Positions 1-53,881 of a DNA stretch of 53,881 nucleotides are shown here, piece after piece (within the stretch, counting starts at the first letter, position 1; every line of letters begins with the position of its first letter). Source of the stretch: a bacterium (GTDB lineage Bacteria > UBA4055); assembly GCA_029559475.1 (NCBI GenBank), contig JAKQBN010000062.1, positions 1 to 53,881 on the forward strand, written 5' to 3'. The notes under the pieces are model-generated. The model made no database searches. It saw only the letters and a program-made list of their open reading frames with translations, and was not told where the DNA came from. The position numbers and the translations under genes were made by a program.

Positions 1-128
1 ATATTACAGGGGAATCTATGAGAAAGAATAAAAAGGTTGCAGCGAAGAAAAAGAATGGTTAAATTTTAACGGGTTCAGGAGGTGGAAACTGTGACACTTT
101 AAACAGGAATCAGTGGGACACTTTGACA
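1..128 (+). mobile_element. possible 3' end of an insertion sequence (IS21-like) with the last codons of its ORF
   Basis: A reading frame open from the window edge ends at position 62 with a lysine-rich tail (RKNKKVAAKKKNG). It is followed by a non-coding stretch with two related motifs, GTGACACTTT at 91-100 and GGGACACTTTGACA at 115-128. Repeated GNGACACTTT-type motifs just after a basic C-terminal tail are what the right end of an IS21-family element, with its multiple terminal repeats, often looks like. The element itself lies outside the window, so this is inference. It could also be the basic tail of an unrelated protein. Confidence 0.3.
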
Positions 129-149
129 AGAATCTACATATCCTATCCT

Positions 150-178
150 TTGATGATTAATTCTGGTCATGATAACTA
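150..178 (+). promoter_or_regulatory. putative sigma-70 promoter of the lipoprotein gene at 238
   Basis: TTGATG (150-155) and TAACTA (173-178) are separated by 17 bp, the spacing seen at other promoter candidates in this window. Transcription would start about 50-55 nt before the ATG at 238. Confidence 0.35.
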
Positions 179-237
179 TTTTTATATTGAAATGATAAAA
201 GATTCTACAAAGTCTAAATAGAAAAATGGAGAAGTAA

Positions 238-1959
238 ATGAAATTTTCAGCTTTAGTAAAAACTGTATTTGTGATTTATGTTTTGTTTCTTGTAACAGCT
301 TGCGAAAAAGATAATAATACTGAGCCAAATTCGCTTACAGAGATCGAGATCGTCAGTCCTGCTGAAGGTAGTATTCTGGCAGGTGATACTCAGATCAACC
401 TCAGTATTTTAAATGACGATGACCTTAGTTACGTACATATAATGATCGACGGACAGGAAATTACAAGGATCGAGAAGGGTATTGAAAGCTGGGATTTTAA
501 TCCGGTATTCTATAAAGACGGTGAAACACATACCATATTAGCTGTAGCTACGGAAAAAGACGGAGATCAGAGCCAGAGCGGTGTCGTGTCGTTCGAAGTT
601 GACGAAACAGCTGTTATATCTCCTGTTTATATTAAACCGGCTCTCAATTATATATATACGGAATCAGAAAACCTTGTGATAGACTGGGAAGGGATACAAA
701 ATGCTGTCGAATATACGTTTCAGCTTTCAGGTGATAATGAATTTACTTCGATTCTCTGTGAAGATACGGTTTCTGCTGATTCTGCTGATTGCGGCGTTCT
801 TGCTAAAGATTCGTATTATTTCAGGCTCAAAGCAAAAAACACGACCGGAAAGATTACGGGTTGGTCTAATACTAAAAGAGTGTATGTAGGTGTTGATGAT
901 ATTACATGGATGAACACTTATAATTACGGATCGGGGCCTGAATGGGCCAACGACGTCACGATGCTGCCTGATAAAAGTATCATCACAGCGGGACCGAGCT
1001 GGGATTCCGCAATGGAATATGCGAAAATCTCGATTGTTTATACTGATTTAACGGGCGAAGTTATCTGGAATAAAATGCTGGGGCAGAACTTTAAAATCTC
1101 TTACGCGAACGAAGCATTTAAGAGCGGCGATTATATCTATATTGCGGGAGGCGAAGTTCCAGACATGTGGTCTTCAGAAGGCAATATGCTTTTAATTAAA
1201 CTTGACATGAACGGAAATGTAATCTGGAGTAAGAAATACGGTACTTACGATTCGTGGATAGCGAAAGCCGCAGAAGGTCCGGACGGTTACATTTATCTGG
1301 ATTGTGATTATGAAGGAGAGAACTCGATCGTAAAAACCGATACCGACGGGAATGTTGTTTATACATATACGCCGGCAGATGCTGATTGGGTATGTTTCAA
1401 TTTCGACCATCTTAATAATCTGATAGTGATGTACGGCAGGTACGATATTCTTCCGCACATTGTAAGCCTTGATGCCGAGGGACAGGTGTTAAGAGATAAA
1501 ACATTCGGCAGCATAAATATAGATTATGCGGACAATATTTTCGCAGATGCAACAGGTATTTATATCTGCGATTCGGATTATTTAATAAGAAAATTCAACT
1601 ATGACGGTTCTGTTATATATCAGTACTCTGAAGATGCTTACGAATTTTCAAATATGATGCTTGCAGGCGGTTCTTTATATGCAGCCGGCTATGACATTTA
1701 TGGTGTCGCTATAATGAAGGAATTCAGTTCATCGCTCACGGTCAATGCAGTTCACATATATCGCACGGGGATGCTTACCAATCTTTTTGTCGCTGAGGAC
1801 GGATCGTCTGTATTATGCGGTACTGATACAGCTGAGCTTCAGGAAAACTCCGGTATGCTTTTAATCAGAACGGATAAAGACGGGAATTTCGAAGGCATGA
1901 CTTCCAAACCTGCGATAAAAGGTAAAAAGCTTAATGTGAAGTATAACAGGATAAGATAA
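238..1959 (+). CDS. lipoprotein with Ig-like and fibronectin-like domains and a beta-propeller-like region
   Basis: The start is fixed by GGAGAAG at 228-234. Residues 1-22 form a lipoprotein signal peptide with a lipobox ending in VTAC (Cys22), so the protein should be anchored in the envelope. Residues about 35-125 look like a bacterial Ig-like domain (SPAEGS near the start, then a VxVDE-type ending). Residues about 130-220 resemble a fibronectin type III fold with YTFQLSGD and YYFRLKAKN strands. The rest (about 222-573) has repeated blocks of the type D-x-x-GNVIW-x-KxYG and TDxDGNVVY, as in the beta-propeller repeats of surface lipoproteins of FCB bacteria. No catalytic motif is visible and the function is unknown. 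It stands alone, convergent with the tup operon. Confidence 0.75.
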   Translation: MKFSALVKTVFVIYVLFLVTACEKDNNTEPNSLTEIEIVSPAEGSILAGDTQINLSILNDDDLSYVHIMIDGQEITRIEKGIESWDFNPVFYKDGETHTILAVATEKDGDQSQSGVVSFEVDETAVISPVYIKPALNYIYTESENLVIDWEGIQNAVEYTFQLSGDNEFTSILCEDTVSADSADCGVLAKDSYYFRLKAKNTTGKITGWSNTKRVYVGVDDITWMNTYNYGSGPEWANDVTMLPDKSIITAGPSWDSAMEYAKISIVYTDLTGEVIWNKMLGQNFKISYANEAFKSGDYIYIAGGEVPDMWSSEGNMLLIKLDMNGNVIWSKKYGTYDSWIAKAAEGPDGYIYLDCDYEGENSIVKTDTDGNVVYTYTPADADWVCFNFDHLNNLIVMYGRYDILPHIVSLDAEGQVLRDKTFGSINIDYADNIFADATGIYICDSDYLIRKFNYDGSVIYQYSEDAYEFSNMMLAGGSLYAAGYDIYGVAIMKEFSSSLTVNAVHIYRTGMLTNLFVAEDGSSVLCGTDTAELQENSGMLLIRTDKDGNFEGMTSKPAIKGKKLNVKYNRIR

Positions 1960-2060
1960 AGAATAATTCAATTGCTGATGAATTTTTAGACGAAACAGTA
2001 TGTATGCCTAGAATGGGTATTATGCTTACATAAAGGGTTAAATAATATTCGGTGATCGAA

Positions 2061-3074
2061 CTAATTTATCACTTTTACAGCAGTGGCTTTGAAGAGCATA
2101 TAAACGGGGCTGTTTTCCTTCAGGCTCATTTCCTCTAGCGAGTTCTTTGTTATGAGCACGGTAAAATCTTCGCCGGCAGTTACGGTCAGCTGAAGCGCAG
2201 AGGGGATTTCCTTAATGTTTTTTACAGTTCCGGGCAGGCAGTTTCTGGCCGAAGTATGAACATTTGTGAGGGAGAGGATGACCTCTTCGGGATCGATAGC
2301 TATGCTAACTTTATCTTTGATAGCATGATCGGATGAAAAATAAATGCTGCTGATATTTTCGTTACGGAACCTGTAGAGTTTCTCGCCGGTTTTTTCCGCT
2401 GATCCTGTAAAGACATTTTCTCGGGGGATGGGCGATACTTTTCCGTCTATGACGGATATGATCTCGGGAGAAAGCCTGTAAGCTTCCTCTTTGTGATGGG
2501 ATGTGAAGATTATCGTCGCACCTTTTTCTTTGTTATAAGAAGAAAGGATTTCTGCGAGAAGTTCGCGCCCTCTTGTGTCGAGTCCGGCTGAAGGTTCGTC
2601 GAGTATATAGACGGGAGCGTCTATGACAAGATTGCGGGCAAGGCGCACTCTCTGCGCTTCACCTCCGGAAAGGCCTTTGAGGCTTCTTGAAGCAAGATGT
2701 CCGATCTCAAGCATTTTGAGGATCTTGTTGACCTTCTCTTTTATTTCTGCCGCTCCAAGCCCGCGTATTTTCAGCCCGTATGCCGCATTATCAAAAACCG
2801 ATGCATAGAACAGTCTGCTGTCCTGAAGCATATAGCTGATATTCCTGCGGTTTTTGAGAAGCTCTTCGCTTTTACCATAATCAACAGCTCTGCCTTCAAT
2901 AGAGACCGATCCGCTGTCCGGCTGAAGCTGAAGACCAATTATCTTTAAGAGGGTTGATTTGCCTGAACCGTTTGGTCCGGTCAGGCAGTAAATTCTGCCT
3001 TTCTCAAATTCAAGCAGGCCCGAGTTAAGGCTGAAACCGCTGAATGATATTTGTGCGTTCTCAAGCCTGAACAT
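2061..3074 (-). CDS. tupC: tungstate ABC transporter ATP-binding protein
   Basis: This is the ATPase that drives tungstate (or molybdate) import at the inner membrane. Visible motifs are Walker A GPNGSGKST (33-41), the Q-loop glutamine at 84, signature LSGGEAQ (135-141), Walker B VYILDEP (155-161) and the H-loop histidine at about 193. The C-terminal about 70 residues (SARNCLPGTV... to the end) resemble a Mop/TOBE oxyanion-binding domain, which would let the ATPase sense the oxyanion. At 337 residues it fits ModC/WtpC/TupC-type ATPases. The start codon touches the stop of the permease gene (shared base at 3074), so it is translationally coupled and the last gene of the tupABC operon. Tungstate rather than molybdate specificity is inferred from the TupA-type binding protein. 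Confidence 0.85.
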   Translation of the reverse strand: MFRLENAQISFSGFSLNSGLLEFEKGRIYCLTGPNGSGKSTLLKIIGLQLQPDSGSVSIEGRAVDYGKSEELLKNRRNISYMLQDSRLFYASVFDNAAYGLKIRGLGAAEIKEKVNKILKMLEIGHLASRSLKGLSGGEAQRVRLARNLVIDAPVYILDEPSAGLDTRGRELLAEILSSYNKEKGATIIFTSHHKEEAYRLSPEIISVIDGKVSPIPRENVFTGSAEKTGEKLYRFRNENISSIYFSSDHAIKDKVSIAIDPEEVILSLTNVHTSARNCLPGTVKNIKEIPSALQLTVTAGEDFTVLITKNSLEEMSLKENSPVYMLFKATAVKVIN

Positions 3075-3775
3075 CAGTCAACAGTCCTGTATAATTTTGT
3101 GAATTTGAGGAAAAAGAAATTTATCGTAAAAGCTACGGCCAGAAGAACTATTCCAAGCGCTATGCTCAGACCGAATTCGCCTTTGCTCGTTTCCAGCGCT
3201 ATTGCTGTGGTTATCGTTCTTGTATAGTTGCGGATATTCCCGCCGAGCATCATCGAAACGCCGACTTCCGCAAATACTCTTGAAAATGCCGTTATCAGAC
3301 AGGCCGCGACGCCGAATCTGGCTTCGGAAAAGAACATCAGAAGCTGCTGTGTTTTATTAGCTCCTAGAGAAACGGATGTTTCACTGACGCTTTTATCTAA
3401 TGATCTAATAGTTGACACAGTAAGCGAAACAACAACCGGCAGTATCAAAAACGTCTGACCTATAACGACCGCGGTCTGAGTGAAAAGAAGAGCCAGGTCA
3501 CCGGCCGGACCTCTTCTCGAAAGTATCGAATAGAAGAGAAGCCCGACTACAACAGTGGGGATAGACATTAGGGTGTTCGAGACGGTTATAAGAAATTCTC
3601 TTCCCCTGAATTTTTTGATGACAAGAAAAAACGCCGCCGGCACTCCGATAACAGATGCCAGCAGCGTCGAAATAATGCTCAGTTTAACCGAAAGCCAGAC
3701 TATGTTCCAGAATTCCGAGTCGCTCGATAAGATCAGCCTGAAAGCTTCCGATATTCCTTCAAGAATGTAGTCCAA
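3074..3775 (-). CDS. tupB: tungstate ABC transporter permease
   Basis: An inner-membrane permease of 233 residues with about five to six hydrophobic helices and the binding-protein-dependent transport (BPD_transp_1) fold. The EAA-type loop is seen around residues 130-160 (SETSVSLGANKTQQLLMFF), which is where the ATPase docks. Length and pattern agree with TupB/WtpB-type permeases. It sits 4 bp downstream of tupA and overlaps tupC by one base, so all three genes should be co-transcribed. Confidence 0.85.
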   Translation of the reverse strand: MDYILEGISEAFRLILSSDSEFWNIVWLSVKLSIISTLLASVIGVPAAFFLVIKKFRGREFLITVSNTLMSIPTVVVGLLFYSILSRRGPAGDLALLFTQTAVVIGQTFLILPVVVSLTVSTIRSLDKSVSETSVSLGANKTQQLLMFFSEARFGVAACLITAFSRVFAEVGVSMMLGGNIRNYTRTITTAIALETSKGEFGLSIALGIVLLAVAFTINFFFLKFTKLYRTVD

Positions 3776-3779
3776 TTAC

Positions 3780-4616
3780 TTATTTGCACACTCTCGGATT
3801 TTTAAAGTTCGGGAAATAAAGCTGTGCGCCGTCTTTTTTATAGTCGGCTATCATCTTCTGGCCTCTTTCTGAAGTGAAGAACTCTATCATTTTCATTGCG
3901 AGGTCATATTTAACGTGCGGAAATTTTTCGGGATTTACAGCTATTATACCGTAAGGATTTAAAAGATCGTCATCGCCGTCCATAAGCAGTACAAGTCTTG
4001 TTTTGTCTTTCTGAAAATTATAGGTCGCCCTGTCAACAAGAACGTATCCGCTTTTTTCATCCGCTATCTTAAGAGTAGCAGCCATACCCTGACCAGCTTC
4101 CATATACCACGAATCTTTCGCGCTTACCGGAGTTATGGCCAGTTTTTTCCAGAACGCTTTTTCTTTTTTGTGCGTACCTGAATCATCGCCTCTTGAAACG
4201 AAAGGCTGCTTTGCGTCCGCAATAAGCTTCAGCGCTTCTGTAGCCGATTTCACACCTTTAATCTTTGCAGGGTCTTCTTTAGGTCCCATTATCACAAAAT
4301 CATTATACATTACGTCCTGACGGTTGACGCCCCATCCTTCAGCCACGAATTTGTCTTCGTCCGCCCTGGCGTGAACAAGGATTATGTCCGCGTTCCCGTC
4401 TTTTGCCACCTGAATGGCTTTTCCTGTTCCGAGAGACAGGCAGTGAACTTTGCAGTTGTTCTCTTTTTCGAACGGAGCCAGCATATAATCGAGAAGACCT
4501 GTCTCATATGTGCTTGTAGTTGTAGACAAGGTCAGTTTTACCGGTTCGGTTTTTTCCTGAGCTGAAACGGACATGATCATTGCAAGTCCGAGGATCAGTA
4601 GCATCATTTTTTTCAT
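3780..4616 (-). CDS. tupA: tungstate-binding periplasmic protein
   Basis: The solute-binding protein that captures tungstate in the periplasm. The ATG at 4616 is preceded by AAGGAG at the right distance; a GTG 15 bases upstream would put the start before the ribosome site and is rejected. Residues 1-20 are a signal peptide (AQ at its end). The mature protein opens with the TTTS motif (LSTTTSTYETG, 30-40), which in TupA proteins helps bind the oxyanion, and has a second conserved block SRGDDSGTHKKE. These two blocks separate TupA from ModA and WtpA, so a tungstate substrate is likely. First gene of the tupABC operon, behind a structured leader at about 4690-4800. No tungsten enzyme (AOR, formate dehydrogenase) is in the window. 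Confidence 0.88.
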   Translation of the reverse strand: MKKMMLLILGLAMIMSVSAQEKTEPVKLTLSTTTSTYETGLLDYMLAPFEKENNCKVHCLSLGTGKAIQVAKDGNADIILVHARADEDKFVAEGWGVNRQDVMYNDFVIMGPKEDPAKIKGVKSATEALKLIADAKQPFVSRGDDSGTHKKEKAFWKKLAITPVSAKDSWYMEAGQGMAATLKIADEKSGYVLVDRATYNFQKDKTRLVLLMDGDDDLLNPYGIIAVNPEKFPHVKYDLAMKMIEFFTSERGQKMIADYKKDGAQLYFPNFKNPRVCK

Positions 4617-4689
4617 TTGTTTCTCCTTCACATTAAGTTTTGGTTTAACAATATGCGAATGGAACAGGTATTCTTTATTTTAATTATAT

Positions 4690-4800
4690 ACTCCTTTCCA
4701 AACGCGGGAGGCTGAACTCTTTCGGGTTCAACCCGTCGGTTCCGGGCCGTTGATTTGATCTTTAGGCAACAGAACTCGGAGCGATCCTTTGAAGGACCGG
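4690..4800 (-). ncRNA. structured leader RNA upstream of tupA, candidate molybdenum/tungsten cofactor (Moco/Tuco) riboswitch
   Basis: Between a clear promoter (4805-4833) and tupA lies a G+C-rich block inside otherwise A+T-rich DNA. Read on the minus strand it contains CTCCGAG (4775-4781), a 6-bp stem CTGTTG/CAACGG (4767-4772 with 4747-4752), a hairpin closed by a GAAA loop (4713-4730, TGAAC/GTTCA arms) and, at the 3' end, GCCTCCC (4706-4712). CTCCGAG-like and GCCTCCC-like blocks around stacked stems and a GNRA loop resemble the Moco RNA motif, which precedes molybdate transport and cofactor genes. Shorter variants have been proposed to sense the tungsten cofactor. The family assignment is from memory; the existence of a structured leader is better supported. 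Confidence 0.5.
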
Positions 4801-4804
4801 CGGA

Positions 4805-4833
4805 AATTTAAGAATTAACAGGATTGAAGTCAA
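4805..4833 (-). promoter_or_regulatory. sigma-70 promoter of tupABC
   Basis: On the minus strand TTGACT (4833-4828) and TAAATT (4810-4805) are separated by exactly 17 bp. The predicted transcript starts at about 4798, directly at the 5' side of the structured leader, which supports that leader being transcribed with tupA. Confidence 0.6.
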
Positions 4834-4840
4834 TATAAAT

Positions 4841-4966
4841 GAACAGTCCTGTATTTATCAAAAGAAAACCTCTCCATGCATTAATAATCTAATCAACTTT
4901 AAGCGATACCGTGCCGGCAGATAAAGAAAGTAAGAGCTTTTCTTTTTCTAAAAGACAGGACTGTTC
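4841..4966. repeat. 126-bp imperfect inverted repeat (possible MITE or long hairpin)
   Basis: The ends GAACAGTCCTGT (4841-4852) and ACAGGACTGTTC (4955-4966) are perfect 12-bp inverted repeats. The symmetry continues inward with a few mismatches and one gap, with an AAAAGAAAA-CTCT pattern on the left matched by its complement on the right, for about 33 bp per arm. The middle (about 55 bp) has no coding capacity. No convincing target-site duplication is visible. It lies between the tup promoter and the rpoD terminator. Confidence 0.5.
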
Positions 4967-4971
4967 TAAAA

Positions 4972-4998
4972 AATAAAAAAACCGGCTCAAAAGCCGGT
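4972..4998 (-). terminator. rho-independent terminator of rpoD
   Basis: On the minus strand a perfect 7-bp stem ACCGGCT/AGCCGGT (4992-4998 with 4981-4987, 4-nt loop) is followed by a T-rich tract (complement of the A run at 4972-4980). It begins 7 nt after the rpoD stop codon. Confidence 0.85.
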
Positions 4999-5005
4999 CT
5001 TAAAT

Positions 5006-5863
5006 TTATCTGTCGAGATACATTTTGAGCGTTTTAGAACGAGACTTGTGTCTTAATCTCTGAAGAGCTTTCTCTTTGATCTGTCTGATCCTTTCTCTTG
5101 TCAGACTCAGCTCCTGTCCGATCTCCTCGAGCGTCAGAGGCTCGTATCTGTCGATACCGAAATACATTGTTATGACTTCTTTCTCTCTGGTGGAGAGAGT
5201 CGCTAATGCCCTTTCGATCTCAACGCTTAAAGAAAAGTCGGTGATCTCGGAATCCGGTTGAGGCGACTGGTCGCTTTTCAGAACGTCGATAAGCCTGTTG
5301 TCCTCTCCGTCCTTGATCGGCGAATCGATCGAAAGATGCTGACCGGAGATCTTTAGAGTATTGTAGATCTCGTCTTCTGATGTCTCCATTATACCGGCGA
5401 TCTCTTCCATGGTCGGTTCACGTTCGAATTTGTTCTGTAAAGCAGATCTCGTTTTATGGATCTTGTTGAGAACGGATATTTTGTTCGACGGAAGTCTTAC
5501 CACCCTTGACTGCTCCGCAAGCGCCTGAAGGATCGACTGTCTGATCCACCATACGGCATAGGAAATGAATTTGTAGCCTTTAGTTTCGTCGAATCTCGAT
5601 GCGGCCTTGATCAGACCGAGATTCCCTTCGTTGATCAGGTCGTTGAAGCTCAGTCCCTGATTTTTATACTGCTTAGCTACCGAAACGACGAATCTCAGGT
5701 TGGATTTAATCATCCTTTCTTTAGCCCTCTGGGCTTTTGCGCCTTTCGTACGCATCGTTTTGGTAAGCTCTACCTCTTCTTCAGCCGTGAGAAGGTTCTC
5801 TTTGCTGATCTCCTTGAGGTATTCGTTTAGTGATTTGTTGGAGCGGTATCCTACATACATCAT
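5006..5863 (-). CDS. rpoD: RNA polymerase primary sigma factor (sigma-70, short type without region 1.1)
   Basis: Directs RNA polymerase to housekeeping promoters. At 285 residues it starts directly in region 1.2 (SLNEYLKEISKENLLTAEEE) and lacks the acidic region 1.1, like the primary sigma factors of Bacteroidota and relatives. Region 2 is intact: RFVVSVAKQY (57-66), NEGNLGLIKAASRFD (78-92) and the -10 melting/recognition segment YAVWWIRQ (102-109). Region 3 follows (SNKISVLNKIHKTR), then region 4.2 with the -35 helix-turn-helix LTLEEIGQELSLTRERIRQIKEKALQRLR at about 243-272. The first of two adjacent ATGs fits the AGGAAGGG ribosome site. It is monocistronic, with its own promoter and terminator, and divergent from ppdK. 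Confidence 0.92.
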   Translation of the reverse strand: MMYVGYRSNKSLNEYLKEISKENLLTAEEEVELTKTMRTKGAKAQRAKERMIKSNLRFVVSVAKQYKNQGLSFNDLINEGNLGLIKAASRFDETKGYKFISYAVWWIRQSILQALAEQSRVVRLPSNKISVLNKIHKTRSALQNKFEREPTMEEIAGIMETSEDEIYNTLKISGQHLSIDSPIKDGEDNRLIDVLKSDQSPQPDSEITDFSLSVEIERALATLSTREKEVITMYFGIDRYEPLTLEEIGQELSLTRERIRQIKEKALQRLRHKSRSKTLKMYLDR

Positions 5864-5907
5864 AATGCGTTTACCCTTCCTTTTTAGGTTTTTTATACCG
5901 GAAAACT

Positions 5908-5933
5908 ATCCGTTCGTGCCTGTGGTAACGGAT
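5908..5933 (-). repeat. 7-bp inverted repeat in the rpoD leader
   Basis: ATCCGTT (5908-5914) and AACGGAT (5927-5933) are a perfect 7-bp inverted repeat with a 12-nt loop. It falls at the very start of the predicted rpoD transcript, so it could be a 5' stabilising hairpin or an operator. Confidence 0.45.
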
Positions 5934-5938
5934 GTCCC

Positions 5939-5967
5939 AATATAATAAATAAAATATAAATTTCCAA
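5939..5967 (-). promoter_or_regulatory. sigma-70 promoter of rpoD
   Basis: On the minus strand TTGGAA (5967-5962) and TATATT (5944-5939) are 17 bp apart. The leader would be about 70 nt. Confidence 0.55.
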
Positions 5968-6010
5968 GAAAAAAATTAATTATTTTCAAAAAAATATTTT
6001 TAAATTCATA

Positions 6011-6039
6011 TTGACTATAATCACGAAAAAACGTAATTT
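6011..6039 (+). promoter_or_regulatory. sigma-70 promoter of ppdK
   Basis: TTGACT (6011-6016) and TAATTT (6034-6039) are 17 bp apart, giving a leader of about 85 nt before the ATG at 6133. The 5864-6132 gap between rpoD and ppdK is otherwise A+T rich and holds only the two divergent promoters and the rpoD leader hairpin. Confidence 0.6.
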
Positions 6040-6132
6040 TGGAGCGCGTGATTTTCTTTAAGGATCCGCCGATTAAAATAGAGAAAAACATCAGAATATC
6101 TGAAAAATTGAAAGATAAAAAAGAGGATTAAA

Positions 6133-8823
6133 ATGAGTAAAAAATTCGTTTACGACTTCAGCGAAGGCGATGCCTCGATGAAGGAAGTTCTCGGCGGCAA
6201 GGGAGCGAACCTGGCAGAGATGACAAAACTTGGAATACCGGTACCGCCCGGGTTTACGATCTCGACAGAAGCTTGTCAGGATTACTACAAAGACGGAAAA
6301 AATAAGATGTCAAATGAGATCATTGAGGAGTATAAATCTCATCTTAAAAAAGTTGAAGAAAAAATGGGAAAGAAACTCGGTGACAACTCAGATCCTTTGC
6401 TTTTTTCAGTAAGATCAGGTGCTGCAGCTTCTATGCCCGGCATGATGGACACGATATTAAACCTCGGACTTAACGATTTATCCGTTAAAGGGCTAATCAA
6501 TAAAACCGGAAACGCAAGGTTCGGTTACGATTCATACAGAAGATTCATCCAGATGTTCGGCGACGTCGTAATGGGCGTTCCGGGGGACCTGTTCGAAAAA
6601 GAACTTCATGCGGTAAAAGAGGCTAAAGGAGCAAAATACGATACAGACCTTACGGCTGAAGATCTTCAGGAAGTCATCGAAAGATACAAAAAAGCAGTAG
6701 AAAAAGCTAAAGGAACCCAGTTCCCGCAGAATCCGGATGAACAGCTGCAGATGTCGATCGAAGCTGTTTTCCGTTCATGGAACAACGACAGGGCGATCCT
6801 TTACAGAAAACTCAACGATCTGAAAAACCTTGCCGGAACAGCGGTAAACGTTCAGGTAATGGTTTTCGGAAATAAAGGAAATACAAGCGGTACCGGCGTT
6901 TGCTTCACAAGAAACCCAAGCACGGGAGAAAATAAATTCTACGGCGAATACCTTATGAACGCTCAGGGAGAAGACGTTGTAGCAGGTATTAGAACACCCC
7001 AGCCCATCGAAACATTGAATGAACAGAATAAACATGTTTATGAAGAACTCGTATCATACAGGAACAATCTCGAAAAGCATTACAAAGATATGCAGGACAT
7101 GGAGTTCACGATCGAGGAAGGCAAACTATGGATGCTTCAGACCAGGAACGGAAAGAGAACAGCGGCCGCGGCCGTTAAAATGGCAGTCGATATGCATAAT
7201 GAAGGCCTGATCGACAAAGAAACCGCTATTCTCAGAGTAAAACCTGCCCAGTTAGACCAGCTTTTACATCCTCAGCTCGATATGAAGATCGTAAAAGGAA
7301 TGAAACCGTTGGCAAAAGGCCTTCCGGCATCTCCCGGCGCCGCGGTCGGACAGATAGTTTTTGACGCTTACGAAGCTCATGATCTTTACGAAGAAGGCAA
7401 AAAAGTTATTCTCTGCCGTACTGAAACATCACCGGAAGACCTTATCGGTATGAACGCTTCAGAAGGTATTCTGACATCGAGAGGCGGAATGACATCTCAC
7501 GCTGCTGTTGTAGCGAGAGGAATGGGAAAATGCTGCGTCGCAGGCTGTTCTGAAGCCAAGATCGACGAAGCTGCTAAAACCCTGACTTTCGGAAATAAAA
7601 CATTCAAAGAAGGCGAGATTATCACTCTGAACGGAAGCGAAGGAACGGTTTACGAAGGATCCATCCCTGTGGTCGACCCTGAACTCTCCGGCGATTTCGC
7701 GACTTTAATGGAATGGGCTGACGAATTCAGAGAACTTTTAATAAAAACGAATGCCGACACACCGCACGATACGGCTGTAGCTGTAAAATTCGGCGCTGAA
7801 GGAATCGGACTCTGCAGAACCGAACACATGTTCTTCGAAGCATCCAGGATCAAGGCCGTAAGAGAGATGATCGTAGCGAAAAACACTCCCGACAGAGAAA
7901 AAGCTCTAGCTAAGATAGAACCTTATCAGCAGAAGGATTTTGAAGAGATGTTCAAAGTTCTTGAAGGCAGGCCGATGATCATCAGGCTACTCGATCCGCC
8001 GCTTCATGAATTCCTTCCAAAAGAAGAAGAAGACATCATAGGCGTTGCAAAAGAAATCAACGTTACAGTTGAACAGCTTAAACAGACAATCAGCAGCCTT
8101 CACGAATTCAACCCGATGCTCGGTTTCAGAGGATGCCGCCTGGCCGTTGTTTATCCCGAGATCGGAAGAATGCAGGCGAGAGCGATATTTAAAGCAGCTA
8201 TGAATGTAAAAGGGTCAAAACCATGGATCGAAGTACCTCTTACAGGAAAAGTAAAAGAATATCTGATCGTAAAAGAAATAATCGAGCAGGTTGCTGTAGA
8301 ACTCGGCGCAAAAGGTAAAGTTGACTATAAGGTCGGAACGATGATAGAGGTTCCTAGAGCCGCTCTTACAGCGCACGAATTCGCGGGAGAATGCGATTTT
8401 ATGAGCTTTGGAACTAACGATCTGACACAGATGACCTGCGGTTTCTCAAGGGATGACGCAGGAAGTTTCCTGGGTAAATACGTCGATCTCGGAATATATG
8501 AAAAAGACCCGTTCCAGACGATAGACCGCGACGGTGTTGGAAACCTTATGTATCACTGCGTATCTGTCGCGAAAGAAACTAATCCCGACATACACATCGG
8601 AATTTGCGGAGAGCACGGCGGAGATCCCGATTCGGTAGAATTCTGCCACATGATCGGTCTTGACGAAGTCAGCTGTTCACCATACCGTGTGCCTATCGCA
8701 AGACTTGCTGCAGCTCACGCAGCTATCAATTTCCCGTATGAAGAAGAGTGCGGATGCGGTGACGACGACTGCGGCTGCGGAGATGACCACGGTCACGACT
8801 GCGGATGCGGACACAGCCACTAA
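6133..8823 (+). CDS. ppdK: pyruvate, phosphate dikinase with an extra Cys/His-rich C-terminal tail
   Basis: Interconverts pyruvate + ATP + Pi and phosphoenolpyruvate + AMP + PPi in the cytoplasm; in anaerobes it works in PPi-linked glycolysis or gluconeogenesis. The N-terminal nucleotide domain opens with GGKGANLAEM (22-31). The swivelling domain carries the phospho-histidine in GGMTSHAAVVARG (His456). The C-terminal PEP/pyruvate barrel has GICGEHGGDP with the catalytic Cys825 and ends in PYRVPIARLAAAHAA, where the family normally stops. Here about 24 more residues (873-896) follow, made almost only of Cys, Gly, Asp and His (CGCGDDDCGCG and HGHDCGCGHSH), with six Cys and four His. This looks like a metal-binding tail and is unusual for the family. 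Ribosome site GAGG lies just before the ATG. Confidence 0.95.
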   Translation: MSKKFVYDFSEGDASMKEVLGGKGANLAEMTKLGIPVPPGFTISTEACQDYYKDGKNKMSNEIIEEYKSHLKKVEEKMGKKLGDNSDPLLFSVRSGAAASMPGMMDTILNLGLNDLSVKGLINKTGNARFGYDSYRRFIQMFGDVVMGVPGDLFEKELHAVKEAKGAKYDTDLTAEDLQEVIERYKKAVEKAKGTQFPQNPDEQLQMSIEAVFRSWNNDRAILYRKLNDLKNLAGTAVNVQVMVFGNKGNTSGTGVCFTRNPSTGENKFYGEYLMNAQGEDVVAGIRTPQPIETLNEQNKHVYEELVSYRNNLEKHYKDMQDMEFTIEEGKLWMLQTRNGKRTAAAAVKMAVDMHNEGLIDKETAILRVKPAQLDQLLHPQLDMKIVKGMKPLAKGLPASPGAAVGQIVFDAYEAHDLYEEGKKVILCRTETSPEDLIGMNASEGILTSRGGMTSHAAVVARGMGKCCVAGCSEAKIDEAAKTLTFGNKTFKEGEIITLNGSEGTVYEGSIPVVDPELSGDFATLMEWADEFRELLIKTNADTPHDTAVAVKFGAEGIGLCRTEHMFFEASRIKAVREMIVAKNTPDREKALAKIEPYQQKDFEEMFKVLEGRPMIIRLLDPPLHEFLPKEEEDIIGVAKEINVTVEQLKQTISSLHEFNPMLGFRGCRLAVVYPEIGRMQARAIFKAAMNVKGSKPWIEVPLTGKVKEYLIVKEIIEQVAVELGAKGKVDYKVGTMIEVPRAALTAHEFAGECDFMSFGTNDLTQMTCGFSRDDAGSFLGKYVDLGIYEKDPFQTIDRDGVGNLMYHCVSVAKETNPDIHIGICGEHGGDPDSVEFCHMIGLDEVSCSPYRVPIARLAAAHAAINFPYEEECGCGDDDCGCGDDHGHDCGCGHSH

Positions 8824-8840
8824 ACACAATTTTTAACAAC

Positions 8841-8873
8841 AAAAAAAGGAGCCTGATACGGCTCCTTTTTTTT
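8841..8873. terminator. bidirectional terminator between ppdK and the convergent gene at 8894
   Basis: Stem GGAGCC (8848-8853) / GGCTCC (8860-8865) with a 6-nt loop, flanked by seven A on one side and eight T on the other, so it can act on both strands. Confidence 0.85.
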
Positions 8874-8893
8874 GTTAGATAAAAATAAAATAA

Positions 8894-9316
8894 CTATCTT
8901 GTCGCAGGAGCTGTCTTGACCGGTTTAGCTTTTAGAGGCGTTTTTACTTCAGCTTTTTCGGGAACTGCCGCCGTGGTTTTTGAAACGGTAAGCTCAAGAT
9001 CGGACATTCCGCCCTTATTGCACCTCGCTTTTACCGTCAGTTTATCGCCAGGTTTCGCATCAGAGATCTTATAAACAAGGTTTCCCTTCGTCGCATCATC
9101 CTGAGAATGAAGTTTCTGATTGATGATCTCTTTACCGTTCAGTTCCACGCTAACAACGAAAATGAAATGCTTCATTCTGTCATCCACTTTATGATCGAAA
9201 TCAACGGTCAAGATTGATTTATCCGCATCGAAAACGGCGTTTAACTTAGATGCAGGGTGAGAATAAAGAGATGCTGCAACTGCGAGAACTAAAAGCAGAA
9301 CAGTGAATTTTTTCAT
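8894..9316 (-). CDS. small exported protein of unknown function
   Basis: 140 residues with a signal peptide (MKKFTVLLLVLAVAASLYS, cleavage near residues 18-20). The mature part begins with HPASKLNAVFD and alternates short beta-type strands (ILTVDFDHKV, HFIFVVSVELNGK, KLTVKARCN), suggesting a small beta-sandwich. The tail is rich in Pro, Lys and Ala. There is one Cys and several His (in FDHK, MKHF, KLHS) but no motif I can name. It lies 17 bp after a two-helix membrane protein and downstream of rlmM. It may be a periplasmic partner of that membrane protein; this is a guess from position only. Confidence 0.6.
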   Translation of the reverse strand: MKKFTVLLLVLAVAASLYSHPASKLNAVFDADKSILTVDFDHKVDDRMKHFIFVVSVELNGKEIINQKLHSQDDATKGNLVYKISDAKPGDKLTVKARCNKGGMSDLELTVSKTTAAVPEKAEVKTPLKAKPVKTAPATR

Positions 9317-9333
9317 AAATGATCCTCCTGATT

Positions 9334-9513
9334 TTATAGATTATAATAAATTACGATCGCTGCGTGGATAGTAATAACGAACAGCCCTGACCATGCGAAC
9401 AACCTGTGATAAACAGGTTTCAGTTTAATTACCCTTTTACCTGTGAGTATGGCGAGAACGATAAGTATGTAAGCTGCGATACCGAGAGGTATTACAAGAT
9501 CATACAGTTCCAT
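9334..9513 (-). CDS. small two-helix membrane protein with conserved-looking histidines
   Basis: The ATG at 9513 follows AAGGAG; a longer frame starting further upstream has no ribosome site. The 59-residue product has two hydrophobic helices (about 8-24 and 40-57) joined by a basic loop (GKRVIKLKPVYHR). His36 precedes helix 2 and His50 lies inside it (VITIHAAIVIYY). His-bearing helix pairs of this kind occur in b-type cytochrome and ferric-reductase-like membrane proteins, so haem binding is possible but not shown. A possible weak promoter (TTGCTT, then TATATT on the minus strand near 9530-9560) could serve this gene and the exported protein after it. Confidence 0.6.
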   Translation of the reverse strand: MELYDLVIPLGIAAYILIVLAILTGKRVIKLKPVYHRLFAWSGLFVITIHAAIVIYYNL

Positions 9514-9567
9514 TTCATTCTCCTTTTTTTTAAAAGCAATATACACAATATTTTTTAAAAAGCAAAA

Positions 9568-10578
9568 TCACTCAAGCCTTCCCATTAATGTGATCTCGTC
9601 CCTGTCGTGGAACAAATGCCTAACTTTCAGATCCAGGCAGCGTTTTTTAACGTAGGATGAGTTTGAAGTTAATTTTTCCAGAAGTTCATCCGGATTCACG
9701 CGGCCGAATTTAAGATTCACTATAAAATACCGGCACCACTTTTTATCGATCCATTTTTCGAGAAGCTTCAATACCATATTCGGATGTTCCACCATGTCGC
9801 AGAATAGCCAGTCATAAGTTCTGTCCGGAATGTAGCTGAAAGCATCTGCAGCCAGCCGGGCAATTCGGATATTATTCTTAGCACCCGCCTTAAGTTCACC
9901 ATTGTCGACCGCAGTAACGACGGCTTCTTTTTTCGCAGCGCTGTAGCTCCATCCGCCGGGAGCAGCGCCCAGATCACATACGGTCTGATTTTTTGACGGA
10001 TGTAATCCCATTGCCTGATAAGCTTCCTCGACCTTCATAAACGATCTTGAGGGCGCGTCAGGGTCGTCAGACACTCTTTTCTGACCGTACCAGACAAAGT
10101 CAGAAGACAAATGTACTTTATCGAAATCTTCAAAATAGAGGATCATTCCTCTGTTTATGCCCTGTTCTTCAGGCAGTCTGTGCACCGCGAGCCTGAATAT
10201 TTTTCCTGCGATCCTTCTAAGATATTCTCCTGTCTGTTCTTCAACGGCTGATTCCCTTTTGCCTATTCCTGTGATCGACTGATTCGGAAGTATCAGAAAA
10301 GGCCATTCCGATTCGATCTTTCTTGTTTTATTAATATTGAAGAATTTCTCAGCTATTTCGCGGCTGATCGTATTGACTGATGCTCCTTCGATAAGCACCG
10401 GATCGATCATACAGAAATGAGGAAAGCAAAGATCTTCAGCCGCTTTTCCTGCTTTCTCTGCTGATTTTGCATATATGCATCCCTGAAATACCGAACGGGA
10501 TAAAAAACCGTTCCTCACAAGCTCGTTCTCCAGATTATTTTCGTATCCTTTGCTGCAGGTAAAGATCAGTTTCGACAT
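9568..10578 (-). CDS. rlmM: 23S rRNA (cytidine-2498 2'-O)-methyltransferase
   Basis: Methylates the ribose of C2498 in the peptidyl-transferase centre of 23S rRNA (E. coli numbering), using S-adenosylmethionine. The N-terminal half matches the RNA-binding THUMP-like part of RlmM. The RlmM block VWYGQKRVSDDPDAPSRSF precedes the FtsJ/RrmJ-type methyltransferase domain, whose SAM motif is DLGAAPGGW (about 202-210). WLFCDMVEHP carries the second acidic catalytic region and FIVNLKFGR the downstream strand. The 336-residue length is a little shorter than the E. coli enzyme (about 366). The start is set at the ATG at 10578, about 7 bases after AGGGG; a TTG two codons upstream is too close to that site. 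Confidence 0.85.
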   Translation of the reverse strand: MSKLIFTCSKGYENNLENELVRNGFLSRSVFQGCIYAKSAEKAGKAAEDLCFPHFCMIDPVLIEGASVNTISREIAEKFFNINKTRKIESEWPFLILPNQSITGIGKRESAVEEQTGEYLRRIAGKIFRLAVHRLPEEQGINRGMILYFEDFDKVHLSSDFVWYGQKRVSDDPDAPSRSFMKVEEAYQAMGLHPSKNQTVCDLGAAPGGWSYSAAKKEAVVTAVDNGELKAGAKNNIRIARLAADAFSYIPDRTYDWLFCDMVEHPNMVLKLLEKWIDKKWCRYFIVNLKFGRVNPDELLEKLTSNSSYVKKRCLDLKVRHLFHDRDEITLMGRLE

Positions 10579-10635
10579 AATCAAACCCCTAATGTTAGAC
10601 CGGAAATATACATTAAAAATTATGATTATAAAAGC

Positions 10636-10664
10636 TTGATTAAATTAAACCGGATAATTAAATT
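10636..10664 (+). promoter_or_regulatory. sigma-70 promoter of the GNAT gene
   Basis: TTGATT (10636-10641) and TAAATT (10659-10664), 17-bp spacer, about 20 nt upstream of the ATG at 10685. Confidence 0.5.
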
Positions 10665-10684
10665 TCAGAAAATTAACGGATCAA

Positions 10685-11158
10685 ATGATGGTAGAGATCA
10701 CAAGACCCACTCTTAATGAGATCAAAAGCGTTTTCAAAAGCGAATGGGGAGCTGATTTTATTGTTGAGAACGGCAGGTTCATTAAGTCGTACGAAGTAGA
10801 GGGATTTATAGCCAAACTGAAAGGGAAAACACTCGGTCTTATAACCTATATTATTCGTGAAGAAGTTGTTGAGATAGTGACGTTAAACAGCCTCGCACCC
10901 GCAAAGGGTATAGGCACGATGCTTTTGAATAAGGTTATTGAAATAACGAAAGATGCCGGCAGGAATAAAATTTTTCTTGTTACAACGAACGACAACATCC
11001 ACGCCATCGGATTCTATCAGAAGCGAAATTTCAGGATCACGAATATCAGGCCAGACGCCGTCACCGAATCAAGAAAGATCAAACCGGAGATACCTTTGTA
11101 CGGAAAGAACGGGATACAAGTCCGCGACGAGGTAGAAATGCAGCTTGTTCTGGAATGA
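10685..11158 (+). CDS. GNAT-family N-acetyltransferase
   Basis: 157 residues with the GCN5-related acetyltransferase fold. Beta4 is VVEIVTLNSL and motif A, the acetyl-CoA pyrophosphate loop, is LAPAKGIGTMLL. A helix and then FLVTTNDNIHAIGFYQKRNFR (motif B region, with the usual Asn and Tyr) follow. The substrate cannot be told from the sequence. The first of two neighbouring ATGs (10685, 10688) is used, but no strong ribosome site distinguishes them. It has its own promoter and is followed by the promoter of the tRNA. Confidence 0.8.
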   Translation: MMVEITRPTLNEIKSVFKSEWGADFIVENGRFIKSYEVEGFIAKLKGKTLGLITYIIREEVVEIVTLNSLAPAKGIGTMLLNKVIEITKDAGRNKIFLVTTNDNIHAIGFYQKRNFRITNIRPDAVTESRKIKPEIPLYGKNGIQVRDEVEMQLVLE

Positions 11159-11189
11159 ACATCAGGAAAGTTGTTTTTGAAAAATCGAA

Positions 11190-11218
11190 TTGATTATCAC
11201 GTAATTTTAGTTTATTTT
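11190..11218 (+). promoter_or_regulatory. sigma-70 promoter of tRNA-Ser
   Basis: TTGATT (11190-11195) and TATTTT (11213-11218), 17-bp spacer; the predicted start is about 14 nt before the mature tRNA. Confidence 0.5.
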
Positions 11219-11239
11219 ACATTCCGTTTTTTAAATGCC

Positions 11240-11328
11240 GGAGAGATGCCAGAGCGGCCGATCGGGGCGGTCTCGAAAACCGTTGTATCCTTTACGGGGT
11301 ACCTAGGGTTCGAATCCCTATCTCTCCG
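11240..11328 (+). tRNA. tRNA-Ser (anticodon CGA)
   Basis: 89-nt class II tRNA. The acceptor stem GGAGAGA pairs with TCTCTCC at the 3' end, followed by discriminator G. The anticodon loop CTCGAAA is closed by GCGGT/ACCGT and gives anticodon CGA, reading UCG. A long variable arm typical of tRNA-Ser and the T arm TAGGG-TTCGAAT-CCCTA are present. CCA is not encoded. Only 34 bp without a terminator separate it from the next gene. Confidence 0.93.
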
Positions 11329-11362
11329 CTAAAATTTATAATATTATATAACCGGAGCCGAA

Positions 11363-13840
11363 ATGAAAGTGCTGATTGTGGGCGGAGTAGCCGGAGGAGC
11401 TTCTGCGGGGGCTCGCCTGAGACGACTTGATGAGAAAGCAGAGATCATTATTTTTGAAAAAGGTGAATATATATCTTACGCCAACTGCGGGCTTCCTTAC
11501 TACATAGGGGAAGTAATAACTGAAAGAGACAATCTTCTCTTAAATACTCCCGAATCGTTTAAAAGCGGTTTCAACATAGATGTAAGAGTTAATAATGAAG
11601 TTATTTCGGTTGACGGGAAGAACAAATCCGTTCAGGTGATGAATCTGAAAACCGGTGAAGCGTACTCAGAATCTTACGACAGTCTTATTCTGTGTCCCGG
11701 ATCCGTACCTGCAAAACTGCCTTTCGCAGGCGCTGAAGCGGAATCTGTTTTCACTTTATGGACGGTGCCGGATACTGACAGGATAAAAAAATACATTGAT
11801 GAGAAGTCTCCGAAGTCAGCAGTGGTAATAGGCGGAGGATTCATCGGCCTGGAGATGGTGGAAAACCTTATTCACAGGAATATTGCAGTTTCTCTAGTGG
11901 AAATGCGTGATCAGGTTATGAATTCGGTTGACTTTGAAATTGCTCAAAGTATACATAAAGAGCTCGCTGATAAAGGCGTAGCGCTATATTTAAAAAACGG
12001 CGTTCAGAAAATCGAATATACGGAAGCGGGTACGAAGGTCGCTCTTACGGACGGTGCTGTTCTTACGACAGATCTTGTAATAATGAGCCCGGGAGTAAAA
12101 CCTCAGACTGATTTTCTTGCAAGTTCAGGTATAAAGCTGAATAAAAGAGGCGGGATAATCGTTGATAATAGCATGAGAACTTCGCTGAATGACGTTTATG
12201 CCGCCGGAGACGCGGTCGAAATAGCTGATTTTATCACAGGCGAACCTGCAATGATACCTCTTGCGGGACCTGCGAACAAACAGGGACGAATAGCGGCGGA
12301 CAACATCTGCGGCATAGCTTCAGCTTACGAAGCTACACAGGGAACTTCGATCGCAAAGATACTGGATATTGTCGTCGCTTCAACGGGAATGAACGAAAAA
12401 AGTGCGGCAGTTAAAGGCATGAAGCCCGGAACAGATTATGATGTCGCGGTACTCCATCCCAAATCCCACGCTTCCTATTACCCCGGCGCAATGCCGATGA
12501 CGATAAAGCTTATTTACAGGCTGATAGACGGAAAAATACTCGGCGCGCAGGCTGTAGGATACGAAGGTGTTGATAAAAGGATAGATGTTATTGCAGCCTG
12601 CATCAGAAAAGGCTGCACTGTTGGTGATCTTACTGAACTGGAACTGACATACGCGCCGCCTTTTTCATCAGCGAAAGATCCGGTCAACATGGCAGGATAC
12701 ATTGCAGAGAACATAATAAGCGGTAAAGTCAGAATGATCACATGGGACAGGGTTAAAGAGATCGAGGATCCGCTTTTTATCGATGTCAGAGAGCAGGTTG
12801 AATTCGATACCGGCTCGATAGATGGAGCAAAGCTGATACCTGTCGGCGAGATCAGAAGCAGGCTTGCAGAACTGGACAGGAATAGGAATATAATTGTTTT
12901 CTGCGCAGTGGGACTGAGAGGATATTACGCATACCGTATTCTTGCAGGAAACGGATTTAAGAATATCTGGAACCTGAACGGAGGACTGACAATATACAGG
13001 GCGGCGAACTGGAAATATGTGCCGTCAGAACCTTTATCAGATAATTCAGGAGACGAGAAGAAAATGACTAACGTAACAGCTGAGATAAATAACGGACAGA
13101 TCATAAAACTCGATGCCTGCGGATTATCGTGCCCCGGGCCGATACAGGCCGTCTTTAAGAAAATGGAGAACATGAAGAACGGCGATGTAGTAGTTGTAAC
13201 AGCATCCGATCCGGGATTTAAAACGGATATTGCGTCGTGGTGTAAAAGGACTAATAATTCGCTTCTCGATGTCAAGACGGAGAACAGGATCGTGACCGCA
13301 AGGATCATGAAAGGATCAGCTGAGAATCAGATAGCGTCCATTACTTCATTAAGCGGCGTAAAAGCTGCAGGAACCGATAAAACCATAGTGGTGTTTTCGG
13401 GTGATCTGGATAAAGCGATAGCCTCATTCATAATCGCGAACGGTGCTGCTGCGATGGGAAGGAAAGTGACAATGTTCTTTACTTTCTGGGGATTAAATAT
13501 TTTAAGAAAAAGTGAAAAACAGAACATTAAAAAAGACTTTATCAGCACAATGTTCGCTTTTATGATGCCGAGAGGAGCGAAAAAACTCGGTCTTTCAAGG
13601 ATGAATATGCTCGGAGCAGGACCCGTGATGATCAAATCGTTAATGAACAAACACAACGTTCCTTTACTTGAAGATCAGATCCAGGCTGCAGTTAAGTCCG
13701 GAGTAAATATTATAGCCTGCAGGATGAGTATGGATCTTATGGGGATCACTGAAAAAGAGCTCATCGACGGTATCAGTTATGCAGGAGTAGCGGCTTATCT
13801 CGATGCGGCTGAAGACGCAAATGTGAATCTGTTCATATAA
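11363..13840 (+). CDS. CoA-disulfide reductase / rhodanese / TusA / DsrE four-domain fusion
   Basis: A cytoplasmic flavoprotein for CoA-disulfide or polysulfide reduction joined to sulfur-carrier domains. Residues 1 to about 450 form the FAD/NAD(P)H disulfide reductase: FAD motif GGVAGGASAGAR (7-18), single active cysteine in SYANCGLPYY (Cys42), NAD motif GGGFIGLEMVE (about 157-167) and the second FAD motif VYAAGDAVE. Residues about 460-555 are a rhodanese domain with catalytic Cys514 (FCAVGLRG). Residues about 575-645 are TusA-like with DACGLSCPGP (Cys586, Cys590). Residues about 663-825 are a DsrE-family domain. Sulfane sulfur could pass between the domain cysteines. The start follows a CCGGAGCC ribosome site. 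It lies just downstream of tRNA-Ser and may share its transcript. Confidence 0.88.
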   Translation: MKVLIVGGVAGGASAGARLRRLDEKAEIIIFEKGEYISYANCGLPYYIGEVITERDNLLLNTPESFKSGFNIDVRVNNEVISVDGKNKSVQVMNLKTGEAYSESYDSLILCPGSVPAKLPFAGAEAESVFTLWTVPDTDRIKKYIDEKSPKSAVVIGGGFIGLEMVENLIHRNIAVSLVEMRDQVMNSVDFEIAQSIHKELADKGVALYLKNGVQKIEYTEAGTKVALTDGAVLTTDLVIMSPGVKPQTDFLASSGIKLNKRGGIIVDNSMRTSLNDVYAAGDAVEIADFITGEPAMIPLAGPANKQGRIAADNICGIASAYEATQGTSIAKILDIVVASTGMNEKSAAVKGMKPGTDYDVAVLHPKSHASYYPGAMPMTIKLIYRLIDGKILGAQAVGYEGVDKRIDVIAACIRKGCTVGDLTELELTYAPPFSSAKDPVNMAGYIAENIISGKVRMITWDRVKEIEDPLFIDVREQVEFDTGSIDGAKLIPVGEIRSRLAELDRNRNIIVFCAVGLRGYYAYRILAGNGFKNIWNLNGGLTIYRAANWKYVPSEPLSDNSGDEKKMTNVTAEINNGQIIKLDACGLSCPGPIQAVFKKMENMKNGDVVVVTASDPGFKTDIASWCKRTNNSLLDVKTENRIVTARIMKGSAENQIASITSLSGVKAAGTDKTIVVFSGDLDKAIASFIIANGAAAMGRKVTMFFTFWGLNILRKSEKQNIKKDFISTMFAFMMPRGAKKLGLSRMNMLGAGPVMIKSLMNKHNVPLLEDQIQAAVKSGVNIIACRMSMDLMGITEKELIDGISYAGVAAYLDAAEDANVNLFI

Positions 13841-13860
13841 TTAGCTTATAAGGATTTGAG

Positions 13861-14931
13861 ATGAATAAAATAATTTATTTTCTGTTGACATGTATTTTTT
13901 TAATAAGCTGCTCAAATCCGGAACCTGTTAAAAACCAGCAGGATCAAGATCAGACTATCCAGTCTGTAAAAGCGAAGCCTGTGGATCAGCTTATTCTCGA
14001 TGAGTATCTGTCAGATATTTTGAGAAGCATTAGTGAAGAAGTTCAAAAAGACAGTACAAGAACGCTTGCGATCATAACATTTGAAGATGTATCTCCTGCC
14101 TCAAAAAAGGCAAGTATTGGAAGAACTGTTACGGAATATCTTTATGGAAGGCTTGCAGAAGATAAAAGTATAAATCTTGCCGAAAGAAGCATGATCGACA
14201 AAGTCCTTCAGGAGCTTAGCCTGAACATGACAGGGTTGATAGATGCCGAAAATGCCAAAGAAGCCGGAAAAATGATCGCGGCTGATGCAATTTTATGTGG
14301 AACGGTTACTGAAATAGGCATGTATTTCGATATCAATCTAAGAATAATCGATATCGAAGAAGGAAAGATACTCAGTTCCGCTGTTGCTGAAGTTAAAAAA
14401 GATGTATTTATTGAAGAATCTACGATCTCGGGAACTGACGCCGGCTCGATCCAGGCGGGCCTGAACGCACTTCAGGTAGCTGTTGATCTTTACGGGAATA
14501 TGAATATTAAAGACTTTACTATAACTTATCCGGGGAATCTTGAAGACCTTGTGCCGGATTATATAGACAGGATACCTGATCCGGTAAGAGGATCATGGAT
14601 ATTCGACAAATCGACAGGAAAAGTCAGCCATTCCGAATTTCCTGATATGAATCCTGTTAATCCGCGCATAAATAATCAGACTATCCTTAATAGAGTAGAG
14701 AAGCAGAAGATAATCTCTGAAATGCAGTCTATAAAAATGTCATTTCTAAACGAATGGATCGAAATGGGGGATTTTCCTCAGGATATGGGAAGAGTGATCA
14801 AGAACGGGCTTCGGGACAGTAAACCGGGTGAATGGATCTGGGATCCTAATGATTTTTCGGTCAGACATTCAAAGTACTCTTTGCCTAAGATGCATCTAAG
14901 AAAAGACGGCAGCACGGAATTGGTTGAATGA
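13861..14931 (+). CDS. CsgG/FlgO-type lipoprotein with two pseudopilin-like C-terminal repeats
   Basis: Lipoprotein signal with lipobox LISC (Cys17). Residues about 55-180 resemble the CsgG/FlgO fold: LAIITFEDVSP, then a helix, NLAERSMIDKVLQELSLNMTGL, AKEAGKMIAADAILCGTVTEIG and a strand INLRIIDIEEGKIL. Such proteins sit in the outer membrane or periplasm. The C-terminal half has two related segments, around residues 219-262 (YPGNLEDLVPDYIDRIPDP, Trp246 in WIFDKSTGKVSHS) and 298-340 (Trp325 in WIWDPNDFSVRHS). Both recall the C-terminal lobe of type II pseudopilins (GspG). The combination is unusual; a role in secretion or envelope assembly is inference. It lies 20 bp after the CoA-disulfide reductase gene and could be in the same transcript. 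Confidence 0.7.
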   Translation: MNKIIYFLLTCIFLISCSNPEPVKNQQDQDQTIQSVKAKPVDQLILDEYLSDILRSISEEVQKDSTRTLAIITFEDVSPASKKASIGRTVTEYLYGRLAEDKSINLAERSMIDKVLQELSLNMTGLIDAENAKEAGKMIAADAILCGTVTEIGMYFDINLRIIDIEEGKILSSAVAEVKKDVFIEESTISGTDAGSIQAGLNALQVAVDLYGNMNIKDFTITYPGNLEDLVPDYIDRIPDPVRGSWIFDKSTGKVSHSEFPDMNPVNPRINNQTILNRVEKQKIISEMQSIKMSFLNEWIEMGDFPQDMGRVIKNGLRDSKPGEWIWDPNDFSVRHSKYSLPKMHLRKDGSTELVE

Positions 14932-14934
14932 AAA

Positions 14935-14956
14935 AAGCCCCGAAATTTCGGGGCTT
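14935..14956. terminator. bidirectional terminator between the CsgG-like gene and hcp
   Basis: Perfect 22-bp palindrome (AAGCCCCGAAA / TTTCGGGGCTT) flanked by an A run on the left and a T run on the right, located between two convergent stop codons. Confidence 0.85.
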
Positions 14957-14963
14957 AATTTTT

Positions 14964-16637
14964 TTACCTGCCGGCCATCATGGCCTCGACATCGGCTTTA
15001 ACTTCACCGATGGGCTTGATGTTGAAATTCTCAACAAGAACTTTCACAACATTAGGGGAGAGGAAGGCTGGAAGAGTAGGTCCGAGCCTGATACCTTTTA
15101 CTCCGAGGAATAACAAAGCGAGAAGAACGGTTACTGCTTTCTGCTCATACCATGCGATATCGAATGAAATCGGCAGTTCGTTGATGTCTTTAACTCCGAA
15201 AATCTCTTTGAGTTTGAGCGCTATTACTGCGAGCGAGTATGAATCGTTGCACTGTCCCGCGTCGAGAACTCTCGGAATTCCTCCGATATCTCCGAGCTGA
15301 AGCTTATTATACCTGTATTTCGCGCATCCTGCTGTGAGAATAATAGTGTCTTTTGGAAGTTCTTCAGCGACCTGAGTAAAATAATTCCTTTCTTTGTGTC
15401 TGCCGTCGCATCCGCCCATAACTACGAATCTTTTAATCGCGCCTGATTTAACAGCTTCGACAACTTTATCGGCAAGCGCGAAAACTTGAGCATGCGCGAA
15501 TCCGCCTACTATCTTCCCGGTCTCGATCTCAGTCGGAGAAGGCAGGGTCTTTGCCAATCTGATCACTTCCGAAAAATCTTTAGGCATACCCGGCTGAGGA
15601 TCCGGTATATGCTTAACGCCGTCAAAGCCGACCACGTTGGTAGTAAAAACTCTGTTTTTATATGATTCTTTCGGCGGGACAAGGCAGTTCGTCGTCAGGA
15701 TGATCGCTCCGTTGAACGATTCGAATTCGACATCCTGTTTCCACCATGCATTACCGTAATTTCCAACGAAGTGATTATATTTCTTAAATGCGGGATAATA
15801 GTTAGCAGGAAGCATTTCGCTGTGAGTATAAACATCAACTCCCGTTCCTTCGGTCTGTTTAAGAAGCTGTTCCATATCTTTCAGATCGTGACCGGATATT
15901 AAAATCGCAGGATTATTTCTCACGCCGATATTTACTTCAGTAATTTCGGGATTACCGTATGCGGTCGTATTGGCTTCATCCAATGCAGCCATTGCATCAA
16001 CCGAGTATTTTCCGGTTTCCATAACAAGCGCGATAAGATCATTCACGCTCAAAGAATCATCGATCGTTGCAAGAAGAGCTTTCTCCATGAACATCACGAT
16101 CTCTTTCACTTCCTTACCCAGACGCAAAGCGTGATCTGCGTAGGCGGCCATTCCTTTGACGCCGAGAGTGATGAGTTCTCTCAATGAACGGATATCTTCA
16201 TCTGCAGTTCTGAGCACGCCGACTGAAAGCGCTTTTGCTTCCATTTCCGCTTCAGTCGATACTGTAAAAGTTGCGGCGTCATGAGTATCAAATTTTCCCG
16301 CAGGCATATTCATCTCTGCCGTCTTCTGTTTACCCATCTCTCTCATTTCGATCGTTTCTTTTATTGCTTTTACAAAGTAAGCTCTGTCGAAATTAGCGTT
16401 CGTGATAGTCGAGAAAACCTTTTCAAGTATAAATCTGTCCATTTCGTTGCAGACATCAGCGTAGCATTTTCTCACTTCGAGAGGAGCTTTAGACCTGAAT
16501 ATCATCATTCCCTTCAATGAATAAAGCAGAAGATCCTGCAGATTCGCTACATCGGCGGTCTTTCCGCACGCTCCTTTAGCATAAGCGCAGCCTTTATTTC
16601 CTATTGCTTCCTGGCATTGATAGCAAAACATTCCCAT
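14964..16637 (-). CDS. hcp: hydroxylamine reductase / hybrid cluster protein
   Basis: A cytoplasmic iron-sulfur protein that reduces hydroxylamine and acts on nitric oxide or S-nitrosylation in anaerobes. The N-terminal cluster ligands are visible in [21 protein letters not shown] (Cys5, Cys8, Cys17, Cys24). Hybrid-cluster regions are recognisable further on: [65 protein letters not shown] and [16 protein letters not shown]. The 557-residue length is normal. The start ATG follows AAGGAG. It is the last gene of a TetR-led operon with two cupins and a ferredoxin-like protein, which fits a nitrosative-stress response. Confidence 0.93.
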
Positions 16638-16649
16638 TTGATTCTCCTT

Positions 16650-16967
16650 TTATTTATAATTTTTCGGGTTCGGTGATTTAACGACAAAGAACTCAAGTAT
16701 TTCATCGTCTTTATTCTCGACTGTCATTCTCACACCGAAGGGTACATTGACGAAGCCTTTTCCGTATTTGTGTGTTTCCTGCTCGCCGAGTTTTAAGGTC
16801 ATTGTACCTCTGACGATGATGAAATAAACATTCGAATTCGAGTCATGGATAGGAAGAGCCGTGTCTTTCGGCAGCACCATGTGATTTAAATTGATGTTCT
16901 CGTCGTCGATTATTCTTTCGATAGTCTTTTCATCCGTGATCGTATAGTCATATTTTTTTTCAAGCAT
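16650..16967 (-). CDS. cupin-domain protein
   Basis: 105 residues forming a single small cupin barrel: LPIHDSNSNVYFIIVRGTMTLKLGE is cupin motif 1 in reduced form, and FVNVPFGVRMTVENKDDEILEFFVVKSPN is motif 2. The usual two metal His and Glu of motif 1 are only partly present, so metal binding is uncertain. It sits 12 bp upstream of hcp and 12 bp downstream of a second cupin in the same operon. Its role there is unknown. Confidence 0.75.
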   Translation of the reverse strand: MLEKKYDYTITDEKTIERIIDDENINLNHMVLPKDTALPIHDSNSNVYFIIVRGTMTLKLGEQETHKYGKGFVNVPFGVRMTVENKDDEILEFFVVKSPNPKNYK

Positions 16968-16979
16968 TTTGTTGTTCCT

Positions 16980-17288
16980 TTATTTTATCATTGTTAAAAG
17001 CATTTTGAAATCACCGGCTGCATAGACAGCATGAGGTTCGTTTTTCGGCATGATTATCGTCTGACCTTCAGTGAGTTCGAATTTATCTCCTGAGATAGTT
17101 ATAAGGCAATTACCTTCTAGCACCTGTACCATAGCTTCGTACGGTGCTGAATGTTCGCTGAGTTTCTGATCTTTCGCGAATGCGAAGAGAGTTACATTTC
17201 CGGCAGGTGACATCGTAATTATCTTGCTTACGATCGATCCCTCCTGATATTTCACTTCATTTTTGAAGTCTAATATTTTTCTAATCAT
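16980..17288 (-). CDS. cupin-domain protein
   Basis: 102 residues. The ATG at 17288 (MIRKIL) follows GGAG; a longer frame starting at 17318 has no such site. The cupin core is clear: NVTLFAFAKDQKLSEHSAPYEAMVQVLEGNCLITISGDK (motif 1 with His and Glu), then EGQTIIMPKNEPHAVYAAGDFKMLLTMIK (motif 2 with His). It resembles the small stand-alone cupins often placed next to hcp or ferredoxin genes in anaerobes. Ligand unknown. Confidence 0.8.
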   Translation of the reverse strand: MIRKILDFKNEVKYQEGSIVSKIITMSPAGNVTLFAFAKDQKLSEHSAPYEAMVQVLEGNCLITISGDKFELTEGQTIIMPKNEPHAVYAAGDFKMLLTMIK

Positions 17289-17320
17289 TTTATTTCTCCA
17301 GTTAGTAATATAACGCAATT

Positions 17321-18145
17321 TTATTGAATTTCGCCGTCTATTCCGATGACGGTCAGTTTTATCATTTTGCTCACGCCTGCCATTTCAAGCGCTTTTTGAA
17401 CAATTATCTCGATCCCTCCGCAGCACGGAACTTCCATTCTGACCACCGTGACAGATTTGATGTTTTTGTTCTGAAAGATATTCGATAATTTTGCGATATA
17501 TCTTTCAATCCCCTGATCCAGTTTAGGACATAGCATGACAACCCTTCTTCCTTTAACATATTTTTCATGAAAATTTGCGAATGCGAAGGGTACGCAGTCT
17601 GCGCAGATGAGAAGATCTGCATTGTCAAAGCTAGGATCATTCGGGTTTACCAGATGCATCTGAACAGGCCAGTCCCGCAGTTCCGATCTTAATGTCCCGA
17701 AATTTGTCTGAGAATGCGTTTCATTTCTTTCGATCGTTTTTGAATTTGATCCGGGGCAGTGACCTGTAGCGCATGAACCGGCCTTTTCTCTGAATTCAGG
17801 TATTTCTATTCCTTTCGCGGTAAGTATCTGAATAGCCTGATTCACATATTTGTCGAGACCGTGATCGTTCAAATGTTTAAGATGAGCTTTTATCGTGTTC
17901 GTTCCGGCTTTTATGATGTTTTCCATTACCAATGCTTCATCGTACTCCTCAGCCTCTCTCTCCTCTGTAGATATTGCTCCCTGCGGGCAGTTTCCGATAC
18001 ACGCACCGAGTCCGTCGCAGAATAAATCAGATATTAACCTGGCCTTACCGTCTATCAGCTGCAAAGCTCCTTCTGGACAGTCAGGGATACAATTCCCGCA
18101 TCCATCACATTTATCTGCATCAATTTTAATTATCTGTCTTTTCAT
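17321..18145 (-). CDS. ferredoxin-like protein with two 4Fe-4S clusters and a Cys-containing C-terminal domain
   Basis: 274 residues. The N-terminus has two [4Fe-4S] motifs, CDGCGNCIPDCP (about 14-25) and CDGLGACIGNCP (about 43-54). The rest has more Cys: CATGHCPG, CADCVPFAF, MLCPKLD and VPCCGG. Proteins of this layout accompany hcp in anaerobes and may feed electrons to it. The additional Cys groups could bind a metal or another cluster. It lies between the TetR gene (4 bp after it) and the cupins, all in one operon. Electron donation to Hcp is inferred from context. Confidence 0.82.
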   Translation of the reverse strand: MKRQIIKIDADKCDGCGNCIPDCPEGALQLIDGKARLISDLFCDGLGACIGNCPQGAISTEEREAEEYDEALVMENIIKAGTNTIKAHLKHLNDHGLDKYVNQAIQILTAKGIEIPEFREKAGSCATGHCPGSNSKTIERNETHSQTNFGTLRSELRDWPVQMHLVNPNDPSFDNADLLICADCVPFAFANFHEKYVKGRRVVMLCPKLDQGIERYIAKLSNIFQNKNIKSVTVVRMEVPCCGGIEIIVQKALEMAGVSKMIKLTVIGIDGEIQ

Positions 18146-18149
18146 TATA

Positions 18150-18719
18150 TTACCTCGTTTTAATTAAATTATTAATGTTATTCCAGAGTATCTTTCCTTC
18201 TTTTTTCAGGTCAAATTCGTAATTGTTGAAGCACCATTGAATAACTAGCAGCCTCATTGACCCGATTATCATCCTGAAAAGCGATATAGTCTCAATTGAG
18301 TTCGAAATATCATTATCTGATTTTGCCTCATCAATCAGCAGTTCAAGTTCTTTTCTGTGTCCGTGAATAATCAGCCTCATCCTCTTGGAAAGTTCTTTAT
18401 CATTAATGAATATGGCTTCAGAGAACATTACTTTTGTCAGTTCAGGGTTTTTGATGAATTTGTCATACCTTTCCATAAGAAACGACTCAATACCTTTCAG
18501 ACCGGATCCTGTTTTTGCCGTTCTAGAGAACTCCTCAAAAAGATCGAGTATCGCGATCATTATCGAATGCTTACTTTCATAATGGCGATATAAAGCAGCT
18601 TCCGTCACACCAATCGCTTTAGACAGGTTTTTTATCGTGAGGTTCTGAATTCCGTCGTTGGCTATGATCTTAATTGCTTTTTCAATTATCTCTTTTTGTC
18701 TTTCTGTCAGTTCGGCCAT
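18150..18719 (-). CDS. TetR-family transcriptional regulator of the hcp operon
   Basis: 189 residues. The N-terminal helix-turn-helix is typical of TetR: IIEKAIKIIANDGIQNLTIKNLSKAIGVTEAALYRHYESKHSIMIAIL (about 10-57). The C-terminal part is a variable ligand-binding domain. It is the first gene of the operon and its own promoter carries a TetR-like palindrome at 18740-18753 just downstream of the -10 box, so autorepression is likely. The inducer is unknown. Confidence 0.88.
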   Translation of the reverse strand: MAELTERQKEIIEKAIKIIANDGIQNLTIKNLSKAIGVTEAALYRHYESKHSIMIAILDLFEEFSRTAKTGSGLKGIESFLMERYDKFIKNPELTKVMFSEAIFINDKELSKRMRLIIHGHRKELELLIDEAKSDNDISNSIETISLFRMIIGSMRLLVIQWCFNNYEFDLKKEGKILWNNINNLIKTR

Positions 18720-18739
18720 TTCCCGCCTCTTTTTATGTA

Positions 18740-18753
18740 AGTAAGCATTTACT
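18740..18753. promoter_or_regulatory. TetR-type operator
   Basis: Perfect palindrome AGTAA-GCAT-TTACT, located right after the -10 box of the tetR-hcp promoter. It matches the general shape of TetR-family sites. A related shorter dyad, AGTA-CT-TACT, lies further upstream near 18848-18857 and could be a second site. Confidence 0.6.
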
Positions 18754-18758
18754 AACCA

Positions 18759-18787
18759 AATTTACACATAAAAAATGCAGATGTCAA
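18759..18787 (-). promoter_or_regulatory. sigma-70 promoter of the tetR-hcp operon
   Basis: On the minus strand a consensus TTGACA (18787-18782) and TAAATT (18764-18759) are separated by 17 bp. The operator palindrome overlaps the predicted start region. The remaining 18720-18946 intergenic DNA is A+T rich and holds this promoter, its operator and the promoter of the next gene. Confidence 0.65.
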
Positions 18788-18946
18788 GAAAAAAGATTGA
18801 AGATCTTTGAATGTTTTTTGACTTTCTCCGGAAAGTATGAAAAATTAGTACTTACTGGAGAAAACGGTAATTTTGTTTGTGCGTTACTTATAAATATAGA
18901 CATTTAAAACAAACTTGCCGAATTAACATAAAATCGGAAAATATAC

Positions 18947-18975
18947 TTGCCAAATTTACATAAATTTGTTAATTT
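18947..18975 (+). promoter_or_regulatory. sigma-70 promoter of the AAA ATPase gene
   Basis: TTGCCA (18947-18952) and TAATTT (18970-18975), 17-bp spacer, 19 nt before the ATG at 18995. A weaker related copy (TTGCCG followed by an A+T block) lies about 33 bp upstream. Confidence 0.5.
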
Positions 18976-18994
18976 TATGATAAAGGAGGCAATT

Positions 18995-20125
18995 ATGCAT
19001 TTCATCAGATATTATGAAAAAGACTTCGATAAGTATTTAAAAAATGGTAAAGTAACCGTCATTTATGGTCCACGCAGAGTCGGTAAAACTACTCTGATAG
19101 AGAAATATCTCGAAAGCTATTCAGGAAAATATTATTTTGGAACAGGAGAGGATAGCGATCTAAAGCAAATATTCCGGTCTCAGAGCGTGAATACAATGAA
19201 GAATTTCTTTGGAGGATATGATCAGGTTGTAATAGATGAAGCTCAGATGATACCGGATGTCGGGATGGGATTAAAGCTCCTCGTTGATCAAATAAAAGAT
19301 ATTAAGGTCATAGCAAGCGGTTCCTCTTCCTTTGACCTTTCCAATAAACTTGGCGAACCTCTTACCGGAAGAAAAATAAGCTTGAAACTATATCCTGTTT
19401 CAGCAATCGAACTCAGCGAAAACATTGGCGGGATGGCAATCTATCAAAGACTTGAAGAAATGCTGATATACGGAACTTATCCCGAAGTTCTAAATGCCGG
19501 CAATACCGATGAGAAAAAACGACTGTTGACCGAGTTAAGAGATTCCTATCTTTATAAGGATATCATGCAGCTGGAAAATATCAGAAATTCATCCAAGATC
19601 ATGGATCTGCTTGTCCTTCTTTCATTTCAGATAGGCAAAGAAGTGTCTTTGAACGAGCTTAGCAACTCTCTTGATCTGGCAAAACAGACCGTCGAAAAAT
19701 ATCTTGACCTGCTTGAAAAGACCTTCGTGATAAAAAAAGTCAGAGGATTTTCCAGAAATCTGAGAAAGGAAGTTTCTAAAACTGCGAGATATTATTTTCT
19801 GGACAACGGAGTTCTCAACTCGATCGGAAATACATATAATACCTTAAAGCTTAGAAAAGATACAGGCGCTTTATGGGAAAACTATCTGTTCTCGGAAAGG
19901 CTGAAAAAGCAGCAGTATCATAATATTTACAGTAATAATTACTTTTGGCGCACCTACGATATGCAGGAAATCGATTTCGTTGAGGAAAGAGACGGAAAAC
20001 TATACGGATATGAATTCAAATTCAGTCCTAAAAATATTAAGGCTCCAAAAGCGTGGGCAGAGAATTATCCGGATTCAGAATTCACACAGATAAACAGAGA
20101 GAATTTTATGGATTTTGTGACTTAA
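18995..20125 (+). CDS. AAA family ATPase with DUF4143 domain
   Basis: The ATG at 18995 is preceded by a perfect AAAGGAGG (18982-18989). The 376-residue product has Walker A GPRRVGKTT at about 26-34, Walker B VVIDEAQ at about 79-85 and the sensor region VIASGSSSFDLSNK. DUF4143 follows, with a winged-helix part (VSLNELSNSLDLAKQTVEKYLDLLEKTFVIKKV) and an end resembling a restriction-nuclease-like fold (QEIDFVEERDGKLYGYEFK). This AAA_14/DUF4143 family is common in anaerobes and archaea; its role is not established, though a PD-(D/E)xK-like end suggests nucleic-acid work. It has its own promoter and no obvious partner. Confidence 0.85.
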   Translation: MHFIRYYEKDFDKYLKNGKVTVIYGPRRVGKTTLIEKYLESYSGKYYFGTGEDSDLKQIFRSQSVNTMKNFFGGYDQVVIDEAQMIPDVGMGLKLLVDQIKDIKVIASGSSSFDLSNKLGEPLTGRKISLKLYPVSAIELSENIGGMAIYQRLEEMLIYGTYPEVLNAGNTDEKKRLLTELRDSYLYKDIMQLENIRNSSKIMDLLVLLSFQIGKEVSLNELSNSLDLAKQTVEKYLDLLEKTFVIKKVRGFSRNLRKEVSKTARYYFLDNGVLNSIGNTYNTLKLRKDTGALWENYLFSERLKKQQYHNIYSNNYFWRTYDMQEIDFVEERDGKLYGYEFKFSPKNIKAPKAWAENYPDSEFTQINRENFMDFVT

Positions 20126-20150
20126 AAGATCATTCTCTCACAAATATCGC

Positions 20151-20179
20151 TTGCATAAACATTAAATCAGGTCTAACAT
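20151..20179 (+). promoter_or_regulatory. sigma-70 promoter of the MutL-like gene
   Basis: TTGCAT (20151-20156) and TAACAT (20174-20179), 17-bp spacer. The same two hexamers with the same spacing occur at 27424-27452. The leader would be about 155 nt, long for this window. Confidence 0.5.
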
Positions 20180-20317
20180 TACTTTGAAAGGTATTTACAT
20201 ATTAAACATAAAAAATAGTTTCGCAATTGTTTATCCCGAAAAATTGTGTTTTCATCTTGCTGATAGGGCCGTTTATCTTTAAATGTTCGAAAATAAACAG
20301 AATAAAGTTTAATTTGA

Positions 20318-20337
20318 TCCGGAATCAATACCGGAGG
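20318..20337 (+). promoter_or_regulatory. Shine-Dalgarno site within a small hairpin
   Basis: TCCGG (20318-20322) can pair with CCGGA (20331-20335), and the ribosome site GGAGG (20333-20337) overlaps the 3' arm. Pairing would partly hide the site. It lies 5 nt before the ATC codon proposed as start. Confidence 0.4.
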
Positions 20338-20342
20338 ATAAA

Positions 20343-23261
20343 ATCGAACATTTACTTGTAGCAGATATAGGCAGTACGACAACAAAAGTTCTTCTAATTG
20401 AGAATGCCGATAATAGCTTCAGATATGTTTCTGAAGAGATTGTGCCGACAACAGTTGAGTATCCATATGAAGATGTTAACATTGCTCTAAAAAATGCCGC
20501 TAAAATAATTCAGGTTAAATCCGGCATCAGAATTCTTGACGATAAAGAAAATTTTGGTATTCCGTTGTATGCGACAAGCTCAGCTGGAGGCGGGCTTCAG
20601 ATAATGGTTTTCGGGCTGACCAAAGCTGAGACTGGTAAACTGGCGCAAATGACCGCTTACGGAGCGGGCGGTATAATATCTGAGACTTTTACTGCCGACG
20701 ATAAGAAAAGTAATTTCGAGAAAATCCGTATGATCGCTGATCAGAAACCAGATATGATACTCATGGCGGGCGGAGTTGATGGAGGCGGATTATGGGGATC
20801 TATACTCCAGTCTCAGGTTCTATTACTATCCGACCCCGAACCAAAGTTTAATAAAGGAAATAAGATCCCGTTCATATTCTGCGGTAACACTGAGTGCCGT
20901 ACTTATATTCAGCAGATGCTCGAAAATAAGTTCGATCTTTATTTTACCGACAACATTCGGCCTAACATAAACGAAATCAATTTAACTCCCGCCAAGCAGA
21001 AGATCCATGAAATATTTATTGAAAAAGTGATAGAGAATGCCCCCGGTTATGTAAAATTGAAAGAATCGGTCAGATCGGATATTCTGCCAACTCCGGCTGC
21101 AGTCGAGAAAACATTAACTTTTTTGCATAAGAAACTTAATAAAAATATTATCCTTATTGATATCGGCGGAGCCACGACAGATATTTTTACGCAGATCGGA
21201 GAAACTACGAGCCGTACGGTTTCTGCAAATATTGGATTAAGCTATTCTATTTCAAATATTCTGAAAGAGACAGGAATTGAAAAGATCAGGAAACATATCC
21301 CGGATGATATCAGTGAGAACATGATAAGAAATTATATCGGGAATAAAACGCTCAACCCGTCTTATCTGCCTGCGAGAGCCAGTGAAGCAATGATAGAATC
21401 AGCTTGTGCTGTAGAAGGAATAAAAACAGCATGGGAAAGCCATAAAAAGATGCAGTTCGAGATTTCAAATATAAATTTTATTGAAAAGCGCAGAAAGGAA
21501 ATATACTCCGTATTCGGAAAATGGGAAGAAATATTCGTAATGAATGAGGAAACGGAATTTGAAAAACGAAGATACTTTCAGATGTCCGATGTGGATATGA
21601 TAATAGGGGCAGGTGGTATTTTTGCAGCCACAGACTCAGAAGAAGAAATTATTTATTTGCTGAACGAAAGTATTTTACCTTCGGGAGTGACTAAATTCTA
21701 TATCGATAAAGGTTTCAGATCTCCGCATACAGGCATATTATCACTTATCGATGAAGACAAAGCGCTTAGATCTTACATGGAAAATTCATTAAAGGAGATC
21801 GGTTATTCAATCGTGCCTATTGGACAAATCAAAAAAAATAAGCCTGTGATCAAATTGATCGATTTGAAAACTAATGAAGTTAGAATTATAAACGGCGGTG
21901 AACATTTTTACGTAGCACAGGGCGGACATTTTGAGATAATTCTGCAAAGTGATTTTGTTCTCTCAAATCAAAATAATTCAGGGATTTACGAGATCAATAC
22001 CGATAAGCCAATTCTGTTTGACTGTAGAGGAAGAGAAAAGTTTTTTATTGATCAAAGAATTAATATTAGAGCTGAAGTTAAAAAAGAGGATCTTCAATAC
22101 GATCCATTTATCACTTCCTCATCGAACGGCAATGTGATCGAAAAAGGCCGGTTTAATTTAAACAGGTCATTAGCTTATCAGGGCAGGATAAATGTTAAAG
22201 CCGGAAAATCGGTCACGCCTGAGACGCTGATCGGTGAAAATATATACGAACCTCCAAAGATCTTCGTGATCGATCTTAAAAGGCTGATAGGTTACGGGAA
22301 AATTGAGACAAAAACTTTACTTCACGGACTGCTGATCAAAGCCGGAGACACGATATTCAAGGATCAGGCGATACTTAAGCTCAGCTTTACTCTTGGAAAG
22401 GACGATTATTTTTATTCTACCATTGGCGGTATTGTTGAAAAGGTAGATAAGACCGGGATCATACTGATTAAAGAAAGCCATGACTATGCAAATGAGCCTA
22501 TAGAAGTGAATTTGAGAAAAGAACTGAATATGCCTGATGCTGATCTGGATAGATTTCTTAAATTCAAACCCGGTGAATTTGTATCTAAAAATCATGTATT
22601 AGCATCAAGAGAAAAGAAGATAATACCGTTCAATGCTTTCGGACTTACAGTTAAGGAATATGATCTTCCGAGAAAAAAAGAGGATCTGATCATCAGAGCT
22701 CCAAAGGCAGGATATATAAGAAAATACGACAGTGCGTCAGGCAGGCTGATAATTCATTATGATTACAAAGCGAAACCGCAATATTCGCTTGTACACGGAA
22801 TAATCAGCGAATCGGATGAATTGAAAAATATAATTATATCCACCGAAGGTACTATGATCTATGGCAAAGTAGGTTTTGGAAAAGAATCTCATGGTAAGTT
22901 AAAAATAATGCATGATAAGATAGACAAATCATTCAGCGGATGCATTTTGGTTTCATTCAAAAAGTTAGGACTTGAAACTCTTCAACAAGCGAGAGAATTC
23001 AAAGTAAATGGGATATTAGCCTCCTCAGCAGACAGTCTTGATTTAAAAAGATTTGTCGGGGAGGAAATAGCTATAAATCAAACCGGAAATGAGAATATTG
23101 AATTCACTATAATTATTACGGAAGGTTTTGGCGATCTTGAAATGCCCTCGGAATTAAAAAATATTTTTATTGAATCCGAGAATAAAAACGCGGCTATGTT
23201 CGGTTCAACCAGATTGAGAACAGGCGTCATAAGACCGAAAATAATTATCAACGAAAAGTAG
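20343..23261 (+). CDS. MutL/GlmL-like ASKHA ATPase (mutase reactivase-like) with long C-terminal extension, non-canonical start
   Basis: Related to GlmL/MutL, the ATPase linked to B12-dependent glutamate/ornithine mutases. The frame is open from 20313 and encodes DIGSTTTK (residues 8-15), the ASKHA phosphate-1 loop, but no ATG, GTG or TTG occurs before GTG 20442, which would delete this motif. GGAGG ends 5 nt before an ATC at 20343, whose use gives the expected N-terminus. Phosphate-2 is DIGGATTD (about 273-280). Family blocks SSAGGGLQIMVFGL, GGVDGGG and PTPAAVEKT are present, and the MutL core ends near residue 500. About 470 further residues follow, with short segments such as RAPKAGYIRKYD and KAGDTIFKDQAILKL that recall barrel-sandwich (biotinyl/lipoyl-type) folds; their role is unknown. 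No mutase subunit is nearby. Confidence 0.75.
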   Translation: MEHLLVADIGSTTTKVLLIENADNSFRYVSEEIVPTTVEYPYEDVNIALKNAAKIIQVKSGIRILDDKENFGIPLYATSSAGGGLQIMVFGLTKAETGKLAQMTAYGAGGIISETFTADDKKSNFEKIRMIADQKPDMILMAGGVDGGGLWGSILQSQVLLLSDPEPKFNKGNKIPFIFCGNTECRTYIQQMLENKFDLYFTDNIRPNINEINLTPAKQKIHEIFIEKVIENAPGYVKLKESVRSDILPTPAAVEKTLTFLHKKLNKNIILIDIGGATTDIFTQIGETTSRTVSANIGLSYSISNILKETGIEKIRKHIPDDISENMIRNYIGNKTLNPSYLPARASEAMIESACAVEGIKTAWESHKKMQFEISNINFIEKRRKEIYSVFGKWEEIFVMNEETEFEKRRYFQMSDVDMIIGAGGIFAATDSEEEIIYLLNESILPSGVTKFYIDKGFRSPHTGILSLIDEDKALRSYMENSLKEIGYSIVPIGQIKKNKPVIKLIDLKTNEVRIINGGEHFYVAQGGHFEIILQSDFVLSNQNNSGIYEINTDKPILFDCRGREKFFIDQRINIRAEVKKEDLQYDPFITSSSNGNVIEKGRFNLNRSLAYQGRINVKAGKSVTPETLIGENIYEPPKIFVIDLKRLIGYGKIETKTLLHGLLIKAGDTIFKDQAILKLSFTLGKDDYFYSTIGGIVEKVDKTGIILIKESHDYANEPIEVNLRKELNMPDADLDRFLKFKPGEFVSKNHVLASREKKIIPFNAFGLTVKEYDLPRKKEDLIIRAPKAGYIRKYDSASGRLIIHYDYKAKPQYSLVHGIISESDELKNIIISTEGTMIYGKVGFGKESHGKLKIMHDKIDKSFSGCILVSFKKLGLETLQQAREFKVNGILASSADSLDLKRFVGEEIAINQTGNENIEFTIIITEGFGDLEMPSELKNIFIESENKNAAMFGSTRLRTGVIRPKIIINEK

Positions 23262-23269
23262 GAGCATTT

Positions 23270-23455
23270 ATGGAAGAAACTATTTATTCTCAGGCATTAA
23301 GAGGTATGAAACTTGAAAGCTTTGGTGTAGCTGAATACATAGAATTTGCAGCAGTGATCTGTACTCTTATAGCTGTTGTCGGCCACATTTCAATGAAAAT
23401 GAAAGAAAAGAGAAGACTAAAAAAAGAAAGAATGGTTAAAGTATATATTGAGTAA
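23270..23455 (+). CDS. small single-pass membrane protein
   Basis: 61 residues with ribosome site AGGAG just before the ATG. One hydrophobic helix (about 22-42, YIEFAAVICTLIAVVGHISM) is followed by a strongly basic tail (KMKEKRRLKKERMVKV), so the tail should face the cytoplasm. It starts 8 bp after the MutL-like gene and is followed by a terminator, so it is co-transcribed with it. Unknown function; perhaps a membrane anchor or partner of the MutL-like protein. Confidence 0.65.
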   Translation: MEETIYSQALRGMKLESFGVAEYIEFAAVICTLIAVVGHISMKMKEKRRLKKERMVKVYIE

Positions 23456-23484
23456 TTGGTACTATTATAATTGCTATTATCTCA

Positions 23485-23510
23485 ATCCTGCCATTTAGGC
23501 GGGATTTTTT
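23485..23510 (+). terminator. rho-independent terminator after the MutL-like operon
   Basis: 8-bp stem ATCCTGCC / GGCGGGAT (one T-G wobble) with loop ATTTA, then six T. Confidence 0.85.
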
Positions 23511-23528
23511 ATTTCCAGAAAATATCGC

Positions 23529-23557
23529 TTGACAAGCAATATTTTATTCCGTAAATT
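23529..23557 (+). promoter_or_regulatory. sigma-70 promoter of the GntR-ABC operon
   Basis: Consensus TTGACA (23529-23534) and TAAATT (23552-23557), 17-bp spacer. Confidence 0.65.
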
Positions 23558-23563
23558 GTACAT

Positions 23564-23579
23564 ACCGTCTATATACGGT
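23564..23579. promoter_or_regulatory. GntR (YtrA-type) operator
   Basis: Inverted repeat ACCGT-N6-ACGGT with an A+T-rich centre, placed at the expected transcription start, 25 bp upstream of the GntR gene. Its position fits autorepression. Confidence 0.6.
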
Positions 23580-23604
23580 TAAAACAGAATGAACGGAGTG
23601 AAAT

Positions 23605-23973
23605 ATGAAAATTATAATCAAGAACTCATCACCCGACCCGATCTACAAGCAGATATCCGACCAGCTGAGAGGTCTGATCATTACGGGCGAACTGAAAAGC
23701 GGCGAAGCCCTTCCGTCGATCAGGAACCTTGCAAGGGATCTTAGGATCAGCGTGATCACAACGAAAAGAAGCTATGAGGATCTCGAGCGTGAGGGATTTC
23801 TGGAGACAGTCGGCGGGAAAGGTACTTTTGTGGCTCCGCAGAACAGAGAATTCATCAAGGAGCAGAAGCTGAAGATTATCGAAGCGAAGCTTTCTGAAGC
23901 TGTTGACAAAGCGCGGATGCTGGGATTAAAAAAGAACGAGCTTAAAGAAATGCTCGATGCTTTATATGAATAA
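23605..23973 (+). CDS. GntR-family regulator, YtrA subfamily
   Basis: 122 residues: winged helix DPIYKQISDQLRGLIITGELKSGEALPSIRNLARDLRISVITTKRSYEDLEREGFLETVGGKGTFV (about 11-76), then a short helical tail. The short tail with no FCD or UTRA domain defines the YtrA subgroup, whose members normally repress a linked ABC transporter. It is first in an operon with an ABC ATPase and two membrane proteins, and a palindrome sits in its promoter. Confidence 0.9.
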   Translation: MKIIIKNSSPDPIYKQISDQLRGLIITGELKSGEALPSIRNLARDLRISVITTKRSYEDLEREGFLETVGGKGTFVAPQNREFIKEQKLKIIEAKLSEAVDKARMLGLKKNELKEMLDALYE

Positions 23974-23996
23974 TCTATTAATTAGAGGAATTTAAA

Positions 23997-24848
23997 ATGA
24001 CTAAAATATTGGAAATAAACGGCGTATCAAAGGAGTTCAAAGGTTTTAAGCTCGACAATATCACATTCGGGCTTGAGAAAGGATATATTATGGGATTTAT
24101 CGGGCCGAACGGGGCAGGGAAGACCACCACGATCAGGCTGATCATGAATTTATTAAAGAAAGATTCCGGAGACATAAAAATATTCGGAATGGACAATGTA
24201 ACTGATGAAGTGCCGATCAAGGACAGGATAGGTTTCGTTTATGAGGAAAACTATTTTTACGAGCATCTGACGGTAAACAAAATGAAAGAGATAATCGCGC
24301 CGTTCTACAGCAAGTGGGATGATAAAAAATTTAACGAATACTGTGAAAAGTTCGAGCTTACGCCGAAAAAGAAGATCAGAGACCTTTCAAAAGGCACGAA
24401 AATGAAATTTTCTCTCGCAATAGCGCTTTCGCACAACGCCAAATTTCTCATTCTCGACGAACCGACTTCAGGGCTCGATCCAGTGTTCAGGGACAAGCTC
24501 ATGGATATATTAAGGGAAGAGATCCAGGATGAGAACAAATCTATTCTGTTTTCAACCCACATTACTTCAGACCTTGAGAAGATAGCCGATTATATCACAT
24601 TCATAAATAACGGCAGGATAGTTTTTTCAAATCAGAAAGACACGATTTTGGAGAATTATAAAATAATCAAAGGCGACACAGGCATACTGACCGATGAGAT
24701 AAGAAATGAACTATTAGGCATTAAAGAGAACAGATTCGGGTTTGAAGCTTTATGCGATTATGAAAAAGAAAGCCTGTTCTCGAAATTTGAAGTCGTGACG
24801 GAAAAACCCAGTCTTGAGCAGATGATGGTCTATCTGTCCAATAAATAA
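23997..24848 (+). CDS. ABC transporter ATP-binding protein (YtrB-like)
   Basis: 283 residues. Walker A GPNGAGKTT (about 35-43), signature LSKGTKMKFSLA, Walker B FLILDEPTSGLDP and the H-loop histidine in STHITSDLE. The Q-loop glutamine is replaced by glutamate in GFVYEENYFYEHLT, as is common in YtrB/BceA-like exporter ATPases. It lies 23 bp after the GntR gene and before two membrane proteins, so it forms an exporter of unknown substrate; similar systems handle cell-wall antibiotics or signalling lipids. Confidence 0.88.
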   Translation: MTKILEINGVSKEFKGFKLDNITFGLEKGYIMGFIGPNGAGKTTTIRLIMNLLKKDSGDIKIFGMDNVTDEVPIKDRIGFVYEENYFYEHLTVNKMKEIIAPFYSKWDDKKFNEYCEKFELTPKKKIRDLSKGTKMKFSLAIALSHNAKFLILDEPTSGLDPVFRDKLMDILREEIQDENKSILFSTHITSDLEKIADYITFINNGRIVFSNQKDTILENYKIIKGDTGILTDEIRNELLGIKENRFGFEALCDYEKESLFSKFEVVTEKPSLEQMMVYLSNK

Positions 24849-24863
24849 GCGGAGGAAAGTAAA

Positions 24864-25949
24864 ATGAAAAATTTAATCATGGCAGATTTTAAGGTTCTCG
24901 GGCACAGGATATGGACTATACCTCTGGGAGTTACAATTCTTGTGATTTTACTATGTTTGATAATTCGGAATGTACCAAATGATTTTCGTTACTTCTTAAT
25001 AACGCTGCTGACACCCGGCCTTCTGATATTTGAGTTATTAAGAGAAGAATATAAAAAGAAGTCAGACAGACTGATTTTGACTATGCCTGTAAGTAAGAGT
25101 ATTTATGTTATATCCAAATACTCCACTTTTTTGATTCTTGGAATGACGGCTATTCCCGCAGCCTTACTGACTGATCTCATAATGAATTTTTTAGGGAACG
25201 AACCAGAGATCGGCTATTTAACTAATATCTTATCTGAAATCCCCAAAATTCTTCTGATGATCTTTTTTGTAATATATTTTATTTATCCACTTTATTTAAT
25301 TTCAAAGAAATTTGCAGTAACAGCGGAATTAGCGGTTTTATGGATAAATTTCGAGCTTATTGATAGCAGGTTCCGTTATTTTGATCTGTCAGCATTCGAT
25401 AGAAATATTGGGAGTTTTTCTATCAAAGTAATATTATTATTATGTGCAGCCGGAGTAGTACATTTTTCGATCAGATTATTCTTCAAAAAAATCAAAACTG
25501 AACAAATAATGATAATATGGTACCTTGTTTTTATATACCTGACACTTATATTCATATCAGCCTTAACATTAAATTTATATTATTCATGGAGCTACATAAA
25601 AGAGGCAGATATTATTCATAAATGGTCTATCAAAGATTACGAATTGTTAGTAAGATCATTAAAAATGTATATATTGATTATTTTAACAGCTCTTACAGCT
25701 TGTATATCATCGCTTATCTTTCTATATAAAAAAGCTAAAGAAAAATATTATTTCTACAGTTTTGTTTATTTATTAATACCTGTTATATTATCCATGCTTT
25801 CAATGGCTTTACATATGATTACTTCATCGTTCGTCAAGGCTAATATGGATTTTCAATCGTTTGAAATCCTATTTATATTTATAGGTACAATTTACTTTTC
25901 AATGAAAGCCTCGATCTATCTTCTAAAAAATAACAGGACTTTAAAATGA
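24864..25949 (+). CDS. ABC transporter membrane subunit
   Basis: 361 residues with about eight to ten hydrophobic helices and no soluble domain; the ribosome site GCGGAGG lies 8-10 bp before the ATG. DRLILTMPVSKSIYVISKY near residue 75 resembles the 'LPVSRxxIVxxK' segment of ABC-2 exporter permeases. The gene looks more A+T rich than its neighbours, but no insertion boundary is visible. Overlaps the next gene by 4 bp. Forms the exporter with the YtrB-like ATPase. Confidence 0.75.
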   Translation: MKNLIMADFKVLGHRIWTIPLGVTILVILLCLIIRNVPNDFRYFLITLLTPGLLIFELLREEYKKKSDRLILTMPVSKSIYVISKYSTFLILGMTAIPAALLTDLIMNFLGNEPEIGYLTNILSEIPKILLMIFFVIYFIYPLYLISKKFAVTAELAVLWINFELIDSRFRYFDLSAFDRNIGSFSIKVILLLCAAGVVHFSIRLFFKKIKTEQIMIIWYLVFIYLTLIFISALTLNLYYSWSYIKEADIIHKWSIKDYELLVRSLKMYILIILTALTACISSLIFLYKKAKEKYYFYSFVYLLIPVILSMLSMALHMITSSFVKANMDFQSFEILFIFIGTIYFSMKASIYLLKNNRTLK

Positions 25950-26623
25950 AGCACATTATAAAATCAAATTTATACCTGATATTCTGGGCGGATAAATACT
26001 TCGGGGCTGCAGTGTTAGCTATGCTAGTCGCTCCCGTGATGATCCTGCAGGGACATTTTTCAGCCTATGCGATCGGACTCCCGCTATCAGTATTTTTTTC
26101 TCTTCTCAAGCTGAATTCGACAGTGATGTCAGGCAAGTACGAGCGCATCAACGTAACAGTTCCCGTTGAAAAGAAAGATATAGTGAACGCAAGATTTCTT
26201 ACTGCAGCTATAATTACAGACCTGTTTACGATCGCTGCGATAGGAGTTTCCGTCTGGGCGAACATTAAAGAAGTGATCTACGGATCGAAAAGAGCGCATG
26301 ATGCCTTGCCCGAGATTGCGCTGAACATATCTACGCCGGTAAGCGGTATAATTGCAGGGCTGATCTTCGGGATTCTTCTTTCGGTAATAATATCAGCAGC
26401 CTATATTTATTGCTGGTCAAAATACGAGCATGACAGTTACAATCTGTATTTTACGATGACAGTTCTAATAATCGTGTTTGCATTAAAACCGCTGCTACAA
26501 GGATTTACTGATTCAGGGATCAGCATGATCTGGATAAATCTGATAATGTTATTAATAGCTTTGCCGGCTGTATTTATCTCTCTTTCAAAGTCAATGGAAG
26601 TGTTCGGGAAAAGAGAGTTTTAA
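25946..26623 (+). CDS. ABC-2 type membrane subunit
   Basis: 225 residues with about six hydrophobic helices. KYERINVTVPVEKKDIVNARFL is the typical segment of the ABC-2 membrane family (ABC2_membrane_5) between helices. Its ATG overlaps the stop of the previous gene (ATGA), showing translational coupling. Second permease half of the GntR-controlled exporter. Confidence 0.78.
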   Translation: MKHIIKSNLYLIFWADKYFGAAVLAMLVAPVMILQGHFSAYAIGLPLSVFFSLLKLNSTVMSGKYERINVTVPVEKKDIVNARFLTAAIITDLFTIAAIGVSVWANIKEVIYGSKRAHDALPEIALNISTPVSGIIAGLIFGILLSVIISAAYIYCWSKYEHDSYNLYFTMTVLIIVFALKPLLQGFTDSGISMIWINLIMLLIALPAVFISLSKSMEVFGKREF

Positions 26624-26646
26624 GAATAACGTGTATTTATGATCTT

Positions 26647-27051
26647 CTATTTCAGGATGTGTTCAAAGAACTCTGCAGGGCTGATAATCTTTATTCCTTT
26701 GAATTCAGGCACTGGAAATTGCTTTAGATTCCCTGTAACCAGATACAGTGCGCCGGAGCTTATGGCGGCTTCAAGAAATTTTAAATCTTCAGGGTCAGGG
26801 ATTGATAAATCCAAAGGCAGAGGTGATGTATGTTGTCCGTTAACCTTTATCTGTTCGATTAAGTCCGTTATATTCTGTTGGGCAATGTGAAATTTCGGCC
26901 TAGACATTACGTTTTCATATTCTGCAATGATTCTGTAATCGTAGGCCAATTCAATATAACCGGAAGCTACCAATCTGACAATAAATCCCGGTATTCCATT
27001 CGGATTTAAAAGCCCTGATATAAGAACATTCGTATCGAGAACTATCTTCAT
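26647..27051 (-). CDS. PIN-domain ribonuclease toxin
   Basis: 134 residues. Acidic PIN residues are visible: Asp6 in VLDTNVL, Glu44 in IIAEYENV, and Asp86/Asp89 in PDPEDLKFLEAA. The last position, often Asp in TGD, is Asn108 in VTGNLKQF. It belongs to the COG1569-type toxin group, which cleaves RNA with Mg2+. Its start overlaps the stop of the antitoxin gene by 4 bp. It is convergent with the ABC exporter. Confidence 0.88.
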   Translation of the reverse strand: MKIVLDTNVLISGLLNPNGIPGFIVRLVASGYIELAYDYRIIAEYENVMSRPKFHIAQQNITDLIEQIKVNGQHTSPLPLDLSIPDPEDLKFLEAAISSGALYLVTGNLKQFPVPEFKGIKIISPAEFFEHILK

Positions 27052-27329
27052 CGGCTTTCTCTTGCAGCTTTTATTTCAGCATCGATCTCTTTATCTGTCA
27101 ATTTATTCAAACCACTTTTAGCTGATTGCTCCTGAATTGACATAACTGCCTGCTCAGCTTTCACTCTTCTGATTATATCCAGAGATCTTTCATAATTCTC
27201 AGGATCTGTTGAAAGCATGATCGCTACAGGTTTTCCGTTCAGGGTTATAGTCATAGTATTTTCGTCCGAAAGCTCTTTCCAAACATCTTTCGGTTTGGTT
27301 CTAAAATCTCTGACAGCGACAAACTTCAT
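27048..27329 (-). CDS. Phd/YefM-type antitoxin
   Basis: 93 residues. The N-terminal fold is Phd/YefM-like: VAVRDFRTKPKDVWKELSDENTMTITLNGKPVAIMLS (about 4-40). The C-terminal half is charged and helical, as expected for the toxin-neutralising tail. AAGGAG precedes the ATG. First gene of the operon with the PIN toxin, under the promoter at 27356-27384, which it should autoregulate. Confidence 0.85.
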   Translation of the reverse strand: MKFVAVRDFRTKPKDVWKELSDENTMTITLNGKPVAIMLSTDPENYERSLDIIRRVKAEQAVMSIQEQSAKSGLNKLTDKEIDAEIKAARESR

Positions 27330-27355
27330 ATCTGACTCCTTTTCTACTTAATTCT

Positions 27356-27384
27356 AATATACACAAATGTCACACGATTGTCAA
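27356..27384 (-). promoter_or_regulatory. sigma-70 promoter of the toxin-antitoxin operon
   Basis: On the minus strand consensus TTGACA (27384-27379) and TATATT (27361-27356), 17-bp spacer. A repeated TGACA half-site (TGACAN6TGTGACA-like) inside the spacer could be an antitoxin-binding site. Confidence 0.7.
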
Positions 27385-27423
27385 CAGTTGAAATTAAACA
27401 ACGGTTTTATGTATAATTTATTC

Positions 27424-27452
27424 TTGCATAAATCTAAATTTAGGCTTAACAT
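27424..27452 (+). promoter_or_regulatory. sigma-70 promoter of the beta-propeller lipoprotein array
   Basis: TTGCAT (27424-27429) and TAACAT (27447-27452), 17-bp spacer, 45 nt before the ATG at 27498. No terminator is visible until after the array, so all five genes may share this transcript. Confidence 0.5.
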
Positions 27453-27497
27453 TAGGTGGCAGTAACATATAATTTATTTTAAATGTGGAGAATGAGG

Positions 27498-28607
27498 ATG
27501 AAAGTTCTGAAGTATTTACTAATATTGACGGTATTTATTTTGGCTGTGAGCTGCACAAAGAAAGTAGCTACCTATGAACAAGTTGTTGAGAACGGGATCA
27601 AAATCACGAAGAATACAGGCGTTCCGGCTGATTCGACTTTCAAGATCGAGCTGAAGGAAGTGGCTTTTATTGAGAATGATTCAGAAGCTGATCCTGAAAG
27701 ATATTTGAATCAGCCTACGATCGTAGATTTTGATGAGGCAGGAAATATTTATATATTTGATCGAACCAAATATATGATATTCAAATACGATCAAAAAGGC
27801 AGTTTTATAATGTCCTTCGGACAACAGGGTCAAGGCCCCGGTGAGTTCATTCAACCAGGAACGATTATAGTAAGAGAAGATACTTTGTATGTAACTGAGA
27901 TAAGAAGTTACAAGATATCAAAATTCAATTTAGATGGTGAATTTTTGGGAGATAAAAAATTTCCTGATATTCATAACTTTCCGATGCTTCCATCAAAATT
28001 CGGGGAAAACTATATTACTGTTTTTGGTGCAACAAAAAGCATTGTTACTGATGAAGGCAAACGAACTAATATTAAAGAAACTTCTTTATATGATCAAAAC
28101 TTTGATTTCATCAAGAATCTTCATATCCTTGAATATGAACCTCCTGCGGAAGGTGCAGAGTTCGATCCAACAGAGAAAGGAATACAAGCTGCCGCATCTG
28201 ATATAAATGCCTATGTTTATGAGCATTCGAAAACTCAGTATAAAATAGATGTTTACGATATTAACGGAAATAAAGTTAGAGAAATAAGAAAATATTATTC
28301 AAGAATAAAAACACCTTTAGATTTTCATAAAAAATATGAAGAAATCTGGGCAAAACAGGGTAGGAAGTATAAATCTGAATTCAGGAACTCCATTTATCAA
28401 CTTCGAACAGATAAATATAACAGATTGTGGGTATCGGGTCCTACAAACAAAGAAGAAGAAGGGTACTATTATGATATCTTCGAAAACGATATTTTCATTA
28501 ATCGAGTTAAGCCGGTAATGGAAGAAGGATATGGGTTGTTATTTGTAGCTGATAAAATTATCGGTTATAATTCGAGTGAAAATAAAATCAAGATCTATGA
28601 ATATTGA
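27498..28607 (+). CDS. 6-bladed beta-propeller lipoprotein (array copy 1)
   Basis: The start is placed at the ATG preceded by GGAG at 7 nt; an earlier in-frame ATG at 27483 lies before that site. Lipobox LAVSC. The next about 45 residues (KKVATYEQ...KITKNTGVPADS...KIELKEV) are almost the same as in copies 2 and 3. The body has six propeller-type blades with the family motif GQGPGEF (about residue 110) and IYIFD, and ends in KIYEY. It fits the '6-bladed beta-propeller' (DUF5128) family of FCB surface lipoproteins, whose ligands are unknown. Confidence 0.8.
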   Translation: MKVLKYLLILTVFILAVSCTKKVATYEQVVENGIKITKNTGVPADSTFKIELKEVAFIENDSEADPERYLNQPTIVDFDEAGNIYIFDRTKYMIFKYDQKGSFIMSFGQQGQGPGEFIQPGTIIVREDTLYVTEIRSYKISKFNLDGEFLGDKKFPDIHNFPMLPSKFGENYITVFGATKSIVTDEGKRTNIKETSLYDQNFDFIKNLHILEYEPPAEGAEFDPTEKGIQAAASDINAYVYEHSKTQYKIDVYDINGNKVREIRKYYSRIKTPLDFHKKYEEIWAKQGRKYKSEFRNSIYQLRTDKYNRLWVSGPTNKEEEGYYYDIFENDIFINRVKPVMEEGYGLLFVADKIIGYNSSENKIKIYEY

Positions 28608-28645
28608 ATTTAAAATAAGGCTATGTGTAAAATAATGGAGTATTC

Positions 28646-29554
28646 ATGAGATTATTTCAATTAACAGTATTACAGGTCATCTTCTACATGATCATAGGAT
28701 GCTGTGCGCCTTCAAAGAATATGATTTTTGTTAAGGGCGGTGAATTCGTTTCAAATTATAAAGAAAAAAATAAGCCTGCTCCGGAAAAAATCAAAATCGA
28801 AGATTATTATATAGGGATGTATGAAGTTACTCAAGCACAATGGATGACTGTTATGGAAAAGAATCCGAGTTATTTCATAGGAGATAGTTTGCCAGTTGAG
28901 AATGTAAACTGGTATAACGCAGTAATATTTTGTAACAAACTAAGCGAAAAAGAGGGTTTAGATAAATGCTATGATCTTGTTGAAAATGTTACTGATTCGA
29001 ATAATTTTAAAATCGATTTATCAATAAAATATCAGGTAACCTGGAATCCGCAAAAAAACGGCTACCGTCTGCCGACCGAAGCCGAATGGGAATATGCATC
29101 CCGTGGCGGAAGAAATAGCAAAGGATTTAGATACAGCGGTAGTGATGACATCGATGAAGTAGGCTGGCATATTAGAAATTCGGGCGATAAAGTGTTGACT
29201 GACTACATTCATGCAGCTGAGTTCGACAGGGATAGTATAGAAATGTATCATAATTCTACAAAAGTTGTAGGCAGGAAGAAGCCTAACGAGTTAGGTATTT
29301 ATGATATGACAGGGAATGTATATGAATACTGCTGGGACTTTAAGGATTACATTTATACTAATTATCTGGTAGAGCCCGGAGACCCGATATTCGGGAGTGA
29401 AATATTAGTGCATCTGCGAACTGCGATAGGCGGAAGCTGGTTGTATGATATTGGAGAAAGTACTGTTACCGACAGAATGTTCATCGCTCCGTATGGCTGC
29501 TCTAGAGATAATGGACTGCGAGTCGTAAGGAATAAAAAATGCAGATTTTTTTGA
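28646..29554 (+). CDS. SUMF1/formylglycine-enzyme-fold lipoprotein (array copy 1)
   Basis: 302 residues with a lipoprotein signal (Cys in IIGCC). The SUMF1 fold is clear: MIFVKGGEF, YYIGMYEVTQAQW, VNWYNAVIFCNKLS, YRLPTEAEWEYASRGG, IYDMTGNVYEYCWD, GGSW and DNGLRVVRNK. The two cysteines that bind copper in true formylglycine-generating enzymes should lie just after GGSW, but the segment there (LYDIGESTVTDRMF) has none. It is therefore probably a binding or structural member of the fold, not an active enzyme. Starts 38 bp after propeller copy 1. Confidence 0.82.
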   Translation: MRLFQLTVLQVIFYMIIGCCAPSKNMIFVKGGEFVSNYKEKNKPAPEKIKIEDYYIGMYEVTQAQWMTVMEKNPSYFIGDSLPVENVNWYNAVIFCNKLSEKEGLDKCYDLVENVTDSNNFKIDLSIKYQVTWNPQKNGYRLPTEAEWEYASRGGRNSKGFRYSGSDDIDEVGWHIRNSGDKVLTDYIHAAEFDRDSIEMYHNSTKVVGRKKPNELGIYDMTGNVYEYCWDFKDYIYTNYLVEPGDPIFGSEILVHLRTAIGGSWLYDIGESTVTDRMFIAPYGCSRDNGLRVVRNKKCRFF

Positions 29555-29582
29555 ATTTAAATAAGATCTTCATGGAGGAATA

Positions 29583-30680
29583 ATGAGATTTTTAAAAGTA
29601 TTAGTTTTCACAGTCGTATTAGCCGTACTTTTCAGCTGCACTAAAAAAGTGGCAACATACGAACAAACTATCGAGAACGGGATCAAGATCACAAAAAACA
29701 CAGGTGTGCCTGCGGATTCGACCTTCAAGATCGAGCTGAAGGAAGTAGGGTTTATTGACAACGAAAATGAGACTGATTCATCGAAATATCTGAGTTCGGC
29801 AGATTATTTTGACTATGACGAGCATGGTAACCTTTACATTCTTGACCAAAGTAAGAATAAAATAAACAAGTATGACAAAGACTGTAAATTTCTATTGTCA
29901 TTCGGCAGGGACGGAGCAGGTCCGGGCGAATTTCATTTTCCGGGCTATTTCAATATAAGGAAAGATACTCTTTTTCTTTCAAACTGGACTTCTCTAAAAA
30001 TCATAAAGTTCGACCTTAACGGAAATTATCTAAGCGATAAAGTGATAACAGATTTGTATAAATTCCCTGCATATCCAAAGAAATTCGGAAGTAATTATAT
30101 CTACAAAGCCACCACAAACAAATTCGACAGCGAAGGTAAAATGTTCTTTGTAGATGAAGTAACTTTATACAATGAGAAATTTGATTTTGTCAAATATTTC
30201 AGCATGATAGAATACGAGAGTAAAGAAAATGTTGATCATGACCCGACTGAATTCGGCACCAAGGTCGCTTTCTCTGACAGCATTTTATATTTATATAAAA
30301 ACTCAAAGGACGTTTACAAGATAGATGTTCTTAATAATGAAGGCATTAAAATAAGAGAGATCAGGAAGAATTTTATAAGAACAAAAGCGAGCGAAAAAGA
30401 TATATTAAAATATGAAGAATTTAACAAAAAACGTGGAACGAAATACAAAAGGGAGTTCAAGAATTCAATATCTAACCTATATGTCGATAAATACGGCCGG
30501 CTGTGGGTGGCTTCTATTGATAATTCAGAAGACAATTTATGCTTCGATATTTTCAAAGACGATATATTTATAAATAAAGTGTTATTGGATATTGATAAGG
30601 GCTGGAGCTATGATTTCGTTGCTGATAAAATTATTTCAGTCAATAGTGAGAATAATAACATAAAAATATATGAATATTAA
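29583..30680 (+). CDS. 6-bladed beta-propeller lipoprotein (array copy 2)
   Basis: 365 residues; ATGGAGGAATA precedes the ATG. Lipobox LFSC. N-terminal about 50 residues match copies 1 and 3 nearly exactly; the propeller body then diverges. GAGPGEF and the KIYEY end are kept. The upstream intergenic sequence and signal-peptide codons are almost identical in DNA to those of copy 3. Confidence 0.8.
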   Translation: MRFLKVLVFTVVLAVLFSCTKKVATYEQTIENGIKITKNTGVPADSTFKIELKEVGFIDNENETDSSKYLSSADYFDYDEHGNLYILDQSKNKINKYDKDCKFLLSFGRDGAGPGEFHFPGYFNIRKDTLFLSNWTSLKIIKFDLNGNYLSDKVITDLYKFPAYPKKFGSNYIYKATTNKFDSEGKMFFVDEVTLYNEKFDFVKYFSMIEYESKENVDHDPTEFGTKVAFSDSILYLYKNSKDVYKIDVLNNEGIKIREIRKNFIRTKASEKDILKYEEFNKKRGTKYKREFKNSISNLYVDKYGRLWVASIDNSEDNLCFDIFKDDIFINKVLLDIDKGWSYDFVADKIISVNSENNNIKIYEY

Positions 30681-30710
30681 AAAGACCGGATTTAGTCAAT
30701 AGGAGAAAGT

Positions 30711-31619
30711 ATGAGATTTATTGGATTGACGGTTGTTTCTTTTGCACTTGTTTTGATCATCGGATGCTGTGCGCCTTCAAAGAATATGATTTTTGTTAAG
30801 GGCGGTGAATTCGTTTCAAATTATAAAGAAAAAAATAAGCCGGCTCCAGAAAAAATAAAAATCGAAGATTATTATATAGGGATGTATGAAGTTACTCAGG
30901 CACAGTGGATGACTGTTATGGAAAAGAACCCGAGCAGTTTCATTGGAGATAGTTTGCCCGTTGATAATGTAAACTGGTATAACGCAGTAATATTTTGTAA
31001 CAAATTAAGCGAAATGGAAGGTTTAGAGAAATGCTATGATCTTGTCGAAACGGTTCAGGATACGAATAACTTTAAGATCGATGAAGGAGTAAAATATCTG
31101 GTAACATGGAACCAGCAAAAAAACGGCTACCGTCTGCCGACCGAAGCCGAATGGGAATATGCATCCCGCGGCGGAAGAAATAGCAAAGGATTTAGATACA
31201 GCGGCAGTGATGACATCGATGAAGTAGGCTGGCATATTAGAAATTCGGGAGACAAAGTTTTAACTGATTACAATCATGCATCTGAGTTCGACAGGGATAG
31301 TATAGAAATGTATCATAATTCTACAAAAGTTGTAGGCAGGAAGAAGCCTAACGAGTTAGGTATTTATGATATGACAGGGAATGTTTATGAATATTGTTGG
31401 GACTTTAAGGATTATATATATACTAATTATCTGGTAGAACCCGGAGACCCGATATTCGGGAGTGAAATATTAGTGCATCTTCGAACTGCTATAGGCGGAA
31501 GCTGGTTGTATGATATTGGAGAAAGTACGGTTACCGACAGAATGTTCATCGCTCCGTATGGTTTCTCTAGAGATAATGGACTGCGAGTCGTAAGGAATAA
31601 AAAATGCAGATTTTTTTAA
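30711..31619 (+). CDS. SUMF1/formylglycine-enzyme-fold lipoprotein (array copy 2)
   Basis: 302 residues, the same length as the copy at 28646 and near-identical from residue 20 to 100 and from about 140 to the end. Differences cluster at the signal peptide and around residues 101-136 (NKLSEMEGLEKCYDLVETVQDTNN versus NKLSEKEGLDKCYDLVENVTDSNN in the first copy), which should form an exposed loop. The catalytic cysteines after GGSW are missing here too. Confidence 0.82.
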   Translation: MRFIGLTVVSFALVLIIGCCAPSKNMIFVKGGEFVSNYKEKNKPAPEKIKIEDYYIGMYEVTQAQWMTVMEKNPSSFIGDSLPVDNVNWYNAVIFCNKLSEMEGLEKCYDLVETVQDTNNFKIDEGVKYLVTWNQQKNGYRLPTEAEWEYASRGGRNSKGFRYSGSDDIDEVGWHIRNSGDKVLTDYNHASEFDRDSIEMYHNSTKVVGRKKPNELGIYDMTGNVYEYCWDFKDYIYTNYLVEPGDPIFGSEILVHLRTAIGGSWLYDIGESTVTDRMFIAPYGFSRDNGLRVVRNKKCRFF

Positions 31620-31647
31620 ATTTAAATAAGATCTTCATGGAGGAATA

Positions 31648-32697
31648 ATGAGATTTTTAAAAGTATTAGTTTTCACAGTCGTATTAGCCGTATTTTTCAG
31701 CTGCTCTAAAAAAGTGGCAACATACGAACAGACTATCGAAAACGGGATCAGGATCACTAAGAACACAGGTGTACCGGCTGATTCAGCTTTTAAGATCGAA
31801 CTGAAAGAAGTCGGGTTTATTGATATGGAGAACGAGACTGATTCAAACCGTTACATCAGCCTGATATTCAATTTTGATATTGATGATGACGATAATCTAT
31901 ATATAATGGATATGGCGAAGCGCGGAATTCATAAATACGATGAGAACTGCAGTTTTGTAAAGGCATTCGGCAGAATGGGGAACGGCCCCGGAGAATTCGA
32001 ATATCCCGGAACTATAAATGTCAGAGGAGATTCTATCTTTGTACCGGATATGTCTACACTTCAGATAATTAAATATGATACAGATGGTAATTTTATCACA
32101 AACAAAAGACTGGATGATATAACGAAGTTCCCCAGATATCCAAAAAAGTTCGGCGACAAATATATAAGTCAATCGAGAGATATCTATCCCGATGAAGAAA
32201 AGGGAGGATTGGTTATGCATGAGGAAATCAGCCTTTATGACAGAAATTTTAATTTTATCAGGCAACTTTATGAGAACGAATATCATGAGGAAGGTGCCGA
32301 TGCTAACGAATTATCAGAAAAAGGGCTTGTTACTGCTTTTAACGACAGTCTGCTTTATGTAAGTGAAAATAGCATAGACAAATATCAGGTAAATATTTTT
32401 GACAGCCAAGGTACTAAGATCGGAGAAATCAGGAAAAATTATAGAAGAATAAAAGACAGTGCCGGGGAATATGCAAATTCAGTTATTGGTATGCAGTCGG
32501 ATAAATACGGCAGGCTTTGGGTCAGCGTATATGATGACGAAAATCCTAAGAAGATCATATATGATGTGTTCGAAAATGATATTTTCATCAATAGAATGAA
32601 TCTGGATGTGGGGGAAGGCTATTTCAAATATTTTGTTGTGGATAAAATCGTAGCTGTTAACAGGGAAAATAATAATATCAAAGTGTATGAATATTGA
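31648..32697 (+). CDS. 6-bladed beta-propeller lipoprotein (array copy 3)
   Basis: 349 residues. Shares the first about 50 residues with copy 2 (lipobox FFSC), then diverges; GNGPGEF and the KVYEY end are kept. It is the last gene of the array; no third SUMF1 gene follows, the next gene being a restriction-modification enzyme 77 bp downstream. Confidence 0.8.
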   Translation: MRFLKVLVFTVVLAVFFSCSKKVATYEQTIENGIRITKNTGVPADSAFKIELKEVGFIDMENETDSNRYISLIFNFDIDDDDNLYIMDMAKRGIHKYDENCSFVKAFGRMGNGPGEFEYPGTINVRGDSIFVPDMSTLQIIKYDTDGNFITNKRLDDITKFPRYPKKFGDKYISQSRDIYPDEEKGGLVMHEEISLYDRNFNFIRQLYENEYHEEGADANELSEKGLVTAFNDSLLYVSENSIDKYQVNIFDSQGTKIGEIRKNYRRIKDSAGEYANSVIGMQSDKYGRLWVSVYDDENPKKIIYDVFENDIFINRMNLDVGEGYFKYFVVDKIVAVNRENNNIKVYEY

Positions 32698-32773
32698 TAT
32701 CAGCCGAATTATATTGTTTTTGATTCTTAAAAGGATTAAATTATTCACTTCAACCAAATAACCGGACAGAATT

Positions 32774-35665
32774 ATGGCTTTGAGCTGGAATGAAATAAAA
32801 GAACGCGCTTCGCATTTTTCAAAAGAGTGGGCAAATGCTTTTAATGAAGATGCTGAGGCTAAGACATTTCTGTTTGAATTCTTCAATGTGTTCGGGATCA
32901 GCCAGCGGAAAGTTTCAAATTTTGAGCACAGGGTGAAAAAGCTCGACGATCACGAAGGCTATATTGATCTGTTCTGGCCTCAAACGATCCTTATCGAAAT
33001 GAAAAGCAGAGGAAAGGACCTTGACAAAGCCTATTCTCAGGCAAGAAATTATTTGAAAGCGATCAGGCAGGAAGAACTGCCGAAATTCATTCTTGTTTCG
33101 GACTTTGAGAACTTCAGGCTATATGATCTTGAGGAAGATAATCTGATAGAATTTAAGCTTTCTAATCTTGTTGATAATGTTCAACATTTCGGGTATCTGC
33201 TTGGCTATCAGAAGAAGATCTATAAGGAACAGGATCCGGCAAATATTAAAGCTGCAGAGTTGATGGGCAGGCTTCATGACAGACTCAAAGATATCGGATA
33301 TTCAGGACATCCGCTTGAAGTCTATCTGGTGCGTATTCTGTTTTGCCTTTTCTCTGATGATACGACCATATTCAATAAGCGCCAGTTTCAGGAATATCTT
33401 GAACAGCGGACTTATGATGACGGAAGCGATCTTGCTGCAAAACTGCAGGAGCTTTTTCAGGTTCTGAACACGCCTGTTGATAAAAGATTCAGAAATTTAG
33501 ATGAACAACTTACCGAATTCCCTTATGTGAACGGGAAATTATTTGAGGAGATACTTCCTGTCGCCAGTTTTGATTCCAAAATGAGAAAAGCGCTGTTGGA
33601 CTGCTGTAATATTGACTGGAGCAAGATATCACCTGCCATATTCGGTTCGATGTTCCAGAGCGTAATGAATCCGACTGAGCGAAGGAACATAGGAGCTCAC
33701 TACACGAGCGAAACCAACATCCTAAAGCTGATCAAGCCTCTCTTTCTTGACGATCTCTGGGCTGAATTTGAAGTCGTAAAAGGCAACAAAAATAAACTTT
33801 CAGAATTCCATAAGAAATTAAGCACTTTAAAATTTCTTGACCCTGCCTGCGGATGTGGAAACTTTCTCGTCATTACTTATCGCGAATTGAGGCTGCTTGA
33901 GATCGAAATATTAAGAATATTATACAAAACTGATCAGGTGCTCGATGTAAGAGACATTATCTGGCTCGATGTTGATCAGTTTTACGGGATCGAGATCGAA
34001 GAATTCCCTGCCAGGATCGCAGAAGTCGCGATGTGGCTGATTGACCATCAGATGAACATGCAGATCAGTAATGAATTCGGGCAGTATTTTATCCGTCTGC
34101 CGCTTAAGAAGTCGGCAATGATCGTAAACGGGAATGCTTTAAGAATAGACTGGCAGAGCCTGTTAAATCCTGTAAATACTGTTGATATTGTAGCGAAACA
34201 CGCAAATGTTTATATGGTCAGCGAACCGGAACCGGTTAAATACGGAACCGTAAACATTGAAGCAGAATCCATCAAGATACACAGAGGCAGAAAACCTCAG
34301 CCTGAATCTCAGGTAAGGTTTGATTACATACTGGGCAATCCGCCGTTTGTGGGCAAGAAGGAACAGAGCGAAAATCAAAAATCTGATATGGAATTAATCT
34401 GGAATGGTGTTAAAGGATCAGGAGTATTGGACTATGTAAGCTGTTGGTATCTTAAGGCAGCTCAATATATACAAAACACAAAAGTAAAAGTATCATTTGT
34501 TTCTACGAATTCAATCACACAAGGTGAGCAAGTTGGGATTTTATGGAAATGGCTATTTAAAAATTATAGTATAAAAATCCATTTTGCACACAGGACTTTC
34601 AAATGGACAAACGAAGCACGTGGAAAAGCTGCAGTTCATGTTGTGATAATCGGATTTGCGAATTTTGAAAGTGTAATAAAGAAAATTTTTGAATATACAG
34701 ATATAAAAGGGGAACCGCACGCAATAAAAGCAAATAATATAAATCCTTTTCTTGTTGAAGGCAAAGATATTACTGTTGAAAGTAGAAACCATCCTATCTG
34801 CCAAGTACCTGAAATAAACTATGGTAGTTTTGCTTTAGATGATGGCAATTACACACTAACTGAAGATGATAAGGCTGAACTAATTCAAGAAGAAAGTAAT
34901 ATCGGACAATTTATTCGTCCATTTATTGGTGGTAAAGAATTATTGTACTCAACAAAACGATATTGTTTATGGCTAATAAATGCTGACCCTTCAGTTGTTT
35001 TTAAAAATAAAAAAGTCAGATTAAAAGTTGAGAAAGTAAAATTATGGCGATCTAGTAGTAAAAGAAAAACTACAATAAAACTTTCTGAAACTCCAACTCT
35101 TTTTGCTGAAATTCGTCAACCGAAAACAAGATATATTGCTTTTCCAACACTTTCTTCAGAAAATAGAAAATATATACCTATTGATTTCCTTGAGCCCGAT
35201 GTAATCGCTTCTAACCAGATATATGTAATTCCGGACACTAACTTATTCCATTTTGGGATTTTGACATCGACCATGCACATGACTTGGATAAGAAATATAT
35301 GTGGTAAGCTTGAAAGTCGTTACAGGTATTCAGCAAGTATTGTTTACAACAACTTCCCTTGGCCTGAAAATGTAACAAAAGTTCAGGAGATTTCTATTGA
35401 AAAGGCAGCTCAAAATGTTCTAAATACAAGAGCTTTATTTCCAAGCAGTTCACTGGCTGAGTTATACGATCCTTTATCTATGCCGCCTGAACTGGTAAAA
35501 GCTCACAATGAGCTCGATAAATCTGTTGATCTTGCATATCGTTCTCATCCGTTCGTAAGCGAAGCTAATCGAATGGAATTCTTATTTGAGCTTTATGAAA
35601 AATATACAGCTGATCTTTTTACTAAAGAGAAAGAAAAGACAAAGAAAACAAAAAAAGATACATAA
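32774..35665 (+). CDS. MmeI-like type IIL restriction-modification enzyme
   Basis: One polypeptide with nuclease, adenine-methyltransferase and target-recognition parts (963 residues; MmeI is about 919). The PD-(D/E)xK nuclease shows Asp65, Glu75 and Lys77 (YIDLFW then IEMK), the same D-x9-E-x-K spacing as MmeI. A helical linker follows. SAM motif I is FLDPACGCGNF (about 354-364), motif IV is NPPF (522-525), so it is a gamma-class N6-adenine methyltransferase. Residues about 640-850 contain the likely target-recognition domain (IGQFIRPFIGGKELLYS), encoded by visibly more A+T-rich DNA, as often for exchangeable recognition parts. The nuclease residues look intact. Specificity cannot be read from sequence. 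Confidence 0.88.
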   Translation: MALSWNEIKERASHFSKEWANAFNEDAEAKTFLFEFFNVFGISQRKVSNFEHRVKKLDDHEGYIDLFWPQTILIEMKSRGKDLDKAYSQARNYLKAIRQEELPKFILVSDFENFRLYDLEEDNLIEFKLSNLVDNVQHFGYLLGYQKKIYKEQDPANIKAAELMGRLHDRLKDIGYSGHPLEVYLVRILFCLFSDDTTIFNKRQFQEYLEQRTYDDGSDLAAKLQELFQVLNTPVDKRFRNLDEQLTEFPYVNGKLFEEILPVASFDSKMRKALLDCCNIDWSKISPAIFGSMFQSVMNPTERRNIGAHYTSETNILKLIKPLFLDDLWAEFEVVKGNKNKLSEFHKKLSTLKFLDPACGCGNFLVITYRELRLLEIEILRILYKTDQVLDVRDIIWLDVDQFYGIEIEEFPARIAEVAMWLIDHQMNMQISNEFGQYFIRLPLKKSAMIVNGNALRIDWQSLLNPVNTVDIVAKHANVYMVSEPEPVKYGTVNIEAESIKIHRGRKPQPESQVRFDYILGNPPFVGKKEQSENQKSDMELIWNGVKGSGVLDYVSCWYLKAAQYIQNTKVKVSFVSTNSITQGEQVGILWKWLFKNYSIKIHFAHRTFKWTNEARGKAAVHVVIIGFANFESVIKKIFEYTDIKGEPHAIKANNINPFLVEGKDITVESRNHPICQVPEINYGSFALDDGNYTLTEDDKAELIQEESNIGQFIRPFIGGKELLYSTKRYCLWLINADPSVVFKNKKVRLKVEKVKLWRSSSKRKTTIKLSETPTLFAEIRQPKTRYIAFPTLSSENRKYIPIDFLEPDVIASNQIYVIPDTNLFHFGILTSTMHMTWIRNICGKLESRYRYSASIVYNNFPWPENVTKVQEISIEKAAQNVLNTRALFPSSSLAELYDPLSMPPELVKAHNELDKSVDLAYRSHPFVSEANRMEFLFELYEKYTADLFTKEKEKTKKTKKDT

Positions 35666-35668
35666 TCT

Positions 35669-36877
35669 ATGTTTTCATCTATAAGAAAAAATTACGAATT
35701 TCATAAAAAGAATTTCTACCGCGGGAACGATATTTACTGTCCGTTTTGCTCAGGCACATATAAAGCTCAAAAGTTCAAATTCACGAAAGAGCTGAGCGAG
35801 CTATGCCCAGTATGCGGTTCGACTTTGCAGGAAAGGACAGTTTTACTTTTTCTGCAGGCTAAGACTGAAATACTGCCGGGCGAGCCTAAAATACTTGTTG
35901 TTTCTGAAGAGGGGAAAATTCCAGAATATTTTAGAAATTTCCCAAATGCGGAAGTAAAGATATACACAGAGACAGGCGATTTTACGATAAGGGACAATAC
36001 GCTTAAGGATAAGTATGAAAGTTCATCGTATGATCTGATCGTGTGCAATTACATTCTGGAAAAGCTTCCAAATTACATTCCTGTTTTAAAAGAGTTCGCG
36101 AGGATATTAAAAGATGACGGTATTATGCTTCTTCAGGCTAACATTGACAATTCAAAAGAAACTACAGCGGAATTTCCGGTCGCTTCATATAAAGAAAGAC
36201 TGCTGCTCTACGGAATACCGGGCAATCACAGAAGGTTCGGAAAAGATTATCAGTCTCTGATAAAGTCGAACGGACTTAAAGTCTCGAAGCTGAAATTTAC
36301 TGAAGGATTCGATGAACTACCGCCGCATTCGTTCAATAAAGACGAAGTATTTTATATAGCGTATAAAAGCGAACATCCTGTATTGTTCGATAATATGGAT
36401 GACCTTGAGGCTGAAATGTCTGAACAGAGATCGAATGTCGAAGCTAAATGGTATGGAAGATACGTTTATTATATTTTTTTCCAAGTGCCTGAAAAAGTAA
36501 AAGGATCAATTAATGATTATCTGGGCAGCGTGGATGAAAAATCAGCGAACAAGAGCAGCTGGCGGTATTTTATTTATATGTTGTTCATGGCGACAATTTC
36601 CACAATTGTAGGCACAGCGGTTTATTCATTTCCTCTGTTAGTAAGTTTTCCGGGCAATAATTTTGTATTTCTTTTTATATCGATGCCCGCTTTCCTCTTC
36701 TGCCTTGCTTTAGCCTTTTTATGCACCGGAGGCTATTTCTTTGTTAATTACGAGGCAGGAATTATCAGAAGGACTTTAATGGGCTTATATGCCGCTACTC
36801 TTTTAATGACATCTATGAGTTTTGCGATAATGATCTGGAAATGGTCAATAATGACAATAGTCAATAGCGGGATGTAA
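35669..36877 (+). CDS. zinc-ribbon SAM methyltransferase with C-terminal membrane helices
   Basis: 402 residues. N-terminal zinc ribbon CPFC (24-27) and CPVC (46-49). A methyltransferase-type domain spans about 68-230: the strand ILVVSEEGK stands in place of the glycine-rich SAM motif, then YDLIVCNYILEKLPNYIPVLKEFARILKDDGIMLLQ and the family segment RLLLYGIPGNHRRFGKDY. The degenerate motif I questions normal SAM binding. Three to four hydrophobic helices (about 293-395) form the C-terminus, so it is membrane-anchored. It starts 3 bp after the restriction-modification gene. A role in modification or envelope glycan methylation is undecided. Confidence 0.7.
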   Translation: MFSSIRKNYEFHKKNFYRGNDIYCPFCSGTYKAQKFKFTKELSELCPVCGSTLQERTVLLFLQAKTEILPGEPKILVVSEEGKIPEYFRNFPNAEVKIYTETGDFTIRDNTLKDKYESSSYDLIVCNYILEKLPNYIPVLKEFARILKDDGIMLLQANIDNSKETTAEFPVASYKERLLLYGIPGNHRRFGKDYQSLIKSNGLKVSKLKFTEGFDELPPHSFNKDEVFYIAYKSEHPVLFDNMDDLEAEMSEQRSNVEAKWYGRYVYYIFFQVPEKVKGSINDYLGSVDEKSANKSSWRYFIYMLFMATISTIVGTAVYSFPLLVSFPGNNFVFLFISMPAFLFCLALAFLCTGGYFFVNYEAGIIRRTLMGLYAATLLMTSMSFAIMIWKWSIMTIVNSGM

Positions 36878-36896
36878 TTATTGTTCATTAATTTAC

Positions 36897-36925
36897 TTTC
36901 ATTTATCCTGTAATATTCTTATTTT
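36897..36925 (+). promoter_or_regulatory. putative promoter of the propeller-RND operon (copy A of a shared upstream element)
   Basis: TTTCAT (36897-36902) and TATTTT (36920-36925), 17-bp spacer, lie inside a segment of about 63 bp (36890-36954) that matches 46229-46293 without gaps at roughly 70 % of positions. Conservation extends past the -10 box to a C-TT-GTCGG block (near 36942-36951). Confidence 0.45.
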
Positions 36926-37011
36926 ATCACACTTAAAATACACTTCGTCGGGAAAACGCAGATATTGTATTTAAATAATTATATAATTGCGAAAAAAAAA
37001 AGGATAAAAGA

Positions 37012-38172
37012 ATGAAAAATCTTATAGCTCTGGTAATTGCAGCGGCACTGATCTTTTCCGGCTGTTCAAAAAAGGATGAAAATTTTAAGGTTGAAGATCA
37101 GAATGGCATAAAGATCTACAGCAACACAGACACTCCGAACGATCCGAGCGCAAAGCTTGAACTGAAAAAGCTTTTTACGATCTCATCAGAAGCTCAGGCA
37201 GATACGAACGCATACATGAAAAGACCGATAACGATCACTGCTGATGCGGGTAACAATATTTACATCCTCGACATACTCACTATGAGCGTGAAAAAATTCG
37301 ATCCTGCCGGTAATTTCATTAAAAGCATAGGAAGAATGGGGCAGGGTCCGGGTGAGCTTTTCTATCCTTCAATAATGTTCTTTGATAAAGATACTTTAAA
37401 TATTATGAGCGCCGGTTCAAGAAAATTATCGAAATTTGATTCAGAAGGCAATTTTTATTACGATAAAATTCTGATGGAACAATCACAGCTACAGAATACA
37501 AAAATTTCGAGAGACGGAGAGAAGATTGCTTCATACATAGCTAAACAGATCTCAAAAGGCGAAGGACAGATGCCTGATATAGATTTCGCTCTCAGCGTTA
37601 TTAATCGCAAGGACCTTACCGAAAAAACCGCGTTAAGCAGTAAAAAGCTTGCGATACAGGATCTTATGGGAGGCAAGATAGATCTGAACGATCTGGTTAT
37701 TCCTTTCGTTCCCGGTAACGATTATGTTTATGTATCAGAAAATTCAGATAACCAGTACAGAATATTCGGTTATGACTACGAAGGAAAGAAACAGATAGAG
37801 ATAAGAAAAGACTTCAAAATGATCAGATATGAGAATGCCGAAAAGGAAGAATATATAGCTTCGATGAAAAAAATGATGCAGGGAACTCAGGAAGTTAAGG
37901 TCGGGAACTTTAAAAAAGCAATAGTTACAATGCATACTGACAAATACGGTAGGCTGCTCGTATTTCCAAACGTAGATAGAAATGTAGATAAAGAGGGCGT
38001 TTATCTTGATATATTCAAAGATGGAAAATTTTTAAACAGAATAAATTACGAAATTCAGGCAAAGGGCAATACCGGAATGATAGGTATGTTCAAAGCCCAG
38101 GAATTCTTCATCGGTGATAGAATTTATGTGATGAACGGTGAAGAACTGACGCTTGATGTTTACGAGTACTAA
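37012..38172 (+). CDS. 6-bladed beta-propeller lipoprotein, first gene of the RND efflux operon
   Basis: 386 residues with lipobox IFSGC and ribosome site AAAGGA. It is more distant from the 27-32 kb copies but keeps the layout: NGIKIYSNT after the lipobox, GQGPGELFYP, KKFDPAGNF, MHTDKYGRLLV and the VYEY end. It starts 134 bp after the methyltransferase gene and its stop lies just 13 bp before the adaptor GTG, so it is co-transcribed with the efflux genes. It may be a sensor or periplasmic partner of the pump; this is inference from position. Confidence 0.78.
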   Translation: MKNLIALVIAAALIFSGCSKKDENFKVEDQNGIKIYSNTDTPNDPSAKLELKKLFTISSEAQADTNAYMKRPITITADAGNNIYILDILTMSVKKFDPAGNFIKSIGRMGQGPGELFYPSIMFFDKDTLNIMSAGSRKLSKFDSEGNFYYDKILMEQSQLQNTKISRDGEKIASYIAKQISKGEGQMPDIDFALSVINRKDLTEKTALSSKKLAIQDLMGGKIDLNDLVIPFVPGNDYVYVSENSDNQYRIFGYDYEGKKQIEIRKDFKMIRYENAEKEEYIASMKKMMQGTQEVKVGNFKKAIVTMHTDKYGRLLVFPNVDRNVDKEGVYLDIFKDGKFLNRINYEIQAKGNTGMIGMFKAQEFFIGDRIYVMNGEELTLDVYEY

Positions 38173-38185
38173 ACGGAGAATTTTA

Positions 38186-39409
38186 GTGAAAAATAAATTC
38201 TATATCGGGTTTACGATTATACTTGTCGCATTTATTTCTGTGATAATATTCAAACCCGAGTCAAAGAAGGATGAAGAAAAGCTCAAAGAGCTTAAAGAAA
38301 AGGCGGAAACTAAAAAGTCGTTCGTGAAGGTGAAAACGGTAGAGCTTAAAAAAGCCGCGCTTGTAATGTACATAAATACAACAGGTACAGCCAAAGCCGA
38401 AAAAACAGTCGAGGTATATCCCCAGGTCTCCGGGAATATCGAAAAGATAAATGTGGAAGAGAACTCCTATGTAAAAAAAGGTGATGTTCTTTTCACGATC
38501 GACAATCAGGAGTACGAGCTGAACTATCAGAGCGCTCAGGATAATCTGCTCAAGGCTAAGATCGATTACGGAATGAGAAAGAGCCAGCTTAGCGGGCAGG
38601 ATGATCCTCAGGCGCAAATAAAGCTGAAAGAAGAAACTGCTAAGCTCGACGAAAAGAAGAAAAAAGGGGAAATCTCGCAGGAACAGTACGAAAATATGAA
38701 GCTTGATCTTGAGATCACTTACCTGTTCAGTAAGGGCGGCAGCGAAGAAGTTTTAAAATCATCCACAGGCCTTACTCAGGCTATGATAAATTACAAAAAG
38801 GCAAAGATCGACCTCGATTACTCTGTGGTCAAAGCCAATATAGACGGGTATATAGCGGATCTCGATGTGGTTGAAGGCCAGCACGTCAGCGGCGGAACGA
38901 AATGTTTGAATATTGTTGACTATAAAAATATTACAATGGAGATCCCCGTACTTGAAAGCGAGATATCAGAACTGAAGCCTGGCAGAAAGGTCGAAGTCAG
39001 TTTTGAAGCCATGAAGGATACAGTTTTCACAGGGATAATTAAAAACGTCAGCGCTACAGTTGACAGAGCTACCGGAACGGGACTGGCCCAGGTAAGAATA
39101 CCCAACGGAGGGCTGAAGATCAAATCTGGAATGAGCGGCAATGTGAGGATAGAGGGAAGGATCTATGAGGAAAAACTAATAGTTCCGAACGAAGCAGTGC
39201 TCACCCGAGATAACAGAAAACTCGTTTTCACAGCCTCAAAAGATAATAAAGCCAAATGGGTTTATATAAACACAGGGCTTTCAAATTCAAGCTACACAGA
39301 GATAATTTTAGATAAAGAAGATCCCAAACTTAATATCGGCGACAGGATAATTGTAACGAACAATTACACTCTAGCCCACGACGCGGACATAATCGTAGTC
39401 GATAATTGA
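38186..39409 (+). CDS. RND efflux periplasmic adaptor (membrane fusion protein)
   Basis: GTG start at 38186, 7 nt after CGGAG; the frame extends upstream without a ribosome site and into the previous gene. 407 residues with an N-terminal membrane anchor (FYIGFTIILVAFISVIIF). The biotinyl-lipoyl-like segment VYPQVSGNIEKINVEENSYVKKGDVLFTIDNQEYEL is followed by a coiled-coil-like hairpin (about 110-190), the second lipoyl half (SVVKANIDGYIADLDVVEGQHVSGG) and the beta-barrel and C-terminal strands. It links the RND permeases to the TolC-like protein. Confidence 0.88.
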   Translation: MKNKFYIGFTIILVAFISVIIFKPESKKDEEKLKELKEKAETKKSFVKVKTVELKKAALVMYINTTGTAKAEKTVEVYPQVSGNIEKINVEENSYVKKGDVLFTIDNQEYELNYQSAQDNLLKAKIDYGMRKSQLSGQDDPQAQIKLKEETAKLDEKKKKGEISQEQYENMKLDLEITYLFSKGGSEEVLKSSTGLTQAMINYKKAKIDLDYSVVKANIDGYIADLDVVEGQHVSGGTKCLNIVDYKNITMEIPVLESEISELKPGRKVEVSFEAMKDTVFTGIIKNVSATVDRATGTGLAQVRIPNGGLKIKSGMSGNVRIEGRIYEEKLIVPNEAVLTRDNRKLVFTASKDNKAKWVYINTGLSNSSYTEIILDKEDPKLNIGDRIIVTNNYTLAHDADIIVVDN

Positions 39410-39416
39410 GGATTAA

Positions 39417-42400
39417 ATGTTAAAAACGATACTGACAAGACAGATCACGGTTATAATGATTTTCATTGCCGTGACCGTATTCGGAATAATATCATATCAG
39501 AAACTTCCCGTTAACCTTCTGCCCGATATAAAATATCCATCCCTTACGGTCTGGACAGAGCTTGACGGAAGTAGTCCCGAGCAGGTGGAAAGGCTCATAA
39601 CAGAACCTTTGGAAGCTTCGATAGCCGGATTGAAAGATATAATTAAAATAAGATCGGAATCCAAAGAATCGATAAGTTTGATCACGATAGATTTCTCATG
39701 GGGAACGGACATGGATTTCGCCGTTCTATATCTAAGGGAAAAACTCGATGCGGCTTCTCTTCCGGAAACCGCGGGCCGACCTAATATTTTAAGGGTCGAT
39801 CCCGCTGCGAAACCGATAATGATAATCTCGGTTTCGGGTAAAGATCAGAAAAGCGCGAGAGAAGTATCAGAGAATGTGATCAAGAAAAGGATCGAGCAGA
39901 TCGAAGGCGTCGCGATGGCGGATGTGATCGGCGGAGAAGAGACGGACATCAGGATCGAAGCAGATCTGGAGAAGCTGAATTCTTACGGTCTTACTTTCAA
40001 TCATCTTCTCAGCGCGGTCAGATCATCCAGCACGAATTCGCCGGGTGGCACAGTAAAAGATGATGTTTATACCTACGATCTTGTCATATCATCGGAATTT
40101 AAAGAGCTTTCTGACATTGAGAACACGCCTGTAAAACAGCTTGAAAACAAACGTAACATTTATGTCAAGGATATCGCAAAAGTAAGCTATCAGGTAAAAG
40201 AAAAAAAATCTTTTACAAGATATAATGCCGTAAATTCAACCGCTGTTCTAATAAGAAAAGACGGCGATGCCAACGCTGTTCTTGTAGCAAAGGACGTTCG
40301 AAAAATACTCGGCGAATTTGAAGAAACGACTGATACGGACATAAATGTCGTTTACGATCAGTCAGAATTCATCACGGAATCAATAGATAACGTGGTATCC
40401 TCAATACTTCTCGGAGGGATACTTTCGTTCCTGACGCTGTTTTTGTTCCTGAGAGAATTTAAATCACCGTTCAACATTTCACTTGCAATGCCGATAAGTA
40501 TTTTTTCGACTTTCACGCTACTTTATTTTTCAAAAATATCATTAAATCTCATGTCATTGTCCGGATTCGCACTGGGAATCGGAATGCTTGTTGATAATTC
40601 TATTGTCGTGCTGGAGAACATCAACCGGCACAGAAGTATGAATAAAAGCGTTTTTGATTCGTGCTACGATGGAGTCAAAGAGGTAATTATGCCTGTTTCG
40701 GCATCGACTTTCACAACGATAATCGTATTCATGCCTGTTGTTTTCGTTGCCGGAGTTGCCGGAGAGCTTTTTAAAGATCAGTCAGTATCAGTCGTTTTCG
40801 CGCTTGTCAGTTCACTTTTCGTTTCTATTACGCTTGTTCCGGTTATCTACAATAAGTTTTCGATTGAAAATAAAGGCGATAGATCATCCGATGAAAGCCT
40901 GAAAAGCGACAACGGTCCGATATTCAAGACCGGGATATACTGGACAATTCTAATACTGATTTATTTTACCGTAATAAAACTGAGCAGGATCCCTGTTGAT
41001 GAACACGCATTCGCATATCTGCTTTTTCTGGCTCTGCTTAGCGATCCTTTCGTAAAAACTCTTGAGTTTTTCGTTTTCTACAGGAAGCACGATGAACTCG
41101 ACGGCAGGAAAAAGTTAAGGTTCATAGCAGTAACGGCCGTCTGGTTTATAATTCTTTTAGTTCTCGCTTTACCGGCTGCCTACATTTCAAAAGTTGATTA
41201 TTTCGAGCCTGTTCACGCAATGATATCTTTTTTTAGTCTGAATTCGCTTAACTGGCTTGACGGAATGCTGTACGATGTTTCATCATTCATCAATGGGATT
41301 TTTCAGCCGTACGAGGAAGAGCTAAGCACAAAATCTTTCATGCTATACGCTTATTCATTAGGCGGGATCGTATTTTTTATAAATCTGTTCGGATTATTTA
41401 ATCCTGCAAAATTTTACGGAATAAGCAAAAGTATCATGCACGATGTTTTTCTTGTTGAAAAACTCAGAAACTTTTTTAAGAATATTTTTAGATATTTTTT
41501 CGGCTTTTTTGCAGGACTGTCGGTATTCTGGTTCAAATCTACTGTAAAAGCAGCAAAATACATTTTCAAACCGGTGCTTTTTGTATTTGACAGATCTTAC
41601 CTGCAGTTTGAAAATCTATACAAAAAGGTATTATTGAAAGCACTGGACAACAAGGGAAAAACTTATACGTTCACAGCGTTTGTCCTTCTGATAGCGGTTT
41701 TTCTTATGTTGTCGCTTGAAAGAAGAATGATGCCTGATGTTGACAGCCATGAATTTATTCTGACCCTCGAAATGAATCCGGGAACAGGAATAAATACAAC
41801 GGAAAGCGTGATCCGCGATTACGAACAGATACTCGTAGCAAAAGAAGGAGTAAGATCGGTGTTTGCGACGGGCGGAGTATTCGACGAAAAATCGCTTTTA
41901 ACAGGCGCGGCGGTATATAAAGGTGAAATTCAGGTAAAACTTGAAAACGATTCACCGACAAAAGGATTCTTGAATGAACTCAGGAAAGAAATTGCTATCT
42001 ATAATTCTTCAAAAGACCTCGATATAAAAGTAAGTTTTAATACTGACGTTTCCGTACTCGGCGAGCTTTTAAAATCGGAAGAAGGGGATATCAGCATCAA
42101 GATCACAGGCTCTGATCTTGATGATCTTCGCGAGATAACCGAAAAAGTAACAAACAAGCTGAAGGGGTTTAAAGGTTTGAGTGAGATAAGCTCTGATTTT
42201 AACGGCAACAAACCTCAGATAAGAATTGACTTTAATACGGAATATCTCGAAAACAATGACATATCAGAACTCGAGATCACAAATTTTATCAGAACGATGA
42301 TCAAGGGAGAGACAGCTACGCAGATAACTGAGAATAATAAATCCGTTGATATAATTGTAGGCACTGATGAAAACTTTAACGATGATATAAAGAACATAAC

Positions 42401-43142
42401 CGGGTCATCATACGTCAGAAACGGAACTTACTATCCTCTGGAAAAACTTGTGAGCATCAATTTCGAGAACGGTCCCGAATCGATCAGCCATGAAAGCCAG
42501 AGCAGAGTGATCACAGTAACGGCGAATGTAAGCGAAGGAAGACTCGATAAGGTGATAGAGGATGTTAAGAACGAACTTGATAAGATAGATCTGTATCGCG
42601 GAATGAGAATAGAGACGGGCGGGCAGAACAAAGAGATGCAGGATTCAATGAAGCAGATAATGTTCATGTTCCTGCTTTCGCTGATACTTGTTTACATGGT
42701 CATGGCGGCGCAGTTCGAATCGCTTTTGAGTCCGTTCATCATCGTAATGTCTATACCGTTCTCATTCATCGGGGTAGCTGTCGGACTTTATCTGACTGAT
42801 CAGACAATAAACGTTTTATCAGGCATAGGTATGATAATGCTGGTGGGAATATCGGTGAATAATGCGATAGTAGCAGTTGATTTTATTGATACGAGCGTGA
42901 AAGAAGGGCTCGATATAAGAACTTCGATAGTGGAAGGAATACAGAAAAGGTTAAGACCGATGCTGATGACCACTATCACTACAGTTTTCGGAATGATCCC
43001 TATGGCTATTGCATGGGGCGGATCCTCTGAGCTTAGAAAACCTTTGGCGATCACTGTTATCTTCGGTCTGTCTGTCGCTACACTTCTGACACTTACTATC
43101 CTGCCCGTCGTTTACGAAACAATAAAAATCAAGAAAAAATAA
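39417..43142 (+). CDS. RND efflux permease with an extra membrane insertion
   Basis: 1241 residues, about 200 more than usual. The core is a standard HAE1/SwrC-like RND permease: NLLPDIKYPSLTV (porter start), TM4 GIGMLVDNSIVVLENI with Asp-Asn where AcrB has two Asp, and TM10 VGISVNNAIVAVDF with Asn in place of AcrB Lys940, a pattern of SwrC-type pumps. Between TM6 and TM7 (residues about 497-740) lies an extra region with several hydrophobic segments (WTILILIYFTVI, FIILLVLALPAAYI, IVFFINLFGLF) and charged loops. Its function is unknown. It shares one base with the next permease (43142), so the two are translationally coupled and could form a heteromeric pump like MdtBC. Confidence 0.88.
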   Translation: MLKTILTRQITVIMIFIAVTVFGIISYQKLPVNLLPDIKYPSLTVWTELDGSSPEQVERLITEPLEASIAGLKDIIKIRSESKESISLITIDFSWGTDMDFAVLYLREKLDAASLPETAGRPNILRVDPAAKPIMIISVSGKDQKSAREVSENVIKKRIEQIEGVAMADVIGGEETDIRIEADLEKLNSYGLTFNHLLSAVRSSSTNSPGGTVKDDVYTYDLVISSEFKELSDIENTPVKQLENKRNIYVKDIAKVSYQVKEKKSFTRYNAVNSTAVLIRKDGDANAVLVAKDVRKILGEFEETTDTDINVVYDQSEFITESIDNVVSSILLGGILSFLTLFLFLREFKSPFNISLAMPISIFSTFTLLYFSKISLNLMSLSGFALGIGMLVDNSIVVLENINRHRSMNKSVFDSCYDGVKEVIMPVSASTFTTIIVFMPVVFVAGVAGELFKDQSVSVVFALVSSLFVSITLVPVIYNKFSIENKGDRSSDESLKSDNGPIFKTGIYWTILILIYFTVIKLSRIPVDEHAFAYLLFLALLSDPFVKTLEFFVFYRKHDELDGRKKLRFIAVTAVWFIILLVLALPAAYISKVDYFEPVHAMISFFSLNSLNWLDGMLYDVSSFINGIFQPYEEELSTKSFMLYAYSLGGIVFFINLFGLFNPAKFYGISKSIMHDVFLVEKLRNFFKNIFRYFFGFFAGLSVFWFKSTVKAAKYIFKPVLFVFDRSYLQFENLYKKVLLKALDNKGKTYTFTAFVLLIAVFLMLSLERRMMPDVDSHEFILTLEMNPGTGINTTESVIRDYEQILVAKEGVRSVFATGGVFDEKSLLTGAAVYKGEIQVKLENDSPTKGFLNELRKEIAIYNSSKDLDIKVSFNTDVSVLGELLKSEEGDISIKITGSDLDDLREITEKVTNKLKGFKGLSEISSDFNGNKPQIRIDFNTEYLENNDISELEITNFIRTMIKGETATQITENNKSVDIIVGTDENFNDDIKNITGSSYVRNGTYYPLEKLVSINFENGPESISHESQSRVITVTANVSEGRLDKVIEDVKNELDKIDLYRGMRIETGGQNKEMQDSMKQIMFMFLLSLILVYMVMAAQFESLLSPFIIVMSIPFSFIGVAVGLYLTDQTINVLSGIGMIMLVGISVNNAIVAVDFIDTSVKEGLDIRTSIVEGIQKRLRPMLMTTITTVFGMIPMAIAWGGSSELRKPLAITVIFGLSVATLLTLTILPVVYETIKIKKK

Positions 43143-46100
43143 TGTACGAAGCTCTTCTCAAAAAACCTGTTGCGATAATAATGTTCTTCCTGAGCCTTAC
43201 GACACTCGGAATCATTGCTTTTAATTATATTCCTCTTGAGTTAAAGCCGGATACCGAATATCCCACGCTGATCGTAAGCGCTTCGTGGAACAATGTTTCG
43301 CCCGAAACTATCGAGACAAAAGTTATAAGCCCCATAGAGTCGGAGGTCTATACACTCGATAACGTATATAAAGTTACATCCAGCTCTCAGAGTTCGTACG
43401 GTTCCATTACAGTGGAATACGAACGGGATACCGATATGAATTTCGCCTATCTTGCCCTGAACGAAAAGCTGTATCAGATAAAAAAGGATCTTCCCGAGCC
43501 TGTGAGGAACAGAGTTTACATCAGGAAATATGTCCCGAGGGAGGAACTTGACGAAAGCAGAGAGCTGATAAGTTATAACATATTCGGAAATATCCCGACT
43601 GATGAACTCGGAGATATTATCGAGAACGATTTAAAGAACGATCTTCTGGCAGTAAAAGGGATAAATTCAGTCGAGATCACAGGCATACCTGTAAATGAGC
43701 TTAGAGTTCTTATCGACAGAAAAAAAGCCGAGTTCTACGGGATCACAATATCCGATCTTTCGCTATTGTACAGTTATGGAAATCAGGTAAATGCAGGAGA
43801 AGTAACAGACGATAACGGGATCGAATTCACAGTCTCGATAGATAATGATCTTAAAAGCATGGAAGAACTTAAAAAAATAGTTCTTAAACACAGCAGCGGT
43901 ATTCCGATCAGAATAGAGGATATCGCCGAAGTTGTTATCAGCAATAAAGACGTAAGCAGCATAAAAAGAATTAACGGCAGGGAATCAGTCGATATCGCGA
44001 TATTTAAAGAACCGGGATCGAACGCAATTTCCACTTGCGATGAAGTTTACAAAGTAATAGAAAAGTTCAAAACCGATCAGGCTATACATCAGTTAAAAAC
44101 AGAAATAAAATACGATTCGACAGAATCGATAAGAGAAGAGATCGGCGATATAAAGATAAGGGGACTTATCAGCATCCTGATAATTGTTTTTGTGCTCGTA
44201 TTTTTCCTGAGGAATGTAAGACTTTCTGCGGTTATTGTTATATCTGTTGCCGTCAGCATTTTTATGAGCGGTTTTTTTCTTTATTTTTTTAATTTTACCT
44301 TGAATATCGTGACACTTTCCGGCCTCGTATTGAGCTTCGGAATTCTCGTTGATAATTCAGTTGTAGTTCTTGAGAACATTGTCAGGCTCTACAATAACGG
44401 ATATGATAAATTTAAAGCCGCATGCGAAGGCACGAAGGAAGTTCTTAATCCGGTTCTAAGTTCGACTTTAACGACAGTGGTTGTGTTTGTTCCGTTCCTC
44501 TATATGACCGGAGAAAGAAGGCTTTACTGGGTTCCTCTCGCTATAGTTGTCAGCGTAACGCTTTTATCATCTTTCGTGGTGTCCGTCATTCTTACTCCGC
44601 TCCTTACGCGGTTCTTTCTGACAGAAAAATACAGATCTGTAATTCAGAAAGAGAACACTGATGATTTTAAGGCCTATTCAAGGCTGTTAAGGTTTTTTAT
44701 TAACAACAGGAAGATCGTGATTATCCTGACCGGCGTGATCTTCTATCTTTCATTTTTCCTGTTCGACAACTATGTTGATCAGGGAAGAAGATTCAGCTGG
44801 AATATCGAGAACACGGTTTCAGTATATATATCCATGCCGGTAGGATCGACAGTCGATATGGCTGATAAGATAATTAAAAACTTCGAAGAAAGAATTATTG
44901 AAACAGGCGGATATGATAATTTTACTACGACAGTCACTTCCCAAAGCGCTTATCTGCAGATAAACTATTCTGATGAGCAATATTACACTATCGAGCCTTT
45001 CAAAATGGAGAATGAACTCGTTTCCATGGCTGTGAATTTTTCCGGGCCGCTGATCTATATCAGAAATCCATTGAATCAGTCTGGAGGTTACAGGTCGGGC
45101 GGTACGACTTCGAAAACATATAATTCCACTTTAGTTCTAAAAGGTTATGATTACGAAGGACTGAAGCGTGAAGCATTAAAACTGGAGAAATTTCTGGGAA
45201 CTAATTCCAGAATTGGAGACGTAGATATAACAGGTACTGGAAGCTGGTGGCAGTCTTCAGATCAGTTCAGCTATACAATAAAGATCGACAGAAAAAAACT
45301 GGCGAATTACAACGTGAATGTAAGTGATCTTGTCAGAGAGATCAGATCTTCATGCGGCGGTAGCGGTACGAACATTATGTTCGCCGGAGATGAGATCGAA
45401 ATGAACGTAAAATATTCAGACTTTGAGCATTTTAATGTCAAAGATCTTCTCGACAAAACTGTTATTGCCGGGAATGCGTCTTTCAGGATCAAAGAAGTAG
45501 CGGAGATCAGAAAAGAAGCTCTGATGAACGAAATCACCAAAGAAGATCAGAGCTATACAAGGTACGTGAGATTCGATTTTAATTCATCATCGAAACAGGC
45601 CGATGAATTTACGAATTCAATAAAAGAGAATTATCCGCTTCCCTCAGGCTATAAATTCGATGAGGAAGACAGAGATTATATGACCGAAAAAGAGAAGAAA
45701 GAGATCCTCTGGCTTATACTTTTCGCGACTGTTCTCGTTTTCATGGTCACAGCATCGCTCTACGAATCGGTTCTGCACCCTTTTATAATAATTTTAAGCA
45801 TACCTTTGAGCATAACGGGCGTATTCTGGGTATTCTTCGGCCTTCAGGAAGTATTTAATGAGGACGCATATATGGGTGTGATCCTGCTTGCAGGAATCGT
45901 TGTGAACAATTCCATAATTCTAATCTATCATATAAACTCAAAAAGAGCCTCCGGTCTCGATATGATGCACTCTATCATTACCGGCACCACCGAAAGGATC
46001 AGGCCTGTGCTTATGACTTCAATAACTACTATTCTAGGGGTTGTGCCTCTTATAATCAATTCGGACGCGGAGAAAAATTTCTGGTATTCTTTTTCAATAG

Positions 46101-46222
46101 CAACGATCGGAGGTCTCTCCGCATCAACTTTCTTTGTTCTCACGGTTCTGCCTGTAATGTATGCTTTTTTCGAAAGAGTGCGTGAACAGTTTACGGGATT
46201 CTTTATATCTGGAAAAACATAA
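43142..46222 (+). CDS. second RND efflux permease
   Basis: 1026 residues, normal RND length: porter start ELKPDTEYPTLIV, TM4 FGILVDNSVVVLENIV (Asp-Asn), TM10 AGIVVNNSIILIYH. It lacks the large insert of the upstream permease. Overlap by one base with that gene and a shared adaptor suggest a two-permease pump. The start is fixed by the overlap TAATG. Confidence 0.9.
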   Translation: MYEALLKKPVAIIMFFLSLTTLGIIAFNYIPLELKPDTEYPTLIVSASWNNVSPETIETKVISPIESEVYTLDNVYKVTSSSQSSYGSITVEYERDTDMNFAYLALNEKLYQIKKDLPEPVRNRVYIRKYVPREELDESRELISYNIFGNIPTDELGDIIENDLKNDLLAVKGINSVEITGIPVNELRVLIDRKKAEFYGITISDLSLLYSYGNQVNAGEVTDDNGIEFTVSIDNDLKSMEELKKIVLKHSSGIPIRIEDIAEVVISNKDVSSIKRINGRESVDIAIFKEPGSNAISTCDEVYKVIEKFKTDQAIHQLKTEIKYDSTESIREEIGDIKIRGLISILIIVFVLVFFLRNVRLSAVIVISVAVSIFMSGFFLYFFNFTLNIVTLSGLVLSFGILVDNSVVVLENIVRLYNNGYDKFKAACEGTKEVLNPVLSSTLTTVVVFVPFLYMTGERRLYWVPLAIVVSVTLLSSFVVSVILTPLLTRFFLTEKYRSVIQKENTDDFKAYSRLLRFFINNRKIVIILTGVIFYLSFFLFDNYVDQGRRFSWNIENTVSVYISMPVGSTVDMADKIIKNFEERIIETGGYDNFTTTVTSQSAYLQINYSDEQYYTIEPFKMENELVSMAVNFSGPLIYIRNPLNQSGGYRSGGTTSKTYNSTLVLKGYDYEGLKREALKLEKFLGTNSRIGDVDITGTGSWWQSSDQFSYTIKIDRKKLANYNVNVSDLVREIRSSCGGSGTNIMFAGDEIEMNVKYSDFEHFNVKDLLDKTVIAGNASFRIKEVAEIRKEALMNEITKEDQSYTRYVRFDFNSSSKQADEFTNSIKENYPLPSGYKFDEEDRDYMTEKEKKEILWLILFATVLVFMVTASLYESVLHPFIIILSIPLSITGVFWVFFGLQEVFNEDAYMGVILLAGIVVNNSIILIYHINSKRASGLDMMHSIITGTTERIRPVLMTSITTILGVVPLIINSDAEKNFWYSFSIATIGGLSASTFFVLTVLPVMYAFFERVREQFTGFFISGKT

Positions 46223-46236
46223 AAATGCAAATTTAC

Positions 46237-46265
46237 TTTCAAATATCTCATAATTTTCGTATTTT
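46237..46265 (+). promoter_or_regulatory. putative promoter of the TolC-like gene (copy B of the shared upstream element)
   Basis: TTTCAA (46237-46242) and TATTTT (46260-46265), 17-bp spacer, inside 46229-46293, which matches the element at 36890-36954. The leader to the ATG at 46383 would be about 110 nt. Confidence 0.45.
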
Positions 46266-46382
46266 ATCCACCCGGAGCTGCATTTTGTCGGAAGAAATGG
46301 ATTTAATAGCTGAATGATATTAAATTAGACTAAAAAATGCAGAATGACGTTAACAGTAAAAAAAAATGAATAAGGGAAATAA

Positions 46383-47624
46383 ATGAGAAAAATAATATTG
46401 ATAATAGCAGCCGTACAGATAGCTTTCGCAGCTTCGATGACGTTGGATGACTGCATAAAAACAGCCGAAAAAAATAATCTCGGTGTTCAGATATCGGGAT
46501 CGGACAGAGAGATCTCCAGACATTCGCTTATTGATGCGAGAAACAGGTTTTTTGACCTTACCGGGAAAGGATCTTATTCTTTTTATGCAGACGATGACGA
46601 GAACAAGAATACCACTCTTAGCGCTTCAGCCGGCGTAGAAGGAAGATTAAGCCCGCTTCTACTTCACAACTATAAATATTCGAAGCTGTCGGATAAAAAT
46701 TCAGAGATCACTTACGAAAGCGTAAGGAACGAGATCAGGTACACCATAATAAACTCATTTTTTCAGGTGCTGATATCAAGCGAAAAGCTTAAATTACAGA
46801 GGGATATATCCGAATACAGCCAGAAGAAATTCGATGAAGCTCAGCTTAAATATTCTATGGGGAATATTTCAAAATCGGATCTTTTAAGCTTTGAGGTATC
46901 AAAATCATCAGATGTTATTGATCTTAAAGCAGCTGAATCAGGTCTTAAAAAAAGTAAACAGAATCTAATCCACTATATGAACGCCGAATTGAATCCCGAT
47001 GAGCTTGAACTTATTTACGAACCGGCGGCAATAACGGCCGAAACTTTCTCGGAAACAGAACTTTTCGACGAAGCTTTAAAAAACAATCCTGATGTTTCAG
47101 TTCAGAGGAATTATCTTTCGATGCAGGAGTTATCTCTTAAAATGGAATACGACAATTATCTGCCGTCTCTTACAGGATCATTGGGATATGAATACAGCAA
47201 ATACGACGACATGTATAACGATATCATGTCCAGGACTTCTGACGGAATAGTAGGAAGGCTGGGACTTTCTATGAACATAACATATTCCGGGCTGAACGGC
47301 ATAGATAAAGGCAAGGTCTCGGTAAAGAAAAGCAGGCTTCAGCTTGATAATCAGACAGAGTCGGTCAAAAACGAGATCAGGCTCAAACTGCTCGAATTAG
47401 AAAATCAGAAGAACAATCTTGAACTTGCCGGAAAGCACGTCGAACTTGCTAAAGAGAACCTCGACCTAGCAGATAAGCTTTTTTTTATCGGCGATAAATC
47501 GGCGACCGACTATCTTCAGGCAAGAAATGATTTTATAAAAGCCGAATACAACAAGATCAACGCCCAGTATAATTATATACTGTCGAGATACGACCTGTTC
47601 AATTCGCTCGGGAGAAAACCTTAA
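46383..47624 (+). CDS. TolC-family outer membrane efflux protein
   Basis: 413 residues with a signal peptide (to about AFAAS). Two OEP-type repeats with long amphipathic helices: SMTLDDCIKTAEKNNLGVQISGSDREISRHSLIDARNRFF starts the first; QVLISSEKLKLQRDISEYSQKKFDEAQLKYSMGNISKSDLLSFE is its helical hairpin, echoed by AKENLDLADKLFFIGDKSATDYLQARNDFIKAEYN in the second. It forms the outer-membrane duct for the two RND permeases. It has its own promoter-like element, 160 bp downstream of the permease gene. Confidence 0.88.
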   Translation: MRKIILIIAAVQIAFAASMTLDDCIKTAEKNNLGVQISGSDREISRHSLIDARNRFFDLTGKGSYSFYADDDENKNTTLSASAGVEGRLSPLLLHNYKYSKLSDKNSEITYESVRNEIRYTIINSFFQVLISSEKLKLQRDISEYSQKKFDEAQLKYSMGNISKSDLLSFEVSKSSDVIDLKAAESGLKKSKQNLIHYMNAELNPDELELIYEPAAITAETFSETELFDEALKNNPDVSVQRNYLSMQELSLKMEYDNYLPSLTGSLGYEYSKYDDMYNDIMSRTSDGIVGRLGLSMNITYSGLNGIDKGKVSVKKSRLQLDNQTESVKNEIRLKLLELENQKNNLELAGKHVELAKENLDLADKLFFIGDKSATDYLQARNDFIKAEYNKINAQYNYILSRYDLFNSLGRKP

Positions 47625-47643
47625 AGCCGGACCGAACTAATTA

Positions 47644-48606
47644 ATGAACGTTTCAGTAATAATACCTGTTTATAACGGCGAAGAAACATTGAAGCTATGC
47701 CTTGACGCTGTCACAAGTGTGAATATTCCAAACGGAATGGAAGTCGAAATTCTGCTCATTAATGACGGATCTACTGACAGGACAAAAGAGATAGCTTCGT
47801 CTTATGCAGGAGTGAAGATATTCGATCTGGAAAAAAATTCCGGCAGGGTAGTAGCTAGAGAGACAGGCGCAAGACAAGCCGAATACGAGGATCTTCTTTT
47901 TGTAGATGCAAGAGTTGAAGTAGCAACAGATATTCTGATCAAACTTGTTTCATTAAATTATTCTCCAGTTATCGCGGGCGGCCTCAATGATGAAAAGTAT
48001 AAAAGCGAATATGAAACACTTTTCTATTTGGTAAGAAAAAAAATATACAAACCTTATTATCCCCAGGAAAAATATTCAAAAGAATTATACATTGATGAAG
48101 ATAATTTCTTCAAAGCGCCAAAAGGTACGACTTGTTTTTTCGTTAAAAGAGACCTTTTCTTAAGATCGCTGCCTGAATCCAAAGCTAAAGACACGAGCGA
48201 TGATACAAAGGTGATGCATTCGATAGTATTTAAAAATAAAACAAGGATACTGAGACATACTGATGTGGTGATAAAATATCATCAGAGGACTGAAACAAAT
48301 ATAAATTCATGGATCCATCACAGAGGCAGGATATGGGCGGATCATTATCTAAGTTTTGTAAACAGATACTCGGTTCTATATGCATTATTTAATGTTTTGG
48401 TTCTTATATTTTTAATAAAAAACATTTTTGCGCTATTGGTATTTTTATTTTTTTTAATTATTATCCTATCGGTTTATCTTGCGGAGAATATAAAGGATTT
48501 TTTTATTGTTCTAAAAACGGTACCGATCCTTTCGATCCTGTTTTACATAGGTACGCTTGAGAAGCTTTTTAAACGGGTAATTGCTAGTTTTAAAAAGAAT
48601 CAATAA
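47644..48606 (+). CDS. family 2 glycosyltransferase with C-terminal membrane helices
   Basis: 320 residues. GT-A motifs: VIIPVYNGEETL (N-terminal strand), LINDGSTDRT, and a DxD-type metal site in FVDARVE (about 81-87). KDTSDDTKVMHS and the QRTET region follow where GT2 enzymes carry ED and QxxRW-like motifs. Two to three hydrophobic helices (about 245-305) anchor it. It transfers a sugar from a nucleotide donor in envelope glycan synthesis; the acceptor is unknown. It lies 20 bp after the TolC-like gene and no strong ribosome site is visible, so its start is less certain. Confidence 0.82.
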   Translation: MNVSVIIPVYNGEETLKLCLDAVTSVNIPNGMEVEILLINDGSTDRTKEIASSYAGVKIFDLEKNSGRVVARETGARQAEYEDLLFVDARVEVATDILIKLVSLNYSPVIAGGLNDEKYKSEYETLFYLVRKKIYKPYYPQEKYSKELYIDEDNFFKAPKGTTCFFVKRDLFLRSLPESKAKDTSDDTKVMHSIVFKNKTRILRHTDVVIKYHQRTETNINSWIHHRGRIWADHYLSFVNRYSVLYALFNVLVLIFLIKNIFALLVFLFFLIIILSVYLAENIKDFFIVLKTVPILSILFYIGTLEKLFKRVIASFKKNQ

Positions 48607-48639
48607 AAATTCTGCTTATTTTAATTGCTTTTAATTAGG

Positions 48640-48668
48640 TTTATTCATATTATAACTTCAGTTATATA
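48640..48668 (+). promoter_or_regulatory. putative promoter of the T9SS cargo gene
   Basis: TTTATT (48640-48645) and TATATA (48663-48668), 17-bp spacer, about 42 nt upstream of the ATG. Confidence 0.35.
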
Positions 48669-48710
48669 ATATTGAGAATTGACGGCAAAAAAAGTTAAGA
48701 GGAGTTTATT

Positions 48711-51656
48711 ATGAAAAGTGCAATTTTAAGTCTTCTAGTTCTATCCGGCATTCTCTTAAGCCAGAGCTTTACAGAAATCAATGCAGGATTTACCGGTGTC
48801 AACAGAAGCAGCGCGGCATGGGGTGATTTCGACAATGATGACGATATCGATATTCTCATTTCCGGTGATTTCAAAACAGATATTTACAGAAATGATAACG
48901 GTTTTTTTACTTCGATAAATGCCGGTCTGATAAGAGTGGGATACGGCGCTGTAGGATGGGGCGATTATGACAATGACGGGGATCTTGACATTCTGATTTC
49001 GGGTTGGAACGGATCTTATTCTGAAGCCAAAATATATAGGAATACTAATGGTATTTTTTCAGATATCAATGCCGGATTGCCCGGAATTCTACACGGTTTC
49101 AGCAACTGGGTCGATTATGATAACGACGGCGATCTTGATGTATTTTTAACCGGTACCGACAAATCTCAGAACATTTCAAGATTGTACAGAAATGATTCCG
49201 GCACTTTTATTAATTCCGACATAAGTTTTCCTGGACTAATATATTCTTGGTCGGACTGGGACGATTTTGACAACGACGGCTACATGGATCTCTTGTTAAC
49301 GGGCAACACAGGTTCAGGAAGAATATCGAACATATACAAAAATAACGGCGGATCATTCACTTTATTAAGCAGTTCGTTACCTGCTGTTGAATCGGGACCT
49401 GTCGATTGGGGAGATTATGACGGCGACGGTGATCTTGACGTACTGCTATCCGGATGGAGCGGATCTGAAGTTATTACAGATGTTTATAGAAACGATAACG
49501 GCTCTTTCGTATGTCTGAGTACCGGAATGACCAAAATGTATGGCGGCTGTGTAACGTGGGGAGACTGCGATAACGACGGCGATCTTGATGCTCTCATGAA
49601 CGGATATTCGGCAGTCGGATTCTATTGTAAATTATATGTAAATAACAACGGTATTTTTTCAGAACTGCCTGCTGCTTTTACAGGGACAAGGTGGGGATGG
49701 TCTATATTTGGGGATTACGATAAGGACGGAGACAAAGATTTTATTCTGACAGGCGGAACAGCTTCCGGACAGTTTATTGCAAAACTTTACAGGAACGATC
49801 TTGCTTTAATACCGACAGTTCCCGATCCGCCGGTCTGCATTGCCGCAACGAATGTAAACGGCAGTCAGTTTCAGGCTAACTGGAAACCGTCTGATTCAGC
49901 CGACGGCTATTTTCTTGATGTAGCTTCGGACAGCACATTCACGGATTACGTATCTGATTTTCAGAATAAAGACGTAGGTAATGTTACTAACTGTATTGTC
50001 ACCGGTATAGAATCAGAGAAAATGTATTATTACAGATCCAGAGCTTACAACGAACAGGGAACGAGTGGTAACGGAAACACTATTAAGGTAATAACTTTCG
50101 AGGACGGGTCTTATATTTACGGACCTTATGTTTACGGAATATGGCCCAAAAGCAATTCTCCTTACTATGTCTGCGGTGATATCACAATTCCGGATAAGGA
50201 AGTACTTTCTATAGAGGCCGGGTGTGAGATAATATTCCAGGGACACTACAGGATAAATGTTCAGGGATGTCTTGAAGCTGTGGGAATGGAAAATGACAGT
50301 ATAATATTTAGGGCTGCAGATGCCGAAACAGGATGGATGGGTATAAGATTCATAAATACTCCCGACGGTAATCCGAAATCCTTGATCGGATATTGTACTA
50401 TAAAAAACGGAAATGCTAACTTATCAGGTTCAGAGTGTTACGGCGGGGGTATTTCTGTTGAAAATTATTCAAAAATCGATATATTCAATAATCTTTTTAC
50501 AAATAACAGGGCTTCAGCCGGTTCAGCGATAAACTGCAATAACAATGCCGGCCCGAATATACTTGATAATACCTTTACATACAACAGAGCAGGATATGAA
50601 ACCGGTTCGGGTTACGGAACGATAAACTGCATGTTCTATAGCGCTCCGACAATAGACGGAAATGTTTTTGAGAATAACTGGCTCATCGGTGAAAATTATT
50701 GCGCAGGAGCAGCTATAAGATGCGTTTTCGATTCATCACCTTTCATAAAAAATAATATAATCAACGGAAACTGGATAGAATCGAACGGAAATCTTGCTGA
50801 AGGAACAGCAATGTACATTCATTCTTCCGATCCTATAATAATGAACAATCTTATATATGATAATTATATTTATCCAGAATCGGGACACGGTTCGGGAGGA
50901 GCGATCTTCTTTTATGATTCCTACGCGAAACTGATTAACAACACAATTAAGACCAATTCCGCCAGGGAAGGCGGAGCTTTATGGTTTAAACTATCGTGCC
51001 CGGATTTCCACAATAATATTATAAGAGGAAATCAGGCAGCGGCTGTTGAGCAGCAGATATTTTTCGATGATGACGAATCGGACCCGAATTTCTATCATAA
51101 TAATATTGAAGGCGGAAAAGAAAATTTCGGGTTCAAGTATCCCGAGTACACTTTTACCGGAGCATGGGTGAACAATTTTGACGAAGATCCGGGATACGTA
51201 AATAACGGTAACGGTCTGGATTACAATCTTGCAGCAGGCTCACCCTGCATAGATGCGGGAACGCTGGATTTTACTTCTCTGGTTCCTGTTGAGCAATTCG
51301 ATCTCATGAATAATGACAGAATATTCGGTACTACAATTGATGTCGGTGCTTTGGAGTCTGATATTCCCAGTTCGATTGATTCTGAAATTCCGTCTCAATT
51401 CGTTCTGTCGCAAAATTACCCCAATCCGTTCAATCCGGAAACAACTATCGAATTTACTTTACCGAAAGAGCAGAATATCGAACTTTCAGTATATAATCTT
51501 AAAGGTGATAAACTTATCCAGCTTGTGAATTCTAAAATGGAAGCGGGAGTTCATGAAGTCAAATTTAAAGCTGATGATCTATCTTCCGGCGTGTATATAT
51601 ATCTGATCAGATCCAAGGAATTTTCTGCACAGAAAAAAATGTTGCTGATAAAGTAA
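48711..51656 (+). CDS. T9SS-exported surface protein with seven FG-GAP/VCBS repeats, an Fn3-like domain and a beta-helix
   Basis: 981 residues with signal peptide (to about LLSQS); AAGAGGAG precedes the ATG. Residues about 25-355 hold seven repeats of the form WGDYDNDGDLDILISG, each with a Ca-binding DxDxDGxxD loop, giving a probable seven-bladed propeller. Residues about 372-460 are fibronectin-like. Residues about 480-870 contain N-rich turns typical of a right-handed parallel beta-helix (NNLFTNNRAS, NILDNTFTYN, IKNNIINGN, NNTIKTNSA). The C-terminal about 90 residues, with NYPNPFNPETTIEF and a KKMLLIK end, are a type A T9SS sorting domain. It should be secreted across the outer membrane and retained at the surface. 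Confidence 0.88.
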   Translation: MKSAILSLLVLSGILLSQSFTEINAGFTGVNRSSAAWGDFDNDDDIDILISGDFKTDIYRNDNGFFTSINAGLIRVGYGAVGWGDYDNDGDLDILISGWNGSYSEAKIYRNTNGIFSDINAGLPGILHGFSNWVDYDNDGDLDVFLTGTDKSQNISRLYRNDSGTFINSDISFPGLIYSWSDWDDFDNDGYMDLLLTGNTGSGRISNIYKNNGGSFTLLSSSLPAVESGPVDWGDYDGDGDLDVLLSGWSGSEVITDVYRNDNGSFVCLSTGMTKMYGGCVTWGDCDNDGDLDALMNGYSAVGFYCKLYVNNNGIFSELPAAFTGTRWGWSIFGDYDKDGDKDFILTGGTASGQFIAKLYRNDLALIPTVPDPPVCIAATNVNGSQFQANWKPSDSADGYFLDVASDSTFTDYVSDFQNKDVGNVTNCIVTGIESEKMYYYRSRAYNEQGTSGNGNTIKVITFEDGSYIYGPYVYGIWPKSNSPYYVCGDITIPDKEVLSIEAGCEIIFQGHYRINVQGCLEAVGMENDSIIFRAADAETGWMGIRFINTPDGNPKSLIGYCTIKNGNANLSGSECYGGGISVENYSKIDIFNNLFTNNRASAGSAINCNNNAGPNILDNTFTYNRAGYETGSGYGTINCMFYSAPTIDGNVFENNWLIGENYCAGAAIRCVFDSSPFIKNNIINGNWIESNGNLAEGTAMYIHSSDPIIMNNLIYDNYIYPESGHGSGGAIFFYDSYAKLINNTIKTNSAREGGALWFKLSCPDFHNNIIRGNQAAAVEQQIFFDDDESDPNFYHNNIEGGKENFGFKYPEYTFTGAWVNNFDEDPGYVNNGNGLDYNLAAGSPCIDAGTLDFTSLVPVEQFDLMNNDRIFGTTIDVGALESDIPSSIDSEIPSQFVLSQNYPNPFNPETTIEFTLPKEQNIELSVYNLKGDKLIQLVNSKMEAGVHEVKFKADDLSSGVYIYLIRSKEFSAQKKMLLIK

Positions 51657-51660
51657 TTAT

Positions 51661-52749
51661 ATGCTTAAGCGATTAGTAAAAAAGATAGTCGATCTTTATT
51701 TCAGAAATACTATTAAATTCATAAAGTCGGAAGACGGTTTAGATTTTGAGAGTCTGAAGCAGAATAATTTTGTAAAGCTGCCTGATAACAGGCCGATCAA
51801 TATCCTTAAAGTCTATAAGAATACGAACTGGGAAGATCCTAATTTCCTGCCTGCACTTAAAAAATTCGGGAATGTGATCGAGTATCCAATGAATCACATA
51901 AATTATTACTCGCTGAGCTGGATAATATATAAAAGACAGAAATTTAACAAAGAGCTACTCGAATATGTGAATAAGCTTATTTCGGAAAAGAAAATAGACA
52001 TGATATTTTTCTATGTCTCAGCTTTGATAATCAGTCCGAAAACATTGAATGAGATAAAGAAACTTAAAATACCGACTGTAAATCTTTCTTTTGACGATAC
52101 AATAGGTTTTAAATCATATCCTATACCGGGAGGGTACGCCGGCGTTAACGATATCTGTCAGTACATAACTGTAAATGTTACGAGCGTAAAAGAACGGCTG
52201 CCTGATTATTATAATCAGAAAGCGTTCTGTATTTATCTTCCTCTGGCTGCGAATGAAGATGTTTATCAAAAACTTGATTTGAAAAAAGATATAGATGTTT
52301 CATTCGTCGGCAGAAATTACGGCAGCAGGGGAGAGTCAATAAAGTATCTTACTGAGAAAGGTATTAATGTTCATGCGTACGGTCCCGGTTTTCCGAATGG
52401 AAGTATAAATACCGGGCAAATAGTTGAAATCTTTAACCGCAGTAAAATAACTTTGGGATTCAGCGAAGTATCGGGATTAAAGATCACGACTTTAAAAGCC
52501 CGTGATTTTGAAGCAGGTTTGTGCGGAGTATTCTATCTAACGAGCCATAATCCGTTACTCGCAGAAATATTTAAAGAGAATGAAGAAATAGTGTTTTACC
52601 GCAATAATGAAGAATTAATTTCGAAGATCAATTATTATCTCTCGCACGAAACTGAAAGAGAACAGATCGCTGATAAATTCAGACAGAAATGTCTTAAAAA
52701 CCATACATGGCAAATACGCTTCCGAGAAATCTTCAGTTTATTAAAATAA
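51661..52749 (+). CDS. CgeB-like glycosyltransferase
   Basis: 362 residues matching the CgeB/Glyco_trans_1_2 type GT-B glycosyltransferases: KKIDMIFFYVSALIISPKTLNEIKKLKIPTVNLSFDDT in the N-lobe, DVSFVGRNYGSRGESIKYLTEKGINVHAYGPGFPNG and IVEIFNRSKITLGFSE in the C-lobe, and TLKARDFEAGLCGVFYLTSHNPLL near the end. The usual residues of this family around the donor site are present; the substrate is unknown. It starts 4 bp after the T9SS cargo gene without a strong ribosome site, so it is probably translationally linked to it. Confidence 0.82.
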   Translation: MLKRLVKKIVDLYFRNTIKFIKSEDGLDFESLKQNNFVKLPDNRPINILKVYKNTNWEDPNFLPALKKFGNVIEYPMNHINYYSLSWIIYKRQKFNKELLEYVNKLISEKKIDMIFFYVSALIISPKTLNEIKKLKIPTVNLSFDDTIGFKSYPIPGGYAGVNDICQYITVNVTSVKERLPDYYNQKAFCIYLPLAANEDVYQKLDLKKDIDVSFVGRNYGSRGESIKYLTEKGINVHAYGPGFPNGSINTGQIVEIFNRSKITLGFSEVSGLKITTLKARDFEAGLCGVFYLTSHNPLLAEIFKENEEIVFYRNNEELISKINYYLSHETEREQIADKFRQKCLKNHTWQIRFREIFSLLK

Positions 52750-52783
52750 CATGAATATTTTTTATTTTAGATTAAGATGATTA

Positions 52784-52812
52784 TTGAAAGTCTGTCATAA
52801 TTTAGTTAAATT
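52784..52812 (+). promoter_or_regulatory. putative sigma-70 promoter of the flippase-like gene
   Basis: TTGAAA (52784-52789) and TAAATT (52807-52812), 17-bp spacer. Confidence 0.45.
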
Positions 52813-52850
52813 GCTTTGCTGTATTTTCGTAGAAAATGAATAGATGAGAT

Positions 52851-53774
52851 ATGAAAAAAGCTTTTATTTATACAATTCTCGTGATCCTTCTGATAATCTT
52901 TGTTTTCAGAACGGATTTTGATTTTTCAGTTATTTCTAAAATCACAGCTCCCGACTTCCTTCTTCTTTCCGCTATTCTGCTATTGTCTTATGCGAACACA
53001 TTTTATGCCGTCGATTATCAGTTCAGGATGATGAAGGTTTTTGAAAGCAGATCGAACATCGCGTTATTGTGTCTTGCAGGCAATCTTATGAATTATCTGC
53101 CTGCAAGAGCCGGAATGATCAGCCTGGGAACTTTTTTGAAAGTCAAAAAAAATGTACCTGTCAATCTTTTCGTTTTCACAACAGTTCTTATTTACATGCT
53201 GGTTGCTTTGATATCTGTCCTTCTTTCTTTTCTTTTTATATTCGATGACAAAATGCTTGTTTTTTACAGTAAGATAAATTTTAATTTCCTGCTCCTAGCG
53301 GCTGCATGCGTTATGACAGGACTTGCGGCAGCTGTTTATTTAGCCAGTAAAAACAGAGATAATGTTCTATCGCGTTATTTTCTGATGTTCATAAGAAACA
53401 GAAAGCTGATAAATGAGAATAAAATGAATCTGTTTTATTCTGCTCTTGTAATTCTCGGCGGGATCATTTTATTTTCATTAAGAATGTACATTTCTTTCGA
53501 TATCGCCGGACATGAAATATCATTGTATCACGCATTTATGATAGGAGTGATCGCGAATCTGTCGTTCTTTCTTTCTTTCACACCCGGGGGACTGGGAGTA
53601 AAAGAAGGATTTATTGCGGGAGTATCTTACATTCTGTTCGGTGATGCCTCTCTCGGTGTAGTAGCTTCATTAATCGACAGGGCGGTTAATCTGCTTTATA
53701 CGATCATTACCGGATCCATGGCAATAAAAATTATCGATAAAAGATTTTTTTCAGAAAAAACGGAGGGAAAATGA
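52851..53774 (+). CDS. lysylphosphatidylglycerol-synthase-type flippase-like membrane protein
   Basis: 307 residues with about eight hydrophobic helices. It fits the LPG_synthase_TM (AglD/UPF0104) family: YLPARAGMISLGTFLK in the N-terminal half and the hallmark SFTPGGLGVKEGFIAG near residues 240-256, then VASLIDRAVNLLYTIITG. Such proteins are thought to move lipid-linked substrates. The context of two glycosyltransferases suggests a role with a lipid-linked glycan; this is inference. Its stop overlaps the next start by 4 bp. Confidence 0.82.
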   Translation: MKKAFIYTILVILLIIFVFRTDFDFSVISKITAPDFLLLSAILLLSYANTFYAVDYQFRMMKVFESRSNIALLCLAGNLMNYLPARAGMISLGTFLKVKKNVPVNLFVFTTVLIYMLVALISVLLSFLFIFDDKMLVFYSKINFNFLLLAAACVMTGLAAAVYLASKNRDNVLSRYFLMFIRNRKLINENKMNLFYSALVILGGIILFSLRMYISFDIAGHEISLYHAFMIGVIANLSFFLSFTPGGLGVKEGFIAGVSYILFGDASLGVVASLIDRAVNLLYTIITGSMAIKIIDKRFFSEKTEGK

Positions 53775-53881
53775 AAAAGTTAATTTCGCTGATAGTTTTA
53801 ATATCGGCCGGATATATATTGGCCTCGGCTCCCATTTTGATCCCGATGACAGATAAGATCACTTATGATTATCTGGATTAT
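53771..53881 (+). CDS. exported protein, N-terminal part only (cut by the window end)
   Basis: 37 codons. A signal peptide (MKKLISLIVLISAGYILASA) is followed by PILIPMTDKITYDYLDY. The mature start recalls the 'VPLDHxVYxxLExL' opening of some outer-membrane proteins found in exopolysaccharide clusters, such as Wzi-like capsule-assembly proteins, but too little is present to decide. The ATG overlaps the previous stop (ATGA), and a GGAGGG ribosome site precedes it, so it is coupled to the flippase-like gene. Confidence 0.7.
   Translation, partial: MKKLISLIVLISAGYILASAPILIPMTDKITYDYLDY

Follow-up and report, generated by a model that had tools for sequence, protein, structure and literature searches.

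The window analysed here, 53,881 nucleotides in full, is one contig of a 2.28-Mb draft bacterial genome that is 92% complete (labelled G000). Between positions 27498 and 32697 it harbors five lipoprotein genes, all on the forward strand, in the order that had originally been predicted for this DNA, with propellers alternating with SUMF1-fold proteins. They are designated P1 (27498-28607; 369 amino acids, in a frame that is open from 27483), S1 (28646-29554; 302 amino acids), P2 (29583-30680; 365 amino acids), S2 (30711-31619) and P3 (31648-32697; 349 amino acids). The gaps between them measure 28-38 bp, and the P1-S1 intergenic region (28608-28645) is found at the same position in two congeners with 79-87% identity. 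Each of the five genes starts with a lipobox signal peptide; a surface location of the products is putative. The signal-peptide module of P1 (MKVLKYLLILTVFILAVSC; 27498-27551) is akin to a MKVLRYLVILS module of relatives. Upstream of the array are a PIN/Phd toxin-antitoxin pair and an operon encoding a GntR regulator, an ABC ATPase and two ABC-2 permeases (23605-26623), genes that also neighbor propeller arrays in several relatives. Downstream lie an MmeI-type restriction-modification gene with Pfam MmeI domains (32774-35665) and a gene for a methyltransferase-like membrane protein (MT; 35669-36877), which belongs to the same rearranging locus in relatives, followed by a fourth and distant propeller lipoprotein, P4 (37012-38172), that is 31% identical to P2. 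These flanking features are likewise on the forward strand, and the array sits on a contig with chromosomal-type neighbors.

Profile searches assign three of the propellers to PF17170 (DUF5128), a six-bladed propeller family, with scores of 50.1 bits for P1, 41.3 for P3 and 34.6 for P4 against a cut-off of 22.9. P2 obtains no match to this model; it shares 52-53% of its residues with P1 and P3, and AlphaFold2 confidently models it as a propeller (mean pLDDT 90) whose fold relatives in the PDB are NHL and Bacteroides propellers. The latter, BF0058 (4raa) and BVU_1028 (3s9j), resemble it in fold with VIA-align Z scores of 16-17 at a sequence identity of just 8-14%. A literature search found no paper on DUF5128. 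The SUMF1 proteins score far above the cut-off of 23.3 bits for the FGE-sulfatase family PF03781 (E about 1e-37; S1 127.8 bits and E 7e-37, S2 128.7 bits), and among solved structures the best relative of S1 is the variable protein TvpA (2y3c, E 1e-31), which has an FGE fold of the C-type-lectin type. A catalytic formylglycine-generating enzyme needs two active-site cysteines between the GGSW motif and the C-terminal GxR motif. Although the Pfam domain is held in common, S1 has only one cysteine in this region (YGC) and S2 has none (YGF), so that the catalytic pair is absent from both. The T9SS proteins GldK/PorK and GldJ are FGE-fold lipoproteins like S1 and S2, but the scores obtained against their NCBIfam equivalog models, 49.8 bits against a cut-off of 350 for GldK and 24.6 against 458 for GldJ, are far too low for such an assignment. 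A structure model of the SUMF1 protein reached a pLDDT of 53.5 and was set aside, and a scan of IMG/VR with the same protein gave distant matches alone, at 29-35% identity, with no functional clue.

The original prediction described units repeating at exactly 2065 bp, with some 50 near-identical codons at the start of the propeller genes and sharply divergent bodies behind them. The period is exact from S1 to S2 and from P2 to P3; from P1 to P2 it is 2085 bp. The identical DNA forms a single tract, whose two forward-strand copies (28689-29665 and 30754-31730) run from SUMF1 codon 15 to codon 27 of the next propeller, and which starts not at the propeller but within the SUMF1 gene. In the +2065 register, identity jumps at S codon 15 (28689), lies at 78-100% per 50-bp bin across S1 with a mean of about 93%, and reaches 98-100% at the right end of the tract. 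It covers all of the intergenic DNA (28/28), stays at 98% to P2 codon 27, drops to 83% up to codon 57 and is 57% thereafter. S1 and S2 are 92% identical overall, yet their first 14 codons share only 48% of their DNA; those of S1 resemble the codons of congeners, from which it would follow that the derived form is S2 or at least the 5' end of S2.

Synonymous differences between P2 and P3 number 0/18 in codons 1-27, 13/20 in codons 28-57 and 141/161 thereafter, giving a synonymous difference (pS) of 0.00 to the left of the breakpoint and 0.88 to the right (permutation p = 0.0005). The counts place the end of DNA identity at about codon 27-36. Near-identity of DNA is therefore shorter than had been claimed, comprising the 28-bp intergenic region and codons 1-27, and the remaining likeness of the leaders is amino-acid conservation: over codons 28-57 the proteins agree at 93% of positions, with a pS of 0.63. 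This conserved segment is all that P1 has in common with the other leaders (codons 19-57, 92% of amino acids, pS 0.69); its upstream DNA is unlike theirs, and the signal peptides of P1 and P2 share 33% of their residues. The sharp divergence of the bodies, at 45-53% identity with saturated synonymous sites, was borne out. The near-identity in the window is one duplicated or converted tract that has the SUMF1 gene at its center and tails off into the propeller leader. The exchange of bodies behind a kept leader, as first proposed, is only faintly suggested by the window, for which one segmental duplication of S1 and the start of P2 would suffice; the support for it comes mainly from other genomes.

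The comparison set comprises 12 further genomes of the same family (Candidatus Delongbacteria), 13 with G000, and relatives are filed in collections under Candidatus Delongbacteria, UBA4055, UBA12480, SZUA-455, STF1_163 and other names. All 13 are draft metagenome assemblies, and the comparison is between species rather than strains of one species. G001 and G002 are congeners of G000, whereas G005 (UBA4055) and G009 each belong to another genus. Papers that name the Delongbacteria mention them once or twice apiece. Propellers are present in 12 of the 12 family genomes, often clustered, with 4-19 matches each at E 1e-20, and at that threshold none was found in the searched genomes outside those 12. 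As a measure of background divergence, the synonymous difference in rpoB is 0.71 between G000 and its two congeners, 0.76 between G000 and G005, 0.43 between G001 and G002, and 0.61 between G005 and G009.

Against this background, leaders and bodies have different histories. The body of P1 differs from that of G005 gene 5748 at a pS of 0.23 (41/180), while codons 1-58 of the same pair reach 0.72-0.88 and the likeness stops at the stop codon; other genes of the locus show values of 0.76 (MmeI) and 0.83 (methyltransferase) between G000 and G005. An even closer body is shared by G009 gene 8723 and G005 gene 4631 (pS 0.09), in which the flanks and the last few codons are unalike. Both cassettes have a sharp edge close to the stop codon, and their flanks are at 27-56% identity. 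The closest body to that of P3 is found in G009, at 69%, behind a different leader. The SUMF1 genes display the reverse arrangement, for in G001 and G002 the leader differs at a pS of 0.09 (1/11) and the body at 0.86 (120/139), with the intergenic DNA ahead of the gene 87% identical. The G001 propeller is 92% identical in DNA to P1, and the S gene behind it just 60%. Three neighboring G009 genes (3039, 6324 and 8723) have one ribosome-binding-site-like stretch and 13 initial codons in common on bodies that are 23-25% identical. Breakpoint permutation gave p values of 0.0005-0.01 for five pairs (P2/P3, P1/G005, the S genes of G001 and G002, and two G009 pairs), on leader segments that contain just 10-18 synonymous sites. 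The left breakpoint of S1/S2 fell short of significance when synonymous sites alone were counted (p 0.09), and control pairs were partly non-flat, with G009/G005 breaking at a 3' end that is itself a cassette edge. The pair of P1 and the G002 propeller was dropped as proof because its synonymous breakpoint gave p 0.48.

The shared modules are confined to such arrays. The 31-nt DNA module encoding MKVLRYLVILS has six matches in the 13 whole genomes (none for the reversed control), and all six are the starts of array propeller genes in G002, G005 and G009. Of the 13 genomes, only the three of this genus contain the P1-S1 intergenic sequence, each in a single copy, and the P2/P3 leader occurs twice, both times in the array described here. 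Among 8853 propeller pairs with bodies less than 45% identical, the 5' DNA identity averages 0.43 (sd 0.056), and a tail at 0.68-0.97 is limited to a few array groups. Across the family, the nearest leader lies in the same genome in 22 of 135 cases and the nearest body in 18, with 11 expected by chance; as this is barely above chance, the claim is restricted to particular arrays. Most signal peptides in the family, by these comparisons, just evolve fast, and leader sharing is limited to a few arrays.

The main rival to exchange is plain tandem duplication, in which purifying selection holds the leaders and the bodies evolve fast. It would be served by the ordinary divergence of signal peptides across the family and by codons 28-57 of P2 and P3, which are kept at the protein level alone. 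However, the P1 body is far closer to its counterpart in another genus than rpoB is, with a saturated leader, and the S leader is near-identical in two congeners whose S bodies are saturated at synonymous sites. Protein-level selection does not produce such synonymous-site contrasts, by which this reading is contradicted, and we regard it as improbable. The exchanged bodies have a pN/pS of about 0.2, indicative of purifying selection, so their diversity arises by replacement and not by rapid amino-acid change.

The arrangement of the locus varies from species to species. In G000 the order is P1 S1 P2 S2 P3 MmeI MT P4; in G005 two propellers part MmeI from the next gene (MmeI P P MT). G002 has GntR-ABC-P-S-broken P-P on one contig and P-MT-P4 on another, G001 has P S P4, G009 has six propellers and then S, and G012 has GntR-ABC followed by six propellers. 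Fixed copy number and order with uniform divergence along the genes, the outcome named in advance as speaking against exchange, is contradicted between species. Chimeric contigs that fuse leaders to the wrong bodies would be one source of such mosaics, given that all of the genomes are drafts, that assemblers fail at repeats and that some of the contigs concerned are short, at 4.7 and 10.5 kb. Yet the junctions are in frame with lipoboxes intact, different projects produced assemblies with the same pattern, there is a 7% difference between S1 and S2, and the G005 contig extends over 65.6 kb, which together make an assembly or binning artefact very unlikely. The probability is slighter still for programmed switching by a site-specific recombinase, as in a shufflon or invertible array, even though gene order varies among species and short conserved modules flank the bodies: no inverted repeats are present in 24000-36000, the three integrases of the genome found in a search for tyrosine recombinases are all on other contigs, and the genes all point in one direction, each with its own start and with breakpoints at different codons. 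A diversity-generating retroelement with the SUMF1 proteins as its variable proteins, suggested by the likeness of S1 to TvpA, can be given hardly any weight, as PF00078 reverse transcriptase had 0 matches in the 92%-complete assembly, where controls were detected, and S1 and S2 hardly differ toward the C terminus, which is the place of the variable region in retroelement proteins.

The explanation that we favor, with considerable confidence, is that this is a chromosomal array in which conserved 5' modules and the conserved 3' end provide the homology for recombination that exchanges and duplicates the bodies of envelope lipoproteins. The 5' module would consist of the ribosome site and signal peptide and, in the propellers, also of the conserved N-terminal segment. 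Bodies travel as gene-sized cassettes between species and genera, and one SUMF1 gene has been duplicated or converted together with the beginning of the propeller that follows it. At the level of sequence, the different ancestry of leader and body, in propellers and SUMF1 genes and both within and between species, is established by synonymous sites, as are transfer between genera and duplication of the tract. The agent is probably ordinary homologous recombination, by gene conversion, unequal crossing-over and uptake of foreign DNA, since searches for tyrosine recombinases, inverted repeats and reverse transcriptase turned up no dedicated agent nearby.

The roles of the products are less certain. 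They may be lipid-anchored ligand-binding proteins, consisting of NHL-like propellers and a non-catalytic FGE/C-type-lectin fold. As both folds are typical binders of ligands or proteins, and the S proteins are without the catalytic cysteine pair, the function is best guessed to be that of a binding repertoire on the envelope, with about even chances of being right. Swapping the binding bodies while the signals for expression and export stay fixed would equip every species with a distinct repertoire directed at a ligand, partner or phage that varies. The two-part propeller-SUMF1 complex that had also been proposed is weakly indicated by gene adjacency, because an S-type SUMF1 gene follows a propeller in only four of the 13 family genomes (all three of the genus and one more); the other nine have propellers, and this SUMF1 protein is absent from them at E 1e-60. 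It is a rather unlikely extension that propeller and lectin-fold lipoproteins form one envelope recognition complex, both halves of which are swapped independently between fixed export leaders to yield a combinatorial receptor repertoire across genera of this uncultivated phylum.

Host-associated pathogens are known to exchange bodies behind anchored leaders in their lipoprotein arrays, for which immune evasion is the usual explanation. The occurrence of this architecture in an uncultivated phylum that is known from metagenomes, with two unrelated folds and across genera, would suggest that pressure from phage, partners or ligands can drive such exchange too, and the array offers a defined locus that time series of metagenomes could track. 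The FGE-type C-type-lectin fold is an established scaffold for variable binding proteins, including TvpA and Mtd (PMC5006420). The domain is common to S1, the Treponema denticola protein TvpA and further variable proteins of retroelements, whereas no reverse transcriptase was found in the present assembly and whole bodies are replaced here. The closest parallel in mechanism is the erp family of Borrelia, in which one promoter, leader and localization sequence is joined to bodies of many origins (PMC10016077). The array works like erp, and we do not claim kinship with the Erp family: near-identical 5' leader DNA is found on bodies of different ancestry, just as the erp genes (OspE/OspF-related, with an upstream homology box) carry one leader lineage on differing and often recombining bodies of lipoproteins encoded in small operons. 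However, erp resides on cp32 prophage plasmids of a host-associated spirochete, whereas the present genes lie on a chromosomal-type contig of uncultivated Delongbacteria, where propeller and FGE folds are involved and a second type of gene follows the same pattern.

A short GntR regulator, an ABC ATPase and ABC-2 permeases occupy positions 23605-26623 of the window, and this set is found upstream of the propeller arrays in G000 (the genome of the window), its congener G002, G010 and G012. Among the congeners, synonymous divergence of the GntR gene is 0.14-0.23, well under that of rpoB (0.71). The window array also adjoins a minus-strand toxin-antitoxin pair of the PIN/Phd type (26647-27329), near relatives of which flank the arrays of G001 and G005 as well. 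In G005, a serpin-family lipoprotein gene (L058:8151-9449) adjoins the propeller locus. The window also encodes a 939-amino-acid protein (20442-23261) whose first half carries a MutL/GlmL-type domain and whose long C-terminal part matches no Pfam family.

Away from the window array, at least six larger FGE-sulfatase-domain proteins, with frames of 471-653 amino acids, are clustered on another G000 contig (C47:82511-94446; parts in loci L006, L008 and L019-L023). Behind a SUMF1 gene on contig 180 of G002, two open frames (L055:16453-17521) represent one split propeller gene, apparently a decaying array copy.

In second propeller arrays of two genera, L063 (G002 C138) and L064 (G009 C206), a KKELNYTV leader type is common to members whose bodies are 26-39% identical. 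These arrays are likely a second instance of leaders being kept while bodies are exchanged.
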